Shown: positions 1-64,000 of the stretch, one piece after another
Numbering within the stretch: position 1 is the stretch's first letter
How the letters are laid out: each line of letters starts with the position of its first letter
Assembly (NCBI RefSeq): GCF_009720365.1
Contig: NZ_ML769318.1
Coordinates: 62,001 to 126,000, forward strand
Origin: Catellatospora paridis
Lineage (GTDB): Bacteria > Actinomycetota > Actinomycetes > Mycobacteriales > Micromonosporaceae
Length of the DNA stretch: 64,000 bases
Reading direction: 5' to 3'
The notes under the pieces: generated by a model
Database searches by the model: none
The model's input: the letters and a program-made list of their open reading frames with translations, nothing else
Told to the model about the DNA's origin: nothing
Position numbers and translations under genes: made by a program

Positions 1-16
1 CGCGGCGGCCGCCGGC

Positions 17-43
17 GACGAGCGCAGCGAGGAGTGGGCGTGA
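17..43 (+). repeat. Short repeat carrying an SD and start codon, copy A
   Basis: The core GACGAGCGCAGCGAGGAG is followed by five bases and then GTGA. The GAGGAG part is the Shine-Dalgarno sequence of paaB and the GTG is its preferred start. The same unit recurs before paaC and, on the other strand, before the hydrolase near 38.7 kb. Confidence 0.7.
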
Positions 44-324
44 CCAGCGACGTTCCCTTGTGGGAGGTGTTCGTCCGGCCCCGGCGCGGGCTGTCCCACA
101 CCCACGCCGGCAGCCTGCACGCGCCGGACGCGGACATGGCCCTGCGCCACGCGCGTGACCTCTACACCCGGCGCCAGGAGGGCGTCTCCATCTGGGTGGT
201 GCCCGCCACGGAGATCACCGCGTCGAGCCCGGACGAGAAGGACTCCTTCTTCGACCCGGCCGCCGACAAGATCTACCGGCACCCGACCTTCTACGAGCTG
301 CCCGAGGGGGTGGCACACCTGTGA
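40..324 (+). CDS. paaB: PaaB, phenylacetyl-CoA epoxidase subunit
   Basis: Small PaaB subunit (94 aa) of the PaaABCE ring-1,2-phenylacetyl-CoA epoxidase, which starts aerobic phenylacetate breakdown in the cytoplasm. The sequence has the family pattern: WEVFVRPRRGLSHTHAGSLH near the N terminus, then DADMALRHARDLYTRR, and the closing HPTFYELPEGVAHL; the length is normal. A GTG six bases upstream is also in frame, but the GTG at 40 sits five bases after GAGGAG and is preferred. The catalytic subunit gene paaA is expected just off the left edge. The downstream genes paaC, paaD and paaE are on the same strand and in the usual order. Confidence 0.93.
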   Translation: MTSDVPLWEVFVRPRRGLSHTHAGSLHAPDADMALRHARDLYTRRQEGVSIWVVPATEITASSPDEKDSFFDPAADKIYRHPTFYELPEGVAHL

Positions 325-365
325 GCGAGCGCAGCGAGCGAACCATGGGCGCGGTGCCCGCCGGT

Positions 366-392
366 GACGAGCGAAGCGAGGAGCGGGCGTGA
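366..392 (+). repeat. Short repeat carrying an SD and start codon, copy B
   Basis: The core GACGAGCGAAGCGAGGAG is followed by CGGGC and GTGA, one base different from copy A in the core. It supplies both the ribosome binding site and the GTG start of paaC. A related GAGCGAGCGCAGCGAGCG stretch lies directly after the paaB stop. Confidence 0.7.
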
Positions 393-1093
393 GCGAGCTT
401 GCTGAGCGCACCGAGGTGGAGTTGCTGGCCCTCGGGGACGACGCCCTGATCGCGGCCCAGCGGCTGGCCGAATGGGTGTCGCGCGCGCCCACGCTGGAGG
501 AGGACGTGGCGCTGGCCAACATCGCCCTCGACCAGCTCGGCGCGGCCCGGATGCTGCTGGCCACCGCGGGCGACGAGGACGAGCTGGCATACCGGCGTGA
601 CGACCAGGGGTTCCGCAACTGTCTGCTGGCCGAGCTGCCGCTCGGGCCGGCCCGCGGCGACCTGGACTTCGGCTGGACGATGACCTGGCTGCTCATGCTG
701 TCGGCGGCGCAGCTGCTGCGCTACACCGACCTCGCGGCGGGCGCCGACGAGCAGGCGGCGGGCATCGGGGCGAAGGCGGTCAAGGAGTCGACCTACCACC
801 TCGACCACGCCACCCAGTGGATGCTGCGGCTGGGCGGCGGCACCGAGCAGTCGCACCGCCGGGTGCAGGAGGCGCTGGACGGTCTCTGGCCCTACGGCCA
901 CGAGCTGACCGAGGGCATCCGCGACCGCTGGCTGGCGCTGGTCGAGCCGGTGCTGGCGGAGTCGGGCCTGACCCGCCCCGCCGACCGCTGGCGGCCCGAC
1001 GGCGGCCGGGCGGGGCGGCACACCGAGCACCTGAGCTTCCTGCTGGCAGAGATGCAGTCGCTGCATCGGGCGCACCCCGGGGCGCAGTGGTGA
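389..1093 (+). CDS. paaC: PaaC, structural subunit of phenylacetyl-CoA epoxidase
   Basis: PaaC (234 aa) is the catalytically inactive ferritin-like partner that scaffolds PaaA in the epoxidase. The sequence is helical throughout and shows family signatures such as LEEDVALANIALDQLGAARMLL, YRRDDQGFRNCLLAELP and KAVKESTYHLDHATQWMLRL (cited in part); the length is slightly below the usual 250 or so. The GTG start lies inside the short repeat that also supplies its GAGGAG site. The stop overlaps a GTG in the paaD frame, so the two genes are tightly packed. Confidence 0.93.
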   Translation: MSELAERTEVELLALGDDALIAAQRLAEWVSRAPTLEEDVALANIALDQLGAARMLLATAGDEDELAYRRDDQGFRNCLLAELPLGPARGDLDFGWTMTWLLMLSAAQLLRYTDLAAGADEQAAGIGAKAVKESTYHLDHATQWMLRLGGGTEQSHRRVQEALDGLWPYGHELTEGIRDRWLALVEPVLAESGLTRPADRWRPDGGRAGRHTEHLSFLLAEMQSLHRAHPGAQW

Positions 1094-1140
1094 GCACGGC
1101 CGTCGCCACGGCGGCGCGGGGCGACCGGAGGGAGGGCGTG

Positions 1141-1611
1141 ATGACGGCGCAGACGGAGATCGCAAGGATCGCCGGTGCGGTGCCCGATCCGGAACTGCGT
1201 GTGGTCACCATCGGTGAGCTGGGCATCGTGCGCGGCGCGGAGCTCGCGGACGGCCGGGTCACGGTGACGATCACGCCGACCTACTCCGGCTGCCCGGCGA
1301 TGGACGCGATCCGCGACGACATCCGGGCCGCACTGGCCGGGGCCGGGTTCGCCGACGTCGAGGTCAAGACCGTGCTCAGCCCGGCCTGGTCCACCGACAT
1401 GATCACCGAATCGGGCTGGGCGGCGCTGGAGCGCACCGGCATCGCGGCGCCGGGTGCGTCCGGCACGCCGGCCTGCCCGCGCTGCGCGCACGCGCACGGC
1501 GGGCAGCCCACGCCGGTGCTGCAGATCAGCCGGTACGCCTCGACGCCCTGCCAGAGCCTGTGGAGCTGCCGCTCCTGCCTGGAACCCTTCAACGCGATCA
1601 AGAAACTGTGA
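1141..1611 (+). CDS. paaD: PaaD, Fe-S assembly protein for the epoxidase
   Basis: PaaD (156 aa) has an N-terminal MIP18/DUF59 domain (about residues 1-100, with PTYSGCPAMDAI around Cys51) and a C-terminal zinc-ribbon-like part with Cys112, Cys115, Cys143 and Cys146, ending CRSCLEPFNAIKKL. In the family it is needed for maturation of the epoxidase, probably of the PaaE cluster. The ATG at 1141 is chosen because GGAGGGAGGG ends about five bases before it. A GTG at 1090 that overlaps the paaC stop is in frame and would add 17 residues without a good site. Confidence 0.9.
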   Translation: MTAQTEIARIAGAVPDPELRVVTIGELGIVRGAELADGRVTVTITPTYSGCPAMDAIRDDIRAALAGAGFADVEVKTVLSPAWSTDMITESGWAALERTGIAAPGASGTPACPRCAHAHGGQPTPVLQISRYASTPCQSLWSCRSCLEPFNAIKKL

Positions 1612-1621
1612 GCACGCCGCT

Positions 1622-2671
1622 GTGAGCACGACTTTCCACGAGCTGACCGTCACCGCGGTGGAGCAGCTGACCCCGTCCGCGGTGGCGCTGACCTTCGCGG
1701 TCCCCGCCGAGCTGCGGCAGGCCTTCGCCTTCCGGCCGGGACAGCACGTCACCGTACGCCTGGACGACGAGCTGCGCCGCTCGTACTCGATCTGCTCGAC
1801 GCCCGCGCAGCTGCGTGAGCGGGGCACGCTGACGATCGGCGTGAAGCGGGTGCCGGGCGGGGTCTTCTCGACCCGGGCGCAGGCGCTCGCGGCGGGCGAG
1901 ACGCTGCCGGTGCTGCCGCCGCTCGGCCGTTTCACCACCGAGCTGGACCCGGCCCGCGCCCGCCGCTACGGCGCGATCGTGGCGGGGTCGGGGATCACGC
2001 CGGTGCTGTCGCTGGTGTCGGCGGCGCTGGAGACCGAGCCGGGCAGCACGTTCGCCGTGCTCTGCGGCAACCGCAGCGGCGCCGAGGTGATGTTCGCCGA
2101 CGCGCTGGCCGACCTGAAGGACCGCTTCCCCGGGCGGCTGCAGCTGGTGCACGTGCTGTCGCGGGAGATGCAGCCCAGCGAGCTGCTCTCCGGCCGGCTG
2201 GACGCGGACCGGGTGACCATGCTGCTCAAGGAGTTCGAGCTGGCCGAGGTGCAGGAGTGGTTCCTGTGCGGGCCGCTGGGCGTGGTGCGCGCGGCCCGCG
2301 AGGCGCTGGCGGCGGTGGACGCGACCGGCAAGGTGCACGTCGAGCTGTTCCACGCCGAAGAGGTCGCGCCCCCGGTCGTCGACGTGGCGGGCGGGGACGT
2401 GGAGGTCTCCATCGTCCTGGACGGACGGTCGACCGACTTCACCATGGACCGGTCCGAGCGGGTGCTGGACGCGGCGCTGCGCCACCGCGGCGAGCTGCCG
2501 TACGCGTGCAAGGGCGGGGTCTGCTCGACCTGTCGCGCGAAGGTGGTCTCCGGCGCGGTGCAGATGGCCGCGAACTGGGCGCTGGAGCCCGATGAGCTGG
2601 CCGCGGGATACGTGCTGACGTGCCAGTCCAGCCCCACGAGCGAGGAGCTGGTGCTCGACTTCGACGCCTGA
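1622..2671 (+). CDS. paaE: PaaE, phenylacetyl-CoA epoxidase reductase
   Basis: PaaE (349 aa) passes electrons from NADPH to PaaA. The N-terminal FNR-like half has the FAD motif RRSYSICST (residues 52-60) and a nucleotide-binding part with AIVAGSGITPVLSL. The C-terminal plant-type ferredoxin domain carries Cys296, Cys301, Cys304 (CKGGVCSTC) and Cys334, enough for one 2Fe-2S cluster. The GTG at 1622 follows the paaD stop by ten bases and gives a family-typical N terminus (STTFHELTV). It is the last gene of the paa operon in the window. Confidence 0.94.
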   Translation: MSTTFHELTVTAVEQLTPSAVALTFAVPAELRQAFAFRPGQHVTVRLDDELRRSYSICSTPAQLRERGTLTIGVKRVPGGVFSTRAQALAAGETLPVLPPLGRFTTELDPARARRYGAIVAGSGITPVLSLVSAALETEPGSTFAVLCGNRSGAEVMFADALADLKDRFPGRLQLVHVLSREMQPSELLSGRLDADRVTMLLKEFELAEVQEWFLCGPLGVVRAAREALAAVDATGKVHVELFHAEEVAPPVVDVAGGDVEVSIVLDGRSTDFTMDRSERVLDAALRHRGELPYACKGGVCSTCRAKVVSGAVQMAANWALEPDELAAGYVLTCQSSPTSEELVLDFDA

Positions 2672-2733
2672 GCAGGCCGGGTGTGACGGACCAGCCGGGC
2701 CCGGCGGGGCGGCGACCCGATAGTCTCGGGGGC

Positions 2734-3924
2734 GTGAGTGCGAACCGGGAGATCGACAGCATTGTGCAGCGGGCCGCGGACGGCGGCCGCATCAGCTCCG
2801 AGGAGGCGCTGCTGCTGTATACCGACGCGCCGTTCCACGCGCTCGGTGAGGCCGCGGACGCGGTGCGCCGCCGCCGCTACCCGGACGGCGTCGTCACGTA
2901 CCTGATCGACCGCAACATCAACTACACCAACGTGTGCGTGACGGCGTGCAAGTTCTGCGCCTTCTACCGGGCCCCCAAGCACAGCGAGGGCTGGACCCAC
3001 GACACCGCCGAGATCCTGCGCCGCTGCGGCGAGGCGGTCGAGCTCGGCGCGACCCAGGTGATGCTGCAGGGCGGCCACCACCCCGAGTACGGCGTGGACT
3101 ACTACGAGACCATGTTCGCCTCGGTGAAGCAGGCGTACCCGCAACTCATGATCCACTCGATCGGGCCCAGCGAGATCCTGCACATGGCCAAGGTCTCCGG
3201 CGTCTCCATCGAGGAGGCCGTGGTCCGCATCAAGGCGGCCGGGCTCGACTCGATCGCCGGCGCCGGCGCGGAGATGCTGCCCGACCGCCCGCGCAAGGCG
3301 ATCGCCCCGCTCAAGGAGTCGGGCGCGCGCTGGCTGGAGGTCATGGAGGTGGCGCACCGGCACGGGGTCGAGTCCACCGCGACGATGATGATGGGCACCG
3401 GCGAGACCAACGCCGAGCGCATCGAGCACCTCACCATGATCCGCGACGTGCAGGACCGCACCGGAGGCTTCCGCGCCTTCATCCCGTGGACCTACCAGCC
3501 CGAGAACAACCACCTCAAGGGGCGTACGCAGGCGACCTCGCTGGAGTACCTGCGCCTGATCGCGGTGGCCCGGCTGTTCTTCGACAACGTGGCGCACCTG
3601 CAGGCGTCCTGGCTGACCACCGGCAAGGACGTGGGCCAGGTCGCGCTGCACATGGGCGTGGACGACCTGGGTTCGATCATGCTGGAGGAGAACGTCATCT
3701 CCTCGGCGGGCGCCAAGCACCGCTCCAACCTGCACGACCTGGTCCAGCTCATCCGCACCGCGGGCCGCATCCCCGCCCAGCGCGACACGCTCTACCGGCA
3801 CCTGAACGTGCACTGGACTCCCGCCGACGACCCCACCGACGAGCGCGTGACCTCGCACTTCTCCTCGACCGCCATCGCCGGCGGCGGCGTCGGCAAGCAG
3901 CTCCCGCTGGTCGACGCCCGCTGA
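2734..3924 (+). CDS. mqnC: MqnC, cyclic dehypoxanthinyl futalosine synthase
   Basis: Radical SAM enzyme (396 aa) that cyclises dehypoxanthine futalosine in the futalosine route to menaquinone. The radical SAM motif is CVTACKFC (Cys68, Cys72, Cys75), followed by AFYRAPKHSEGW, typical of MqnC rather than of MqnE. The GTG start has no Shine-Dalgarno sequence; instead TAGTCT at 2721-2726 ends seven bases before it, as expected for a leaderless mRNA. A hairpin terminator follows. Its place near menG, menJ, the nuo genes and a prenyl synthase supports a role in quinone supply for respiration. Confidence 0.93.
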   Translation: MSANREIDSIVQRAADGGRISSEEALLLYTDAPFHALGEAADAVRRRRYPDGVVTYLIDRNINYTNVCVTACKFCAFYRAPKHSEGWTHDTAEILRRCGEAVELGATQVMLQGGHHPEYGVDYYETMFASVKQAYPQLMIHSIGPSEILHMAKVSGVSIEEAVVRIKAAGLDSIAGAGAEMLPDRPRKAIAPLKESGARWLEVMEVAHRHGVESTATMMMGTGETNAERIEHLTMIRDVQDRTGGFRAFIPWTYQPENNHLKGRTQATSLEYLRLIAVARLFFDNVAHLQASWLTTGKDVGQVALHMGVDDLGSIMLEENVISSAGAKHRSNLHDLVQLIRTAGRIPAQRDTLYRHLNVHWTPADDPTDERVTSHFSSTAIAGGGVGKQLPLVDAR

Positions 3925-3943
3925 TCGGCTGCAAGATCGCTGT

Positions 3944-3986
3944 TTCGTGTCAGAGAGTGCGACCGGACCGCACTTTCTGACACGAA
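3944..3986 (+). terminator. Hairpin terminator after mqnC
   Basis: Two 18-base arms (TTCGTGTCAGAGAGTGCG at 3944-3961 and its near-complement at 3969-3986, one G-T mismatch) enclose a 7-base loop. There is no T-run, as is common in high-GC actinobacteria. Confidence 0.75.
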
Positions 3987-4086
3987 CCCGTGATCAATCC
4001 CACGCTGTGCGTGACTGTTCGGCCTATGGGCCGCCGGCTGGACTCGCGGTTACCGTCCAGGGTTGGCGATTCGTGGGAGGACGGCG

Positions 4087-4896
4087 ATGGAACGGCACGT
4101 GATGAGGCTCGCGGCGGTGCTGACGGCACTGCTGGCCGGGCTCGGGCTCGCCGCTTCTCCCGCGTGGGCCGCCGGATCGGATCTCGCGGTGCAGTCGGCG
4201 GACGGCCGCGAGGGCGAGGTCGGGCAGACCGTGAGCGTGCCGGTCGGCCTCGCCAACAAGGGCCCCGACCCGATCGCGGCGAAGCCGGTGACGGTGTCCT
4301 ACCGGGCTCCGGCGGGTGCGGTGATCATCCGGGCGAACGGCGCGACGAACTGCGTGTACAACGTGGCTCGCACCACGGCGCGCTGCCAGCTCGGCGCCGA
4401 TTGGCGCGGTGCCCTCACCCTCAAGCCCGGCGAGTTCGTCAACCGCAACCTCGACCTGCGGATCGACCGCAAGATCACCGCTCCCGGCGCGTTCAGCGTG
4501 ACCTGCGGGTGCGACGCGAAGAAGTCGAACAACGCGACGAACATCGTGCTCAACGGCGTCACCAAGCCACTGCCGAGTTCAACTCCGTCGGCGAAGCCGT
4601 CGGCCTCCGCGTCGCCGACACCCAGCCCGTCGGCGACGCCGAGCGAGACGCCCGAGGCCACGGCGGAGCCGTCCGCCGAGGAGTCGACGGCACCGGCCGT
4701 GGCCGAGCCGTCGGAGCCGCCGGCGTCCGGCAGCGCCACACTGAGCGGGCTGATGCTGATCGGCTTCGGTGTCGTGCTGCTCGGCCTGGTCGGGCTGGGC
4801 GGCGCGGTGTATCTGTGGCGCGTGCGCGCCGGTCGCGACGATGACGGCGGCGACGACGGCGGCCACGACATGGACGCCACACAGGTGATCCGGTAG
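4087..4896 (+). CDS. Secreted, C-terminally membrane-anchored surface protein
   Basis: No family is recognised with certainty. The 269-aa product has a signal peptide (about residues 1-29, ending SPAWAAG), a beta-rich domain resembling DUF11-like adhesion modules (SDLAVQSADG, VGLANKGPDPIAAKPVTVSY), a Ser/Thr/Pro/Ala linker (about residues 160-215) that would span the wall, one hydrophobic helix (LIGFGVVLLGLVGLGGAVYL) and a short charged tail. No LPXTG motif is visible, so anchoring is by the membrane helix. The ATG follows GGGAGGACG. It stands alone between mqnC and menG. Confidence 0.75.
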   Translation: MERHVMRLAAVLTALLAGLGLAASPAWAAGSDLAVQSADGREGEVGQTVSVPVGLANKGPDPIAAKPVTVSYRAPAGAVIIRANGATNCVYNVARTTARCQLGADWRGALTLKPGEFVNRNLDLRIDRKITAPGAFSVTCGCDAKKSNNATNIVLNGVTKPLPSSTPSAKPSASASPTPSPSATPSETPEATAEPSAEESTAPAVAEPSEPPASGSATLSGLMLIGFGVVLLGLVGLGGAVYLWRVRAGRDDDGGDDGGHDMDATQVIR

Positions 4897-4950
4897 CGCA
4901 GTGTGGCGGCCGCCGCAGCGCGCCCGGACGGCGTTTGGCAGAGTGGCGCT

Positions 4951-5646
4951 GTGAGCCGCGCAGACCTGGATAAAGAGCCGTACGAGATCGCCGCCATGTT
5001 CGACGGCGTCGCGGAGAAGTACGACAAGACCAACTCCGTGCTGTCGTTCGGCCAGGACAAGGGCTGGCGTCGCGCCACCCGGGCCGCGCTGAGCCTCAAG
5101 CGCGGCGAGAAGGTGCTCGACCTGGGCGCGGGCACCGGCGTCTCCACCGAGGAACTGGCCCGCTCGGGTGCGTACGTGGTCGGCGTCGACCTGTCCCTGG
5201 GCATGCTGGCGGTGGGCCGCCGCGACCGGCCGCACGTGCCGCTGGTCGCCGGAGACGCGCTCGCGCTGCCGTTCCCCGACCACACCTTCGACGCGGTGAC
5301 CACGTCGTTCGTCATCCGCAACGTGGCGAACACCCCGGCCGCGCTGCGCGAGCTGGCCCGGGTCACCAAGCCGGGCGGCCGCCTGGTGATCTGCGAGTTC
5401 TCGCACCCCGTCAACGGCGCGTTCCGCACCGTGTACCTGCAGTACCTGATGCGCTCGCTGCCCGCGGTGGCCCGCAAGGTCTCCAGCAACCCCGAGGCGT
5501 ACGTCTACCTCGCCGAGTCGATCCGGGCGTGGCCCAACCAGAACGAGTTCGCCAAGATCATTGGCGAGAACGCCTGGACCCAGGTGAAGTACCGCAACCT
5601 GACCGGCGGCATCGTGGCGCTGCACAAGGCCGTCAAGCCCGCCTGA
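4951..5646 (+). CDS. menG: MenG, demethylmenaquinone methyltransferase
   Basis: UbiE/MenG-type SAM methyltransferase (231 aa), which catalyses the last ring methylation of menaquinone. Motif I is [16 protein letters not shown] and the family signature [15 protein letters not shown] precedes it; [17 protein letters not shown] and [16 protein letters not shown] are also typical. The GTG at 4951 is preferred: it has no Shine-Dalgarno sequence, but CAGAGT at 4939-4944 ends six bases before it, which fits a leaderless start. The gene lies between mqnC and menJ and so belongs functionally to quinone synthesis. Confidence 0.9.
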
Positions 5647-5695
5647 TCCACGCGTTCGCCGGACACGGCGCGCCCCGCCGCCGCAGGATCGAACC

Positions 5696-5917
5696 ATGCG
5701 GTACGACGAGAGCGCGGTCATCGGCGTCCTCGGCGGCGGTTACGGCGAGCCGCCGGTGCGCGTCGCCGAGCTGGAGGAGGCGGCCCGGCGCAGGTCGGCC
5801 GCCCGCCGGGCGACGCATCCCGTGCCGCCGCCCGCCCCGGATCCCGGTGTGCCCCCGGAACCGGATCCCGACCGGGTCCCTGACCCGACCCCCGACCCCC
5901 AGCCCGGCCCGCCCTGA
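5696..5917 (+). CDS. Small proline-rich protein of unknown function
   Basis: A 73-residue reading frame starting with ATG after AGGAT. The first 40 residues look like a short helical segment (VAELEEAARRRSAARRA) and the rest is almost only Pro, Asp, Pro-rich spacers and Gly (PVPPPAPDPGVPPEPDPDR). No family is recognised. Such Pro/Asp-rich tails can arise by chance in GC-rich DNA, so this may not be a real gene. Confidence 0.4.
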   Translation: MRYDESAVIGVLGGGYGEPPVRVAELEEAARRRSAARRATHPVPPPAPDPGVPPEPDPDRVPDPTPDPQPGPP

Positions 5918-5984
5918 CGCGGCCGCGGTCGGTCCGGCTCGCCTAGGTCCTGCGCGCGCTCTGGGAGCGCGGCCGGGCCGAATG

Positions 5985-6003
5985 TGCAGTTAGGTTCACC
6001 TAA
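5985..6003 (+). promoter_or_regulatory. Iron-box-like site (DmdR/IdeR type) before menJ
   Basis: TGCAGTTAGGTTCACCTAA matches 15 of 19 positions of the actinobacterial DmdR box TTAGGTTAGGCTCACCTAA, and its core GTTAGG-TTCA-CCTAAC is a perfect dyad. It lies about 100 bases before the menJ start, next to TTGACG (6017-6022) and TAGACT (6029-6034), either of which may be a promoter element. The match is read by eye against a remembered consensus. Confidence 0.6.
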
Positions 6004-6104
6004 CCACTACGGGTCCTTGACGCAGTTCTAGACTGCTCGCCGGACTTGCTTGTGAAGACTTTCACGAGCCCCGAACGAGCGTTAAGGCCGAGGTGGAGGT
6101 GAGC

Positions 6105-7373
6105 ATGACACCGACCGATGTCGATGCGGATGTGATCGTCGTTGGAGCCGGTCCCGGTGGCTCCGCCGCCGCCTATCACCTTGCCAAGCATGGTGCGAAG
6201 GTGCTGCTGCTGGAGAAGACCGAGTTCCCGCGGGAGAAGGTCTGCGGCGACGGACTGACCCCCCGCGCGGTCAAGCAGCTGATCGACATGGGCGTCGACG
6301 TGAGCCCCGAGGCCGGCTGGCTGCACAACAAGGGCCTGCGTGTCATCGGCGGCGGCGTCCGGCTGGAGCTGGACTGGCCCGACCTGGCGAGCTTTCCCGA
6401 CTTCGGCCTGGTGCGCACGCGCCTGGACTTCGACGACATGCTCGCCCAGCGGGCCGTCGCCGCGGGCGCCGACCTGCGCACCGGCCACAACGTCACCGGC
6501 CCGGTGCTCGACACCGACGGCCGCGTGGTCGGCGTCGAGGTGCGCACGCCCGAGGGCGACAAGACGCTGCGCTCGCACCTGGTGGTGGCCGCCGACGGCG
6601 TGTCCGGCCGGTTCGCGCTCGCGCTGGGCATGGCCAAGCGCGAGGACCGTCCGATGGGCGTCGCGGTGCGCCGCTACTACCACTGCCCGGCCAAGGCGAA
6701 CGACGACTACCTGGAGTCCTGGCTCGAACTGCGCAGCCGCGAGGCCGGCGCCGCGCAGCTGCCCGGCTACGGCTGGATCTTCGGGCTCGGCGACGGCCGG
6801 GTGAACGTGGGCCTGGGTGTGCTGAACTCCTCCAAGGCCTACCAGGCGACGAACTACCGGAACATGCTCACCGACTGGATCGGCAGCACGCCCGAGGAGT
6901 GGGGCCTGAACGAGGCCAACGCCGACGGCAAGATCCTCGGCGCGGCCCTGCCGATGGGGTTCAACCGCACGCCCCACTACACGCGGGGCATGATGCTGGT
7001 GGGCGACTCGGGCGGGATGGTCAACCCCTTCAACGGCGAGGGCATCGCGTACGCGATGGAGTCCGGCCAGCTGGCCGCCGAGGTCCTGATCCAGGCCCTG
7101 GCGCGCCCGGCGGGCCCGGCCCGGGAGCTGGCGCTGGCGGCATACGCGAGCGAGCTCAAGCGCCGGTTCGGCGGTTACTACCGAATCGGCGGGATCTTCG
7201 TGAAGCTGATCGGCAATCCGCAGATCATGAAGGTGGCCACGAAGCACGGCATGCCGCATCCCACGCTCATGCGGTTCGTGCTCAAGTTGCTGGCCAACCT
7301 CACCGATCCGCGGGGCGGCGACTCCATGGACCGGATCATCAATGCCATGTCCCGCGTGGCACCCGCGGTGTAG
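6105..7373 (+). CDS. menJ: MenJ-type geranylgeranyl/menaquinone reductase
   Basis: FAD-dependent oxidoreductase (422 aa) of the geranylgeranyl reductase family, which in mycobacteria (MenJ) saturates a double bond in the menaquinone side chain. The FAD-binding GAGPGGSAAAYHLA motif opens the protein and the second FAD contact VGDSGGMVNPFNGEGIAYAM lies in the C-terminal half; PREKVCGDGLTPRAV is a family signature. The ATG at 6105 follows GGAGG by five bases. An iron-box-like site lies upstream. nuoA follows 79 bases later on the same strand, so co-transcription with the nuo operon is possible. Confidence 0.87.
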   Translation: MTPTDVDADVIVVGAGPGGSAAAYHLAKHGAKVLLLEKTEFPREKVCGDGLTPRAVKQLIDMGVDVSPEAGWLHNKGLRVIGGGVRLELDWPDLASFPDFGLVRTRLDFDDMLAQRAVAAGADLRTGHNVTGPVLDTDGRVVGVEVRTPEGDKTLRSHLVVAADGVSGRFALALGMAKREDRPMGVAVRRYYHCPAKANDDYLESWLELRSREAGAAQLPGYGWIFGLGDGRVNVGLGVLNSSKAYQATNYRNMLTDWIGSTPEEWGLNEANADGKILGAALPMGFNRTPHYTRGMMLVGDSGGMVNPFNGEGIAYAMESGQLAAEVLIQALARPAGPARELALAAYASELKRRFGGYYRIGGIFVKLIGNPQIMKVATKHGMPHPTLMRFVLKLLANLTDPRGGDSMDRIINAMSRVAPAV

Positions 7374-7452
7374 CGGGCCGCGGGGCGAGGATCATAATCC
7401 GAGCTGCAAGCAGGCGAAACACTAATCAACCGGGAAGAAAGGACGTAGGCAG

Positions 7453-7821
7453 GTGTCGCTCTCCGCGTACGTGCCCATCGTTGGGCTCTTCGCGCTGGCC
7501 GCGGCCTTCGGGCTTTTCTCGGTCACGGCCGCGCCCTTCATCGGACCCCGCCGCTTCAACAAGGCGAAGCTCGACGCCTACGAGTGCGGCATCGAGCCGA
7601 CCCCGCAGCCGATCGGCGGCGGGCGCTTCCCGATCAAGTTCTACTTGACCGCGATGCTCTTCATCGTCTTCGACATCGAGATCATCTTCCTCTACCCCTG
7701 GGCTGTCACCTTCGACAGCTTCCAGGGGTGGTTCGTCTTCGTCGAGATGCTTCTGTTCATCGGCACGGTGTTCATCGCGTACGCCTATGTATGGCGTCGC
7801 GGTGGCCTGGATTGGGACTGA
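7453..7821 (+). CDS. nuoA: NuoA, NADH:quinone oxidoreductase subunit A
   Basis: First gene of the complex I operon; 122 aa with three membrane helices. Family signatures are [22 protein letters not shown] and [16 protein letters not shown] (partly quoted), which include the acidic residues near the quinone channel. GTG start, with GAAAGGAC upstream at slightly long spacing. The gap before it, after menJ, contains CATAAT and TAATCA stretches that could be promoter elements, but nothing decisive. Confidence 0.96.
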
Positions 7822-7822
7822 C

Positions 7823-8475
<653 letters not shown>

Positions 8476-8479
<4 letters not shown>

Positions 8480-9114
8480 CCACCCAGGGTGAAGGACTGT
8501 TCGGGGTCACCGGCACCGGTGACACCTCCGGCATGGGCGGCCTGGTCCGCAAGCGGCCGGTGCAGCTGGACGCGCAGCGGCCGCTCGGCGGCTGGTACGA
8601 CGAGGTCGTGGACGCGCTGGAGGAGGCCTACCCGGGCTTCTCCGACGCGATCGAGCGCGTCGTCATCGACCGCGGCGAGCTGACCCTGCACATCGTCCCG
8701 GCGAAGATCGCCGAGGTGTGCCAGATCCTGCGCGACGACCTGTCGCTGCGCTACGAGCTGTGCTCGTCGGTGTCCGGCGTGGACTACATCGCCGAGGAGC
8801 GCCGCCTGCACGCGGTGTACCACCTCACCTCGATGACCTACCGCCGCCGCATCCGCCTGGAGTGCGCGGTCACCGCGGCCGACCCGCACCTGCCCAGCGT
8901 CACCTCGGTCTACCCGACCGCGGACTGGCAGGAGCGGGAGGCATACGACATGTTCGGCATCGTCTTCGACGGCCACCCGAACCTGACCCGCATCCTCATG
9001 CCGGACGACTGGGACGGTTTCCCGCAGCGCAAGGACTACCCGCTGGGTGGCGTGCCGGTCGAGTACAAGGGCGCCGAGATCCCGCCGCCCGACTCACGGA
9101 GGGCGTACCGGTGA
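8476..9114 (+). CDS. nuoC: NuoC, 30-kDa subunit
   Basis: Hydrophilic peripheral-arm subunit C (212 aa), separate from NuoD here rather than fused as in E. coli. Signatures are [22 protein letters not shown] (partial), [20 protein letters not shown] and [20 protein letters not shown]. The start is a GTGA overlap with nuoB. A poorly conserved N-terminal stretch (about 35 residues) precedes the domain. After the stop comes a 55-base spacer with degenerate GAGCG/AAGCG repeats before nuoD. Confidence 0.95.
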
Positions 9115-9169
9115 GCGCGAGGAACGAAGCGAAGCGTAGTACCGCAAGCGCCACCTTCAGGAGGCACCG

Positions 9170-10495
9170 ATGAGCAACGCTGGATACGCGCAGGAGCGCG
9201 AGACGACCGAGGGCAAGGTCTTCACGGTCACCGGTGGCGACTGGGACTCCATCGTCTCGGGCGTCGACCCGATGCACGACGAGCGCATCGTCGTCAACAT
9301 GGGTCCCCAGCACCCGTCCACGCACGGCGTGCTGCGCCTGGTGCTGGAGATGGAGGGCGAGACCGTCACCGAGGCCCGCCTCGTCGTCGGCTACCTGCAC
9401 ACGGGCATCGAGAAGAACATGGAGTACCGCACCTGGACGCAGGGCTCCACGTTCGTGACCCGGATGGACTACCTCGCCCCGATCTTCAACGAGACGGCGT
9501 ACAGCCTCGCGGTGGAGAAGCTGCTGGGCATCGAGGACCAGATCACCGAGCGCACCAACACCATCCGCGTGCTGATGATGGAGCTCAACCGGATCTCCTC
9601 GCACCTGGTGTGGCTGGCCACGACCGGTATGGAACTCGGCGCGCTGTCGATGATGATCTACGGCTTCCGCGAGCGTGAGTTCATCCTCGACATCTTCGAG
9701 ATGATCACCGGTCTGCGCATGAACATGGCCTACGTGCGCCCGGGCGGCGTCGCGCAGGACGTGCCGGACACGGCGATCGTGAAGATCCGCGAGTTCCTCG
9801 ACTTCATGCCCAAGCGCATCAAGGAGTACGAGGACCTGCTCTCCGGCCAGCCGATCTGGAAGGCGCGCACCCAGGGCGTCGCGGTGCTGGACGTGACCGG
9901 CTGCGTGGCGCTCGGCGTCACCGGCCCGGTGCTGCGCAGCTCCGGCCTGGCCTGGGACCTGCGCAAGACCATGCCGTACTGCGGTTACGAGACCTACGAC
10001 TTCGACGTGCCGACCCAGCCCGAGGGCGACGTGTACGCGCGCTACCTGGTGCGCCTGGCGGAGATGCGGGAGTCGCTGAAGCTCGTCGAGCAGGCGCTGG
10101 ACCGGCTCAAGCCCGGCCGGATCATGGTCGAGGACCGGAAGATCGCGTGGCCCGCGCAACTGGCGCTCGGCAACGACGGCCTGGGCAACTCGCTGGAGCA
10201 CGTCGCGCACATCATGGGCCAGTCCATGGAGTCCCTGATCCACCACTTCAAGCTGGTCACCGAGGGCTTCCGGGTCCCGGCCGGCCAGGTTTACGTGCCG
10301 ATCGAGGGCCCGCGCGGCGAGCTGGGCGCGCATGTGATCTCGGATGGGGGCACCCGGCCGTTCCGGGTGCACATGCGGGAGCCGAGCTTCGTGAACCTGC
10401 AGGCAATCCCGGCCATGGCCGAGGGCGGCCTGCTGGCAGATGTGATCGCGGGCGGGGCCAGCCTCGACCCGGTGATGGGTGGGTGTGACCGATGA
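9170..10495 (+). CDS. nuoD: NuoD, 49-kDa subunit
   Basis: Subunit D (441 aa), which forms the quinone site together with NuoB. Signatures are [56 protein letters not shown] (each partly quoted) and the C-terminal [14 protein letters not shown]. The conserved HPSTHG histidines of the quinone pocket are intact. AGGAGG lies a few bases before the ATG. The stop overlaps the nuoE start as ATGA. Confidence 0.97.
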
Positions 10496-11214
10496 CAGCG
10501 CCGCAGAAGTCGGTGGACGTGTTCGACGAGAAGACCCGGGAGCTGGCGCGTGAGATCGTCGCGCGCTTCCCGGAGGGCAAGGAGCGTTCGGCACTGCTGC
10601 CGATGCTGCACCTGGTCCAGTCGGTCGAGGGGTACGTGTCCCCGGCCGGTGTCACGTTCTGCGCCGAGCAGCTCAACCTGACCAAGGCCCAGGTCGGCGC
10701 GGTCGCCACCTTCTACACCATGTACAAGCGCCGCCCGACCGGCGAGTACCTGGTCAGCGTCTGCACCAACACCCTGTGCAACGTGCTGGGCGGGCAGGAG
10801 GTCTACGACACGCTGTCCGAGACCCTCGGCGTCGGGCACGACGAGACCACCGAGGACGGCAAGATCACGCTGGAGCACGCCGAGTGCCTCGCCGCGTGCG
10901 ACTACGGCCCGGTGCTCACCGTCAACTACGACTTCTTCGACAACGTGACCCCGGAGAGCGCGCTCGACGTGGTCGGCAAGCTCAAGTCCGGGCAGCGTCC
11001 TGCGCCGACCCGCGGCGCGCGGCTGTGCTCGTTGAAGGAGACGGCATTGCAGCTGGCGGGCTTCGCCGACGAGCGCGAGGGCGCGGTCGCCGACGGCCCG
11101 GCGGGCGACTCGACGCTGCGCGGCGTGCGCCTGGCGCAGCAGCACGGGATCAGCCCGGCCGGTTTCGACATCAACACGCCCATCCCGACTCCCTCGAAGG
11201 AGGCGGCGAAGTGA
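10492..11214 (+). CDS. nuoE: NuoE, 24-kDa 2Fe-2S subunit
   Basis: Subunit E (240 aa) with the thioredoxin-like 2Fe-2S domain; the ligands are Cys91, Cys96 ([13 protein letters not shown]), Cys132 and Cys136 ([12 protein letters not shown]). It works in the NADH-oxidising tip with NuoF. About 60 residues after the domain (from [13 protein letters not shown]) form an extension that is common in actinobacteria and has no known role. ATGA overlap with nuoD and GTGA overlap with nuoF. Confidence 0.96.
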
Positions 11215-12527
11215 GCACTCCTAGTGCCGGCACCCTGGCCAAGCTCACCCCCGTCCTCACCAAGCGCTGGCTCTCCCCGGACGCCTGGCGGCTCGACGTC
11301 TACGAGCGTCTGGACGGCTACGCCGCCCTGCGCAAGGCGCTGGCCGTGCACCCCGACGACCTGATCGCCCTGATCAAGGACTCCGGCCTGCGCGGCCGCG
11401 GCGGCGCGGGCTTCCCGACCGGGCTCAAGTGGGGCTTCATCCCGCAGAACGACGGCAAGCCGCACTACCTGGTCGTCAACGCCGACGAGGGCGAGCCGGG
11501 CACCTGCAAGGACCTGCCGCTGATGGCCCACGACCCGCACTCGCTGGTCGAGGGCGTCATCATCGCCTCGTACGCGATCCGCGCCAACCGCGCCTACATC
11601 TACATCCGCGGTGAGGCGGTGCACGCCGCGCGGCGGCTGCGCCACGCGGTGGCCGAGGCGTACAAGGCCGGCTACCTCGGCAAGAACATCCTGGGCACCG
11701 GGTACGACCTCGACCTGGTGGTGCACTCCGGCGCGGGCGCGTACATCTGCGGCGAGGAGACGGCGCTGCTGGACTCGCTGGAGGGCTTCCGCGGCCAGCC
11801 GCGGCTGCGCCCGCCGTTCCCTGCGACGCACGGCCTCTACGCCAGCCCCACCGTCGTCAACAACGTGGGCACCATCGCCAGCGTGCCGTACATCGTGCTG
11901 GGCGGGGCCGCCTGGTGGAAGACGATGGGCACGGAGAAGTCGTCCGGCCCGATGATCTACTCGCTGTCCGGCCGGGTGAAGAACCCGGGCCAGTACGAGT
12001 GCTCGATGGGCATCACGCTGCGTGAGCTGATCGAGCTGGCCGGCGGTATGCAGGACGGCCACCAGCTGCGGTTCTGGACTCCGGGCGGCTCGTCGACGCC
12101 GCTGCTGACCGGCGACCACATCGACACCGCGATGGATTTCGAGTCCGTGGCGGCGGCCGGTTCCATCCTCGGCACGACCGCCGTCCAGCTCTTCAGCGAC
12201 CAGGACTGCCCGGTCTACGCGACCTACCGGTGGCTGGAGTTCTACCACCACGAGTCGTGCGGCAAGTGCACCCCGTGCCGCGAGGGCAACTACTGGATGG
12301 TGCGGGTCTACCGGCGCATCCTGTCCGGTGAGGGCACGCTCGAGGACCTGGACACCCTGCTGGACACCGCGGCCAACATCCTGGGCCGCTCCTTCTGCGG
12401 TCTCGGGGACGGCGCGACCAGCCCGGTGACCTCCTCCCTGCAGTACTTCAAGCAGGACTACCTGGACTACATCGAGGGTCGCAAGGCGCCGAAGCTCAGC
12501 GCCCACGCCCTGGCAGGAGCGCACTGA
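11211..12527 (+). CDS. nuoF: NuoF, NADH-binding FMN subunit
   Basis: The 51-kDa subunit (438 aa) that binds NADH, FMN and the 4Fe-4S cluster N3. Motifs: [16 protein letters not shown] (NADH/FMN), [31 protein letters not shown], and the N3 ligands [12 protein letters not shown] plus the later Cys in [13 protein letters not shown] start overlapping nuoE, with AAGGAGG seven bases upstream. Confidence 0.97.
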
Positions 12528-12529
12528 CA

Positions 12530-15001
12530 ATGAGCCAGGAAGTACAGAAGCACACCGACACCGTCACCCTGTCCATCGACGGCATCGAGGTGACCGCGCC
12601 CAAGGGCGAGCTGGTCATCCGCACCGCCGAGCGGCTGGGCATCGACATCCCGCGGTTCTGCGACCACCCGCTGCTGGCCCCGGCCGGCGCCTGCCGCCAG
12701 TGCCTGGTGGACGTGGAAGGCCAGCGCAAGCCGGTCGCCTCGTGCACCCAGACGGTGGCCGACGGCATGGTGGTGCGCACGCAGCTCACCTCCGAGGTCG
12801 CCCGCAAGGCCCAGGAGGGTGTGATGGAGCTGCTGCTCATCAACCACCCGCTGGACTGCCCCATGTGCGACAAGGGCGGCGAGTGCCCGCTGCAGAACCA
12901 GGCCATGCAGGTCGGCCGGCCGGAGTCGCGCTTCCACGAGCAGAAGCGCGAGTACCAGAAGCCGATCAACATCTCCTCGCAGGTGCTGCTGGACCGTGAG
13001 CGCTGCGTGCTCTGCCAGCGCTGCACCCGGTTCTCCGACGAGATCGCGGGTGACAAGTTCATCGACCTGATGGACCGGTCGTCGGCGGAGCAGATCGGCA
13101 TCTACCGCGACGCCTCGTTCGGCCACTCGCACGAGCACGGCACGATCGACGAGCTGGCCTACGACCAGGACGACCCCGAGTCCGGCGATGTGCCGTTCAA
13201 CTCGTACTTCTCCGGCAACACGATCCAGATCTGCCCGGTCGGCGCGCTCACCAGCGAGCAGTACCGCTTCCGCGCCCGGCCGTTCGACCTGGTCTCCTCG
13301 CCGAGCAAGTGCGAGCACTGCGCATCGGGCTGCGACATGCGCACCGACCACCGCCGCGGCAAGGTGCTGCGCCGCATGGCCGGCAACGACCCGCAGGTCA
13401 ACGAGGAGTGGAACTGCGACAAGGGCCGGTGGGGCTTCCGCTACGCCACCGCCTTCGACCGGCTCACCACCCCGCTGGTGCGCGACGCCGAGAGCGGCGA
13501 GCTGCGTGAAGCCTCCTGGACCGAGGCGATCACCGTCGCGGCCGAGGGACTGCGGGCGGCGCGGGACGGCGCGTACGGCGTCGGCGTGCTGACCGGCGGC
13601 CGGCTGACCGTCGAGGACGCCTACGCGTACGCGAAGTTCAGCCGCATCGTGCTGGGCAGCAACGACATCGACTTCCGGGCCCGCCCGCTGTCGGCGGAGG
13701 AGGCCGAGTTCCTGGCCTCGTCGGTCGTCGGCGAGCAGTCGGTCACCTACACCGACCTGGAGCAGGCCAAGCACGTGGTGCTGGTCGGCTTCGAGCCGGA
13801 GGAGGAGAGCCCGATCATCCTGCTCCGCCTGCGCAAGGCGGCGGCCAAGGGCAAGCTCAAGGTCACCTCGGTGGCCCCGTTCCTGACCCGCGGCGCGGAG
13901 AAGGCCGGCGCGACGCTGGCCCGGTGCGTGCCCGGCCAGGAGCCGGCGGTCCTGTCCAACCTGGAGGGCGTCGAGCCGGGCACGGTCGTGCTGGTCGGCG
14001 AGCGCCTGGCCACGGTCCGCGGCGGCTTCTCCGCGGCGGCGAGCCTGGCCGCGCGTACCGGCGCGAAGCTGGCCTGGGTGCCGCGGCGCGCGGGTGACCG
14101 CGGCGCGGTAGACGCGGGCTGCCTGCCCACGCTGCTGCCGGGCGGCCGTTCGGTCGCCGACGCGGCGGCGCGGGCCGAGCTGTCGGCGGCCTGGGGCGTC
14201 GCGGCGGGCGTGATCCCGAGCCAGACCGGCCGGGACACCGACGCGATCCTGGCGGCGGCCGCCTCCGGCAAGCTGGGCGCGCTGGTCGTGGCGGGGGTCG
14301 ACCCGGCCGACCTGAGCGACCCGAAGGTTGCCGAGGAGGCGCTGGACAAGGTCGGCTTCCTGGTCTCGCTGGAGCTGCGGATGAGCGCCGTGTCCCGGCG
14401 CGCGAACGTGGTGTTCCCGGTGGCGGCGCCGGCCGAGAAGGCCGGCTCGTACGTGAACTGGGAGGGCCGCCTGCGCACCTACGAGCAGGCGCTGGACACC
14501 CCGAACACGGGCGCGAAGCTGACCGACGCCCGGGTGCTCGACGCGCTGGCCGCCCGCCTGGGCGTCACGCTGGGCACCGGCGACGTGCTCGCGGTGCGCC
14601 GCGAGCTGGGCAGCCTGCCGGCGACCGGCGCGCAGCGCCCGGCCGCGCCGGCCGAGGTGGGCGCGGCCGCGCCCGCGCTGAAGCAGAACGAGGCGATCCT
14701 GGCCAGCTGGGCGCAGCTGATCGACCTGGGCAGCCTCACCGACGGCGACGAGGTGCTGGCCGGCACCGCGCGCCCGCCGGTGGTGCGCCTGTCGAAGGCC
14801 CGCGCGACCGCGCTGGGTGTCGCCGACGGCGACCCGGTGACCGTCGGGACCGCGCGGGGTGCGATCACCCTGCCGGCCGCGATCACCGAGATCTCCGATG
14901 ACGTTGTCTGGGTGCCGACCAACTCCCCGGGTTCCACGCTGCGCCGCACGCTCGGCGCGAACCCGGGTGCGGTCGTGACCGTGAGCGGAGGAAGCAAATG
15001 A
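12530..15001 (+). CDS. nuoG: NuoG, large Fe-S subunit
   Basis: The 823-aa 75-kDa subunit. The N-terminal ferredoxin domain has the cluster N1b cysteines ([18 protein letters not shown]), followed by the His/Cys cluster region ([15 protein letters not shown]) and the [10 protein letters not shown] motif. The additional [11 protein letters not shown] motif matches the extra 4Fe-4S cluster (N7) of many bacterial NuoG. The remainder is a molybdopterin-oxidoreductase-like domain without a visible cofactor role. The stop overlaps the nuoH ATG. Confidence 0.96.
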
Positions 15002-16380
15002 TCCTCGCCCCCATCGGTTTCCTGGCCGAGGACCCGGCAACCGGTGATCCGACGCTGGTCGACTTCGGGCATGACCCGTGGTGGATCGTCCTCATCAAGG
15101 TGGTCGGCGTCTTCGTCTTCCTCGTGGTGATGACCCTGTTCACCATCTGGTACGAGCGCCGCGTGGTGGCCCGGATGCAGGTGCGTCCCGGCCCGAACCG
15201 GCACGGTCCCTTCGGTCTGCTGCAGTCGCTGGCCGACGGTCTGAAGCTGGCGTTCAAGGAAGACATCATGCCGCTCAAGGCGGACAAGGCGGTCTTCTTC
15301 CTGGCGCCGGTGATCTCGACCGTGTGCGCCTTCACCGCGTTCTCGATCATGCCGTTCGGCCCGTTCGTGTCGATGTTCGGCACGCGCACGCCGCTGCAGC
15401 TGACCGACATCTCGGTGGCGGTGCTGCTGGTGCTGGCCTGCTCCGGCATGGGCATCTACGGCATCGTGCTGGGCGGCTGGGCCTCCGGCTCGACCTACCC
15501 GCTGCTCGGCGGCCTGCGTTCCAGCGCTCAGCTGATCTCGTACGAGGTCGCGATGGGCCTGTCGTTCGTGGCCGTCTTCATGACCGCGGGCACGATGAGC
15601 ACCTCGGAGATCGTCAACGCGCAGGCGCAGGGCGCGCCGGTCAACCTGGGCGGGTTCGAGTTCACCGCGCCGAGCTGGTTCTTCCTGCTGCTGCTGCCGA
15701 GCTTCGTCATCTATGCGATCTCGGCGGTCGGCGAGACCAACCGGGCCCCGTTCGACCTCCCCGAGGCCGAGTCGGAGCTGGTCGGCGGCTTCCACACCGA
15801 GTACTCGTCGCTGAAGTTCGCGCTGTTCTTCCTGGCCGAGTACATCAACATGGTGACCGTCTCCGGTCTGTGCGCCACCCTGTTCCTGGGCGGCTGGCGC
15901 GCGCCGACCTCGTTCGAGAGCTTCTGGCCGGGCATCAACTCGGGCTGGTGGCCGCTGCTGTGGTTCACCATCAAGGTGCTGCTGCTGCTGTTCGTCTTCA
16001 TCTGGCTGCGGGGCACGCTGCCCCGGCTGCGCTACGACCAGTTCATGCGCTTCGGCTGGAAGGTCCTCATCCCGGTCAACCTGGTGTGGATCCTGGCCCT
16101 GGCCTTCATCAAGACCATGCAGAAGCAGCAGATGGACGGCTGGACCAAGGTCTGGTTCGTGGCTGTGCCGCTGGTCGTGATCCTGCTGCTGGCCCTGCTG
16201 TGGCCGCAGAAGAGGGAGGAGCCGGCCCTGCCCGTCGAGGAGCAGGTGGCCCGGCGTCCCGAGGGCAGCTTCCCGCTGCCGCCGATCGACCTGCAGGTGC
16301 CGGTGAGCCCTCGCGCCAACCGGCTGACCGCCGAGCGCGAGACCGTGCCCGCCACCGACGACGTATACAAGGAGGTGTGA
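14998..16380 (+). CDS. nuoH: NuoH, membrane subunit at the quinone entry
   Basis: Subunit H (460 aa) with eight or more membrane helices. Signatures are [35 protein letters not shown] and [20 protein letters not shown] (each partly quoted), the last lining the quinone tunnel. The C-terminal 60 residues after the last helix (from [19 protein letters not shown]) form a hydrophilic tail that is longer than in E. coli. ATGA overlap with nuoG. Confidence 0.97.
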
Positions 16381-16381
16381 C

Positions 16382-16918
16382 GTGGGTTCGATGACGGATG
16401 CCGTCAAGGGCTTCGGCGTGACGTTCTCTCACATGTTCAAGAAGACCGTCACCACGCACTACCCGGAGAAGCCGGACCCGACGGCCCCGCGTTACCACGG
16501 CCGGCACATCCTCAACCGCTACCCGGACGGCCTGGAGAAGTGCATCGGCTGCGAGCTGTGCGCGTGGGCCTGCCCGGCGGACGCGATCTTCGTCGAGGGC
16601 GGCGACAACACCGACACCGAGCGCTTCTCGCCCGGTGAGCGGTACGCGGCCAACTACCAGATCAACTACGCCCGGTGCATCTTCTGCGGCCTGTGCATCG
16701 AGGCCTGCCCGACCCGTTCGCTCACCATGAGCAACGAGTACGAGCTGGCCCGGGACAACCGGCAGGACCTGATCTTCACGAAGGAGCAGCTGCTCGCGCC
16801 GCTGCTGCCCGGCATGGAGCAGCCGCCGCACCCGATGCGGCTTGGCGACACCGAGAAGGACTACTACCTGGGGGCTCCGGCCAACCCGGGTACGTCGGCG
16901 GGAGCTGAGACCCGATGA
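16382..16918 (+). CDS. nuoI: NuoI, 2x 4Fe-4S ferredoxin-like subunit
   Basis: Subunit I (178 aa) with both cluster motifs, [12 protein letters not shown] (N6a) and [12 protein letters not shown] (N6b), linking NuoG to NuoB. The GTG at 16382 follows AAGGAGG by six bases; an ATG nine bases later is an alternative. The stop overlaps nuoJ as ATGA. Confidence 0.97.
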
Positions 16919-17703
16919 CCCTTTCGACTCAGGTGCTCGCCGCGGCGGCCGAGACGGCGGGCCAGGTGTCCGGCGGGGAGAAGTGGACCTTCTTCCTGCT
17001 GGCTCCGCTCGCGGTCATCGGCGCGCTGGGCATGGTGATCGCGCGCAACGCGGTGCACTCCGCGCTGTGGCTGGTACTGACCATGCTCAGCTTCGGTGTC
17101 TTCTTCATCGTGCAGGGCGGCCCGTTCATCGGGATGGTGCAGATCATCGTCTACACCGGCGCGATCATGATGCTCTTCCTGTTCGTGCTGATGCTGGTCG
17201 GCCGCGACGCGTCGGACTCGGTGATCGAGACCCTGCGCGGGCAGAAGGTCGTCGCGGTGCTGCTGGGCCTGGGCCTGGCCGGCCTGCTCGGCACCGGCGT
17301 CCACCAGGCCACCCGGAACATGCCGGTGGCCGGCCTGGACCTGGCCAACGCCAACGGCAACGTGCAGGGCATCGCCTCGCTGCTGTTCACCAAGTACATC
17401 TGGATCTTCGAGGTCACCTCCGCGCTGCTCATCACCGCGGCGGTCGGCGCGATGCTGCTGGCCCACCGCGAGCGGGCCAAGGGCGAGCGGGTCGGCCAGG
17501 TCGCGCAGATGCGGGCGCGCTTCGAGCCGGGCAACTACCCCGGCCCCAAGCCCGGCCCGGGTGTCTTCGCGAACTCCACCTCGGTGGCCACCCCGGCGAA
17601 GCTGCCGGACGGCACCCCCGCCGAGCGGAGCATCTCGCCGATCCTGCCGACGCGCGAGCTCACCTCGGCGGAGATCGCCAACAAGCACACCGAGGGGAAG
17701 TGA
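16915..17703 (+). CDS. nuoJ: NuoJ, membrane subunit J
   Basis: Subunit J (262 aa) with five membrane helices in the first 190 residues. Signatures: [20 protein letters not shown] (partial) and [20 protein letters not shown] (partial), the helix with the pi-bulge in known structures. The C-terminal 70 residues are hydrophilic (from [12 protein letters not shown]), an actinobacterial extension. Confidence 0.96.
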
Positions 17704-17707
17704 CTCG

Positions 17708-18007
17708 ATGACCCCCATGTACTACATCGTGCTGTCGGCTGTGCTGTTCAGCATCGGCGCCGTCGGCGTGCTGATTCGCCGCAACGCCATCGTGCTGTTC
17801 ATGTGCGTCGAGCTGATGCTCAACGCCGCGAACCTGGCCCTGGTCACCTTCGCCCGGATGAACGGGACGCTGGACGGTCAGGTGATGGCGTTCTTCTCGA
17901 TGGTGGTCGCGGCAGCCGAGGTCGTCGTCGGTCTGGCCATCATCATGTCGATCTTCCGCACGCGACGCTCGGCGAGCGTCGACGACGCGAACCTGCTGAA
18001 GTACTGA
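17708..18007 (+). CDS. nuoK: NuoK, membrane subunit K
   Basis: Subunit K (99 aa, normal length) with three helices and the two conserved helix glutamates: one in [14 protein letters not shown] and one in [20 protein letters not shown] at 17708, four bases after the nuoJ stop; a second ATG three codons later is possible. Confidence 0.96.
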
Positions 18008-18014
18008 GGCGGAG

Positions 18015-19976
18015 ATGGAACCAACTCTAATGCTGGCCGACGCGGCACAGGCGCCCGTCGTCTTCGCCCCCGCCACGGGCCTGCTGTCGTACATGTGGCT
18101 GCTGATCGCCGTCCCGGCGGTCAGCGCGCTGATCCTGCTGACGACCGGCCGATGGGCCGACAAGTGGGGCCACTGGCTCGGCTGCGCGTCGGTGCTGTTC
18201 TCCTTCGTGCTGGGCGCGGGCATGTTCTTCGGGCTGCGCGACCTGCCCAACCGGGCGGTGCAGCAGGAGCTCTACAGCTTCATCCCGGTCGGCAACCTGC
18301 AGGTCGACTTCGGGTTCCTGTTCGACCCGCTGACCGCCTGCTTCGTGCTGCTGATCACGGGCGTGGGTTTCCTGATCCACGTGTACGCGACCGGCTACAT
18401 GGCCCACGACGAGGGCCGCCGCCGCTTCTTCGGGTACTTCAACCTGTTCATCGCGGCGATGCTGCTGCTGGTGCTCGGCAACAACTACGTGATGCTCTAC
18501 TTCGGCTGGGAAGGCGTGGGTCTCGCGTCCTACCTGCTGATCTCCTTCTGGTACGGCCGTCCGTCCGCGGCCACCGCCGGCAAGAAGGCGTTCATCATGA
18601 ACCGCATCGGTGACGCGGGTCTGGTGCTCGGCATCTTCCTGATGTTCGCCCAACTCGGCTCGGTCAACTACGACGTGGTGTTCAGCAACGCCGGCCTGAT
18701 GCCGACCACGACGATCCTCGTGCTCGGCCTGCTGCTGCTGCTCGGCGCGACCGGCAAGTCCGGCCAGTTCCCGCTGCAGGCGTGGTTGCCCGACGCGATG
18801 GAGGGCCCGACCCCGGTCTCGGCCCTGATCCACGCCGCGACGATGGTGACCGCCGGTGTCTATCTGATCGCCCGCTCCAACCCGATCTTCTCGGCGAACA
18901 CGACGCTGCAGACGGTCGTGGTCAGCGTCGGCGCGCTCACCCTGCTGCTGGGCTGCATCATCGGCTCGGCCAAGGACGACATCAAGCGCGTGCTCGCCTG
19001 GTCGACCGTGTCGCAGATCGGCTACATGTTCCTCGGCGTCGGGCTGGGCGGCGGCGCGTACGCGCTGGCCATCATCCACCTGCTGGCGCACGGCTTCTTC
19101 AAGGCCAACATGTTCCTCGGCGCGGGCTCGGTCATGCACGGCATGAACGACCAGGTGGACATCCGCCGCTTCGGCGCGCTGTGGAAGTACATGAAGATCA
19201 CCTGGCTCACCTTCATGATGGGCTGGCTGGCGATCATCGGCATCCCGCCGCTGAGCGGCTTCTTCACCAAGGAGCCGATCATCGTGGCCGCGTTCGCGCG
19301 CCCCGGCTGGACCGGCTGGCTCTACGGCCTGGCGGCGCTGATCGGCGCTGGCCTCACCGCGTTCTACATGACCCGGCTGTTCATCCTCACCTTCCACGGC
19401 CCGAAGCGGTGGACCACCGCCAAGGAGGGCTCGGTCGACCAGCACCCGCACGAGTCCCCGCCTGTGATGACGATCCCGCTCATCTTCCTGGCGCTCGGCT
19501 CGATCTTCGCCGGCATGCTCATGGCGACCCCGGTCGCGCAGTGGCTCACCCCCGTGCTGGGCCCGCCGACCGAGGAGCACCCGAAGATGGGGCACCTCAC
19601 CATCACCGTGCTCAGCCTGGTGCTGACGGTGGCCGGTGCGGGCCTGGCGTACGCGCTGTTCCGCAAGGGCACGGCGCTGGCGCCGCAGCCGGCCGGACCG
19701 GTGGTCACCGCCGCCCGCAACAACCTCTACACCGACGCCTTCAACGAGGCGGTGTTCGAGAAGCCGGGCAAGTGGCTCACCCGGGCGCTGGTCTTCGTCG
19801 ACAACAAGGGCGTGGACGGACTCGTCAACGGGCTCGCCGCGCTGGTCGGCGGGGGCTCGGGCAGGCTGCGCCGACTCCAGACCGGCTTCGTGCGGTCGTA
19901 CGCGCTCTCGATGCTTCTCGGCGGGGTGCTGGTGCTCGGCGCCTTCGTCGCGGTGCAGCTCGGCTGGATGGGATAA
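18015..19976 (+). CDS. nuoL: NuoL, antiporter-like proton channel
   Basis: Subunit L (653 aa), the most distal antiporter-like subunit with about 15 helices and the lateral helix near the C terminus. Signatures: NYVMLYFGWEGVGLASYLLI (the key Glu), GKSGQFPLQAWLPDAMEGPT and PVSALIHAATMVTAGVYL. The gene starts seven bases after the nuoK stop, with GGCGGAG before the ATG. Confidence 0.97.
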   Translation: MEPTLMLADAAQAPVVFAPATGLLSYMWLLIAVPAVSALILLTTGRWADKWGHWLGCASVLFSFVLGAGMFFGLRDLPNRAVQQELYSFIPVGNLQVDFGFLFDPLTACFVLLITGVGFLIHVYATGYMAHDEGRRRFFGYFNLFIAAMLLLVLGNNYVMLYFGWEGVGLASYLLISFWYGRPSAATAGKKAFIMNRIGDAGLVLGIFLMFAQLGSVNYDVVFSNAGLMPTTTILVLGLLLLLGATGKSGQFPLQAWLPDAMEGPTPVSALIHAATMVTAGVYLIARSNPIFSANTTLQTVVVSVGALTLLLGCIIGSAKDDIKRVLAWSTVSQIGYMFLGVGLGGGAYALAIIHLLAHGFFKANMFLGAGSVMHGMNDQVDIRRFGALWKYMKITWLTFMMGWLAIIGIPPLSGFFTKEPIIVAAFARPGWTGWLYGLAALIGAGLTAFYMTRLFILTFHGPKRWTTAKEGSVDQHPHESPPVMTIPLIFLALGSIFAGMLMATPVAQWLTPVLGPPTEEHPKMGHLTITVLSLVLTVAGAGLAYALFRKGTALAPQPAGPVVTAARNNLYTDAFNEAVFEKPGKWLTRALVFVDNKGVDGLVNGLAALVGGGSGRLRRLQTGFVRSYALSMLLGGVLVLGAFVAVQLGWMG

Positions 19977-19978
19977 CG

Positions 19979-21520
19979 ATGAAATACCTGTCACTCCTGA
20001 CCCTCGTGCCGCTGGTCGGCGCGCTGACGGTCGCGTTCGTCCCGCGCGCCAAGCCGGAGCTGGCCAAGCGGCTGGCACTGATCTGGTCGATCGTGGTGCT
20101 GGCGGTGGGCGTCGCGGCGTGGGTCGCGTACAAGCCCAACGGCCCGCGCCTGCAGCTGCAGGAGTCCTACACCTGGATTCCGGCGTGGGGCGCGAAGTTC
20201 AGCTTCGCCGTCGACGGCATCGCGCTGGTGATGATCGCGCTGATCGTGCTGCTGGTGCCGCTGGTGATCCTTGCCAGCTGGCACGACGCGGAGAAGAGCA
20301 AGCGCAGCGTCCCGGCGTACTTCGCCCTGCTGCTGGCGCTCGAAGGCACCATGATCGGCACCTTCACCTCCGCCGACGTGCTGCTGTTCTACCTCTTCTT
20401 CGAGGTCATGCTGGTGCCGATGTACTTCATCATCGGCTCGTTCGGCACCGACGTGCCGGCCAAGCAGCGCCAGTACGCCGCGGTGAAGTTCTTCCTCTAC
20501 TCGCTGGTCGGCGGTCTGCTGATGCTGGCCGCGGTCATCGGCATGTGGGTGTACGGCGGCCACACCTTCGACTGGCAGACGCTGACCGACGTCGAGTTCA
20601 CCACCACCGTGCAGCGGTGGCTGTTCCTCGGCTTCTTCGTCGCGTTCGCCATCAAGGCGCCGTTCTTCCCGTTCCACACCTGGCTGCCCGACGCAGGTGG
20701 GGCGGCTCCGGCCGGCGCCGCCGCGCTGCTGGTCGGCGTGATGGACAAGGTCGGCACCTTCGGCATCCTGCGCTACTGCCTCCCGCTGTTCCCGGAGGCG
20801 TCGCGCTGGTTCGCGCCGTGGGCGATCGGGCTGTCGCTGATCGGCATCATCTACGCGGCGCTCGTGGCGATCGGCCAGAAGGACCTCAAGCGCCTGGTCA
20901 GCTACACCTCGATCGCGCACTTCGGCTTCATCGGCGTCGGCATCTTCGCCTTCACCTACCAGGCCGGCTCCGGCGCGGTGCTGTACATGGTCAACCACGG
21001 TCTCGCGACCGGCCTGCTGTTCCTGGTCGTGGGCATGTTCGTGGCGCGCCGCGGCAGCACCCTGGTGACCGACTTCGGCGGCGCGGGCAAGCTGCTGCCG
21101 CTGCTGGCGGGCGTCTTCTTCATCGCGGGCATGGCCTCGCTGGCGCTGCCGGGCCTGGCCCCGTTCGTCAGCGAGTTCCTGGTGCTCATCGGGACGTTCA
21201 CGGTGAACAAGCCGGTGGCGGTCATCGCGACGGTCGGCATCATCCTCGCCGCGGCGTACGTGCTGTGGATGATCCAGCGCACCACCCAGGGCAACACCAA
21301 CCCCGTGCTGCACGACCTCGCGCCGATGAAGCGCGACCTGTCGCTGCGCGAGGGCATCGTGGTGGCGCCCCTGATCGTGCTGCTGATCGTGCTGGGCTTC
21401 TACCCCAAGCCGGTGCTCGACGTGATCAACCCGGCGGTGCAGGCCACGCTTACTGACGTGGTCACCCCGGAGCGGGCCGACCCGGCGCCCGCCACCTCCA
21501 CTGTGGAAGCAGGAAAGTGA
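19979..21520 (+). CDS. nuoM: NuoM, antiporter-like proton channel
   Basis: Subunit M (513 aa, 14 helices). Signatures: LLFYLFFEVMLVPMYFIIGS (key Glu), KAPFFPFHTWLPDA and LVSYTSIAHFGFIGVGIFAF (each in part). The ATG starts two bases after the nuoL stop; the end overlaps nuoN as GTGA. Confidence 0.97.
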   Translation: MKYLSLLTLVPLVGALTVAFVPRAKPELAKRLALIWSIVVLAVGVAAWVAYKPNGPRLQLQESYTWIPAWGAKFSFAVDGIALVMIALIVLLVPLVILASWHDAEKSKRSVPAYFALLLALEGTMIGTFTSADVLLFYLFFEVMLVPMYFIIGSFGTDVPAKQRQYAAVKFFLYSLVGGLLMLAAVIGMWVYGGHTFDWQTLTDVEFTTTVQRWLFLGFFVAFAIKAPFFPFHTWLPDAGGAAPAGAAALLVGVMDKVGTFGILRYCLPLFPEASRWFAPWAIGLSLIGIIYAALVAIGQKDLKRLVSYTSIAHFGFIGVGIFAFTYQAGSGAVLYMVNHGLATGLLFLVVGMFVARRGSTLVTDFGGAGKLLPLLAGVFFIAGMASLALPGLAPFVSEFLVLIGTFTVNKPVAVIATVGIILAAAYVLWMIQRTTQGNTNPVLHDLAPMKRDLSLREGIVVAPLIVLLIVLGFYPKPVLDVINPAVQATLTDVVTPERADPAPATSTVEAGK

Positions 21521-23073
21521 CCATGGGCGAACTAGTGCTCAACCTGCCCGCGCTCGCCTACCCGGCGCTGGCGCCGATGCTCCTCCTCTTCGCCGCGGCC
21601 TGCGCCGGGGTGCTCGTCGAGGCCTTCGTGCCGCGGGGCGCGCGCAACGCCGTCCAGCTGGTCCTGAGCCTGCTGGCGCTGATCGCCGCGCTGATCATGG
21701 TGGTGCTGCGGGCGGGCAAGGTGACCGCGGAGAACGCGCAGACGGCGGCCGCCGCGGTCTCGATCGACCAGGCGGGTCTTTTCCTCCAGGGGGCGATCAT
21801 CGTCCTCGGCATCGTGTCGATGCTGCTGATCGGTGAGCGGACCCTGGAGACCGGCGGTCCGTTCGTGGCACAGGCGGCGATCACCGTCGGCTCCGAACTC
21901 GACCGCAAGCAGGCGGCCAAGGAGTCGGGAGCGACCGAGGTCTACCCGCTGGCGCTGTTCGCCATCGCCGGCATGACGCTCTTCGTGACCGCGAACGACC
22001 TGCTGGTCATGTTCGTGGCGCTGGAGGTCTTCTCGCTCCCGCTGTACCTGCTCTGCGCGCTGGCCCGCCGCAAGCGGCTGCTGTCGCAGGAAGCCGCGCT
22101 CAAGTACTTCCTGCTCGGCGCGTACGCCTCGGCGTTCTTCCTGTTCGGCCTGGCGCTGGTGTACGGCTTCGCCGGCGCGGTCGACTTCCGGGCGATCCAC
22201 GCGTCGGTGAACAACTCGCCGAACAACGTCCTGCTGCTCATCGTCGGCCTGGCGATGCTGTCGATCGGCCTGCTGTTCAAGGCCGCCGCGGCGCCGTTCC
22301 ACGTGTGGACGCCGGATGTCTACCAGGGTGCGCCGACCGCGGTCACCGCGTTCATGGCGGCCTGCACCAAGGTCGCCGCCTTCGGCGCCCTGGCCCGCGT
22401 GCTCTACGTCGGCTTCGACGGGCTCGGCTGGGAGTTCACGCCGGTGCTCGGCGTCATCGCGGTGCTGACCATGCTGGTCGGCGCGATCCTGGCGGTCACC
22501 CAGACCGACCTCAAGCGGCTGCTGGCCTACTCGTCGATCGCCAACGCCGGCTACCTGCTGGTCGGTCTGCTCGGCGGCGGCAAGGAGGGCCTGAGCAGCA
22601 TGCTGTTCTACCTCGTGGCGTACGGCTTCCTCGTGATCGCGGCCTTCGGCATGCTCACGCTGGTTCGCGACGCCGACGGGGAGGCCACCCACCTGTCCCG
22701 CTGGGCGGGGCTGGGCAAGCGGTCGCCGCTGTTCGCCGGTGTCTTCAGCTTCCTGCTGCTGGCCTTCGCGGGCATCCCGCTCACCAGCGGTTTCGTGGCG
22801 AAGTTCGCGGTGTTCGGGGCCGGTATCGCCGGCGGCCAGACCTGGCTGGTGCTCTTCGGCGTGCTCAGCAGCATCATCCTGGCCTTCCCGTACATCCGGG
22901 TCGTGGTGCTGATGTGGCTGAACGAGCCGGGCGAGACCACCCCGAGCGTGTCCATCCCGGGTGCGCTGACCTCGACCGCCCTCATGATCGGCGTGCTGGT
23001 CACGCTGGTGCTGGGGGTCTGGCCGAGCCCGCTGCTGGACCTGACGACCAACGTGTCCAACTTCATCCGGTAG
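21517..23073 (+). CDS. nuoN: NuoN, antiporter-like proton channel
   Basis: Last subunit of the operon (up to 518 aa, 14 helices). Signatures: DLLVMFVALEVFSLPLYLL (key Glu), AAAPFHVWTPDVYQGAPTAV and QTDLKRLLAYSSIANAGYLL (each in part). The GTG at 21517 overlaps nuoM and has GGAAG seven bases upstream; the ATG at 21523, seven bases after AGGAAA, is an equally good start. A 14-bp hairpin terminator follows the stop. Confidence 0.96.
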   Translation: MTMGELVLNLPALAYPALAPMLLLFAAACAGVLVEAFVPRGARNAVQLVLSLLALIAALIMVVLRAGKVTAENAQTAAAAVSIDQAGLFLQGAIIVLGIVSMLLIGERTLETGGPFVAQAAITVGSELDRKQAAKESGATEVYPLALFAIAGMTLFVTANDLLVMFVALEVFSLPLYLLCALARRKRLLSQEAALKYFLLGAYASAFFLFGLALVYGFAGAVDFRAIHASVNNSPNNVLLLIVGLAMLSIGLLFKAAAAPFHVWTPDVYQGAPTAVTAFMAACTKVAAFGALARVLYVGFDGLGWEFTPVLGVIAVLTMLVGAILAVTQTDLKRLLAYSSIANAGYLLVGLLGGGKEGLSSMLFYLVAYGFLVIAAFGMLTLVRDADGEATHLSRWAGLGKRSPLFAGVFSFLLLAFAGIPLTSGFVAKFAVFGAGIAGGQTWLVLFGVLSSIILAFPYIRVVVLMWLNEPGETTPSVSIPGALTSTALMIGVLVTLVLGVWPSPLLDLTTNVSNFIR

Positions 23074-23086
23074 GTAGTCGTAAATC

Positions 23087-23131
23087 CGAAGCTCCCCCCA
23101 CGACCGATCCTTGGACATGGGGGGAGCTTCG
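23087..23131 (+). terminator. Terminator of the nuo operon
   Basis: CGAAGCTCCCCCCA (23087-23100) pairs perfectly with TGGGGGGAGCTTCG (23118-23131) across a 17-base loop. It closes the 15.6-kb nuo transcript and partly overlaps the leader of the next gene. Confidence 0.85.
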
Positions 23132-23166
23132 ATCATGTGACAGCCATGTGGCATCGTGAGGACGTG

Positions 23167-24186
23167 GTGAGCAGCGTGAACGGTCGTACTGCCCGGAGCA
23201 CCGGAGTCCGGTTCGAGGACCCCGCCCTGGAGGCCTCGGTGATGGCGCACCTGGCGTTGGTGGAGGACCGCCTGCGCGAGTGCGTCGAGTCCGCGGACCC
23301 CTTCGTCACCGAAGCCGCCAAGCACCTGCTGGAGGCCGGAGGCAAGCGGTTCCGGCCGATGCTGGTCGCGGTCTGCGCGCACTTCGGCGACCCCGACGCG
23401 CCCGAACTCGTGGATGCGGCGGCGGTGCTGGAGCTGACCCACGTCGCCACGCTCTACCACGACGACGTCATGGACGAGGCGCTCGTGCGCCGCGGCACCC
23501 CCAGCGCCAACGCCCGCTGGGGCAACTCGCTGGCCATCCTCGTCGGCGACTTCCTCTTCTCCCGGGCCGCCGAGCTCGCCGCGGGCCTCGGCCCCGACGC
23601 GGTGCGCATCCAGGCGCAGACGTTCGCCCAGCTGGTGCACGGCCAGATCGCCGAGACCGTGGGCCCGCGCGACGCCGATCCGGTCGAGCACCACCTCAAG
23701 GTGCTCGACGGCAAGACCGCGTCGCTGATGGCCACCTGCGGCACGTTCGGCGGCATGTTCTCCGGCGCGTCACCCACGACTACCGCGGCGCTCACCACGT
23801 ACTGCGAGACGCTGGGGCTGGCCTTCCAGCTCTCCGACGACCTGCTCGACATCTCCAGCGACTCGACGGACTCGGGCAAGACGCCCGGCACCGACCTGCG
23901 CGAGGGCGTGCCCACGCTGCCCGTGCTGTATGCGCTGGCCTCCGACGACAGCGACCCGGCCGCGGTGCGGCTGCGGCAGATCCTGGCCGACGGCCCGGTC
24001 ACCGACGACGCGCTGCACGCCGAGGCGCTGGAGCTGCTGCGCGACAGCGTGGCGCTCAAGCGCGCCCGGGAGACGGTGCGCGGCTACGCCGAGCAGGCCC
24101 GCGCGCAGCTGCAGGGACTGCCCCGCAACGCGGCCCGGGACGCGCTCGAGTCGCTCTGCGACGTCATCGCCGACCGCATCGCCTGA
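23167..24186 (+). CDS. Polyprenyl diphosphate synthase (trans, long chain)
   Basis: All-trans prenyl chain elongase (339 aa from this start) with both aspartate-rich motifs, DDVMD (in LYHDDVMDEALVRRGTPSAN) and DDLLD (in LSDDLLDIS), and the GGKRFRPML substrate loop. Its place directly after the nuo genes and in a menaquinone neighbourhood suggests it makes the menaquinone tail; chain length cannot be read from the sequence. Start choice is uncertain: GTGs at 23137, 23164 and 23167 and an ATG at 23146 are in frame; 23167 lies five bases after GAGG. Confidence 0.88.
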   Translation: MSSVNGRTARSTGVRFEDPALEASVMAHLALVEDRLRECVESADPFVTEAAKHLLEAGGKRFRPMLVAVCAHFGDPDAPELVDAAAVLELTHVATLYHDDVMDEALVRRGTPSANARWGNSLAILVGDFLFSRAAELAAGLGPDAVRIQAQTFAQLVHGQIAETVGPRDADPVEHHLKVLDGKTASLMATCGTFGGMFSGASPTTTAALTTYCETLGLAFQLSDDLLDISSDSTDSGKTPGTDLREGVPTLPVLYALASDDSDPAAVRLRQILADGPVTDDALHAEALELLRDSVALKRARETVRGYAEQARAQLQGLPRNAARDALESLCDVIADRIA

Positions 24187-24242
24187 CCTGCCCCGCGGTG
24201 CCCCGGTGACCGCCGCGCCACCCGTGGTCCCACCCCGTTTTG

Positions 24243-24309
24243 CATAGACGTTGGCCTATCTGGATGAGTCTGATCATCGATTCTTCACCCAGATAGGCCA
24301 ACGTCTATG
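24243..24309. terminator. Perfect 21-bp inverted repeat, probable bidirectional terminator
   Basis: The arms 24243-24263 (starting CATAGACGTTGGCC) and 24289-24309 are perfect complements around a 25-base AT-richer loop. It lies 56 bases after the prenyl synthase stop. Length and perfection exceed the other hairpins here, so a mobile-element remnant is also possible. The rest of the 24187-24475 interval shows no gene. Confidence 0.65.
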
Positions 24310-24475
24310 TTGAGGGCGGTGGCGGGTGAGCGGGCCGGTCGCGGTGCGGTGTGTTGATGCGCTGGCGGGTGGGGGTGGAGACCGTCTGAAATGGATCGAG
24401 GGATTTCGTTACGTCGGGGCTCTTCACGGCGGGCGTGCATTTGCATATCGTAGGTGCGACTGCATGGAGGTGACG

Positions 24476-25285
24476 GTGCGAGATTCAGCGGTTCCGCCCT
24501 CGGACATGGTCAGCAGCGTCGCGCGGGCGCTGCGGGTGCTGGAGGTCGTGGGCGAATCGCCCGCGGGGCTGTCCCCCAAGCAGATCGCCCGCCGGTGCGA
24601 CATCACCATCGCCGCCGCGTACCGGATGCTGCGCACCCTGGCCCACCAGGGTTACGTGATGCGCCGCGCCGACGGGGCGTACACGCTGGGGCTGGCGGTG
24701 GCCGACCGGTTCCGGGAGCTGGTCAGCGCGATGCGCGGGCCGGCCGAGGTCGGCTCGGTGCTGCGCCGGGCCAGTGCCGAGATCGGCTACAGCCACTACC
24801 TGGGCAGCTTCGTCGACGGCCGGATCGCGATCACCGCGGTGGCCGAGGGCTTCCGCTCGCCGCACGTCGAGGACCTGGTGCCCGGGTTCGACGAGGGCGC
24901 GCACGCGACCGCCCTGGGCAAGAACCTGCTGGCCACCCTCGACCAGGTGCAGCGCGAGCGCTACCTCAAGGAACACGGCATGCGCGCCTTCACCCAGGCC
25001 ACGCTGCGCTCGCACACCGCGCTCGACGCCGACATCGCGGCGGGCATGCGGCGCGGCATGCAGGTCGAGATCGGGCAGTTCCGGCAGGGCGTGGCCTGCG
25101 CGTCGGTCTCCGTGCAGACCGCGGGCGACCTCGGCCAGCGCTACGTGGTGGCCTGCGCGCTGCCCGCGGTCGACCTCGTGAAGCAGGCGCCGGTGATCCG
25201 GGAGCGGCTGCACGCCACCGCCCGGGCGCTCCAATCGGCTCTCAACGCTCCGCTGGCGGCCGCACCCGGCGCGGCGGCGGCCTGA
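24476..25285 (+). CDS. IclR-family transcriptional regulator
   Basis: A 269-aa regulator with an N-terminal winged helix-turn-helix (about residues 12-75: SVARALRVLEVVGE, LSPKQIARRCDITIAAAYRM, DGAYTLG) and a C-terminal IclR effector domain (HATALGKNLLATLD, CASVSVQT). The GTG at 24476 is chosen because GGAGG ends five bases before it; the upstream ATG at 24464 overlaps that site. The target is not evident: the gene is monocistronic and convergent with a VOC gene. Confidence 0.88.
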   Translation: MRDSAVPPSDMVSSVARALRVLEVVGESPAGLSPKQIARRCDITIAAAYRMLRTLAHQGYVMRRADGAYTLGLAVADRFRELVSAMRGPAEVGSVLRRASAEIGYSHYLGSFVDGRIAITAVAEGFRSPHVEDLVPGFDEGAHATALGKNLLATLDQVQRERYLKEHGMRAFTQATLRSHTALDADIAAGMRRGMQVEIGQFRQGVACASVSVQTAGDLGQRYVVACALPAVDLVKQAPVIRERLHATARALQSALNAPLAAAPGAAAA

Positions 25286-25356
25286 CCCACCCGGCGACCC
25301 GTCGCTCGCCCAGTCGTACGGCAGGAGGCGGCGGGCGTCGGCTGCCCGCGGCCCGA

Positions 25357-25740
25357 TCAGTCGGCGAGGAAGAGACAGAAGGGGTGCCCGTCGGGGTCGA
25401 GGTGGACCCGGACGTCCTCCTGCGGCTGGAAGGCGGCGAGCGTGGCCCCCGCGGCGACCGCGTGCGCCCCGGCACTCGCCAGGTCGTCGACGGCGATGTC
25501 GAGGTGGACCATCATCTGCGGATCACCGGGGCCGGCGGGCCACACCGGGCGGACGTACGCCACCTCGGTCTGGAACGACAGGCCCGGCCCGCCGCCGGGC
25601 CCGCGCAGCTTGACCCAGTCGGGTTCGTCCTGCTCCCGCGACCAGCCGAGCAGCCGCTCGTAGAAGGCGGCCAGGGCCTGCGCATCGGGTGTGTCCAGCA
25701 CGATGCCGGACAGCTCCAGCCGGGGCTTGTTCTCGGTCAT
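25357..25740 (-). CDS. VOC (glyoxalase/bleomycin-resistance-like) protein
   Basis: A 127-aa protein with two beta-alpha-beta-beta-beta modules of the vicinal oxygen chelate fold (LSGIVLDTPDAQALAAFYERLLGW, partial, then HLDIAVDDLASAGAHAVAAG and DPDGHPFCLFL). The substrate is unknown; many such actinobacterial proteins are uncharacterised. The ATG has no Shine-Dalgarno sequence but is preceded, seven bases away on the minus strand, by TAGGCT (plus-strand 25748-25753), so it is probably leaderless. Confidence 0.85.
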   Translation of the reverse strand: MTENKPRLELSGIVLDTPDAQALAAFYERLLGWSREQDEPDWVKLRGPGGGPGLSFQTEVAYVRPVWPAGPGDPQMMVHLDIAVDDLASAGAHAVAAGATLAAFQPQEDVRVHLDPDGHPFCLFLAD

Positions 25741-25762
25741 ACCGGCCAGCCTAGACAGGAAC

Positions 25763-25792
25763 GGCGCCTGCGGCCCGGAGGCCGCAGACGCC
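25763..25792 (-). terminator. Terminator after phoX
   Basis: A stem of two GC-rich arms (25763-25775 and 25780-25792) with one C-A mismatch and a CGGA loop, between the phoX stop and the VOC promoter. Confidence 0.65.
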
Positions 25793-25807
25793 GCTGGTGC
25801 CGGTGGG

Positions 25808-27943
25808 TCAGCTGCCGACGGCGCGGCCGTCGAGCCGCCACACGCCGACGATGCCCGGCTTGGCGTAGTCGCCGTCGGGCCAGGTGCTGGCCGGCTTCTC
25901 CATGGACGCGCCGCTGATCTCGCCCGGGTGCTGCGGGGCGACGAACACCGTCTTGTTGTCCACGCTGATGAACGGGCCGCAGGCCTCGGCCCCGCGGGGC
26001 ACGGTGAGGAACTGCTTGAGGTGCCCGGCCTCGGGGCCGCTCAGCGCGGTCGCGAAGAGGCCGTCGTTGGACAGCAGCGCGTTGCCGTCCGTGGAGATCC
26101 ACAGGTTGCCCGCGCCGTCGAATGCCAGGTTGTCCGGGCAGGAGATCGGCGAGACCTTGGTCTTGTCGTATCCCATGAAGTAGGTCGACGGGTCCGCCGG
26201 GTCGCCGCAGACGATCGGGACCGCCCAGGTGAAGGTGGTGCCCGCGTGGTTGCCGCCGTCCTCGGTGATCTCGAAGATGTGCCCGTGCTTGTTGCCGTTG
26301 CGCGGGTTGGCCTCGTCGGCCGGCGCATTGCGGCCGCCGGTGGTGCCGCGGGCCGTGTTGTTGGTCAGCGCGGCGTAGATCTTGCCGGTGACCGGGTTCG
26401 GCTCGACGTCCTCGGGGCGGTCCATCTTGGTCGGGTTGACCACGTCGGCCGCGAGGCGGGTGTGCACCAGGATCTGCTCGACGGTCCAGCCCGGCACCAT
26501 CGACTTGTTGTCCTTGACCAGCGGGATCCAGACGCCGGTGCCGTTGAACGCGCCGTCGCTGGGCAGCTTGCCGGTGCCGTCGATCTCGGCGGCGCTGGTG
26601 TAGCCGAGCCGCGCCACGTACAGGTCGCCGGACTCCAGCAGGGACATGTTCTGCTTGCGGGCCCAGTACGAGTTGCCGCGGGTGAACTTCTTGTGCGACA
26701 CGAACTTGTACATGTAGTCGTGCCGCTCGTCGTCGCCCATGTAGGCCACGACGTGCCCGCTGTCGGCCACGATCACGTTCGCGCCCTCGTGCTTGAACCG
26801 GCCCAGCGCGGTGTGCTTGCGCGGGGTCGAGCCCGGGTCGAACGGGTCCACCTCGACGATCCAGCCGTGGCGGTGGATCTCGTTCGGGGTCGCGGTCAGG
26901 TCGAACCGGGCGTCGACCCGGTCCCACTTGCGCGAACCGCTGGGGTAGCGGGCCGTGGTGGAGACGCCGTAGCGGTTCAGCGACGCCTTGTTCGCCTCGG
27001 GCGCGCCCTCGCCGCCGACGAAGTACTGGTTCCAGTTCTCCTCGCCGGACAGCACGGTGCCCCACGGGGTGACGCCGCCCGCACAGTTGTTGAACGTGCC
27101 GACGACCTTGCGGCCGCTCGGGTCGGCCGCGGTCTTCAGCAGTGCCGAACCCGCCGCGGGACCGGTCATCGCGAAGACCGTGGACAGGCCGGTGATGCGC
27201 CGGTTGTACGGCCGCCGCCCCTTGCCGACCACGACCCACTGCCCGGTGCGCCCGACCCGCTCCAGCTCGACGACCGACATGCCGTGCGCGGCGATGGTGG
27301 CCTGGATCTGGTCGGCGGTGAGCGCGTCGAGCCCGGTGAAGCCGGGGAACATCAGCTCTTCGTTGGTGTACTCGTGGTTGCAGACCAGCAGGGCGCGGTC
27401 GCCGCCGCGGCCGAGCGGCAGCACCGCGACGAAGTCGTTGTTGTAGCCGAACTGCTTGGACTGGGTGGCCGCGGTCTGCTTGGCCGGGTTGAAGTCGGCC
27501 GCGCCCGGGACGACCTCGTCGCCCCAGCGGATGATCACGTTGTGGTCGTACCCGTTGGGCACCACCAGGTTGTCCAGGGTGTTCGGGGGGATCGGCGAGA
27601 AGGTCAGCGCGGTCGGCTTCCCGGTGCGGGTCAGCGCGTCCACGGAGAACTCCTCGGCCGCGCCCGCCTCGCCGCCCTCGGCGAACGCCGGCGTGGCCGC
27701 GGTGGCGCCGGCCACCGCACCGGCGAAGCCGAGCGCGATGGCGCCGGCCGAGCCGGCCTTGAGCATGCCGCGCCGGGAGACCTCGGCCTGCACGACGTCG
27801 CCGAAGTACTCGTTGGGCGACGTGTTCGGGGCCGGGTGGTCGCAGGCGTTGCCGCAGCGGTACAGGCAGGTCATGGACGACCGGCTGCCTCCACTGTGGC
27901 CGTCCCCGCCGAGCAGGGGGAGCCGGCGGCGGGATTCGTTCAT
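25808..27943 (-). CDS. phoX: PhoX-family alkaline phosphatase, Tat-exported
   Basis: A 711-aa DUF839/PhoX phosphatase, a calcium/iron enzyme that releases phosphate from organic esters outside the cell. About 70 residues precede the Tat signal (SRRGMLKAGSAGAIALGFAG, twin Arg) and include a conserved MTCLYRCGNACDHP stretch typical of the actinobacterial form. Family motifs in the body include VCNHEYTNEELMFPG, GGVTPWGTVLSGEENWNQYF and NGDGLF-like segments near the end. The ATG at 27943 follows GGAGG by about eight bases; longer in-frame starts upstream are unlikely. PHO-box-like repeats lie in its promoter. Confidence 0.92.
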   Translation of the reverse strand: MNESRRRLPLLGGDGHSGGSRSSMTCLYRCGNACDHPAPNTSPNEYFGDVVQAEVSRRGMLKAGSAGAIALGFAGAVAGATAATPAFAEGGEAGAAEEFSVDALTRTGKPTALTFSPIPPNTLDNLVVPNGYDHNVIIRWGDEVVPGAADFNPAKQTAATQSKQFGYNNDFVAVLPLGRGGDRALLVCNHEYTNEELMFPGFTGLDALTADQIQATIAAHGMSVVELERVGRTGQWVVVGKGRRPYNRRITGLSTVFAMTGPAAGSALLKTAADPSGRKVVGTFNNCAGGVTPWGTVLSGEENWNQYFVGGEGAPEANKASLNRYGVSTTARYPSGSRKWDRVDARFDLTATPNEIHRHGWIVEVDPFDPGSTPRKHTALGRFKHEGANVIVADSGHVVAYMGDDERHDYMYKFVSHKKFTRGNSYWARKQNMSLLESGDLYVARLGYTSAAEIDGTGKLPSDGAFNGTGVWIPLVKDNKSMVPGWTVEQILVHTRLAADVVNPTKMDRPEDVEPNPVTGKIYAALTNNTARGTTGGRNAPADEANPRNGNKHGHIFEITEDGGNHAGTTFTWAVPIVCGDPADPSTYFMGYDKTKVSPISCPDNLAFDGAGNLWISTDGNALLSNDGLFATALSGPEAGHLKQFLTVPRGAEACGPFISVDNKTVFVAPQHPGEISGASMEKPASTWPDGDYAKPGIVGVWRLDGRAVGS

Positions 27944-28001
27944 GGGAGTTGCCTCCATACGTCGGGTCGACAGGTTGTGCTGTCGTCCGGAACGTAGGGA
28001 G

Positions 28002-28045
28002 GCCGAGTGAGCCGCGTTCATCCCATAGATGAACGCCGCATGAAC
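28002..28045 (-). promoter_or_regulatory. PHO-box-like direct repeats before phoX
   Basis: On the minus strand 11-base units follow each other without gaps: GTTCATGCGGC (28045-28035), GTTCATCTATG (28034-28024), a weak unit, and GCTCACTCGG (28012-28003). This agrees with the streptomycete PhoP half-site pattern of 11-nt repeats starting GTTCA. A TACGTT -10 candidate (plus-strand 27991-27996) follows at suitable distance. It suggests PhoP activation of phoX at low phosphate. Confidence 0.65.
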
Positions 28046-28071
28046 ACCACCAGGCCGCCGGGCGGGGGCGG

Positions 28072-29007
28072 TCAGGCGCGGGTGGCGGCCGGGGCGAGGG
28101 GGGTGGCGTCGCCGGTGGCGAGGGCCAGGCGGTTGCGGCGGGCGTTGCGTAGACCGTCCCAGGTGAAGACGGCCAGGGCGAGCCAGACCAGGCCGAAGCC
28201 GAAGAGGCGGGCCGGCGGCATCGGCTCGTGGAAGGCGAACACGCCGAGCGCGAGCTGCAGGGTCGGGGCGACGTACTGCAGCATGCCGAGACCGGTCAGC
28301 GGGATGCGGTTGGCGGCTCCGGCGAACATCAGCAGCGGGATCGCGGTGATCACGCCCGCCGCGGCCAGCAGCAGCGTGTGGCCGGTGCTCACCTGGCCGA
28401 AGCTCAGGTCACCGGAGAACGCGAGCCAGCCGAGCACCGCCAGCGCGGGCAGGGTCAGCACGGCGGACTCGACGAACAGGCCGTCCGCGGGCGGCAGCCC
28501 CAGGCGCTTCTTGGTCAGGCCGTACAGCGCGAAGCTGATCGCCAGGGTGAGGGCGATCCACGGCGGGTGGCCGTAGTCGACGGCCAGCACCAGCACGGCG
28601 AACGTGCCTACGCCCACCGCGGCCCACTGCGCGGGGCGTAGCCGCTCGCCCAGCACGAGCACGCCGAGCACGATGACGACGAGCGGGTTGATGAAGTAGC
28701 CGAGAGACGTCTCCACCACCCGGTCCACGTTCACGCCGTAGATGTAGGTGCCCCAGTTGACGCCGATGAAGACGGCGGCCAGCGCGATGCCGGCGACGGT
28801 GGCGGGCTTGCGCAGCAGTACCGCGATCTGCCGCCAGCGGCGCACCGCGGTGAGCACGAGGACCATGAACAGCGCCGACCACGCGATCCGGTGCGCGAGC
28901 ACCTCGATCGGGCCGGCGGGCTTGAGCAGCTTGAAGTACGCCGGGAAGAAGCCCCACAGAGCGTAGGCGCCGAACCCGTACAGGTAGCCGAGGCGAAGCT
29001 GACTCAC
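28072..29007 (-). CDS. rarD: RarD-type EamA transporter
   Basis: A 311-aa membrane protein with ten helices and two EamA repeats. The start GYLYGFGAYALWGFFPAYFK and the ending region (PPARLFGFGLVWLALAVFTW) are typical of RarD, a drug/metabolite exporter family whose substrate is unknown. The GTG start lacks a Shine-Dalgarno sequence; TACCAT (plus-strand 29014-29019) ends six bases upstream, which fits a leaderless mRNA. phoX follows on the same strand but has its own regulated promoter. Confidence 0.87.
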   Translation of the reverse strand: MSQLRLGYLYGFGAYALWGFFPAYFKLLKPAGPIEVLAHRIAWSALFMVLVLTAVRRWRQIAVLLRKPATVAGIALAAVFIGVNWGTYIYGVNVDRVVETSLGYFINPLVVIVLGVLVLGERLRPAQWAAVGVGTFAVLVLAVDYGHPPWIALTLAISFALYGLTKKRLGLPPADGLFVESAVLTLPALAVLGWLAFSGDLSFGQVSTGHTLLLAAAGVITAIPLLMFAGAANRIPLTGLGMLQYVAPTLQLALGVFAFHEPMPPARLFGFGLVWLALAVFTWDGLRNARRNRLALATGDATPLAPAATRA

Positions 29008-29076
29008 CGATCAATGGTAAGGGGAAGATCCGCCTCGGCTCCTGACATGTGAGCCAGGTCGCTCAGCCGGTGAGAC

Positions 29077-29448
29077 TCAGTCCTCGATGAACCAGTTCAA
29101 TGCCCAGCTGGTGAGACCGACGACGAGCGCGCCGAGGATGGCGGCCGGCCAGAAGTTGTCGACGTGGAACGGCACGTCCAGCAGGCCGGCGATGAAGCTG
29201 GTCAGCATGAACAGCGCGCCGTTCACGACCAGCGCGATCAGGCCGAGGGTGAAGACGTACAGCCCGCAGCCGACCATCTTGACGATGGGGCGGATGAAGG
29301 CGTTGCAGAGCCCGAAGATGACGGCGATCGCGACGAACGTGCCGATCGTGCCGAGGACGGTCTCGGCCGTGACGCGGATGCCCGGCACGAGCATGGTCGC
29401 CACCCAGACGGCGGCGGCGCTGGCGGCCAGACGGAGGAGGATTCCCAT
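29077..29448 (-). CDS. Holin-like small membrane protein (phage holin family)
   Basis: A 123-aa protein with four hydrophobic helices and the conserved CNAFIRPIVKMVGCGLYVFTLG (partial) and NGALFMLTSFIAG segments of the 'phage holin family 4' (PF04020-like) membrane proteins. These are chromosomal proteins of unknown role; no phage genes are nearby. The ATG at 29448 gives the usual N terminus; an ATG six codons upstream is also open. Confidence 0.8.
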   Translation of the reverse strand: MGILLRLAASAAAVWVATMLVPGIRVTAETVLGTIGTFVAIAVIFGLCNAFIRPIVKMVGCGLYVFTLGLIALVVNGALFMLTSFIAGLLDVPFHVDNFWPAAILGALVVGLTSWALNWFIED

Positions 29449-29513
29449 GGTGCGGCATCGTGCCATGATTCGCCCCGGTGCGCACCCCCCGCGCTCCTGC
29501 GAGAGCGGCCGCT

Positions 29514-29550
29514 CGGTGTCATCCCGCGGTGGAGCGCAGGGATGACACCG
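29514..29550 (-). terminator. Terminator after eccE
   Basis: CGGTGTCATCCC (29514-29525) pairs perfectly with GGGATGACACCG (29539-29550), loop 13 bases, just past the eccE stop. Confidence 0.75.
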
Positions 29551-29586
29551 GGCGCGGCGGCGGCAGCCGGAGCGCCGTGACGCCGC

Positions 29587-31431
29587 TCATCGTCCGTTCT
29601 GCTGCGTCGCGTTGATCAGCTGCTGCTCGTAGCCGGTGGTGCTCAGCGCCGCCCAGCGCACCGAGCGGCGGTGCACCACGCCGATCATGCCGGGCTGGGC
29701 GCGGGACAGCCACGCCTCCTGGTCGCGGCTAAGCCCCAGCACGGACACCGCGACCGCGGCCTCGGCCGGCTGCAGCGGCTGCAGCAGCGCGAGGTCGGCG
29801 CGGCCGAGCACGTCGACGTCCACCGGGGACAGGTCGTCGCGCACCACCAGGGTGCTGTGCCAGGGCGTGCCCGGCGTGCGGTCGGCGGCGACCGGGCCCG
29901 CGTCGACGATGCTGAGCAGCGGGCGCAGCGGCGTGCCGGGCGGCACGTTGACCGGTCCGGGCGCCATCACGGCCAGCGGCGCGCCGGAGCCCAGGCCGCG
30001 GCTGAACGGCTCCCACGCCCACGGGCGGGTCGTCTGGACCAGCACGTACGCCCCGAGGGCCATGGCGCGCACGGCCACGATCTGGGCCACCGCGACGCCG
30101 CCGATCAGGACGGCCCGGGTGGCCTCCGGACGGAACAGCCGGAAGGAGACCGGCTCGCTGTGCCGGTTGACCCCGATCATGAGTCCGCTGCCGCCGTACG
30201 GCGTGGCCAGCGCGGCGACCGCGGCCGGTCGCCGGTTGACGCCGCCGCCCCCGCCCGTGCCGAGTTCGGCGGGGCCGGGTCCGGCCAGCGGCAGGGTGGC
30301 GGTCAGGCCGTCGAACTGCTGCCCGTCCAGGCGGCGGGCCTGGGCGTGCTCGGTGGCCAGCAGCTGGCGCAGGGCCGTGCCCGCGTTGCCGAGCGAGTTG
30401 TGGTCGGGTGCGGTGAGCCGCACGGTCAGCTCGGCCTGCACGGTCGCGCCGCCGTCGGCCCAGGGGCCCGCGGTCAGCGACACCGACACCGTGGTGGCCG
30501 GCAGCCGGAGCAGGCGCGGCAGCAGCGCGTGGGCCGGGTCGGGGTGCGGCGTCGGCCAGCGCTCCACCGCGTACGAGCTGGCGTACAGCCCGCCGATGTG
30601 CAGCGCGGACCAGCCCTCCTGGGCGGGGGCCGCGCCGTCGTGGCCGGCGGCCTCGGCCAGCGCCCGCAGCGCCGCGACGTCGCCGAGCAGGCGGTGCGGC
30701 ACGTCGCCCAGCTTCGCGCGGACCTTGCGCACCGCGCCGGTCAGCGCGCGCTGCAGGTCGGCCTCCTGCCAGCCCTCGGCCCGGTGCACCCGCACCGCGA
30801 GCACGGCGCGCTCGTTGGCCAGCAGCCGCCCGCCGGACAGCTGGCGGTAGGACGACGCCGCGGGCGACGAGCCGTTGGCGGCGTTGGCGTGCAGCAGCAG
30901 CTGCAGCCGGACCGGCGGGGTGTCCGCGCCGGGCGCGGGCAGCAGCGCGGCCGGCGAGGGCAGCGGGTGCCAGGCGCGGGCCGGCATCACCGCCTGGTCG
31001 CCGAGTTCCAGCAGCACGCACATGCCCTCGGCGTCGGTGAGTGCGGCGCAGGACACGCCCTCGATGTCCAGGGTGGACAGACGGCTGCCCGGTGCGGCCG
31101 CGGCCAGCAGTTCGGCGGCGTCGCCGGTCGGCTCGATCCGGCGGCGGCGGCCGCGGTAGCGCAGGTAGACGGCGGTCCACTCGGACAGCCAGCGGCCCCG
31201 CCAGCGGCCCCAGGCCAGCACGATGAGCGCGGCCGCCACCGGCACGGCGGGCAGCAGGTAGCCGACCCCCGCCTGCGTGGCGGCCACCAGCAGCAGCAGC
31301 GCCAGTTGCACCGCGACGATCTGGCCGCTGCCGAGACCGAGGAAACGCCTGGCCGGGCGCGGGTGCGCCGCCGGTGCGGCCGCCCCGTCGGCGGTGCGCG
31401 CCGTCGGCCCGGTAACCGTGTCGACCGTCAT
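29587..31431 (-). CDS. eccE: EccE, type VII secretion membrane component
   Basis: A 614-aa protein with two N-terminal helices (about residues 36-54 and 58-75) followed by a long cytosolic domain, the EccE layout. In the ESX core complex EccE lies at the periphery and contacts the mycosin. The segment after the helices (GRWLSEWTAVYLRYRGRRRR) is typical. The ATG follows GGGGAGG. It is divergent from eccB with a 142-base shared promoter region. Much of the C-terminal half is weakly conserved, so the call rests on topology, the motif and context. Confidence 0.83.
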   Translation of the reverse strand: MTVDTVTGPTARTADGAAAPAAHPRPARRFLGLGSGQIVAVQLALLLLVAATQAGVGYLLPAVPVAAALIVLAWGRWRGRWLSEWTAVYLRYRGRRRRIEPTGDAAELLAAAAPGSRLSTLDIEGVSCAALTDAEGMCVLLELGDQAVMPARAWHPLPSPAALLPAPGADTPPVRLQLLLHANAANGSSPAASSYRQLSGGRLLANERAVLAVRVHRAEGWQEADLQRALTGAVRKVRAKLGDVPHRLLGDVAALRALAEAAGHDGAAPAQEGWSALHIGGLYASSYAVERWPTPHPDPAHALLPRLLRLPATTVSVSLTAGPWADGGATVQAELTVRLTAPDHNSLGNAGTALRQLLATEHAQARRLDGQQFDGLTATLPLAGPGPAELGTGGGGGVNRRPAAVAALATPYGGSGLMIGVNRHSEPVSFRLFRPEATRAVLIGGVAVAQIVAVRAMALGAYVLVQTTRPWAWEPFSRGLGSGAPLAVMAPGPVNVPPGTPLRPLLSIVDAGPVAADRTPGTPWHSTLVVRDDLSPVDVDVLGRADLALLQPLQPAEAAVAVSVLGLSRDQEAWLSRAQPGMIGVVHRRSVRWAALSTTGYEQQLINATQQNGR

Positions 31432-31573
31432 CGCGATAGCCTCCCCTAGGCTCCAGCTTGTGGCGGCCCTGCGGCCCGCCCGGCGGCGGATCGCCGAGGA
31501 CAACCCAACAGCTGAACCGCCGCACTTCGCCCGGCTCATGGTAGAGCCGCAGGCTGACCCGTGGGGAGGGCCC

Positions 31574-32950
31574 ATGCCGTCGAGACAGGACCAACTGCAC
31601 TCGTACCAGTTCACAGTGCAGCGAGTGGTCTCGGCGCTGGTGATGCGCGACACCGATCCGGCGCAGGCGCCGTTTCGCCGCGCCGCCGGCGCCACCCTCG
31701 CCAGCATCCTGCTGGCCGTGGTCATCGCTGCCGGTTACGGGGTGTACGGGGTGTTCAGCAACCGCGGTGACACCGGCTGGAAGGCCGACGGCACGGTCAT
31801 CATCGAGGAGGATTCGGGCGCGCACTTCGTGTACCGAGACGGAAAGCTGCACCCGGCGCTGAACCTGACCTCCGCGCTGCTGGCCTCCGGCCAGGCCCAG
31901 CCGAAGCTGGTGACGGTGGCCCGCAAGTCGCTTGTGGACGTGCCGCGCGGACTCACCGTCGGGGTGGTGGACCTGCCGGACTCGCTGCCCGACCCGGGGG
32001 CCCTGCTCGGGCTGCCGTGGTCCGTCTGCTCGGCGACCGCGTCGGACAAGCCGGCCTCGGTGCTGGTGGTGGGCGACACCGTGCTCGCCGGCAAGGGCCG
32101 GCTGATGGGCGGCGACGACGCGCTGTTCGTGCGCGCCGGTGCGGCTGTCTACCTGCTCTGGCACGGCCGGCTATACAACGCCGACAACGACGAGTACGCC
32201 GACCTGGCCGGCGGCGCGCAGCCGGTGGCCGTGCCGGCCGCGTTCGTCAACGGCATGCCGCAGGGGCAGCCGCTGGACGAGCCGCGGATCGGCGAACCGG
32301 GCGGGACCTCGTCCGTCAAGGAGCTGAAGAACGGCCAAGTCATCAAGATCAAGGGACTGGACGGCAAGTCCCTCCAGTACGCCGTGGTCCGCGCGGACGG
32401 CCTGGCGATGATCACGCCGGTGCAGGCCGCGCTGCTGCTCGGCCGCTACCGCCAGCAGCACGGCATCGGCCGGGAGATCGAGATCGACCAGACCGAGCTC
32501 GCCGAGTACGACGACTCGCCCGACAGCCTCGTCCCCGACGCCGGCGACCCGCGGCAGCCACCGGCGAACATGCCGACCATCGCCACCTACGGCCAGGGCG
32601 CGCTGTGCGCGGTGGTCCGCGACGACGCGGGCACCACCGAGGTGCGCGCCGAGGTGCCGCTGGACCTGTCCGGGCGCATCGCGACCGTGGGCCGCAGTGC
32701 CGAGGGCGGCTCGTACGCCGACTACGTGCTGGTGCCCTCCGGCCGGGGCGCGATCGTGGCGGCGGGCACCACCTTGAGCCTGGTCACCGACCAGGGCGTG
32801 CGCTATGACGCGGCCCGCCCGGACGTGCTGCCGATGCTCGGATACCGCGACCCGGTGCCGCTGCGGCTGCCCTCGTCGCTGGTCGACCTGCTGCCGCCGG
32901 GACCCGGCCTGGACCCGCAGACCGCGTCCGCGCAGCTGGCTCTCGGCTGA
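31574..32950 (+). CDS. eccB: EccB, type VII secretion membrane component
   Basis: A 458-aa EccB: short cytosolic N terminus with the family signature SRQDQLHSYQFTVQRVVSAL, one membrane helix (about residues 41-62) and a large external domain with repeat modules (SLVDVPRGLTVGVVDLPDSL, ITPVQAALLLG). EccB is an outer-leaflet core component of ESX channels. The ATG follows GGGGAGG by four bases. Divergent from eccE; the WXG100 pair follows 155 bases later with its own leader. Confidence 0.93.
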   Translation: MPSRQDQLHSYQFTVQRVVSALVMRDTDPAQAPFRRAAGATLASILLAVVIAAGYGVYGVFSNRGDTGWKADGTVIIEEDSGAHFVYRDGKLHPALNLTSALLASGQAQPKLVTVARKSLVDVPRGLTVGVVDLPDSLPDPGALLGLPWSVCSATASDKPASVLVVGDTVLAGKGRLMGGDDALFVRAGAAVYLLWHGRLYNADNDEYADLAGGAQPVAVPAAFVNGMPQGQPLDEPRIGEPGGTSSVKELKNGQVIKIKGLDGKSLQYAVVRADGLAMITPVQAALLLGRYRQQHGIGREIEIDQTELAEYDDSPDSLVPDAGDPRQPPANMPTIATYGQGALCAVVRDDAGTTEVRAEVPLDLSGRIATVGRSAEGGSYADYVLVPSGRGAIVAAGTTLSLVTDQGVRYDAARPDVLPMLGYRDPVPLRLPSSLVDLLPPGPGLDPQTASAQLALG

Positions 32951-33105
32951 TCCGCCGCAGCGCGGGTTATCCACAGGCAGCGGCTCCGGGCTGGCACGAG
33001 TCGACGCGGGACGCTACCGTCACCGAGACAGGCGCACCACCACCAATGCTCCGCATAGGACGGTGGATGTGTAACTGCACAAAGGGAATGGGGTGACGTA
33101 CGACA

Positions 33106-33426
33106 ATGGCGGAAACCGCCTCCGAAGCCGCGATCATGGCCTCGACCGCAGGCAAGTTCGACTCGGCCAACGACGACCTGCAGACCATGCTCAGCCGCTT
33201 GCTGAGCGAGCTGGAGATGCTGCAGACCAGTTGGGTGGGTCGCGCGGGCAGCTCCTTCGAGCAGGTCAAGATCGCCTGGTCGCAGGACCAGAAGGCACTG
33301 CACCAGGCGCTCGCTGAGACGTCGAAAGCGATCCGCACGGCAGGCCAGGAGTACAGCCGCGCCGACGAGGAGCAGGCAGGCCGGGTGGCCTCCAAGAACA
33401 CCGGCGGCGTCTCGCTGAACCTGTGA
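33106..33426 (+). CDS. WXG100 protein, EsxB-like, with YxxxD signal
   Basis: A 106-aa helical hairpin protein with the WXG turn Trp43-Val-Gly45 (TSWVGRAGSSF) and, near the C terminus, Tyr83-Ser-Arg-Ala-Asp87, the YxxxD/E type VII secretion signal. It is therefore the CFP-10/EsxB-like partner of the next gene and a probable substrate of the channel. The upstream 155 bases contain a TACCGT -10 candidate at 33015-33020 but no clear -35 element. Confidence 0.92.
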   Translation: MAETASEAAIMASTAGKFDSANDDLQTMLSRLLSELEMLQTSWVGRAGSSFEQVKIAWSQDQKALHQALAETSKAIRTAGQEYSRADEEQAGRVASKNTGGVSLNL

Positions 33427-33463
33427 GCGCGGCAGACCACGGACCGAAAGGGGGAGGACCGAT

Positions 33464-33760
33464 ATGAGCAACGGCGAGAGGCTCGTCGTCAACTTCGCCT
33501 CGCTGCACGAGGCGAGCGGGCACATTCAGACGGCGCTGGGCAAGCTGGAGACCACGCTGAGCCAGCTGGAAAGCGACGCCGGACCGATGGTGTCGTCGTG
33601 GAGCGGCGCCGCGCAGACGGCGTACCACGAGCGTCAGGCCAAGTGGCGTAAGGCCGCGGACGAGCTGTCCGTGATGCTGCGCGACATCAAGGGCGCGGTC
33701 GACGAGGCCGCCGTCCAGTTCAAGGACGCCGAGGACCGCAACACCCGGCTGTTCCACTGA
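33464..33760 (+). CDS. WXG100 protein, EsxA-like
   Basis: A 98-aa WXG100 protein with Trp46-Ser-Gly48 (MVSSWSGAAQTAYHERQAKW) between two helices, and no YxxxD signal, so the EsxA-like partner. GGGGGAGG lies before the ATG. It is 37 bases downstream of the EsxB-like gene, and the two would form a co-secreted heterodimer. Two hairpins follow the stop. Confidence 0.92.
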   Translation: MSNGERLVVNFASLHEASGHIQTALGKLETTLSQLESDAGPMVSSWSGAAQTAYHERQAKWRKAADELSVMLRDIKGAVDEAAVQFKDAEDRNTRLFH

Positions 33761-33771
33761 CCCACGTCGCC

Positions 33772-33809
33772 GCAGCCCGGGGCAGCTGACAGCCGCTGCC
33801 CCGGGCTGC
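33772..33809 (+). terminator. First terminator after the WXG100 pair
   Basis: Perfect 15-bp arms, GCAGCCCGGGGCAGC (33772-33786) and its complement (33795-33809), with an 8-base loop. Confidence 0.8.
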
Positions 33810-33853
33810 GCGCGTAGGCGCTCGGGCCGCTGTTCCGGCAGTGATCCATGACC

Positions 33854-33887
33854 GCACCGGCGATCGCGACGACGCCGGTGCTTTTTT
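33854..33887 (+). terminator. Second terminator with T-run
   Basis: GCACCGGCG (33854-33862) pairs with CGCCGGTGC (33873-33881) and is followed by six T, a classical intrinsic terminator and rare here for having a T-run. It abuts the mycP stop, so it also separates convergent transcripts. Confidence 0.8.
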
Positions 33888-35122
33888 CAGCTCCCGGCCG
33901 CCCGCCAGCGGCGGCGGATGCCGTTGGGCAGCGCCACGGCCAGCGCGAGCACCAGGCCGGCCAGGATCACTCCGATGCCCGCCAGCCACCGCGCCTCCGA
34001 GCGTTGCTGCGCGGCCCGGTCGGCGGCGGCCTCGGCTGCCGGGTCGGCGGCCCGCGGCGCGAGCGCGGCCGGGGTGACCCGGGCAGCGCCGTCGAGCACA
34101 TCGGTCACCGCGCGCACCGGGTTGAGGATGCCCACCCCGTAGTCGTCGCTGAGGCGGCCGCCCGGCGCCGGGTCGGCCGTGGCCTGCAGCCGCTGCCGCA
34201 CCTGCGACTCGGTGAGTGCCGGATACGCCTGGCGGACCAGCGCCGCCGTGGCGGCCACCATCGGGGCGGCGAAACTGGTGCCGCTCTCCTTGCCGTGCCC
34301 GCGGCCGGGGCGCGCCACGGTCACCTGGTCACCGGGGGCGACGAGGTCCACGTACGGCCCGGTCTGGGAGGCCTGCAGCCGCTGTCCCGCCTCGTCGATC
34401 GCGCCGACCCCGAACACGTTGTCCCAGGAGGCGGGATACGGCGTCGGGTTGCCCTTCTGCTTGGCGTTGCCGACCGCCGCGATCACGACCACGTCGCGGG
34501 CGATGGCGTAGCGGATCGCCTCGCGGAATTCGTTCAGCTTGTTCGGGGCGGTGTCGCCGTAGCTCAGCGACAGGTTGATCACGTCGGCGCCCTCGTCCAC
34601 CGCATACCGCACCGCGGTGGCCATGTCCTTCACGTCGGCCTGGCGGGCGCTGCTCGCGTTCTCCTGACCGCCGAGCTGCTCGCTCACCCGGACCGGCAGG
34701 ATCCGCACGCCCGGGGCGATGCCGCGGAACTCCACCCCGGCCACCGGCTTCGCGGCGATGACGCTGGCCACGCCGGTGCCGTGGCCGACGCAGTCCTGCC
34801 GCCCGTCGGTGCCGCCGCCGGACAGCATGTCCCGGCCCGCCACGACCTGCCCACGCAGCTGCGGGTGGTCCTTGTCGACCCCAGAGTCGAGCACCGCCAC
34901 GAGCACGCCCGACCCGTCGATGCCGCGGGGCAGCACGGACAGGTCCCAGCGCTGCTGCGGCCACGGCTTGGCCGCGATCACGTCGCTCACCGTGCGGTCG
35001 GTGCTCGGGCACGGCGCCGCGACGGCGGGCGCTGTCGCGATCCCGACGACACCGCAACCGAACACCACGCTGAACACCACCGTGCGGGCCGCGAAGGCCA
35101 CCGTCGGCCGGCTGCGGTGCAT
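33887..35122 (-). CDS. mycP: MycP, type VII secretion mycosin (subtilisin-like protease)
   Basis: A 411-aa S8 serine protease with a signal peptide (to about residue 36), catalytic Asp79 (VAVLDSGVDKDHPQL), His113 (VGHGTGVAS), oxyanion Asn218 and Ser282 (GTSFAAPMVAA), then one C-terminal membrane helix (LAGIGVILAGLVLALAVALP) and a basic tail. Mycosins sit outside the membrane on the ESX channel and are needed for its stability. The ATG follows GGGGAGG. Divergent from the SseB gene. Confidence 0.95.
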   Translation of the reverse strand: MHRSRPTVAFAARTVVFSVVFGCGVVGIATAPAVAAPCPSTDRTVSDVIAAKPWPQQRWDLSVLPRGIDGSGVLVAVLDSGVDKDHPQLRGQVVAGRDMLSGGGTDGRQDCVGHGTGVASVIAAKPVAGVEFRGIAPGVRILPVRVSEQLGGQENASSARQADVKDMATAVRYAVDEGADVINLSLSYGDTAPNKLNEFREAIRYAIARDVVVIAAVGNAKQKGNPTPYPASWDNVFGVGAIDEAGQRLQASQTGPYVDLVAPGDQVTVARPGRGHGKESGTSFAAPMVAATAALVRQAYPALTESQVRQRLQATADPAPGGRLSDDYGVGILNPVRAVTDVLDGAARVTPAALAPRAADPAAEAAADRAAQQRSEARWLAGIGVILAGLVLALAVALPNGIRRRWRAAGS

Positions 35123-35325
35123 GTCGCCTCCCCAGGCTCGTGCGGGTCGACCGCGGCACGCACGGGCGGGTGACCGCCGTGTCGCCGCTGCGCGGTTTCC
35201 CGCGTGGCTGAACCCCGGCGCAGATGCTACTGGAAGGAGCCGACCTAGACTGCTGGTTGCGACACGCCTACGGGGCGCAAGGTAAGTTGTGTCCCAGTAC
35301 TCTCGCGGCAGCAGGAGGTGAGCGC

Positions 35326-37404
35326 GTGATGGGTTGGGAGCCGGCCACCGATACCGAGATCGCGCTGCGTGACGCCCTGCGCGCCGGGGATCAGGAACTC
35401 TACTTCCGCATCCTCGGCCGTTCGGAACTGCTGCTGCCGGTCGCCGGCGACGCGGCAGCGGCGCGCGGTCCGGCGGGCTGGGGCACCTGGACCGCGGAGA
35501 ACCGCACCCACGTGCTCGCCTTCACCTCGTCCGCGGCGCTGCGCGCCTGCCTGGCCGAACACGCCGGCCCCGCGCGGCGCGTGCCGTTCCAGGAGCTGGC
35601 CTCCTCGTGGCCCAACCACGAGTGGTGGCTGGCCGTGGACCCGGGCCTGCCGATCGAGGGATACCTGCCGGCCTGGTTCGTCACCCAGCTGGTCCGCGGC
35701 GACGTGCGCATTCCCGGCGCGCCCGCGGTCGCCCGCGGTCGCCTCGAACGGCTGGAGGCGCTCGAGCGCGCCAAGGCCGCCCGGACCGCACCGCCGCCGA
35801 TGCAGCCGCGCGGGCCGCAGCAGCCTGCGTACGACCCGCACGCCGACGAGGAACTGATCCTCGACGCCGAGGTGATCGACGTCGAGGAGGTGCGGCCGGT
35901 GGCCGCGCCGCAGGTGTACACCCCGCTGGCGCTCGAGTCGCCCGCCGGGTCGCCGGTGACGGCGCCGACCCCGCAGCCCGGCGGCCGGTTCTTCCCGGCA
36001 GACCCGGCCTTCTCCGCGGAGCCGGTCTCGCCGGCTGCCGCACACCCGCCCGTCCCGCCGGCCGCCGTGCCGCCGCCGCCCGTGGCCGCGCCCGCTGCGC
36101 GGCCCGGTGAGGGGTCGCTGTTCGAGCCGGTCTCCACGTCCCCGCCCGCCGCCGTGCCTGCCGTGACCGAGCCCGCCGGACGCCCGGCGGAGGGCTCGTT
36201 GTTCGAGCCGGTGTCCCCGACGCCCGCCGTGCCTCCCGCGCCCGCTGCGCGGCCCGGTGAGGGGTCGTTGTTCGAGCCCGTCTCCACGCAGTCGACCGTC
36301 GCCGTGTCGCCCACCGCCGAGCCGCCCGCGCCTGTCGCGCGGCCTGGCGAGGGGTCGCTGTTCGAGCCCGTGTCCGCGACGGTGACGATGCCCGACGTGC
36401 CCGTGCCGCCGGTCCGGGAACCGGGGCCGCGGCACGAGCGGCCGCGCGGGCCCGAGGACGACTTCACCCCGTCGAACTCCGTCGAGGAGCAGCTGCTCGA
36501 AGCGGCCGACGCGGGCAACACCGACGCCTTCCTGTCCACGTTGCTGCTCGCGACGGTGCTGGTGCCGGTGCCGGGCGGATCGAGCGTGCCCAGGCCCGGC
36601 GAGCCGGGCTACACCTGGCAGCCGCGCGACATCGACGGCGAGCCGCACATCGTGTGCTACACGTCCGCGCAGATCATGCCCGAACCGGTCGAGGCCGTGC
36701 CGGTGCGCTTCGTCAAGCTCATCGCGGCCTGGCCCGACCCGGCCTGGTCGTTCGCGGTCAACCCGGGCACCGCGGTCGGTGCCAGCCTGCCCGGTGACCA
36801 ACTGCTGGAGCTGGCCCGCTGGGCGACCGAGATGGGCCTCGGCGGCGACGAGAGCGAATCGGCCGTGACCGTGCCGACGGCGGGCACCGCGCCGCCGCCG
36901 GCCCGCCGCGACCCGGAGATCACCGAGATGCAGAAGGTGATCGCGCCAAGCCAGATCGGCTACTACCTCGACCGGGGTTACGACCGGGTCTCCGGGTTCG
37001 TGCACCGCGCCCGCGAGGTCGGCCACCTGCGCGGCCCCCAGGCGCTGCGCAGCGCGCTCGGGCTGACCTGGACCGGTTCCCCGTTCACGGCGGACGACAA
37101 GGAGATCTACGTGCTGCGCTGGCCGGCCTACCGGCCCAGCCTGTACCGGATCCCGTACGGCGGGCAGCACGAGGCGGCGATGAAGGCCATGGAGGGCTGG
37201 GTCATCGAGCGCTCCCCGTTCCGCGGCAACGGCTTCGCACCCGGCGACAGTACGGAGATCATCGCCGAGTTCAAGGTGGACAGCGCCCGGCTGCCGCACG
37301 GCGCGCGCCTGCTGCGCGTGGACGCCGAGGGCAAAGAGGAGATGGTCGCGGTGCTCGACGCCGACGGGCCGCGCTGGCTGCGCACCGACGGGGGCGAAGA
37401 ATGA
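35326..37404 (+). CDS. Double SseB-domain protein of the type VII locus
   Basis: A 692-aa protein of three folded parts. Residues 1-150 form an SseB-like domain (LRDALRAGDQELYFRILGRS, TWTAENRTHVLAFTSSAALR). A proline-rich linker (about 190-375) contains four copies of a GEGSLFEPVS-type repeat. Residues 378-520 form a second SseB-like domain (EEQLLEAADAGNTDAFLSTL). Residues 543-692 form a further domain starting SQIGYYLDRGYDRVSGFVHR that I do not recognise. There is no signal peptide or membrane helix. SseB domains recur in actinobacterial type VII loci, possibly as substrate-side or chaperone-like factors. The GTG at 35326 follows AGGAGG by seven bases; the ATG next to it is also possible. 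Confidence 0.8.
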   Translation: MMGWEPATDTEIALRDALRAGDQELYFRILGRSELLLPVAGDAAAARGPAGWGTWTAENRTHVLAFTSSAALRACLAEHAGPARRVPFQELASSWPNHEWWLAVDPGLPIEGYLPAWFVTQLVRGDVRIPGAPAVARGRLERLEALERAKAARTAPPPMQPRGPQQPAYDPHADEELILDAEVIDVEEVRPVAAPQVYTPLALESPAGSPVTAPTPQPGGRFFPADPAFSAEPVSPAAAHPPVPPAAVPPPPVAAPAARPGEGSLFEPVSTSPPAAVPAVTEPAGRPAEGSLFEPVSPTPAVPPAPAARPGEGSLFEPVSTQSTVAVSPTAEPPAPVARPGEGSLFEPVSATVTMPDVPVPPVREPGPRHERPRGPEDDFTPSNSVEEQLLEAADAGNTDAFLSTLLLATVLVPVPGGSSVPRPGEPGYTWQPRDIDGEPHIVCYTSAQIMPEPVEAVPVRFVKLIAAWPDPAWSFAVNPGTAVGASLPGDQLLELARWATEMGLGGDESESAVTVPTAGTAPPPARRDPEITEMQKVIAPSQIGYYLDRGYDRVSGFVHRAREVGHLRGPQALRSALGLTWTGSPFTADDKEIYVLRWPAYRPSLYRIPYGGQHEAAMKAMEGWVIERSPFRGNGFAPGDSTEIIAEFKVDSARLPHGARLLRVDAEGKEEMVAVLDADGPRWLRTDGGEE
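36094..36375 (+). repeat. Four in-frame repeats coding GEGSLFEPVS
   Basis: Four copies of a 42-base unit (first 36094-36135, last ending 36375), encoding ARPGEGSLFEPVS with small changes (second copy GRPAEGSLFEPVS), are separated by Pro/Ala/Val/Thr spacers. They lie in the linker of the SseB protein and look like a short linear motif copied by slippage or recombination. Confidence 0.8.
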
Positions 37405-37766
37405 TGCGCGACGGCTACATCGCCCGCTACCTGGGCCGGGAGTACGAAGCCAGCCCCGACGGCGACAGCGTGCGCCTCTACCGTCCCGAGACCGCCGAGG
37501 GCTTCGAGGAGGTCCGGCCCGGCCGGCATGTGCGGGTGGTGCCCGCGGCCGAGGTCGACGACCTGGCGTACGTGCGCAGCGTCTGCAACTGGCGCGGCCA
37601 GCCCTTCATCGTGCTCGCCGAGCACGAGGCCTGGCTGCGCGTCGAGTACACCGGGGGTAAGGCTCCCGTCGCCGCCGAACTCGGCCTGGAGGAGTTCGAC
37701 TACGGCGTCTACCAGGGCTGGGCCCCCAAGCAGGAGGTCACCGACCTCCGCGAATCCCGCCTCTGA
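37401..37766 (+). CDS. Conserved-looking small partner of the SseB protein, function unknown
   Basis: A 121-aa soluble protein, not recognised. It is beta-rich at the start (YIARYLGREYEASPDGDSVR, RHVRVVPAAEV) with VCNWRGQPFIVLAEHEAWLR in the middle and ends YQGWAPKQEVTDLRESRL. It overlaps the SseB gene by ATGA, so the two are translationally coupled and their products probably act together, as a partner, chaperone or immunity-type protein. No toxin signature can be seen in either. Confidence 0.75.
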   Translation: MMRDGYIARYLGREYEASPDGDSVRLYRPETAEGFEEVRPGRHVRVVPAAEVDDLAYVRSVCNWRGQPFIVLAEHEAWLRVEYTGGKAPVAAELGLEEFDYGVYQGWAPKQEVTDLRESRL

Positions 37767-37779
37767 CCCACCGGGCCGG

Positions 37780-38709
37780 TCACTTGGTCCAGCGGATGAT
37801 CTCGCCGGCCACCAGGTCGGGGCGTTCGAGGTGGGGGAAGTGCCCGGTGTCCTCGAGCAGCCGCCATTCGTAGTCGGCCAGGACGTAGCGGCCGGAGCCC
37901 TGGGCCGTCGCGGGCAGGGTGATCGGGTCGAGGGCGCCCTGCAGCTGCAGGGTGGGCGAGATGATCGGCTGGCGGATGGCCCGCAGGAAACGGTAACCGT
38001 GCAGGCGCAGCGTGGACCGGAACGCCCAGCGGTACGCCTCCATGGCGCAGAACGCGGCCTGCGGGATGCGGATCGCCTCCCGGTACCGGCGCTCGTACTC
38101 GGCGTAGTCGGCGGTCTGCCGGAACGCCGGGGACGACCAGGCCCGCATCAACCCACCGGCCAGCGCGGCGTCGTCCCGGGTCAGCACGTGCTCGTAACGG
38201 GGCAGCTGGAAGCGGAGCAGGGCGCGGCCTGCCCGGCGCTGCGCGGCGTTGGCGACCAGCGCCGAGCGCAGCCGCAGCGGGTGCGCCGCGCCGAGCACCA
38301 CCAGCCGGCTCACCAGGCGCGGGTGCAGCGCCGCCGCGGACCAGCCGACCAGGCCGCCGGCGCCCGCGCCCACGACCGTGGCGTTGCGCTCGCCGAGCGC
38401 GCGGATCAGGCCCACCACGTCCGCGGCGAGCGTGAATCCGTCGTACCCCCGCGGGGGCTTGTCGGTCGCGCCGTAACCGCGCAGGTCCACCGCCACCGCC
38501 CGCAGGCCCGCGCCCGCGAGCAGGGGCAGCTGCCGGTGCCACGCCCACCAGAATTCGGGGAAGCCGTGCAGGAGCACCACCAGCGGCCCGGTGCCCTGCT
38601 CCACGACGTGGAACCGGCTGCCGTTGGCGTTGACGAACCGGTGCGTCCACGGTCCCTCGTCCAGGACGCACGACTCGTCCACGGACGTGTTTCCGGCGCG
38701 CTCACTCAT
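37780..38709 (-). CDS. Alpha/beta-hydrolase fold protein lacking the nucleophile
   Basis: A 309-aa protein close to the epoxide hydrolase/haloalkane dehalogenase group: oxyanion motif LLHGFPEFWWAWHRQL, DLRGYGATDKPPRGYDGFTL, acid region LQGALDPITLP and catalytic-His region LEDTGHFPHLERPDLV. The nucleophile elbow reads VVGAGAGGLVGW where active members have VGHDWGG or GxSxG, so neither Asp nor Ser is present at that position. It may be non-catalytic or use another chemistry. Its GAGGAG site and ATG lie in the short repeat (copy C). It is downstream of nhaA on the same strand. Confidence 0.85.
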   Translation of the reverse strand: MSERAGNTSVDESCVLDEGPWTHRFVNANGSRFHVVEQGTGPLVVLLHGFPEFWWAWHRQLPLLAGAGLRAVAVDLRGYGATDKPPRGYDGFTLAADVVGLIRALGERNATVVGAGAGGLVGWSAAALHPRLVSRLVVLGAAHPLRLRSALVANAAQRRAGRALLRFQLPRYEHVLTRDDAALAGGLMRAWSSPAFRQTADYAEYERRYREAIRIPQAAFCAMEAYRWAFRSTLRLHGYRFLRAIRQPIISPTLQLQGALDPITLPATAQGSGRYVLADYEWRLLEDTGHFPHLERPDLVAGEIIRWTK

Positions 38710-38732
38710 GCCATCTCCTCGCTGCGCTCGTC
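38706..38732 (-). repeat. Short repeat carrying an SD and start codon, copy C
   Basis: Minus-strand core GACGAGCGCAGCGAGGAG followed by ATGGC and ATGA; it supplies the ribosome binding site and ATG of the hydrolase gene. The 18-base core is identical to copy A, 38.7 kb away. Confidence 0.7.
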
Positions 38733-38777
38733 GAAGGCATGAGTCTGCTGAGCCGAAGGCTCGCTCGCTCCGCTCGC

Positions 38778-38804
38778 TCGTGCCATCTCCTCGCTGCGCT
38801 CGTC
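38778..38804 (-). repeat. Short repeat, copy D, start codon lost
   Basis: Same core and ATGGC as copy C, but the position of the start codon is ACG. It is part of a 72-base tandem duplication (33-base blocks at 38709-38741 and 38781-38813) filling the nhaA-hydrolase spacer, together with GAGCGGAGCGAGCG variants up to 38856. Confidence 0.7.
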
Positions 38805-38861
38805 GAAGGCATGTTTACTGAGCCGGATGATTCGCTCGCTCCGCTCACTCATGAGTGCAGG

Positions 38862-40109
38862 CTAGCGTGTGCGCACCCGGACCTGTCTGCGCAGCAGGGC
38901 CGCGGCCAGCAGCGATGCGATCAAGGAGCCGAGCAGCACCGCGCCCTTGATCCGGGCCTGTTGCTCTCCGTAATCGAAGGCCAGCTCCGCGATGAGCAGG
39001 CTGACCGTGAAGCCGCACCCGGTGACCACGGCGACCGCGACGAGGTCGCGCCATTCCAGCGCCTCGGGCAGCTCCGCCAGCTTCGACCGCACCGCCACGA
39101 CCGCGCCGAGCAGCACGCCGACGGTCTTGCCGACCACGAGACCGAGCAGCACGCCGAGCGAGGCCCGGTCGGTGAAGATCGCGCCGAGCGCGCCGGCGCT
39201 GATCGCGATGCCCGCGGAGAAGAACGCGAACAGCGGTACGCAGATCCCGGCGGAGATCGGCTGGATGCGGTGCTCCAGCGCCTCGGCCGGTGACTCGTGC
39301 TCGCCGGGATCGGGTTTGACCCGGGTGAGCAGGCCGACGGCGACGCCCGCGATGGTGGCGTGCACGCCCGAGGCGTGCACCAGGGCCCAGGCGGCGAGCG
39401 CCAGCGGCAGGTAGAGCCACCAGCCGCGGAAGCGGAACTGCTGGAGCAGGCCGTACACCACCAGCACGGCGGCCGCCCCGAGCAGCGGCAGGAACGCGAC
39501 GTGCGCGGTGAAGACCAGGGCGATCAGCAGGATCGCGCCGAGGTCGTCGACGATCGCCAGGGACAGCAGGAAGACCCGCAGGCTGGGGGGCAGGTCGCGG
39601 GCGCAGATGGCGAGCACGGCCAGCGCGAAGGCGATGTCGGTGGCGACCGGGACGGCCCACGCGTCCGACCCGCCCGGTGCGCCGAACGCGATGAGGAAGC
39701 AGAGCAGCGCCGGGACGACCATGCCGCCGATCGCGCCGGCGATGGGCAGCGCGGCCAGGCGCGGGCTGCGCAGCTCGCCGACGACCAGCTCGCGTTTGAG
39801 TTCCAGCCCGGCGACCACGAAGAAGACGGTGAGCAGGCCGTCCTGGGCCCACTGCGCCACCGACAGGTTGAGGTGCAGCGACTGCGGCCCGAAGGTGTAC
39901 GCGCTGAGTCGCTGATACGCGTCGGCCAGCGGTGAGTTCGCGATGATCAGCGCCAGCGCCGTGGCCCCCAGCAGCACCAGGCCGCCGATCTGCTCCGTAC
40001 GCAGGAAGCGCACCACCTCGGCGGCGGCGCTGCGGGCGGCCTGGGCACGACGGCGCTGCATCCGCTTCTGGCGCGGGCTGGACTTCGGCCGGGTCCGGCT
40101 GTCTCCCAT
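38862..40109 (-). CDS. nhaA: NhaA, Na+/H+ antiporter
   Basis: A 415-aa antiporter with 12 helices. Signatures: TVFFVVAGLELKRELVVGEL, VPVATDIAFALAVLAI and LAIVDDLGAILLIAL, the last with the paired aspartates of the ion site, all intact. It exchanges cytoplasmic sodium for external protons. The ATG at 40109 has no Shine-Dalgarno sequence; TAGTAT (plus-strand 40117-40122) ends seven bases upstream, so it is probably leaderless. A basic N terminus of 40 residues precedes the first helix. Confidence 0.94.
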   Translation of the reverse strand: MGDSRTRPKSSPRQKRMQRRRAQAARSAAAEVVRFLRTEQIGGLVLLGATALALIIANSPLADAYQRLSAYTFGPQSLHLNLSVAQWAQDGLLTVFFVVAGLELKRELVVGELRSPRLAALPIAGAIGGMVVPALLCFLIAFGAPGGSDAWAVPVATDIAFALAVLAICARDLPPSLRVFLLSLAIVDDLGAILLIALVFTAHVAFLPLLGAAAVLVVYGLLQQFRFRGWWLYLPLALAAWALVHASGVHATIAGVAVGLLTRVKPDPGEHESPAEALEHRIQPISAGICVPLFAFFSAGIAISAGALGAIFTDRASLGVLLGLVVGKTVGVLLGAVVAVRSKLAELPEALEWRDLVAVAVVTGCGFTVSLLIAELAFDYGEQQARIKGAVLLGSLIASLLAAALLRRQVRVRTR

Positions 40110-40226
40110 GATCCGGATACTACGGTTCCCGCGGGGCACGTACCGGAAGGTTCGCCGCGAAGCGGACCTGATCGCCGGGTTTACCGGCTGGCGTGCCGCA
40201 CGGTGGGTGCGGCAGAGTGGCCGGGC

Positions 40227-41333
40227 ATGAACACCCCCTTGACCGTGGTCGACGTGAACGGCGCCCCCGAGGAGATGGGCACGGCGTACGGCCGCGCCGC
40301 CGCCGAGCTGATCAACCTCAACGTGACCGCCTACCTGGGCCGGTTCGCCCGCGCCGCCGGGCTCGACCGGGCGGCGGTGATCGAGCGGGGCGCGGCGTTC
40401 CGCGAGGCGACCCGGACGCACCTGCCCCGGCTGGCGGCGATGCTCGACGGGGTCGCCCGGGGCGCGTCCGTCGCGACCGAGCTGATCTACGCGATCAACG
40501 CCCGCTCCGAGCTGCTCTACGGCATGCCGACCTGCGGCTCGCCCGCGGGCGCGGGCGACCGGGGCGAGTGCACCAGCCTGGGCGTGCTCGGTCCGCGCAG
40601 CGAGGGCGGGCGCACCCTGCTCGCGCAGAACTGGGACTGGCACCCCGACCACCGCGACTACAACGTACTGCTGATCACCCGGGACGAGCGCGGTCACGAG
40701 GTGCTGACGCTGACCGAGGCGGGCATGCTCGCCAAGACCGGGCTCAACTCGGCCGGGGTCGGGGTCTGCGTCAACCTGCTCGGCTGCGACCGTGACGGCC
40801 GGCCCGGCGGGGTGCCGTACCACGTGCTGCTGCGGTCGGTGCTGGAGGCGGACTCGCTGTCCTGGGCGATCCGCAACGCGATGCGCGTGCCGCGCTCGGC
40901 CTCGATCAACCTGCTCATCGGGCAGGCGGATCCGGCCGGTGGTGAGCTGATCGACCTGGAGCTGGTGCCCGGCGACGCGGGCTGGCTGCACCCGGTGGAC
41001 GGGATGCTGGTGCACGCCAACCACTTCGAGACGGGCCTGCCGGTGTACGACACCATCAAGGACTGGGGCGGCTCGTCGCTGTTCCGGTCCGCGCGGGCAC
41101 GCCGGCTGCTGGACGCCGTGCCCAGGCCACTCGCGCCGGCCGATCTGCGGGCGGTGCTGCAGGACCACCACAGCCATCCGGTCTCCATCTGTCGTCATGC
41201 CGATGAACGCGATGCGATCGAGGATCGCTCGGAGACGATTTGGACCGTTTTCATGGATTTGGATGAACGGTTTGTCCGTCTCGTGCCCGGCCCGCCTTGT
41301 ACGGGCGGAGAAGGCATGACTTATTCCCTCTGA
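40227..41333 (+). CDS. C45 peptidase/acyltransferase family protein (Ntn hydrolase)
   Basis: A 368-aa protein of the acyl-CoA:6-aminopenicillanate acyltransferase family (peptidase C45). These are made as proenzymes that cleave themselves before a cysteine, here most likely Cys115 (RGECTSLGVL), which then becomes the N-terminal nucleophile; AQNWDWHPDHRDYNVLL and TEAGMLAKTGLNSAGVGVCV (partial) are typical. Substrates in actinobacteria are mostly unknown, so a penicillin link should not be assumed. No signal peptide. The ATG is preceded by CAGAGT eight bases away, with no Shine-Dalgarno sequence. Divergent from nhaA. Confidence 0.87.
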   Translation: MNTPLTVVDVNGAPEEMGTAYGRAAAELINLNVTAYLGRFARAAGLDRAAVIERGAAFREATRTHLPRLAAMLDGVARGASVATELIYAINARSELLYGMPTCGSPAGAGDRGECTSLGVLGPRSEGGRTLLAQNWDWHPDHRDYNVLLITRDERGHEVLTLTEAGMLAKTGLNSAGVGVCVNLLGCDRDGRPGGVPYHVLLRSVLEADSLSWAIRNAMRVPRSASINLLIGQADPAGGELIDLELVPGDAGWLHPVDGMLVHANHFETGLPVYDTIKDWGGSSLFRSARARRLLDAVPRPLAPADLRAVLQDHHSHPVSICRHADERDAIEDRSETIWTVFMDLDERFVRLVPGPPCTGGEGMTYSL

Positions 41334-41481
41334 TGTGGACGCCCGAAATCTCGTGCGGCGCAAGGTGATGACAGCGACGTTCAGTTATGCAAGGCTGCTT
41401 TCACAATTGACGACCCGGGCCGCCGGCCCACCCTGCCGTGCGCTGCCCGGGGTCGTTTCCGTCAAAGGGAGGGAGGACCCT

Positions 41482-43770
41482 TTGCGAATCCGCAGAATTG
41501 GCAGCGCAGTCGGGATCACCGCTGCACTGGTTGCCGCCAGTCTCTCGGGTGCACCCGCGAGCGGTGCGCCCCAGCAGGCGGTCAACCCGCAGGAGCCGAC
41601 GGCGGGGGTCAGCCGGCCCGACAACCTGCCCAACCCCCTCGACGAGTCTCGGTCCGGGCTGCGCAAGCAGGCCATCGCCGACGTCGTCTCGGGTAAGGCC
41701 AAGGCCGTCGAGCGCAATGGATCGACGGTCGTGCAGGTCGGCAAGAACCGGTGGTCGGAGCTGAAGCGGAAGGCCGACAAGGTCGACCCGATCTTCGTCG
41801 TGCTGTCCGAGTTCGGCAACCAGGTGGACCCGCTGACCGGTGGCGGCGCGGGCCCGGTGCACAACGGGATCGCGGCGCCGGACCGCAGCGTGGACAACTC
41901 CACGTACTGGGAGGCGGACTTCAACCAGGCCCACTTCGACCGGATGTACAACGGGAAGAGTGAGTCGGTCGCCGACTTCTACTACGACCAGTCCGGTGGC
42001 AAGTACTCGACCAAGGCCGAGGTCACCGACTGGGTGAAGCTGTCGTACAACGAGGCGCGCTACGGGCACAACTTCCCGGAGAACGCCGAGGACCCCAACG
42101 GCGACCCGCTGGACGACCGGTACACGTACTGGCAGTACATCCGGGACACCGCCAACGCGTGGTACACCTCGCAGGTGGCGGCGGGCAAGTCGGCCGCCGA
42201 GATCGCGACGTACCTCAAGAAGTTCGACGTCTACGACCGCTACGACGCGGACGGCGACGGCAACTTCAACGAGCCGGACGGCTACATCGACCACTTCCAG
42301 GCGGTGCACGCCGGTGAGGGCGAAGAGGCCGGCGGCGGCGCGCAGGGCGAGGACGCCATCTGGTCGCACCGCTGGTACGCGTACCTGACCGACAAGGAGA
42401 AGACCGGCCCCGCCGGAGCCCTCCTCGGCGGCACGCAGATCGGCGACTCGGGCATCTGGATCGGTGACTACACGATCCAGCCCGAGAACGGCGGCCTGGG
42501 CGTGTTCGTGCACGAGTTCGGCCACGACCTCGGTCTGCCGGACCTGTACGACACCGCCGGCGGCGACAACGGCACGGGCTTCTGGACGGTCATGTCCGGC
42601 GGCTCGTGGCTGAACCACGACCCGAACAGCATCGGCACCTCGCCGGGCTACATGGGCCCGTGGGAGAAGCTGTTCCTCGGCTGGCTCGACTACGTGACGG
42701 TCAAGGACGGCAAGACCAAGATGGTCTCGCTGGGCTCGGCGGCCACGCCGCAGGGCCTGCCGCAGGCTGCCCTCGTGGAACTGCCCGAGCAGGTCATCAC
42801 CACGAACTACAACACGCCGTTCTCCGGCTCGTTCGAGTGGTGGAGCGGCTCCGGCGACGACCTCAACAACACGCTGACCCGGACCGTCGACCTGACCGGC
42901 GCCACGTCGGCCTCGCTGTCGGCCCAGTCGTGGTACGAGATCGAGGCGGGCTACGACTACCTGTACCTCGAGGTCAACGACGGCAGCGGCTGGACCTCGG
43001 TCGGCGACGTCCTCCAGGACGAGAGCGGCGGCTGGGTGCCGGTGTCTTGGGACCTGAGCGCGTACACGGGCAAGTCCGTGAGCGTGCGGTTCCGTTACGC
43101 CACCGACGGTGGTTTCGCGCCGAAGGGTGCCTTCTTCGACGACATCAAGATCGTCAAGGACGGCACCACCGTCCTCAGCGATGACGTCGAGGGCGGGACG
43201 AACGGCTGGACCGCGGTCGGCTTCACCCGCATGGGTGGTTCGACCACGGGCACCTACCCGCACTTCTACCTGGCGGAGTACCGGTCTTACACCGGCTACG
43301 ACAAGAACCTCAAGACCGGTCCGTACCAGTTCGGCTTCAACAACGTGACGCCGGACAAGGTGGAGCGGTTCCCGTACCAGGATGGTCTGCTGGTGTGGTA
43401 CGTCAACTACGCGTACCCGGACAACAACACCATTGCCCACCCCGGTCACGGCGAGGTCCTGCCGGTCGACGCCCGTCCGCAGGTTGCCCTGTGGCCGGAC
43501 GGCGGCAAGCTCACCAACCGCCGCCAGCCGTGGGACGCCACGTTCGGTCTGCAGAAGACCGACGCCGTGACGTTCCACCGCAACAGCGTTCCGCTGACGG
43601 TGGCGCCGCAGGCCGCGATCCCGACGTTCGACGACACGAACCCGGACGCGTACTGGAACGCCGCCAACCCGCTGAACTCGGTCAAGGTGGCCGGCAACGG
43701 CGTCAAGATCTCGGTCTGGCTGGAGATCCCCGGCACGCTGCCGGTGGCTCTGATCCAGGTCAAGAACTGA
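41482..43770 (+). CDS. Secreted M6 metalloprotease (immune inhibitor A-like)
   Basis: A 762-aa exported zinc protease. A signal peptide (about residues 1-29, ending ASGAPQQA) is followed by a propeptide, then the catalytic domain with His344 and His348 in HEFGHDLGLPD and Glu345 as general base; a YDADGDGNFNEPDGYIDHF stretch may bind calcium. The C-terminal half contains MAM/CBM-like beta domains (SAQSWYEIEAGYDYLYLEVN). The start is a TTG at 41482, four to five bases after GGGAGGACC; longer in-frame starts would put about 49 residues before the signal peptide. A strong terminator follows. Confidence 0.9.
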   Translation: MRIRRIGSAVGITAALVAASLSGAPASGAPQQAVNPQEPTAGVSRPDNLPNPLDESRSGLRKQAIADVVSGKAKAVERNGSTVVQVGKNRWSELKRKADKVDPIFVVLSEFGNQVDPLTGGGAGPVHNGIAAPDRSVDNSTYWEADFNQAHFDRMYNGKSESVADFYYDQSGGKYSTKAEVTDWVKLSYNEARYGHNFPENAEDPNGDPLDDRYTYWQYIRDTANAWYTSQVAAGKSAAEIATYLKKFDVYDRYDADGDGNFNEPDGYIDHFQAVHAGEGEEAGGGAQGEDAIWSHRWYAYLTDKEKTGPAGALLGGTQIGDSGIWIGDYTIQPENGGLGVFVHEFGHDLGLPDLYDTAGGDNGTGFWTVMSGGSWLNHDPNSIGTSPGYMGPWEKLFLGWLDYVTVKDGKTKMVSLGSAATPQGLPQAALVELPEQVITTNYNTPFSGSFEWWSGSGDDLNNTLTRTVDLTGATSASLSAQSWYEIEAGYDYLYLEVNDGSGWTSVGDVLQDESGGWVPVSWDLSAYTGKSVSVRFRYATDGGFAPKGAFFDDIKIVKDGTTVLSDDVEGGTNGWTAVGFTRMGGSTTGTYPHFYLAEYRSYTGYDKNLKTGPYQFGFNNVTPDKVERFPYQDGLLVWYVNYAYPDNNTIAHPGHGEVLPVDARPQVALWPDGGKLTNRRQPWDATFGLQKTDAVTFHRNSVPLTVAPQAAIPTFDDTNPDAYWNAANPLNSVKVAGNGVKISVWLEIPGTLPVALIQVKN

Positions 43771-43783
43771 CCCGTTCCGCATC

Positions 43784-43825
43784 GCAACAAAGGGGCCTGC
43801 CCGCGAGGGCAGGCCCCTTTGTTGC
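43784..43825 (+). terminator. Terminator of the M6 protease gene
   Basis: Perfect 19-bp arms (43784-43802, beginning GCAACAAAGGGGCC, and 43807-43825) with a GCGA loop. Confidence 0.9.
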
Positions 43826-43901
43826 GCCGGTCTCCGTTGGCTCGCCGCGCGCCGGTCGGCAGCCTGACAGCGATCCTCGGCATCGACACGTGCTGAACAG
43901 G

Positions 43902-43935
43902 ATCGGGGCGGTCCGCGACAGCGGACCGCCCCGAT
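43902..43935 (-). terminator. Terminator for the minus-strand secreted-protein genes
   Basis: ATCGGGGCGGTCCGC (43902-43916) pairs perfectly with 43921-43935 around a GACA loop, 17 bases beyond the stop of the minus-strand gene. With the hairpin at 43784 it separates convergent genes. Confidence 0.8.
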
Positions 43936-43952
43936 TCAGGCGCAGAGCGCCG

Positions 43953-44519
43953 TCATCCGCCGCAGGCCGGACACCCGGGCCCGCCAGCGCCGCGCACCAT
44001 CATGTCGGTGCTGGCCGGTGCGGCCACCAGTGGTGACTCGACCGCCAGCGGACCCTCGACCACCGGCAGCGCGAAGCCGTCGACCGTCACCCAGCCGATC
44101 GACACGCATCCGAGGCGAGTCGTCTCGTCGGCGATGAGGCACACCGCGTGGACATCGGGGGAGATCTGGATCTGTCTCGCGAACGGTGACGGCTGCGGTT
44201 GGTTCGGCGTGTGCGGGAAGGGCTCGCCGTGGGCGAAGTCACCGTGGTACGCGGCCAGGCCGTACACGTATCCCGTTGCCGACACCGGTCGGCACGTCAC
44301 GATCCCGCCCGACACGGTGACGCTGTGCCAGCCGTTGTGGTCCGTGTATGTGCTGACAGCGTCGATCTGCCCGATGGTGCTGGTGCCCTGCGCACACGGC
44401 AGCCACTTGTAGATCTGGTGGTACGACGGCGGTTCGTAGCCCGCTTGGGCGGGCACGGCGGCAGCGGTGACCGCCAGCGCCGTGAGAATCGCCGATGTGG
44501 CGCGTAGAAGTCTTCTCAA
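43953..44519 (-). CDS. Secreted six-cysteine protein, paralogue 1
   Basis: No known family. A 188-aa product with a signal peptide (LLRATSAILTALAVTAAAVPAQA) and six cysteines: YKWLPC, TCRP, HAVC, GCVSIGW and the C-terminal GPGCPACGG. All six positions, and YGLA.Y, are shared with the next gene, so the two are tandem paralogues that probably form three disulfides outside the cell. The start is TTG, ten bases after GGGGGAG. It ends 17 bases before a terminator. The nearby LuxR-type gene may control it. Confidence 0.75.
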   Translation of the reverse strand: MRRLLRATSAILTALAVTAAAVPAQAGYEPPSYHQIYKWLPCAQGTSTIGQIDAVSTYTDHNGWHSVTVSGGIVTCRPVSATGYVYGLAAYHGDFAHGEPFPHTPNQPQPSPFARQIQISPDVHAVCLIADETTRLGCVSIGWVTVDGFALPVVEGPLAVESPLVAAPASTDMMVRGAGGPGCPACGG

Positions 44520-44595
44520 CGTGTTCTTCTCCCCCGTCAGGCCGAGTGATCATCGGTGCGTCCTGCTGGCGAACTCCGGGTCCCTTCGGCCCTGT

Positions 44596-45141
44596 TCAGC
44601 CTGCGCAGCTAGCGCATCCCGGGCCGAGGTGCGGCGGGATCCAGCCGGGGAAGTACACCTCGTTACTGACCACCGGGTCGTCAATCGGCAATGCGCCCTG
44701 GATATCGGGTCGCAGGCTGCCGTCGATCGTGGACCAGGTGATCGAGACGCACGCCACCCGGATCTTCGTGTCGGAGACCACGCAGACGGCCTGGTCGACG
44801 GGCCCGATCGGTAGGCCGGCGTTGAAGAAGTAATGCTGGGTGGGGTTGGTGCCGAAGGAGTAACGGAGGCCCGTCGCCGAGCCGCTGCCGTAGCGGGCGA
44901 GCCCATAAATATCGATCATGGGCGAGGGCTTGCGGCAGAGGTCAAGGACGCCGCCGAGCTCGGCGACGTATCTCGCGTTCGCGGTGTCGTAGCGGATGCC
45001 AGCGGTGCTGATGTGCCCCGTGGTGCTGCCCGGCGGGCAGGACAGCCACTGGTAATCCGTCACCGCCGCCGCCGGCGCGGCGGGGAGGATGGCGGCCGCC
45101 GCGATGAGGGTGGCGGTGAACGCCTGCCTGATTCTTCTCAC
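44596..45141 (-). CDS. Secreted six-cysteine protein, paralogue 2
   Basis: A 181-aa product with a signal peptide (IRQAFTATLIAAAAILPAAPAAA) and six cysteines in the same order as paralogue 1: YQWLSC, DLCRKP, AVC, ACVSITW and GPGCASCAG. The matching AVC..SDT...ACVSITWSTIDG block shows clear common origin. Function unknown. The GTG at 45141 follows GGGAG by eight bases; a longer reading frame upstream lacks a site and would bury the signal peptide. Confidence 0.75.
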   Translation of the reverse strand: MRRIRQAFTATLIAAAAILPAAPAAAVTDYQWLSCPPGSTTGHISTAGIRYDTANARYVAELGGVLDLCRKPSPMIDIYGLARYGSGSATGLRYSFGTNPTQHYFFNAGLPIGPVDQAVCVVSDTKIRVACVSITWSTIDGSLRPDIQGALPIDDPVVSNEVYFPGWIPPHLGPGCASCAG

Positions 45142-45258
45142 TGGTTCTGCTCCCTGTCGGATTTCGAATCTACGGTTGCCGAAATGGGCGCCTGCCGCGT
45201 TGCCGGGGCGCCGTATGCGGGACACGTAGCGGCGACAACCGTCGTCCGCGTGAATCTG

Positions 45259-46314
45259 TTACTGGTGTTGCTCCCCGTCGAGGCCGTCGGGTGCCTGCTC
45301 GCTGGTGGGCGAGTGCTGCGCCGCCTCGGCGCCCAGCCGCAGTCCCAGCTGGAACCGGTTGACGACGTCGTACCGTTCCATGAGCCCGGACAGGGTGTAG
45401 GCGATCGTGCGCACGCTGATGTCCAGCTTGTTCGCGATCGAGGCGTCGGTGTGGCCCTTGGCCAGCAGCATCACGATGGTGTTCTCGCGCGGAGTCAGGC
45501 CCGGTGGCGGTGTCCAGTCCCGCCCGGGGTCCTTGGCCAGCGCCCAGTGCTGCAGGAACAGCGCCCTGAGGTCGGCGACGAGCCGCGGATCGGTGATCTC
45601 CCAGGCGCCGCGTGAGCTCTCGGAGGGATCCGGGGGCACATAGGCCGTGGTGCGGTCGCAGATGGTGAGCTTGCCGGGCAGCTCAGGCAGCTCGCGGTAC
45701 TCCATGCCGAGGCTGACCATCTCGTCGTCGAACCAGTCCGACTCGTCCTCGGCCGAGGCGGGCACGCCCAGGCTCAGGGAGGTCACACCGCGCGCCATCA
45801 TCCTGCGGCTGAGCGGTGCCGCCTGCTTGATCGTGGCGTTGTCGAAGGCGGGGTCCGGATTCATCGAGAGGTGCTCGTGCCGCTCCGAATCCAGCAGTTC
45901 CGCGTACCTGAGCCGGGACACCGCCCGGTTCGGGAAGGTGCGGACACCTTCGTGGGGGAAGTGCGCGACGTCGGCCATGATGCTCGGCAGCGACAACCGG
46001 GTGAGGCTGCGGTGCAGCCGGTGCCGGGCGAGCAGGGTGCGGCGATGCCGGTCCCGCAGCACGGGCAGCACCTGCGCAGGGGTGCGACTGGCCCACAGGC
46101 GCTGGTCGCCTTCGGCGGCGCGATCGGGAAGGGCGGCGCCGAGCGCGGTCAGCTCGTCGAGCGCGCTGAGCACCTGCCGGGTCTTCATCTCCAGCGACCG
46201 GCTGATGCTGTCCACGGACCAGGGCCCGAAGGTGATGAGAGTGCGGTATACGAGGTCTGCCTGCGGCGAGACGCCCCACTTCATCAGTGAGGGCACGAAC
46301 TGTGTTTGCAGCAT
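45259..46314 (-). CDS. LuxR-type transcriptional regulator with TrmB-like N terminus
   Basis: A 351-aa regulator. Residues about 15-75 look like a TrmB/winged-helix module (LVYRTLITFGPWSVDSISRS, RQVLSALDELTALGA). The middle (about 120-260) is an uncharacterised sensor-like region. The C-terminal LuxR helix-turn-helix (about 280-335) is clear: LTPRENTIVMLLAKGHTD, ISVRTIAYTLSGLMERY. The ATG follows GGGGAGG. A TAGGTT -10 element and a 24-base palindrome lie 58-63 and 98-121 bases upstream, and the same arrangement is repeated at the decayed copy next door, so autoregulation is likely. Confidence 0.85.
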   Translation of the reverse strand: MLQTQFVPSLMKWGVSPQADLVYRTLITFGPWSVDSISRSLEMKTRQVLSALDELTALGAALPDRAAEGDQRLWASRTPAQVLPVLRDRHRRTLLARHRLHRSLTRLSLPSIMADVAHFPHEGVRTFPNRAVSRLRYAELLDSERHEHLSMNPDPAFDNATIKQAAPLSRRMMARGVTSLSLGVPASAEDESDWFDDEMVSLGMEYRELPELPGKLTICDRTTAYVPPDPSESSRGAWEITDPRLVADLRALFLQHWALAKDPGRDWTPPPGLTPRENTIVMLLAKGHTDASIANKLDISVRTIAYTLSGLMERYDVVNRFQLGLRLGAEAAQHSPTSEQAPDGLDGEQHQ

Positions 46315-46411
46315 GATGGCCTCCCCGTGTCAGCCATGCTCCGGCAGGGATCATCCCTGCCCGACAAGAGCAACCTAGACAGCGGGATCAAACCGCGACA
46401 GCACCGTCCGT

Positions 46412-46435
46412 CCGATTGCATGTTTCTGCAATCGG
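46412..46435. promoter_or_regulatory. Palindromic operator, copy 1
   Basis: Perfect 9-base arms CCGATTGCA and TGCAATCGG with a 6-base spacer. Its GATTGCA arm begins 37 bases from the TAGGTT -10 element (plus-strand AACCTA 46372-46377) of the LuxR-type gene. The flank to about 46452 is shared with copies 2 and 3. Confidence 0.7.
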
Positions 46436-46508
46436 CGATACCGATCATGGTCGACGCCGAACGGGGGACGATCGGTCACCTGACCGCGGTCCGCTTCGGC
46501 TGGAGGGG

Positions 46509-46751
46509 CTATTCGGGCTCGTCGTCGTCCGGTCCCTCGTCGTCCGGGTGCGTGGACGCCTCGGCGCCCAGTCGCAGGCCGAGCTGGAATCGCGTGGAGA
46601 CGCCGAACCGGTCCATGAGCGAGGAAAGTGTGTAGGCGATCGTGCGTACGCTGAGGTCGAGCTTCGCCGCGATGGCGGCGTCGGTGTAGCCCTTGGCCAG
46701 CAGCACCACGATCATGCGCTCTCGTGGTGTCAGGTTCATCGGTGTGTCCAA
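46509..46751 (-). CDS. LuxR helix-turn-helix fragment, remnant of a regulator paralogue
   Basis: An open frame of 80 codons (TTG at 46751, ATG at 46739 more likely) that encodes only a LuxR DNA-binding domain, LTPRERMIVVLLAKGYTD and LSVRTIAYTLSSLMDRF, nearly identical to the C terminus of the full-length regulator 0.2 kb away, plus an acidic tail. Upstream sequence in another frame (GRDWT) continues the homology, so a one-base deletion separates the parts. It may still be translated as a stand-alone DNA-binding peptide that competes with the intact regulator, or be dead. Confidence 0.6.
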   Translation of the reverse strand: MDTPMNLTPRERMIVVLLAKGYTDAAIAAKLDLSVRTIAYTLSSLMDRFGVSTRFQLGLRLGAEASTHPDDEGPDDDEPE

Positions 46752-46886
46752 TCACGGCCCTGGTCGTCGGCGATGTCCCAGCGCCGCGGGAAGAGGGCCG
46801 TGAACCCGCCCGCTACGTTCCGGCAGGCCTCGGCGGGCATGCCGAGGCCAGGGTTCGTGACCGGTGCGCTGGCCTCCCCGTGGCAG
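46752..46886 (-). pseudogene. Frame-shifted remains of the 5' part of the second LuxR-type regulator
   Basis: On the minus strand the promoter and GGGGAGGCCA site of the intact regulator are recognisable (plus-strand 46870-46880), but the ATG is replaced by GCA and most of the gene is deleted. A short frame reading FTALFPRRWDIADDQGRDWT resembles LRALFLQHWALAKDPGRDWT of the intact protein and then meets a stop after the deletion. Confidence 0.65.
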
Positions 46887-46965
46887 CTGTTCCGGCAGGG
46901 GCGACGCCCGGCCGGACATGAGAAACCTAGTCATGGCGCACGGCACGGAACAGTGCTTCGGGGGC

Positions 46966-46985
46966 GATTGCACCTTTCTGCAACC
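46966..46985. promoter_or_regulatory. Palindromic operator, copy 2
   Basis: GATTGCA-N6-TGCAACC. Exactly as at copy 1, its edge is 37 bases from a minus-strand TAGGTT (plus-strand AACCTA 46924-46929). On the plus strand it is followed by a conserved GATCTTTGGCGAC stretch that contains a possible -35 element. Confidence 0.65.
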
Positions 46986-47033
46986 GAAGATGACGATCTT
47001 TGGCGACTACCGGGCGGGTCCTAGGCTCGATGG

Positions 47034-47228
47034 CACGAGCCCGTTCCCGCAAGGGGGCTCACCAACACCAGGCGCAGCAGGTCAGCGGTGTCCGCACCGT
47101 CCGGCGGTCGCGTCCGAGGGTCGCCGCGCACGTGCGTGCGAGCAGGAGCGGTCGCGCTCCGGCAAGCACGGGGGACCACGTCCCGGCGACAGAGACAGAG
47201 GGCGACCGCCGAACGGCGGTCGCCCTCT
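47034..47228 (+). ncRNA. Candidate short transcript downstream of operator copy 2
   Basis: A plus-strand promoter is plausible: TTGGCG (47000-47005), 16 bases, TAGGCT (47022-47027). The transcript would begin near 47034, contain a GAGCCC/GGGGCTC hairpin early on, and end at the strong hairpin at 47197-47228. No convincing coding frame with a start site is seen. Boundaries are estimated. Confidence 0.3.
47197..47228. terminator. Strong hairpin with no adjacent gene
   Basis: AGAGGGCGACCGCC (47197-47210) pairs perfectly with 47215-47228 around a GAAC loop. No annotated gene ends here, which is the main reason to suspect a non-coding transcript. Confidence 0.75.
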
Positions 47229-47305
47229 CTTGCTGCTGCGGGATCGGCGGCCGGCCGCGGTGGCGTACTCCTGCGCCGCGCGCGGGGGGCGTCGCGGCCG
47301 CCGGC

Positions 47306-47325
47306 GATTGCATACTTCTGCAACC
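47306..47325. promoter_or_regulatory. Palindromic operator, copy 3
   Basis: GATTGCA-N6-TGCAACC, followed on the plus strand by GATCTTGGCTGC as in copy 2. TTGGCT (47339-47344), 18 bases and TATCTT (47363-47368) form a reasonable promoter. No regulator gene lies beside this copy. Confidence 0.65.
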
Positions 47326-47374
47326 GGCAGTTTTGATCTTGGCTGCGCGGGTGGCTGCCTTCTATCTTCTTCTC

Positions 47375-47505
47375 AGCGCCATCGCGAGACACGGCGCACG
47401 TGCGTGACAGTTCGGCCGGTGACGGCCCGACCGTGACGGGGGACCGCGTGCACGTGGCACGGGAAAGGGGCGGCAGCCGGTGTCCACCGGCTGCCGCCCC
47501 TGCGT
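47375..47505 (+). ncRNA. Candidate short transcript downstream of operator copy 3
   Basis: From the promoter at 47339-47368 a plus-strand RNA of about 130 bases would run into the hairpin at 47467-47500. It holds no reading frame longer than about ten codons with a start. Boundaries are estimated; the hairpin also serves acsA from the other side. Confidence 0.28.
47467..47500. terminator. Terminator at the acsA 3' end
   Basis: GGGGCGGCAGCCGGT (47467-47481) pairs perfectly with 47486-47500 around a GTCC loop, 17 bases past the acsA stop. Confidence 0.85.
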
Positions 47506-47517
47506 CGTCGTACCGGG

Positions 47518-49470
47518 TCAGTCCTCGTCGGACTTGCTCGACTGCATACCCGCGGAGATCAGGTTCATCACCGCGGAATCCTGCAGCGTGGTGACGTCGC
47601 CGAGCGAGCGGTTCTCCGCCACGTCACGCAGCAGCCGTCGCATGATCTTGCCGGACCGGGTCTTCGGCAGCTCGGTCACCAGCATGATCTGGCGCGGTTT
47701 GCAGATCGGGCCCAGCGTCTTGGCGACGTGCTCGCGCAGCTCCGGAACGCCGACCTCGGCCCCGCCCTTGAGGATCACGAAGGCGACGATGGCCTGACCG
47801 GTCGTCGGGTCGGTGGCGCCGACGACCGCCGCCTCCGCCACCGCCGGGTGGGCGACCAGCGCCGACTCGACCTCGGTGGTGGAGATGTTGTGGCCGGACA
47901 CCAGCATCACGTCGTCGACCCGGCCGAGCAGCCAGATCGCCCCGTCCTCGTCGCGCTTGGCGCCGTCGCCGGCGAAGTAGAAGCCCTGCTCGGCGAAGCG
48001 CGACCAGTACGTCTCCAGGAAGCGCTTGTCGTCGCCCCAGATGGTGCGCAGCATGGACGGCCACGGGGCGGTCAGCGCCAGGTAACCGCCGCCGCCGTTG
48101 CCCACGATCGAGCCGTCGTCCGCGACGACCTCGGCCTTGATGCCCGGCAGCGGGCCCATCGCCGAGCCCGGCTTGCAGTCGGTCACCCCCGGCAGCGGCG
48201 AGATCATGATCGCGCCGGTCTCGGTCTGCCACCAGGTGTCCACGACGGGGCACCGGTTGCCGCCGATGTGCTCGCGGTACCACATCCAGGCCTCGGGGTT
48301 GATCGGCTCGCCGACCGAGCCGAGCAGCCGCAGCGAGCTGAGGTCGAACTGGGCCGGGATGTCGTCGCCCCACTTGGCGAACGTGCGGATCGCGGTGGGT
48401 GCGGTGTAGAGGATCGTGACGCGGTACTTCTCCACGATCTCCCAGAACCGGCCGCGGTGCGGGGTGTCCGGGGTGCCCTCGTACATGACCTGGGTCGCGC
48501 CGTTGGACAGCGGGCCGTACACGATGTAGCTGTGCCCGGTGACCCAGCCGATGTCGGCGGTGCACCAGTAGACGTCGGTCTCCGGCTTCAGGTCGAACAC
48601 CGCGTGGTGGGTGTACGAGGTCTGGGTCAGGTAACCGCCGGTGGTGTGCAGGATGCCCTTGGGCTTCGCGGTGGTGCCGGAGGTGTAGAGGATGAACAGC
48701 GGGTGCTCGGCGTCGAACGGCTGCGCCTCGTGCTCGGGGCTGGCGTTGCCGACCACGTCGTGCCACCACACGTCACGGCTGTCGTCCCAGGCGACGTCCT
48801 GGCCGGTGCGGCGCACCACCAGGACCTTCTCGACGGTCGGGCACTCGGCCACGGACTCGTCGACGGTCGGCTTGAGCGCGCTCGGCGCGCCCCGGCGGTA
48901 ACCGCCGTCGGCGGTGATCACGACCTTCGCGCTGGCGTCCTGGATGCGGCCGCCCAGCGCGTCCTTGCTGAAGCCGCCGAACACCACCGAGTGGGTCGCG
49001 CCGATGCGGGCGCAGGCCAGCATCGCGACCGCCGCCTCGGGGATCATCGGCAGGTAGATCGCGACCCGGTCACCGGCGACGACCCCGAGGTCGGTCAGCG
49101 CGTTGGCCGCCCGGCACACCTCGGCGTGCAGGTCGGCGTACGTGATGGTGCGGGTGTCGCCCGGCTCGCCCTCCCAGTGGATGGCGACCCGGTCGCCCAG
49201 CCCGTTGGCCAGGTGCCGGTCCAGGCAGTTGTACGCGATGTTGAGCTGCCCGCCGACGAACCACTTCGCGAACGGCGGGTTGGACCAGTCCAGTACCTCG
49301 TCCCAAGGCCGGGCCCAGTCCAGCCGCTTGGCCTGGGTCTCCCAGAACGCCAGCCGGTCGGCGTCGGCCTGCGCGTAAGCCTCGGCGGTGACGTTCGCCT
49401 GTGCGGCGATCTCCGCCGGGGGTGGGAACCGGCGCGACTCGTGCAGCAGGTTTTCGAGGGTCTCGCTCAC
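47518..49470 (-). CDS. acsA: Acetyl-CoA synthetase
   Basis: AMP-forming acetate:CoA ligase (650 aa, normal length). Motifs: P-loop-like [30 protein letters not shown], and the C-terminal lysine loop [16 protein letters not shown] with the catalytic Lys that is regulated by acetylation in this family. It activates acetate for central metabolism. GTG start, with AGGGAGG eight bases upstream. Divergent from a Fic-like gene, a neighbourhood I recall as common in actinobacteria. Confidence 0.96.
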
Positions 49471-49612
49471 TACAGCGCCTCCCTAGGGGTGATGGTCATG
49501 CCATGTGACCTGGGTCTCCGGGTGATGTTACGGGCCGGTGACCCGGCTTTACAGTAAGGGTCCCTAACTATTTTCCTCCGGCTGGCTCAGCCGGTTTCGT
49601 TACGCTCTGGCT

Positions 49613-50353
49613 GTGACTATGGATCCGCTGGCACCGCTGTTGAAACTGGCCGACGTCGAATCTGCGGTGAATGGCGCACGCGCTGCGGTGGACGGCGCGT
49701 ACCGGCATCGCGCGCTGCGACGCCAAGGCGGCATGGTGGCCGCGGAGATCAGCCTGCGCTGTGCGGTGGCCAGCGCCGCGCTGGAGGGCCACCGGTACGA
49801 ACTGAGCGACGTGCGCGGCGGCACGGTGCTGGACGCGGTGCTGCAGGGGGCACTGCGGGTCGCCGAGGCGCTGCCCGGCCTGCACCGGCAATGGCAGCAC
49901 GCGCCCCGCCAGGTGCTGGCGAAACTGCACCTGCTGGCCGGCACCGGCGTGCTGCCCGCCGACTCGCTCGGCCGGCCCGCTCCGGACAGCGCGGCCCGGC
50001 TGGACACCCTGCTGGAGATCGTGTCCGCCGAGGCGGGCAACCCGCTGATCCGCGCGGCCGTGGTGCACGGGGAACTGCTGGCGGCACAGCCGTTCCCCGG
50101 CGTGAACGGGATCGTGGCCCGCGCCGCCGCCCGGCTCACCCTGGTCGGCAGCGGCTTCGACCCGCGCGGGCTGGTCGCGGTGGAACTGGCTCAGCTGGCC
50201 CGGGAACCCGAGTACATCGGCGCCGCCGGCGCGTTCGCGACCGGCACCCCGGACGGCCTGCGTTCCTGGTTGCGCCACTACGCCACGGCGGTCGAGCAGG
50301 GCTGTGCCGAGGTCGCCGTCGTCGGTGACGCCGTGCTGGCCTCGGTCGGCTGA
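49613..50353 (+). CDS. Fic-like protein with degenerate active site
   Basis: A 246-aa helical protein. Residues 54-59 read SAALEG, matching the [S/T]xxxE[G/N] inhibitory motif of Fic proteins, followed by a Fic-like HRYELSDVRGG. The core motif HPFxDGNGRxxR appears as QPFPGVNGIVAR (residues 159-170): the catalytic His is Gln and the Arg after NG is Ile. AMP-transfer activity is thus unlikely. Homologues are often labelled 'oxidoreductase' without support. The GTG has no Shine-Dalgarno sequence; TACGCT (49601-49606) ends six bases upstream. Confidence 0.75.
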   Translation: MTMDPLAPLLKLADVESAVNGARAAVDGAYRHRALRRQGGMVAAEISLRCAVASAALEGHRYELSDVRGGTVLDAVLQGALRVAEALPGLHRQWQHAPRQVLAKLHLLAGTGVLPADSLGRPAPDSAARLDTLLEIVSAEAGNPLIRAAVVHGELLAAQPFPGVNGIVARAAARLTLVGSGFDPRGLVAVELAQLAREPEYIGAAGAFATGTPDGLRSWLRHYATAVEQGCAEVAVVGDAVLASVG

Positions 50354-50361
50354 GACATATG

Positions 50362-50389
50362 GATGGCGCCGCACGTTCGCGGCGCCATC
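50362..50389 (+). terminator. Terminator of the Fic-like gene
   Basis: GATGGCGCCGC (50362-50372) pairs perfectly with GCGGCGCCATC (50379-50389), loop 6 bases, nine bases after the stop. Confidence 0.8.
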
Positions 50390-50651
50390 GCGCACGTCCC
50401 GCCGGGTTACCAGGCGTGCACCTGCGGACAACCGCCCACGGTGGACCCGAGGGTCACACCGGAACTTTGCCTTCACGACGGCTAGATCGCGCGTGGGTGC
50501 CCGGAGGCCGTGCCCGAAAGCCGGCTTCTGCCAGCTACTTCCAGCTGCAGAATGCTTTCGTAACCACTTTTCTACGCCCGTTTGAAGGTGATGGCCAGAC
50601 TTCGGGCGGAATGTGTGACAGGTGGGGCTGTTGTGGCGTCCAAATCACCCG
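50390..50651. other. Intergenic stretch without recognised features
   Basis: Between the Fic-like and HAD genes (convergent). No coding frame with a start site, tRNA or long inverted repeat is seen. Base composition is locally less GC-rich around 50540-50590. Confidence 0.5.
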
Positions 50652-51455
50652 TCAGAGGACAGATGCCGCAGCGCGAGCACGCTTGCGGCGCCCGTACCAC
50701 GCGATGCCGATGGCGACGCCGACCCCAATGCCGAGCGCGGCCGCGACCGGAACGGCCGGTCGGTTGCGCAGGCGCCGGCCCAGCGGGATCGGGTGCCGGA
50801 ACTCCAGGACCGGCCAGCGCCGCTCGTTGGCCTCACGGCGCAACGCCTTGTCGGGGTTGACGGCACTGGGGTGCCCGACGGCGGCGAGCAGCGGGATGTC
50901 GGAGATGGAGTCCGAGTAGGCGTAGCACTCGGCGAGGTCGTATCCGCGCTCGGCGGCGAGTTTGCGCACTGCCTCGACCTTGGCCGGGCCCGCGGCGTAG
51001 AACTCGATCTCACCGGTGTACTGGCCTTCGGCGACCTTCATCCGGGTGGCGATGACGTCGGTGACGCCGAGTTGCGCGCCGATGGGCTGCACCATCTCCT
51101 CGCCTGACGCCGACACCAGCACGATGTCGCGCCCGGCCGCCTGGTGCTCCTCGATGAGGGTCGCCGCCTCGGCGTAGATGAACGGGTCGATCAGCTCGTG
51201 CAGGGTTTCGTTGACGATCTGGCGGACCTGGTCCACCCGCCAGCCCTTGACCAGCTCCGCCATGTAGTCGCGGGTGCGCACCATGGCCTGGTCGTCGGCC
51301 CCGCCACGCTTGAACATGAACTGGGCGAACGCCGTCTTAACGACGTCACGTTTAGTGATCAGGCCGTCACGATAGAACGGTCTGCCGAATGCCAGCGCGC
51401 TCGAAGTCGCGATGACGGTCTTGTCCAGGTCGAAAAACGCGGCGCTACGGCCCAC
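50652..51455 (-). CDS. HAD-IB family hydrolase with C-terminal membrane helix
   Basis: A 267-aa SerB-like HAD phosphatase. Motif I is FFDLDKTV (nucleophile Asp9, Asp11), motif II is LVSASGEEM, motif IV is YSDSISDIPLLAAVG. A hydrophobic segment near the end (PVAAALGIGVGVAIGIAWYG) probably anchors it to the membrane. It corresponds in position to mycobacterial Rv3661, beside ssd and the 6C RNA. The GTG at 51455 has TACACT (plus-strand 51464-51469) eight bases upstream and no Shine-Dalgarno sequence. Confidence 0.88.
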   Translation of the reverse strand: MGRSAAFFDLDKTVIATSSALAFGRPFYRDGLITKRDVVKTAFAQFMFKRGGADDQAMVRTRDYMAELVKGWRVDQVRQIVNETLHELIDPFIYAEAATLIEEHQAAGRDIVLVSASGEEMVQPIGAQLGVTDVIATRMKVAEGQYTGEIEFYAAGPAKVEAVRKLAAERGYDLAECYAYSDSISDIPLLAAVGHPSAVNPDKALRREANERRWPVLEFRHPIPLGRRLRNRPAVPVAAALGIGVGVAIGIAWYGRRKRARAAASVL

Positions 51456-51663
51456 GGTCGCAAAGTGTAGCCGGGCCGCCGTCCCGGCGGTGGCCGCCCG
51501 TGGGTCGGATACCGGCAGACGCGCGCACCGCGGCGCGCGGGAACGCCCGCAATACACGGTAACTGAGCGACGACTCAGTGATTGCGCAGCGTAGGATCTT
51601 GGGTTGGTCTACGGCGTGTCGTGGCGTGTCGGCCCCGATCCCTCTCGACGGCGTGCCGTCAAG

Positions 51664-51798
51664 TCAGGCATGCTTTCGCCAACAGCCCTCAGCGGGTGCC
51701 ACCCCCCCCGCAGCCGCTGAGCGGGCTCCGGCTCACCATCCCCCCTGAGAGCCGGACCCCAAGACGACCCCCGTCTCCCCGGACGGGGGTCGTCGTCA
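51664..51798 (+). ncRNA. 6C RNA (actinobacterial, B11-like)
   Basis: Two hairpins with C-rich loops, the defining feature of 6C RNA: CTCAGCGG/CCGCTGAG (51688-51695, 51714-51721) enclosing eight C (51702-51709), and TCCGGCTC/GAGCCGGA (51727-51734, 51749-51756) enclosing six C (51740-51745), then a 13-bp terminator. Its place between the HAD-IB gene and ssd, on the ssd strand, is the same as for B11 (6C) in Mycobacterium tuberculosis. In mycobacteria B11 uses the C-rich loops to pair with mRNAs. The 5' end is estimated; TAGGAT at 51592-51597 might belong to a more distant promoter. Confidence 0.85.
51763..51794 (+). terminator. Terminator of the 6C RNA
   Basis: GACGACCCCCGTC (51763-51775) pairs perfectly with 51782-51794. 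Confidence 0.85.
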
Positions 51799-51931
51799 TC
51801 TGAACGCGCCCGCCCTGCGCCATAACAGATCCACACGGTGGTCGGCGTACTGTCCACAAGCGCCTGTCCGTCCACAGGCGCGGCCCGCCGGCGCTGTCCG
51901 GTCGGCCCGGTCACGGCGCACAGTGCCCGGC

Positions 51932-53032
51932 ATGAGCCGTTCGCCCGCCGCCCCACCCGCGTCCACCCGAGTCCTGCTGGTGACCGCCGACGCCGACCTG
52001 CTCGACGACCTGCTGCGCCTGGGATCCGCCGCGGGCGCCGAGGTCGAGGTCGCCCACGACCTGCCCGCGGCGCGCCCGCGCTACGGGCCCGCGCCGCTCG
52101 TGCTGATCGGCGGCGACATGGTGCCCGGCTGCGTACGGGCCAGATTGCCGCACCGGGCCGGCGTCGTCGTGGTCTGCCGCGACAGCGCCGACACGCGGCC
52201 CTGGGACTACGCCCAACCGCTCGGGGCCGAGCACGTCGCACTGCTGCCCGCAGCCGAATCCTGGCTGGTCGAGCGCCTCGCCGGGATCGGCCGCGCGCCG
52301 GTCCGGGGAGCCGGACGGGTGCTGGCGGTGCTCGGCGGCCGGGGTGGCGCCGGCGCCAGCGTGCTCGCCGCCGGCCTCGCCGTCACCGCCTGCCGCACCC
52401 GGCTGCGCACCCTGCTCGTCGACGCGGACCCCCTCGGCGGTGGCGCGGACCTGCTGCTCGGCTGGGAGGAGATGCGCGGGCTGCGCTGGCCGCAACTCGC
52501 CCGGGCCAGTGGCCCCGTCGACCCGGCGGCGTTCGTCGACGCGCTGCCGAGCCGCGGCGACCTGGTGGTGCTGTCCTGCGCCCGCGACGTACCCGACGAG
52601 GAGACCCCGAGCTCACCGGAGCTGCCACCCGACGCGATGGCCGCCGCGCTCGACGCCGGACGGCGCGGTCGCGACCTCATCGTCGTCGACCTGCCCCGCC
52701 GCCTCGACGACGCGGCGGCCGTGGTGCTGCAGGCCGCCGACCGGGTGCTGCTCGTCGTGCCCGCCGAGTTGCGCGCGGCCGCCGCGGCCGCACGGGTGGT
52801 CGACGTCGTCTCTGCATACCGGCGGGAACTGTCCGTGGTCGTCCGGGGCCCGGCGCCGGGCCGGCTCAGCCCCGAGGAGCTGGCCCGCGCACTGGGCCTG
52901 CCATTGGCCGGGGTGCTCGCCCCGGAACCGCGCCTGGCCACCGCACTCGAACGCGGCCAGGCACCTGGCAGCGCGCCCCGCGGCCCGCTGGCGACCCTGT
53001 GTGGCCGCCTCATCAGCGAGGTCATGGCATGA
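51932..53032 (+). CDS. ssd: Ssd (septum-site-determining-like), TadZ/MinD-type protein
   Basis: A 366-aa protein of the Ssd/TadZ family: an N-terminal receiver-like region (VLLVTADADLLDDLLRL) and a C-terminal MinD/ParA fold with a deviant Walker A (GGRGGAGASVLAAGLA, Lys missing as in other Ssd) and TLLVDADPLGGGADLLLGWE. In mycobacteria Ssd affects septation; upstream of tad genes it may position the pilus machine. ATG at 51932; CACAGT (51919-51924) ends seven bases before it, so it may be leaderless. First gene of the tad operon; homologue of Rv3660c. Confidence 0.86.
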   Translation: MSRSPAAPPASTRVLLVTADADLLDDLLRLGSAAGAEVEVAHDLPAARPRYGPAPLVLIGGDMVPGCVRARLPHRAGVVVVCRDSADTRPWDYAQPLGAEHVALLPAAESWLVERLAGIGRAPVRGAGRVLAVLGGRGGAGASVLAAGLAVTACRTRLRTLLVDADPLGGGADLLLGWEEMRGLRWPQLARASGPVDPAAFVDALPSRGDLVVLSCARDVPDEETPSSPELPPDAMAAALDAGRRGRDLIVVDLPRRLDDAAAVVLQAADRVLLVVPAELRAAAAAARVVDVVSAYRRELSVVVRGPAPGRLSPEELARALGLPLAGVLAPEPRLATALERGQAPGSAPRGPLATLCGRLISEVMA

Positions 53033-53154
53033 GCGCGGCGCACCGGATGGCGACGCCACGGCAAGGGCGGGCCCAGCGGGCAGCAGGTTCGGGCGCACCA
53101 ACCGGGCGGCCGGGTCCGCGCGCCCGCGCCGAGCGCGCCGAGGAGAAGGCATGA
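53029..53154 (+). CDS. Possible 41-aa linker ORF between ssd and tadA
   Basis: A short frame whose ATG overlaps the ssd stop (ATGA) and whose TGA overlaps the tadA ATG (ATGA at 53151-53154). The product would be a basic peptide rich in Arg, Ala and Gly (MSAAHRMATPRQGRAQRAAG at the start), with no known relative. It may simply couple translation of the two large genes across a 118-base gap. Confidence 0.35.
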   Translation: MSAAHRMATPRQGRAQRAAGSGAPTGRPGPRARAERAEEKA

Positions 53155-54167
53155 GCGTGCCGGGGGAGCTGGTCGGGGCCGGGCCGCTGGGCGCGCTGCT
53201 GGCGCTGCCCGAGGTCACCGACGTCCTGGTCAACGGGGTGCAGGTGTGGACCGACCGGGGATCCGGGCTGGTCCGCGAACCGTTCACGATGCCGTCGGCG
53301 GAGGCGGTGCGGCGGCTGGCGCAACGCCTCGCGGCCGCGTGCGGGCGGCGGCTCGACGACGGGCAGCCGTTCGTGGACGCACGGCTGGCGGACGGCACCC
53401 GCCTGCATGCGGTGCTGCCACCGGTGGCGACGGCGGGGCCGTACCTGTCGCTGCGTACGTTCCGGCAGCGGCCGATGGCGCTGGCCGAGCTGGCCGAGCC
53501 GGAGGTCGTCGCGCTGCTGTCGGCGATCGTCGCGGCCCGGCTGACCTTCCTCGTCTCCGGCGGCACCGGATCCGGCAAGACCACCCTGCTCGGCGCGATG
53601 CTCGCCGCGGTGCCCGGCCGCGAACGCATCGTGCTGGTGGAGGACTCGGCCGAGCTGCGTCCGGCGCACCCGCACGTGGTAGCACTGCAGGCCCGTACCT
53701 CCAACGTGGAGGGCGCGGGCGTGGTCGGGCTCTCCGAGCTGGTCCGGCAGGCACTGCGGATGCGCCCGGACCGCCTGGTGGTGGGTGAGTGCCGTGGCGC
53801 GGAGGTGGTGGATCTGCTGGCGGCGCTCAACACCGGGCACGAGGGCAGTGCCGGAACGTTGCACGCCAATACGCCCGCGGACGTGCCCGCGCGGCTGGAG
53901 GCGCTCGGTCTGCTCGGCGGGCTGCCCCGTCCCGCGCTGCACGCACAGGTCGCCGCGGCGATCCGGGTGCTGCTGCACCTGCGGCGCACATCGTCGGGCC
54001 GGGTGCTCGACGAGGTCTGCCTGCTCACCGCGGACGGACCGGAACACCTGGTGGCGGCACGACCGGTGTGGCGGCGGTCCGGCGGCGTGCTGCCCGCGGC
54101 TGGCGAACTCGTGGCCCTGCTGCGCGCCCGCGACGTCACCCCACCGACCTGGCTGGAGGCGCGATGA
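53151..54167 (+). CDS. tadA: TadA/CpaF-type pilus assembly ATPase
   Basis: A 338-aa secretion ATPase that powers assembly of tad/Flp pili. Walker A GGTGSGKTT (residues 137-145 region), Asp box LVEDSAELR, Walker B RPDRLVVGECRGAE and His box GHEGSAGTLHANTPADVPAR are all present. It lacks the long N-terminal extension of some CpaF proteins. GAGGAG lies before the ATG; the stop overlaps tadBC by ATGA. Confidence 0.95.
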   Translation: MSVPGELVGAGPLGALLALPEVTDVLVNGVQVWTDRGSGLVREPFTMPSAEAVRRLAQRLAAACGRRLDDGQPFVDARLADGTRLHAVLPPVATAGPYLSLRTFRQRPMALAELAEPEVVALLSAIVAARLTFLVSGGTGSGKTTLLGAMLAAVPGRERIVLVEDSAELRPAHPHVVALQARTSNVEGAGVVGLSELVRQALRMRPDRLVVGECRGAEVVDLLAALNTGHEGSAGTLHANTPADVPARLEALGLLGGLPRPALHAQVAAAIRVLLHLRRTSSGRVLDEVCLLTADGPEHLVAARPVWRRSGGVLPAAGELVALLRARDVTPPTWLEAR

Positions 54168-55711
54168 GGACGACCGCTGGGACCACCGGCTCGACCACGT
54201 CCGGATTCCGCGCGGCCACCGGGTCCGGCGGGGCGAACGCTGTTGCCGGGTCCGGCGGGGCGCGGACGTCTCGCCGGGGCCTGGTCGAGGGTCGCCTGCA
54301 GGGCCTTGTGGGCACTGCGCTCGCGCCCGCCGCGCGGCGTCGTCTCGCGCGGGCCACCGGTGGACGGCGGCCCGGTGAACCCGGGCCGAGCACAGGGTCG
54401 CGCTTCGGCGGGCGGGCGGCCGGTCAACGCCGACCCGGCCCGCTGACCGCCGATACCTGGTCGCCGCGCCTGACCTGGGCCGTCGCGGTGGTCACCGGCG
54501 CAGGCGCTTGGCTGCTGCTCGGTTCGCCGGTGGGCGGGCTGATCGCGGCCGGATACACCCTGCTCGGACTGCGGATGTGGCGTGAGCAGCGCACCGCACG
54601 ACGCGACTCCGGGCACCGGGAACGGGCCCTCGACCTGCTCGCCGCCTGTGCAGCCGAGCTGCGCGCCGGTGGCGTGGGCACGGTGCTGCTGCTGCCCGAC
54701 GACGAGCTGGACCGGTCGGTGCACGCCGCGCAGCGGCTCGCCGCGAGCACCGGGGCACCCCTGGCCGACCTGCTGGAACGGCTGGAGGAGCAGTGCCGTG
54801 CCGCGGACCGGGCCGACGCGACGGCACACGCGCAGGCGGCCGGCGCGCAACTGACCGCGGTGCTGCTCGCCGCGCTGCCGGTCGGCGGCATCGGGCTCGG
54901 TCACCTGATCGGCGTCGACGCGCTGCGGATCCTGCTGCACACGCCGACCGGAGTGGCCTGTGCCTGCGGAGCCGCCGTGCTCCAGGCGGCGGGCCTCGCG
55001 TGGACCCGGCGGTTGCAGCGGCCGGGTGCCCGTTCCGCCGCGGCCCGGGCCGTCGGGCGGTTCGCGGCCCGGCGGCGGTTGCGCCGGTTGCCGCTGCGGC
55101 GGACCGCGCCGCCGCCGCGCGGGGGTACGCCGTGGCTGTTCGGCGTGGTCGCGGGCGGTGCGGTGGGCGTGCTGCTGCCGTCGATGACCGGTGCGCTGCT
55201 GGGCGTGGCGGTCGCGGCGGTGACCGTGCGGGTGCTGCGGCGGATGGAACCCGCGGCGGTTCGCCTCGAACGGGAGCAGGCACTCGCCGACCTGGCGTGG
55301 GCCGTCGACCTGATCGGCACCGCACTGCGGGCCGGAGCTCCGCTCGACCACGCGGTGCTGAGTGTGGGCGCGGCGCTGGACGGGCCACTGGGCACCCGGC
55401 TGCAGCGGATCGGACGTTCGCTGCGCCTGGGCGCGACCGCCGCCGAAGCCTGGTCGCACCTGGCCGATCTGCCACCCGCCGGCCGGCTGACGGCGGCCGT
55501 GGAACGCAGCTCCGCCAACGGATCCGCGCTGGCCGGAGCGCTGCACCGCTGCGCTGACGACCTGCGCGCGGACGCCGCCGTACGCCGCCAGGCCGGTGCG
55601 CAGCGCGCCGGTGTCCTGATCGTCCTCCCGCTCGGGCTGTGCTTCCTGCCCGCCTTCGTGCTCGCCGGCCTGGTGCCGGTGGTCCTCGCCGTGCTCGGCG
55701 AGGTGCTGTGA
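54164..55711 (+). CDS. TadB-TadC fusion, pilus assembly membrane platform
   Basis: A single uninterrupted 515-aa frame. Residues 1-90 are a low-complexity Gly/Thr/Arg-rich leader. About 95-290 match TadB (helices near WAVAVVTGAGAWLLL and LLAALPVGGIGLGHLIG, with the T2SSF cytosolic module LAACAAELRAGGV). About 325-515 match TadC (WLFGVVAGGAVGVLLPSM, LAWAVDLIGTALRAGAPLDH, final helices VLIVLPLGLCFLPAFVLAGL). In mycobacteria these are two genes (Rv3658c, Rv3657c). TadB and TadC work as inner-membrane partners, so a fusion is plausible. Confidence 0.83.
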   Translation: MRTTAGTTGSTTSGFRAATGSGGANAVAGSGGARTSRRGLVEGRLQGLVGTALAPAARRRLARATGGRRPGEPGPSTGSRFGGRAAGQRRPGPLTADTWSPRLTWAVAVVTGAGAWLLLGSPVGGLIAAGYTLLGLRMWREQRTARRDSGHRERALDLLAACAAELRAGGVGTVLLLPDDELDRSVHAAQRLAASTGAPLADLLERLEEQCRAADRADATAHAQAAGAQLTAVLLAALPVGGIGLGHLIGVDALRILLHTPTGVACACGAAVLQAAGLAWTRRLQRPGARSAAARAVGRFAARRRLRRLPLRRTAPPPRGGTPWLFGVVAGGAVGVLLPSMTGALLGVAVAAVTVRVLRRMEPAAVRLEREQALADLAWAVDLIGTALRAGAPLDHAVLSVGAALDGPLGTRLQRIGRSLRLGATAAEAWSHLADLPPAGRLTAAVERSSANGSALAGALHRCADDLRADAAVRRQAGAQRAGVLIVLPLGLCFLPAFVLAGLVPVVLAVLGEVL

Positions 55712-55733
55712 CCAACCCTGAAAGGAGATCGTC

Positions 55734-56090
55734 ATGCCCCGACAGAGGTCCCTGCGAGCGGAGGGCCCGCTCGCGGCCGCCGCGGCTCGCACCTCCATCC
55801 GCCCGCCGGTGCCTGTACCGGCCCTGCTGCGCGACGTCGACGCGGACGCCGCCGCAATCCTCGCCGAAACCGTGGGCTCGGCCGACACGGAGCCGAGCCG
55901 CCGCACTGCCCGCCCCGAGGACGCTGCGGCGGCGCGTCCGGCCGGACCGCCGGACGCCGGGATGAACACCGCCGAGTACGCGGTCGGCACGCTGGCGGCG
56001 GTCGCGTTCGCGGGCCTGCTGCTCAAGGTGCTGACCAGCGACAGCGTGCAGGCGGCGCTGGCCGGTGTGATCCAACGGGCGCTCGGGTGA
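55734..56090 (+). CDS. Flp/DUF4244-type pilin with unusually long leader
   Basis: A 118-aa protein whose last 42 residues look like a DUF4244/Flp pilin: cleavage after Gly76, mature start MNTAEYAVGTLAAVAFAGLL with Glu at position 5, a hydrophobic helix and a short tail. The first 76 residues are hydrophilic (PPVPVPALLRDVDADAAAIL), far longer than a usual Flp leader. AAAGGAG lies before the ATG. It would be the main subunit of the pilus built by the tad genes. Confidence 0.78.
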   Translation: MPRQRSLRAEGPLAAAAARTSIRPPVPVPALLRDVDADAAAILAETVGSADTEPSRRTARPEDAAAARPAGPPDAGMNTAEYAVGTLAAVAFAGLLLKVLTSDSVQAALAGVIQRALG

Positions 56091-56377
56091 GCCGAAGGGA
56101 TCGGGGTAGCGCGACCGCCGAGCTGGCGGTTGCGCTACCCGCCGTGGTGCTGCTGCTGGTCACCGGCATCGGCGCGGTCGCCGCCGTGACCGTGAAGCTG
56201 GGGTGTGTCGCCGCCGCCCGCGACGCCGCGCTCACCGCCGCCCGCGGCGGTGCCGCGCCGGGTGGGGCCAGCGTGAACGTCACCGGGGATACCGTCACCG
56301 CGACGGTGCGGCGCTCGATCCGGGTGACTGAGCTGACCTGCACCGCGACCGCCGCCCGGGAACCGGGTGCGCCATGA
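56087..56377 (+). CDS. TadE-like minor pilin
   Basis: A 96-aa protein with a basic start, GSATAELAVALPAVVLLLVTG (prepilin-like TadE helix with Glu) and a short external part with two cysteines (Cys40 and a later one). Matches the TadE family in length and position (Rv3655c equivalent). GTGA overlap with the pilin gene and ATGA overlap with the next. Confidence 0.83.
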   Translation: MSRRDRGSATAELAVALPAVVLLLVTGIGAVAAVTVKLGCVAAARDAALTAARGGAAPGGASVNVTGDTVTATVRRSIRVTELTCTATAAREPGAP

Positions 56378-56694
56378 GCTCGCTGTATGCGCTCGGCGTG
56401 GGACTGGTCTTCGTGGCCGCGGGCACCGTGGTGGCCGCCGACGGCGCACAGTTGATCGCCCGTGAGCAGGCGCAGACCGCCGCCGACCTCGGTGCGCTCG
56501 CGGGTGCGGCGCATGCGATCGACGGGGCTGATGCGGCCTGCGGCCGGGCCGCCGTGATCGCCGCCGCCAACGCCGCGACCGTCTCCGCCTGCCACCTCGA
56601 CGGCCTCGACCTGACCCTCTCCGTCCAGGTGGTGACCGCTGCCGGCGCCGCCGAAGCCACCGCCGTCGCCGGCCCGATCCGGGAGTCGCCGTGA
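56374..56694 (+). CDS. Second TadE/TadG-like protein (Rv3654c type)
   Basis: A 106-aa secreted or membrane-anchored protein: one N-terminal helix (LYALGVGLVFVAAGTVVAAD), then the AREQAQTAADLGALAGAA segment typical of Flp-associated 'helicase/secretion neighbourhood' TadE-like proteins, and two cysteines. It ends the tad operon; the helicase gene converges 45 bases away. Confidence 0.82.
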   Translation: MSSLYALGVGLVFVAAGTVVAADGAQLIAREQAQTAADLGALAGAAHAIDGADAACGRAAVIAAANAATVSACHLDGLDLTLSVQVVTAAGAAEATAVAGPIRESP

Positions 56695-56739
56695 CCGGCC
56701 CGTGCGTCCCGCGGCCACCCCCGGCGGGCCGGGCTGCCC

Positions 56740-59004
56740 TCAGGTCGTGTGGGGTGGGAGGTGGGTGAGGATGGTGTCGAGGACGGTTACGGCGCCGGGT
56801 TTGTCTAGGGGGTTGTTGCCGTTGCCGCACTTGGGGGACTGGACGCAGCTGGGGCAGCCGCGTTCGCAGGCGCATTCGGCGACCGCGGTGCGGGTCGCGC
56901 CGAGCCATTCGGCCGCCATGCCGTAGGCGCGTTCGGCGAAACCGGCTCCGCCGGGGTGGCCGTCGTACACGAAGATGGTCGGCGCGTCGGTGTCGGCGTG
57001 CCGGGCGGTGGACAGGCCGCCGATGTCCCACCGGTCGCAGCTCGCGACCAGCGGCAGCAGCCCGATCGCGGCGTGCTCGGCGGCGTGCAGCGAGCCGGGC
57101 AGGTCCTCGAGCCCGGCGACGGCGGACTCCTCGATGGTGGCCCAGACCGCGACCGTGCGCAGGGTGCGGGTGGGCAGGTCGAGGGGCCAGGTGCCGAGCA
57201 CCTCGCCGCTGTCCATGCGGCGGCGCTGGAACGACACGACCTGGCTGGTCACTTCGACCTCGCCGAGGAACAGCCGGACCGGCCCGGCGTCCACCTGGGA
57301 GCGCACCTCCAGCACGGTGAGGTCGATGGTGTCGCGGGCGTGCGTGGAGTACGGCGGGTTGTCGGCCTCGACCAGGGCCACCCCGTCGGCGAGGTCGAGG
57401 GTCTGCACGACGTAGACGCGGCCCTGGTGGGTGTAGACGGCGCCGGGGTGCAGGTGGTGGTGGGCGGCGCCGGCGTCGGCGGTGCCGATGAGGCGTCCGG
57501 TGGCGGCTTCGATGACGGCGATCGGCGGGCCGCCGGTGCCGCGCAGGTCGATCTCGGGGCGCTGCGGGTGGGTCCAGTACCAGCCGGTGGGGCGGCGGCG
57601 CAGCGCGCCCGCGGCGACGAGCTCGTCGAGCAGGGCGAGGTCCGCGCCGAACAGGGGCAGGTCGGCCTCGGTGAGCGGCTGCTCGGCGGCGGCGGTGCAC
57701 AGGTGCGGGGCGAGCACGTACGGGTTGGCGGGGTCGAACACGGTGGCCTCGACGGCCTTGCCGAACAGCGCCTGTGGGTGGTGCACCAGGTAGGTGTCGA
57801 GCGGGTCGTCGCGGGCGACGAGCACGCAGAGCCCGTCGCGTCCGGCCCGGCCCGCCCGGCCCGCGCGCTGCCAGACTGCGGCGCGGGTGCCGGGGTAGCC
57901 GGCCAGCAGCACCGCGTCCAGGCCGGTGACGTCGATGCCCAGCTCCAGGGCGTTGGTCGTGGCCAGGCCGGTGAGGGTGCCGTCGGTGAGCTGCTGTTCC
58001 AGGGTGCGCCGTTCCTCACGCAGGTAGCCGGCCCGGTAGGCGGCGACCTGGCGGCCGAGGCCGGGCTGCGCCTCCTCCAGCGCGGCGCGCGCGTGCCCGG
58101 CCACCACCTCGGCGCCGCGGCGGGAGGGCACGAAGGCGAGGGTGCGTACGCCCTGCACGACCGCGTCGGCGAGCAGGTCGGCGGTCTCACGCAGCGCGGA
58201 GCGGCGGACCGGGGCGGCGTCGCCGTTGCCGTCCTTGCCGGGCAGCTCGGGCGGCTCCCAGAGGGCGAAGGTCATCGAGCCGCGCGGTGCGGCGTCCTCG
58301 GTGACGGCCCGCACGGGGCGGCCGATGAGCTTGCCCGCGCTGCCCGCCGGGTCGCCGGAGGTCGCGGAGGCCAGCAGGAACACCGGCCCGCCGCCGGGCC
58401 GTTCGGTGAGGCGGCGCAGGCGGCGCAGGATGTGGGCGACGTGGGCCCCGAAGACGCCGCGGTAGCTGTGGCTCTCGTCGACGATCACGTAGCGCAGGTT
58501 GCGCAGCACACCGGACCACCGCTGATGGCCCGGCAGCAGGCTGTGGTGCAGCAGGTCGGGGTTGGTGAGGATGACGTTGGCGTGCTGGCGGATCCAGTCT
58601 CGCTCCTCGCGCGGGGTGTCGCCGTCACAGACCGCGGCGCGCAGGCCGGGCAGGTTCAGGCCGGTCAGCGCGCGGTGCTGGTCGGCGGCGAGTGCCTTGG
58701 TCGGCGCGAGGTAGAGGACCCGGGCCCGGGGCCGGGTGAGCACCGCGGACAGCGCGGGCAGCTGGTAGGCCAGCGACTTGCCGGAGCCGGTGCCGGTGGA
58801 GATGACCACGTCCGTGCCGCCCCAGGCCAGCTCGGCGGCCTCGACCTGGTGCTCCCACGGGGCGGTGATGCCGCCCGCGTGCAGCGCCCCGAGCAGTTCG
58901 GCGGGGACCCAGTCCGGCCACGCGGCGGCGCGCCCGGCCCGCGCGGGCAGCAGCTCGACGTGCGTGACCTGGTCACGTTTGAGCCAGTACGGCAGCAGGT
59001 CCAC
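56740..59004 (-). CDS. DEAD/DEAH-box helicase with DUF1998 (MrfA/Rv3649 type)
   Basis: A 754-aa helicase. Walker A STGTGSGKS (about residues 69-77), DEAH-type box VIVDESHSYRGVFGAH, motif VI QRAGRAGRAGRDG, and a C-terminal DUF1998 with the zinc cysteines CACERGCPSCVQSPKCGNGN. The family includes MrfA of Bacillus, which repairs mitomycin lesions. The GTG at 59004 is preferred over a longer basic N terminus because CAGAGT (plus-strand 59011-59016) ends six bases before it with no Shine-Dalgarno sequence. Confidence 0.92.
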   Translation of the reverse strand: MDLLPYWLKRDQVTHVELLPARAGRAAAWPDWVPAELLGALHAGGITAPWEHQVEAAELAWGGTDVVISTGTGSGKSLAYQLPALSAVLTRPRARVLYLAPTKALAADQHRALTGLNLPGLRAAVCDGDTPREERDWIRQHANVILTNPDLLHHSLLPGHQRWSGVLRNLRYVIVDESHSYRGVFGAHVAHILRRLRRLTERPGGGPVFLLASATSGDPAGSAGKLIGRPVRAVTEDAAPRGSMTFALWEPPELPGKDGNGDAAPVRRSALRETADLLADAVVQGVRTLAFVPSRRGAEVVAGHARAALEEAQPGLGRQVAAYRAGYLREERRTLEQQLTDGTLTGLATTNALELGIDVTGLDAVLLAGYPGTRAAVWQRAGRAGRAGRDGLCVLVARDDPLDTYLVHHPQALFGKAVEATVFDPANPYVLAPHLCTAAAEQPLTEADLPLFGADLALLDELVAAGALRRRPTGWYWTHPQRPEIDLRGTGGPPIAVIEAATGRLIGTADAGAAHHHLHPGAVYTHQGRVYVVQTLDLADGVALVEADNPPYSTHARDTIDLTVLEVRSQVDAGPVRLFLGEVEVTSQVVSFQRRRMDSGEVLGTWPLDLPTRTLRTVAVWATIEESAVAGLEDLPGSLHAAEHAAIGLLPLVASCDRWDIGGLSTARHADTDAPTIFVYDGHPGGAGFAERAYGMAAEWLGATRTAVAECACERGCPSCVQSPKCGNGNNPLDKPGAVTVLDTILTHLPPHTT

Positions 59005-59309
59005 CCCAGCACTCTGCCACCGCGGGCCACGCCGCGGCCAGCCGCCGGTGCCCGCCCGACGGCGACCCGGGCCGTGACCTCGGCGCGAGGACGCCACCTG
59101 CGGTTTCTCCGAATGGCCCGCCGAGGTGCCGGTCGGGGCGGTACCTTGCCCGAAACCGCACGCCGTCCGGTGGCCGTCCGCGGTCCGTGTGAGTGCGCGT
59201 TAAGGGCAAAGGGCGCGTAGCCCGGAAACCAGACCAGTGGTTAGATGCATGGGGATCGGGCGCACGGAGAGATTCCGGGCAGTGACCGGACGTCGTAGAG
59301 GAGGTGCCG
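59005..59309. other. Divergent intergenic region, helicase / STAS gene
   Basis: 305 bases without a gene. It holds the helicase -10-like CAGAGT at its left end and, at the right, a TTAGAT stretch (about 59239) and the GAGGAGG site of the STAS gene. No clear operator or alternative-sigma promoter was recognised. Confidence 0.4.
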
Positions 59310-59645
59310 ATGGAGCTGTCGCTGGCAACGCGTGTCGTCGCCGCGCACACCGTGCTCGAAGTCGGCGGCGAGGTGGACGTCTACACCGCTCCGAAGCTGC
59401 GTGAACGCATCACCGAGCTGCTGGACAGCGGGGTGACCGCGGTGGTGGTCGATCTCGCCCGGGTCGACTTCATGGACTCGACCGGGCTCGGCGTGCTGGT
59501 CGGCGGGCTGCGCAGGGCGCGGGCCGCGGGAGCCACCTTCGGTGTGGTGTGTTCGCGGGAGTCGCTGCTGAAGATCTTCCGCATCACCGCGCTGGACCAG
59601 GTGCTACCGCTGTACCCGTCCGTCGACGCGGCCACCGCGAGTTGA
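59310..59645 (+). CDS. Anti-sigma factor antagonist (STAS domain)
   Basis: A 111-aa SpoIIAA/RsbV-type protein, with Ser57 in the phosphorylation motif FMDSTGLGVLVGG and EVDVYTAPKLRERI in front. When unphosphorylated such proteins bind an anti-sigma kinase and free its sigma factor. GAGGAGG ends five to six bases before the ATG. The adjacent ATPase gene is the likely partner; no sigma gene is nearby. Confidence 0.92.
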   Translation: MELSLATRVVAAHTVLEVGGEVDVYTAPKLRERITELLDSGVTAVVVDLARVDFMDSTGLGVLVGGLRRARAAGATFGVVCSRESLLKIFRITALDQVLPLYPSVDAATAS

Positions 59646-59656
59646 CCAGCGCGGAC

Positions 59657-60067
59657 ATGGCGACCGTCCGGCTCGAATTCACTCCAGAACCCGCGCACGT
59701 GCGAACGGCGCGGCTCGTCGGCGTGGCCGTCGCCCGGCGTGCCGGGGTGCCCGACGACCAGCTGGACGAGGTGCGCCTGGCGATCGGCGAGGCGTGCGCG
59801 CGGGCCGTGGCCCGGCACCAGCGGGTGGGCCTGCGCGACGTGGTCGCGGTCGCGTTCACCGACGGCGACCGGTATGTCGTGCAGGTGTGGGACCACGCCG
59901 GCGACGAGGAGCAGATCACCGACGAGGAGCAGATCACCGTCGACGTGAGCGCCAGCCTGTTGCAGGCGATCGTGAAGGATCTGCAGGTTCGACCGCTGGA
60001 AGGCGGCCCCGGCACCGAGGTGCAGATGGCCTGGCCGGTTCGGCGCGCCTCGCGTCTTGGGCGCTGA
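59657..60067 (+). CDS. RsbW-like anti-sigma ATPase (HATPase_c)
   Basis: A 136-aa histidine-kinase-like ATPase: N-box region DQLDEVRLAIGEACARAV (with the Glu and Ala expected of RsbW-type proteins), then VWDHAGDEEQ in the G1 position, and GGPGTEVQMAWPV near the end. An 18-base perfect tandem duplication gives DEEQITDEEQIT near the ATP lid. ATG at 59657; an in-frame TTG overlapping the STAS stop is possible. It should bind the STAS protein and a sigma factor. Confidence 0.83.
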   Translation: MATVRLEFTPEPAHVRTARLVGVAVARRAGVPDDQLDEVRLAIGEACARAVARHQRVGLRDVVAVAFTDGDRYVVQVWDHAGDEEQITDEEQITVDVSASLLQAIVKDLQVRPLEGGPGTEVQMAWPVRRASRLGR

Positions 60068-60160
60068 TTCACTCACCTGCGGGCATAGAGTCGCTGAGCG
60101 TACCCCACAACCTGGGAGCGGCGCAGCAACGAAGATCACCGCGACACGGCAGGTGGCGGG

Positions 60161-60191
60161 TGTGACCCCGGCCACGTGTCCGGTTTACAGT
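60161..60191 (+). promoter_or_regulatory. Possible hppA promoter
   Basis: GTGACC (60162-60167) and TACAGT (60186-60191) with an 18-base spacer, about 90 bases before the hppA start. Weak -35 match. Confidence 0.3.
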
Positions 60192-60282
60192 TCACGGGTT
60201 GTTTCCAGGCCGTAACCGACGTCACTCGTGGCCGACGGCGCGGCTGCCTCACAAGTAGATCGTGATCTTTGGGAGGACAAAG

Positions 60283-62628
60283 ATGTCCGGGTCCACTCTC
60301 GTCGCTCCTGACGGCGAGCTGGCCCTTACCGGCGCAAACGTTTCGTACGTGGTCGTCGCGGCTGTGATCGCACTGGTGGCGCTGGGTTTTGCCGCCGTGC
60401 TGGTCAGGGCCGTGCTTGCAACCGGTAAGGGCACCGAAAAGATGCAGGAGATTGCCGGGGCCGTCCAGGAGGGCGCGTCGGCATACCTGTTCCGCCAGTT
60501 CAAAACGCTCGGCATCTTCGTGGTGCTCGCGGTCATCCTGCTCTTCCTGCTGCCGGTCCACGGCGACGGTGACAACGACACCGCGCTGAAGATCGGCCGT
60601 TCCGCATTCTTCGTGGTGGGCGCGCTGTTCAGCGCCTTCATCGGCGGCGCCGGCATGGCGCTGGCGACCCGGGCCAACGTGCGGGTGGCCGCGGCGGCCC
60701 GCGAGGCCGAGGGTGGCCGTGAGGCCGCCATGGCGATCGCCTTCCGCACCGGTGGTGTGGTCGGCTTCCTGACGGTGGGCCTGGGCCTGTTCGGCGCGGC
60801 GCTGGTGGTGTGGATCTACGGGATCGACGCCGCGACCGTGCTGGAGGGCTTCGGCTTCGGCGCCGCGCTGCTCGCGATGTTCATGCGGGTCGGCGGCGGC
60901 ATCTTCACCAAGGCCGCCGACGTCGGCGCGGACCTGGTCGGCAAGGTCGAGCAGGGCATTCCCGAGGACGACCCGCGCAACGCGGCGACCATCGCCGACA
61001 ACGTGGGCGACAACGTCGGCGACTGCGCCGGCATGGCCGCCGACCTGTTCGAGTCGTACGCGGTGACCCTGGTCGCGGCCCTGATCCTGGGCCGGGCCGC
61101 GTTCGGCGTGGACGGCCTGGTCTTCCCGCTGATCGTCTCCACCATCGGCGTGCTGATCGCGATCGTCGGCGTGTTCCTGACCCGCCTGCGCAAGTCCGAC
61201 AAGAACGGCCTGCAGGCGATCAACCGCGCCTTCTACATCTCCGCCGCGCTGTCCGCGGTCGTGGTGGCCGGCGCTTCGCTGTACTACCTGCCGAAGACCT
61301 TCGGCGAGCTCGGCAAGCCCGAGATCAGCGGCAACCCGCAGATCGTCGCCATCGGCGCGGTCGTCATCGGTATCGTGCTGGCCGCCGCCATCCAGGCGCT
61401 GACCGGCTACTTCACCGAGACCGGGCGGCGTCCGGTGCAGGACATCGGCAAGTCGTCGGAGACCGGCGCGGCGACCGTGGTGCTCGCGGGCATCAGCGTC
61501 GGCCTGGAGTCGGCCGTCTACTCGGCGCTGCTCATCGGCGCGGCGGTGTACGGCGCGTTCCTGCTGGGCGGCGGCACGCTGGTCGTGTCGCTGTTCGCCA
61601 TCGCGCTGGCCGGCTGCGGCCTGCTGACCACCGTCGGCGTCATCGTGGCCATGGACACCTTCGGCCCGATCTCCGACAACGCGCAGGGCATCGCGGAGAT
61701 GTCCGGCGACATCGACGAGCAGGGCTCGCGCACGCTGACCGAGCTCGACGCGGTCGGCAACACCACCAAGGCGATCACCAAGGGCATCGCGATCGCGACG
61801 GCCGTGCTGGCCGCGACCGCGCTGTTCGGGTCGTACACCGACACCCTGGGCGTCTCGCTGGCCGAGGCGGGTGAGACCGCGGAGGGCTTCGTCAACAACA
61901 TGCTCAACGTGGCGAACCCGGCCAACCTGGTCGGCCTGCTGATCGGCGTGTCGGTCGTCTTCCTGTTCTCGGGTCTGGCCATCAACGCGGTGTCGCGTTC
62001 GGCCGGCGCGGTGGTGCACGAGGTGCGCCGCCAGTTCCGCGAGCTGCCGGGCATCATGGACGGCACGCAGCGGCCCGAGTACGGCAAGGTCGTCGACATC
62101 TGCACCCGCGACGCCCAGCGGGAGCTGATGACCCCGGGTCTGCTCGCGGTCCTCGCCCCGATCGCCGTCGGCTTCGGCCTCGGCGCGGGCGCGCTGGCGG
62201 CGTACCTGGCCGGCGCCATCGGCGCGGGCACCCTGATGGCGGTGTTCCTGGCCAACTCCGGTGGCGCCTGGGACAACGCGAAGAAGATGGTCGAGGACGG
62301 CGCGCACGGCGGCAAGGGCTCGTCGTCGCACGAGGCGACCATCATCGGCGACACGGTCGGCGACCCGTTCAAGGACACCGCCGGTCCGGCCATCAACCCG
62401 CTGCTCAAGGTCATGAACCTGGTGTCGCTGCTGATCGCCCCCGCCGTGGTGGCGCTCTGGTACGGCAGCACCGAGAATGCCACCGCCCGCAACCTGATCG
62501 CGATCGGCGCGACTCTGGTGATCGTGGTGGCCGTGGTCATCAGCAAGCGGAAGCCGATCACCGTCGGCGGCGACGACGAGGGAAAAGCTGACGCTGCGCC
62601 GACGCAGCGCGAGAAGGTCAACGCCTGA
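60283..62628 (+). CDS. hppA: Proton-pumping membrane pyrophosphatase, potassium-independent type
   Basis: A 781-aa H+-PPase with about 16 helices that couples pyrophosphate hydrolysis to proton export. Signature DVGADLVGKVEQGIPEDDPR with the substrate aspartates and NVGDNVGDCAGMAADLFESY, both intact. The GNTTKA motif has Lys where potassium-dependent enzymes have Ala, so the enzyme should not need potassium. GGGAGG lies six bases before the ATG; an upstream ATG at 60262 overlaps that site and is less likely. Monocistronic, followed by a terminator. Confidence 0.96.
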   Translation: MSGSTLVAPDGELALTGANVSYVVVAAVIALVALGFAAVLVRAVLATGKGTEKMQEIAGAVQEGASAYLFRQFKTLGIFVVLAVILLFLLPVHGDGDNDTALKIGRSAFFVVGALFSAFIGGAGMALATRANVRVAAAAREAEGGREAAMAIAFRTGGVVGFLTVGLGLFGAALVVWIYGIDAATVLEGFGFGAALLAMFMRVGGGIFTKAADVGADLVGKVEQGIPEDDPRNAATIADNVGDNVGDCAGMAADLFESYAVTLVAALILGRAAFGVDGLVFPLIVSTIGVLIAIVGVFLTRLRKSDKNGLQAINRAFYISAALSAVVVAGASLYYLPKTFGELGKPEISGNPQIVAIGAVVIGIVLAAAIQALTGYFTETGRRPVQDIGKSSETGAATVVLAGISVGLESAVYSALLIGAAVYGAFLLGGGTLVVSLFAIALAGCGLLTTVGVIVAMDTFGPISDNAQGIAEMSGDIDEQGSRTLTELDAVGNTTKAITKGIAIATAVLAATALFGSYTDTLGVSLAEAGETAEGFVNNMLNVANPANLVGLLIGVSVVFLFSGLAINAVSRSAGAVVHEVRRQFRELPGIMDGTQRPEYGKVVDICTRDAQRELMTPGLLAVLAPIAVGFGLGAGALAAYLAGAIGAGTLMAVFLANSGGAWDNAKKMVEDGAHGGKGSSSHEATIIGDTVGDPFKDTAGPAINPLLKVMNLVSLLIAPAVVALWYGSTENATARNLIAIGATLVIVVAVVISKRKPITVGGDDEGKADAAPTQREKVNA

Positions 62629-62642
62629 CGCACCGCACCTCC

Positions 62643-62674
62643 GCGGCGCCCTCCCCACCCGGGGAGGGCGCCGC
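62643..62674 (+). terminator. Terminator of hppA
   Basis: GCGGCGCCCTCCCC (62643-62656) pairs perfectly with 62661-62674 and is followed by TCCCTTTT. Confidence 0.88.
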
Positions 62675-62824
62675 TCCCTTTTGCGCCTCGTCCAGCCCGC
62701 CCCCGGACCCGCCGCGCGGCGGCGACCCGGCGCGCAGGCCCGGAGCTGCCCCGTTTGCCCGTGTCGCGGCGTACATCCACGCAAGATCGCCGCGGCTGCG
62801 GTAGGCGGCGCTAGGCTGCACATC

Positions 62825-63358
62825 ATGCGTAGGCCCCGCGCTGGTTTCTTGCCGCTGCTGTTCGTGGTGGTGGCGGTGTCGGGTGGGTGCGTGGCGGACG
62901 GGCCACCGCCGAGGGTGTGGGCTGCTTCGGTGTGCGGGGCGCTCAATCCGTGGCGGGAGGAGATCGCCACGTTGACGACGCGGGCGCAGCAGCAGACGCC
63001 CACCTCGACCACGCCCCAGCAGGCCAAGGAGAACCTGGTCCGCATGCTGGAGGGGGCCAGGGACGCCAGCGAGAAGGCCCGCGGCCGCATCGTCGACGCC
63101 GGGGTGCCCGAGGTGGACGGCGGGGACGCCATCGCCGAAGGGGTGACCGAGTCGCTGGCGAAGGTGCGTGACGCCTACGGCCGGGCCGGCGAGGCGTTGC
63201 GGGGGCTGTCCACCGACGACGCGGCCGCCTTCTACACCGGCGTCAGCACGGTCATGACGACCCTGCAGCAGGAGTACGACGCCAGCGCGCTGGACACCGG
63301 CGAGCTGCGCTCCACCGAGCTGCAGCAGGCTTTCGGCGAGGTGCCGGAGTGTCTCTGA
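62825..63358 (+). CDS. Lipoprotein of unknown function
   Basis: A 177-aa protein with a type II signal peptide (lipobox VSGGC, Cys22) and a mostly helical mature part with a Thr/Gln spacer (RAQQQTPTSTTPQQ) and two further cysteines (one near the N terminus, one at PECL). Not assigned to a family. TAGGCT (62812-62817) ends seven bases before the ATG and there is no Shine-Dalgarno sequence, so it is probably leaderless. The next gene overlaps its end. Confidence 0.82.
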   Translation: MRRPRAGFLPLLFVVVAVSGGCVADGPPPRVWAASVCGALNPWREEIATLTTRAQQQTPTSTTPQQAKENLVRMLEGARDASEKARGRIVDAGVPEVDGGDAIAEGVTESLAKVRDAYGRAGEALRGLSTDDAAAFYTGVSTVMTTLQQEYDASALDTGELRSTELQQAFGEVPECL

Positions 63359-64000
63359 ACCGCCAGCTCGCCATGTTCTCCGCCGAGTCGGCCCGCCCCT
63401 CGGCGTACGACCTCGCGGGCCTGCTCATCGGGCCGGGCCAGGTGACCCGGATGGGCGGCACGGCACGGGTGTCGGTGGTGGTCGACGCGGCCTGGCGGGT
63501 GCACGCGCTGGCCGCCGAGTTCACCGCGCGCGGGCTGGAGACGAGCTGGGAGCCGGCCGCGATCGACGGCCACTTCGGGGTGCGCACCGCCTACACCGGG
63601 ATGCTGGCGCCGCTGGCCGAAGCGTGGCTGCGGGGCTCCGGCAAGCGCCCGCCCGCCGGATTCGCGCTCGACGGCGCGCGGCTGCGGCTGTGGTTCGCGG
63701 CGGCGGGCTCGGTCGATCCGGAGGGCGACGGCGCGGTGCTGCGGCTGGGCGGCAACGACGAGCACTGCGCGGCCCCAGCGCTGCGCGCCTTCACCGCGCT
63801 GGCCTGCATGGCCGAGTTGGGACGGGGGCCGGTGCTGCGGATCGCCGGGCGGCGCCGGGTGGCCCGCCTTCGTGAGCTGGTCGGTGAGCGCCCGGCCATG
63901 GCCCCGCTGGGCGCGTGGCCCGGCGACCAGCCGGTCGGCGAGGAGAGCGGCGACGAGCCGAACCCCGCGGACCAGGAGCAGGCGCGTCCGGTGCGGACGG
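63349..64000 (+). CDS. Conserved actinobacterial protein of unknown function (partial)
   Basis: A frame open to the right edge (217 codons seen) starting with GTG 63349 inside the lipoprotein gene. The N terminus SLNRQLAMFSAESARPSAYD and GPGQVTRMGGTARVSVVVDA are, as far as I recall, typical of a hypothetical protein found near topA in actinobacteria. It continues as an alpha/beta domain and a charged tail (GEESGDEPNPADQEQARP). The function is unknown; the 3' end is missing. Confidence 0.72.
   Translation, partial: MSLNRQLAMFSAESARPSAYDLAGLLIGPGQVTRMGGTARVSVVVDAAWRVHALAAEFTARGLETSWEPAAIDGHFGVRTAYTGMLAPLAEAWLRGSGKRPPAGFALDGARLRLWFAAAGSVDPEGDGAVLRLGGNDEHCAAPALRAFTALACMAELGRGPVLRIAGRRRVARLRELVGERPAMAPLGAWPGDQPVGEESGDEPNPADQEQARPVRT

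Follow-up and report, generated by a model that had tools for sequence, protein, structure and literature searches.

Which protein reads three palindromes set within 0.9 kb, and what is transcribed from them, is the question raised by this locus of Catellatospora paridis, which lies in the 64,000-nucleotide stretch of DNA analysed here (the window). A preliminary description had seen in it a duplicated module of regulator, operator and divergent transcript. Comparison between genomes upholds this module through the linkage of operator to regulator and the promoter geometry, and amends it in two respects: the transcript is a candidate RNA with a terminator of its own, and "decayed" is too simple a description of the second regulator copy. 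The reading we favour from the sequence, with a probability of about 0.65, is a self-regulating activator module with a divergent small RNA (sRNA), in a layout like that of SgrR-SgrS. The features concerned are:

43953–44519, minus strand: secB, second member of the secA family, with a predicted all-beta fold
44596–45141, minus strand: secA, which follows the regulator, of about 181 aa and apparently with a signal peptide (a longer version of the ORF, from 45225, is also listed)
45259–46314, minus strand: regulator of 351 aa, with a TrmB-like N-terminal part and a LuxR/GerE C-terminal domain
46372–46377, minus strand: -10-like TAGGTT of the regulator, 36 nt from operator copy 1
46414–46433, no strand assigned: operator copy 1 (GATTGCATGTTTCTGCAATC), at the regulator promoter
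46509–46739, minus strand: GerE-only ORF of 76 codons, a LuxR DNA-binding domain, formerly described as the decayed copy
46924–46929, minus strand: -10-like TAGGTT of the GerE-only ORF, 36 nt from operator copy 2
46966–46985, no strand assigned: operator copy 2, with the GerE-only ORF on its minus side and RNA-a on its plus side
47000–47027, plus strand: promoter-like TTGGCG-N16-TAGGCT of RNA-a, from a scripted search
47034–47232, plus strand: RNA-a, candidate RNA of about 200 nt, its ends inferred from the -10-like element and the terminator
47130–47181, plus strand: conserved core of RNA-a, a predicted stem with the bulge GGGGAC
47197–47228, plus strand: terminator-like hairpin of RNA-a (z -6.75 for 47195–47240)
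47306–47325, no strand assigned: operator copy 3, before RNA-b (plus)
47339–47368, plus strand: promoter-like TTGGCT-N18-TATCTT of RNA-b, its spacer read from the sequence (the script picked an earlier TTGATC)
47375–47505, plus strand: RNA-b, candidate RNA of about 130 nt, its ends inferred
47398–47449, plus strand: conserved core of RNA-b
47466–47501, plus strand: terminator-like hairpin of RNA-b (z -5.85 for 47460–47506)

Operators, regulator and promoter geometry

The pattern GATTGCA-N6-TGCAAYC, previously described as occurring three times in 0.9 kb, was recovered at the three operator positions listed above (four strand-hits at three sites; 100 shuffles averaged 0.00); the interval 46412–46435 first given for copy 1 is the palindrome with two extra paired bases on each side. 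A genome-wide search, proposed earlier as a check, found the pattern with zero or one mismatch only at these three sites of the 8.97-Mb genome (6 strand-hits) and gave 17 strand-hits when up to two mismatches were allowed; within this genome the window occupies G000:C9:62001-126000. Homology does run on beyond the palindrome, over 43 nt with 77% and 70% identity to copy 1, and the GATC-TGG-C block reported there contains a -35-like TTGG element 13–14 nt past operator copies 2 and 3 (a distance scripted at copy 2 and read from the sequence at copy 3). The minus-strand TAGGTT of copies 1 and 2 starts 36 nt past the palindrome edge, which equals the claimed 37 in inclusive counting. No -10-like hexamer was found on the minus side of copy 3 or on the plus side of copy 1; in the latter stretch (46434–46500), GATCATGG and ACGGGGGAC are kept and the RNA core is absent, and it is possibly the relic of a lost RNA copy.

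The regulator carries a GerE domain (PF00196; E 4.5e-8, 33 bits against a cut-off of 23.5), which assigns it to the LuxR/NarL type, and gave no Pfam hit up to E 1 to a receiver domain or to the autoinducer-binding domain of quorum-sensing LuxR proteins. Its positions 22–264 match weakly the profile of TrmBL2, an archaeal protein (E 0.0029; chains 5box, 5bpd and 5bqt at E 0.0029–0.0043 over about the same positions), and PF01978 scored 14.4 bits, under its cut-off of 25.6. The nearest named homologues belong to Catellatospora, a genus of the family Micromonosporaceae; across the ten other genomes of the genus, the regulator's best match is 51–67% identical in nine and 35% identical in the tenth (G009). 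At one locus (L061) the full module of operator, regulator and secreted protein occurs twice in tandem, a GerE-only ORF separating the two, and in Catelliglobosispora koreensis (L131, 4893–5264) an extra regulator-like stretch, a GerE part, stands directly before the regulator, in the same place as in L069.

Promoter geometry was compared over 19 operators of 8 genomes, two of which (L061 7525 and L058 7970) have one mismatch. A -10-like hexamer was present on 30 of the 38 operator sides, always 36 or 37 nt from the palindrome, and was not found within 80 nt on the remaining eight; random positions had such a hexamer there in 16 of 20000 cases, a control whose exact odds are not meaningful, since the -10 pattern was set after the sites had been inspected, while the constancy of the spacing is. 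The 30 sides comprise 13 of RNA copies (all 13 thus have operator and hexamer at 36–37 nt), 9 of regulators, 6 of GerE-only ORFs and 2 others. Loci L066, L067 and L072 lay outside this count; the L067 operator at 9022 has, by eye, TATGTT at 36 nt on one side. The constant spacing puts the centre of the operator about 58 bases ahead of the start site inferred for either flanking promoter (near -58), where it overlaps neither the -35 nor the -10 element. An activator site near -58, clear of both elements, is the usual place of class I activators, and from this centring we infer that the site would suit class I activation.

The regulator might instead bind the palindrome and repress both its own gene and the divergent transcript until a ligand of the TrmB-like part releases it. 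The geometry, together with the linkage of operator to regulator set out below, fits any autoregulator, and TrmB-type proteins are often repressors; a site centred near -58 on both sides, however, leaves the -35 and -10 elements free, and we regard repression as unlikely.

The candidate divergent RNA and the GerE-only ORF

On the side of the operator opposite the regulator or GerE-only ORF lies a putative divergent transcript unit of about 130–200 nt, whose 13 copies have in common ACGUGCGUG (replaced by ACGCGCGUG in one of them), then a variable hairpin, ACGGGGGACCRCG and a GC-rich terminator-like hairpin. A covariance model found exactly these 13 copies, in 8 of the 11 genus genomes and all at an operator-regulator locus; the copies had trained the model, so that the result shows absence elsewhere in the genomes and is not independent support. 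The model did not find the RNA in G005, G009 and G010, and in G005 and G010 both regulator and operator are present. Six copies face a full regulator (L058, L059, L060, L061 twice and L063), five a GerE-only ORF (window, L060, L062, L063 and L064) and two no gene (window and L062). Wider searches of 300 + 354 family and 394 class genomes returned weak hits only, and Rfam 15 gave five matches up to E 5 over 45000–47600 of the window, none above the gathering score. The terminator of RNA-b adjoins the 3' end of a convergent gene that by eye is acetyl-CoA-synthetase-like.

The core of the RNA is nearly invariant across the 13 copies from 8 genomes (23 invariant columns of 59 in the alignment), and the flanks are hardly alignable between groups. 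The lengths of the cores represent all three frames, and between sister copies there are gaps of 1, 2 and 5 nt, so that the RNA is probably non-coding; we take the divergent transcript to be, probably, a non-coding RNA that ends at its own terminator.

In the alignment the core forms two five-pair helices around the six-base bulge GGGGAC, with which RNAalifold agrees, predicting the terminator as well. The core stem was predicted in 11 of 13 isolated cores, in 5 of 13 sequences of core plus terminator and in 3 of 13 whole transcripts (both helices), so that for the full RNA this fold is putative; folded singly, the two window cores scored modestly (z -1.88 and -1.03). For core plus terminator, 0 of 500 shuffles reached the observed paired cells, double changes or covariation score, whereas 57 of the 500 reached the number of further pair types; the terminator supplies most of the signal. 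For the core alone, three cells changed on both sides and two of five measures were reached by 59 of 500 shuffles; the core stem hardly varies and therefore offers little covariation.

The bulge string ACGGGGGA recurs, identical, as the ribosome-binding site of secB and of three regulator genes in two genomes (one gene in L060 and two in L061), the window regulator having ACGGGGAG at its own. The RNA showed no antisense preference for the ribosome-binding site of the regulator, of the short ORF or of the secreted genes. The match suggests, weakly, a decoy and equally a relic, that is, the leader and ribosome-binding site of a lost gene, capped by a terminator and having no RNA function. Such a relic would agree with this match, with the fold of whole transcripts, which mostly departs from the core model, and with the sole hit in another genus at E <0.003 (two identical copies, G217), which falls at what looks like the ribosome-binding site of a gene for a secreted, protease-like protein. 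A relic should nevertheless drift, and the core stays near-invariant between flanks that hardly align; moreover, 4 of the 13 copies lack a start codon 4–14 nt after the core. We hold a relic to be decidedly unlikely and prefer a transcript that functions as an RNA.

The regulator copy earlier called decayed has indeed lost its N-terminal part, but it keeps an open 76-codon GerE ORF under apparent constraint. GerE-only ORFs of 76–78 codons adjoin the operator in six species (a one-mismatch operator in L061), with pairwise dN/dS of 0.17–0.50 over 15 pairs; of four pairs put to a Fisher test, three gave p 5e-5 to 8e-5 and the closest gave 0.31. The nucleotide tree separates these ORFs into two groups or more; its support is moderate, and the protein tree disagrees with it in part. 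The paralogue seems to have arisen more than once. The window ORF has no strong ribosome-binding site, which makes its expression uncertain. GerE-only proteins may compete with the full regulator. A bolder scheme takes the RNA as a new structured sRNA family, wired to the TrmB-LuxR regulator by one symmetric operator and multiplied in the genus within a duplicating unit, in which the RNA, with the eight bases ACGGGGGA in its core, would be a decoy for a controller of translation at like ribosome-binding sites and the GerE-only paralogue would compete for the operator; we consider this scheme as a whole highly doubtful.

Linkage of operator, regulator and secreted proteins

The pattern RTTGCA-N6-TGCAAY occurred at 20 sites in the 11 genus genomes, 18 of them at regulator loci, and the reversed-pattern control at 4 sites in the same genomes. 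Scanning of 260 nt upstream of named homologues (L107–L131; 7 from Catellatospora and 18 others, with control windows from the same loci) found TTGCA-N6-TGCAA with at most one mismatch in 20 of 25 against 8 of 936 control windows, and the exact motif in 13 of 25 against 7 of 936; outside Catellatospora, the corresponding counts were 13 of 18 and 6 of 18. Locus L132, whose match spans just residues 273–339, was excluded, and in L111 the match start seems to take in a GerE-only ORF, to which the upstream operator would therefore belong. Among 20 fetched regulator regions, the exact operator was missing in 10 that have a regulator homologue (L065, L068–L071 and L073–L077), mostly with more distant homologues; the operator persists upstream of homologues of about 40% identity in other genera. 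As judged from these comparisons the operator travels with the regulator, and the neighbouring regulator is the likely binder of the palindrome. That another DNA-binding protein recognises it is very improbable given these 18 of 20 sites and the persistence in other genera, although a similar unlinked palindrome (G000:C5:386170) precedes another apparent secreted-protein gene in a different layout.

Several sites have secreted proteins as neighbours. An unlinked site in G004:C22 (L155, G004:C22:138800-141200), which by eye has TAGCGT 37 nt away, precedes the gene of a trypsin-like secreted protease, and this gene is likely a remote member of the regulon. In Virgisporangium ochraceum (L116, near 4917), the operator lies between the regulator and a gene for an apparently secreted alpha-L-arabinofuranosidase. 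Two loci have a second operator after the secreted-protein gene: at L059 7580 it faces an apparently secreted 244-aa protein that has no Pfam hit, and at L058 7970 (one mismatch) a short stretch with a hairpin at its end.

Members of the secA and secB family are about 180 aa long, apparently carry a signal peptide, and show conserved cysteines and a GPxCxxC-like end. Of 19 hits to this family in the genus, 17 lie at regulator loci, one of the 17 (G005:C45) beside a 37%-identical homologue. Across 32 further loci (L065–L077 and L114–L132, L066 and L067 being in the profile), a member was found in 16 (threshold E <=0.001), directly after the regulator in 15 (E from 2.5e-62 to 1e-5); the named loci include Hamadaea, Virgisporangium, Phytohabitans, Micromonospora and Plantactinospora. 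For secB an all-beta structure was predicted (mean pLDDT 84.1, 16 sequences), and no specific relative was found. A gene for an M6 (immune inhibitor A-like) metalloprotease (41335–43770, plus strand) converges on the secreted-protein genes, and 8 of the 20 fetched regulator regions have full or partial homologues of it.

In the self-regulating activator module that we favour, the palindrome would be bound by a dimer of the adjacent TrmB-LuxR fusion regulator, which would recognise TTGCA-N6-TGCAA and most likely activate both flanking promoters, with its own gene and the secreted cysteine proteins as leftward output and a short non-coding RNA as rightward output. Duplication would have given the three sites, serving the full regulator, the GerE-only paralogue (a possible competitor) with RNA-a, and RNA-b. 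The RNA would contain the near-invariant core, in which a stem probably carries a G-rich bulge of six bases, would end at the terminator hairpin and would probably act in trans. The locus may offer a compact actinomycete example in which a single symmetric site lets a regulator drive its own gene as well as secreted proteins and a divergent sRNA, and a paralogue reduced to the DNA-binding domain, seemingly arisen more than once, may tell how duplication tunes such circuits. It also ties to the regulator, in several genera, a secreted family whose window members have no Pfam or NCBIfam hit.

Comparison with known systems

The preliminary description knew of no system of this form, but the layout has precedents: SgrR-SgrS, OxyR-OxyS and GcvA-GcvB are divergent regulator-sRNA pairs of enterobacteria (PMC4423775). 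The likeness is that the sRNA gene, here a candidate, adjoins the presumed regulator gene and diverges from it across a shared, here putative, intergenic control region. The present locus differs in its LuxR/TrmB fusion, its actinomycete host and an RNA that is unrelated as far as Rfam shows; in one symmetric site equidistant from both promoters; and in a duplicated module with a DNA-binding-domain-only paralogue and a secreted-protein output. The regulators of the three enterobacterial pairs are SgrR or of LysR type.

With LuxR/NarL-type regulators (GerE, PF00196) the protein shares the C-terminal GerE domain and, in its putative site, an inverted repeat whose half-sites are spaced by about one helical turn, and it departs from them in its TrmB-like N-terminal part and in having neither receiver nor autoinducer domain among Pfam hits up to E 1. 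Its resemblance to the TrmB family (TrmBL2 and relatives) is the weak profile match described above, and the fused second DNA-binding domain sets it apart. 6C RNA and other actinobacterial sRNAs are short GC-rich hairpin RNAs, as is the candidate RNA, which unlike them has no above-cut-off Rfam match in 45000–47600. With another type of regulator, another RNA, a single symmetric site and a duplicated module, the locus would represent a variant of the known divergent layout.
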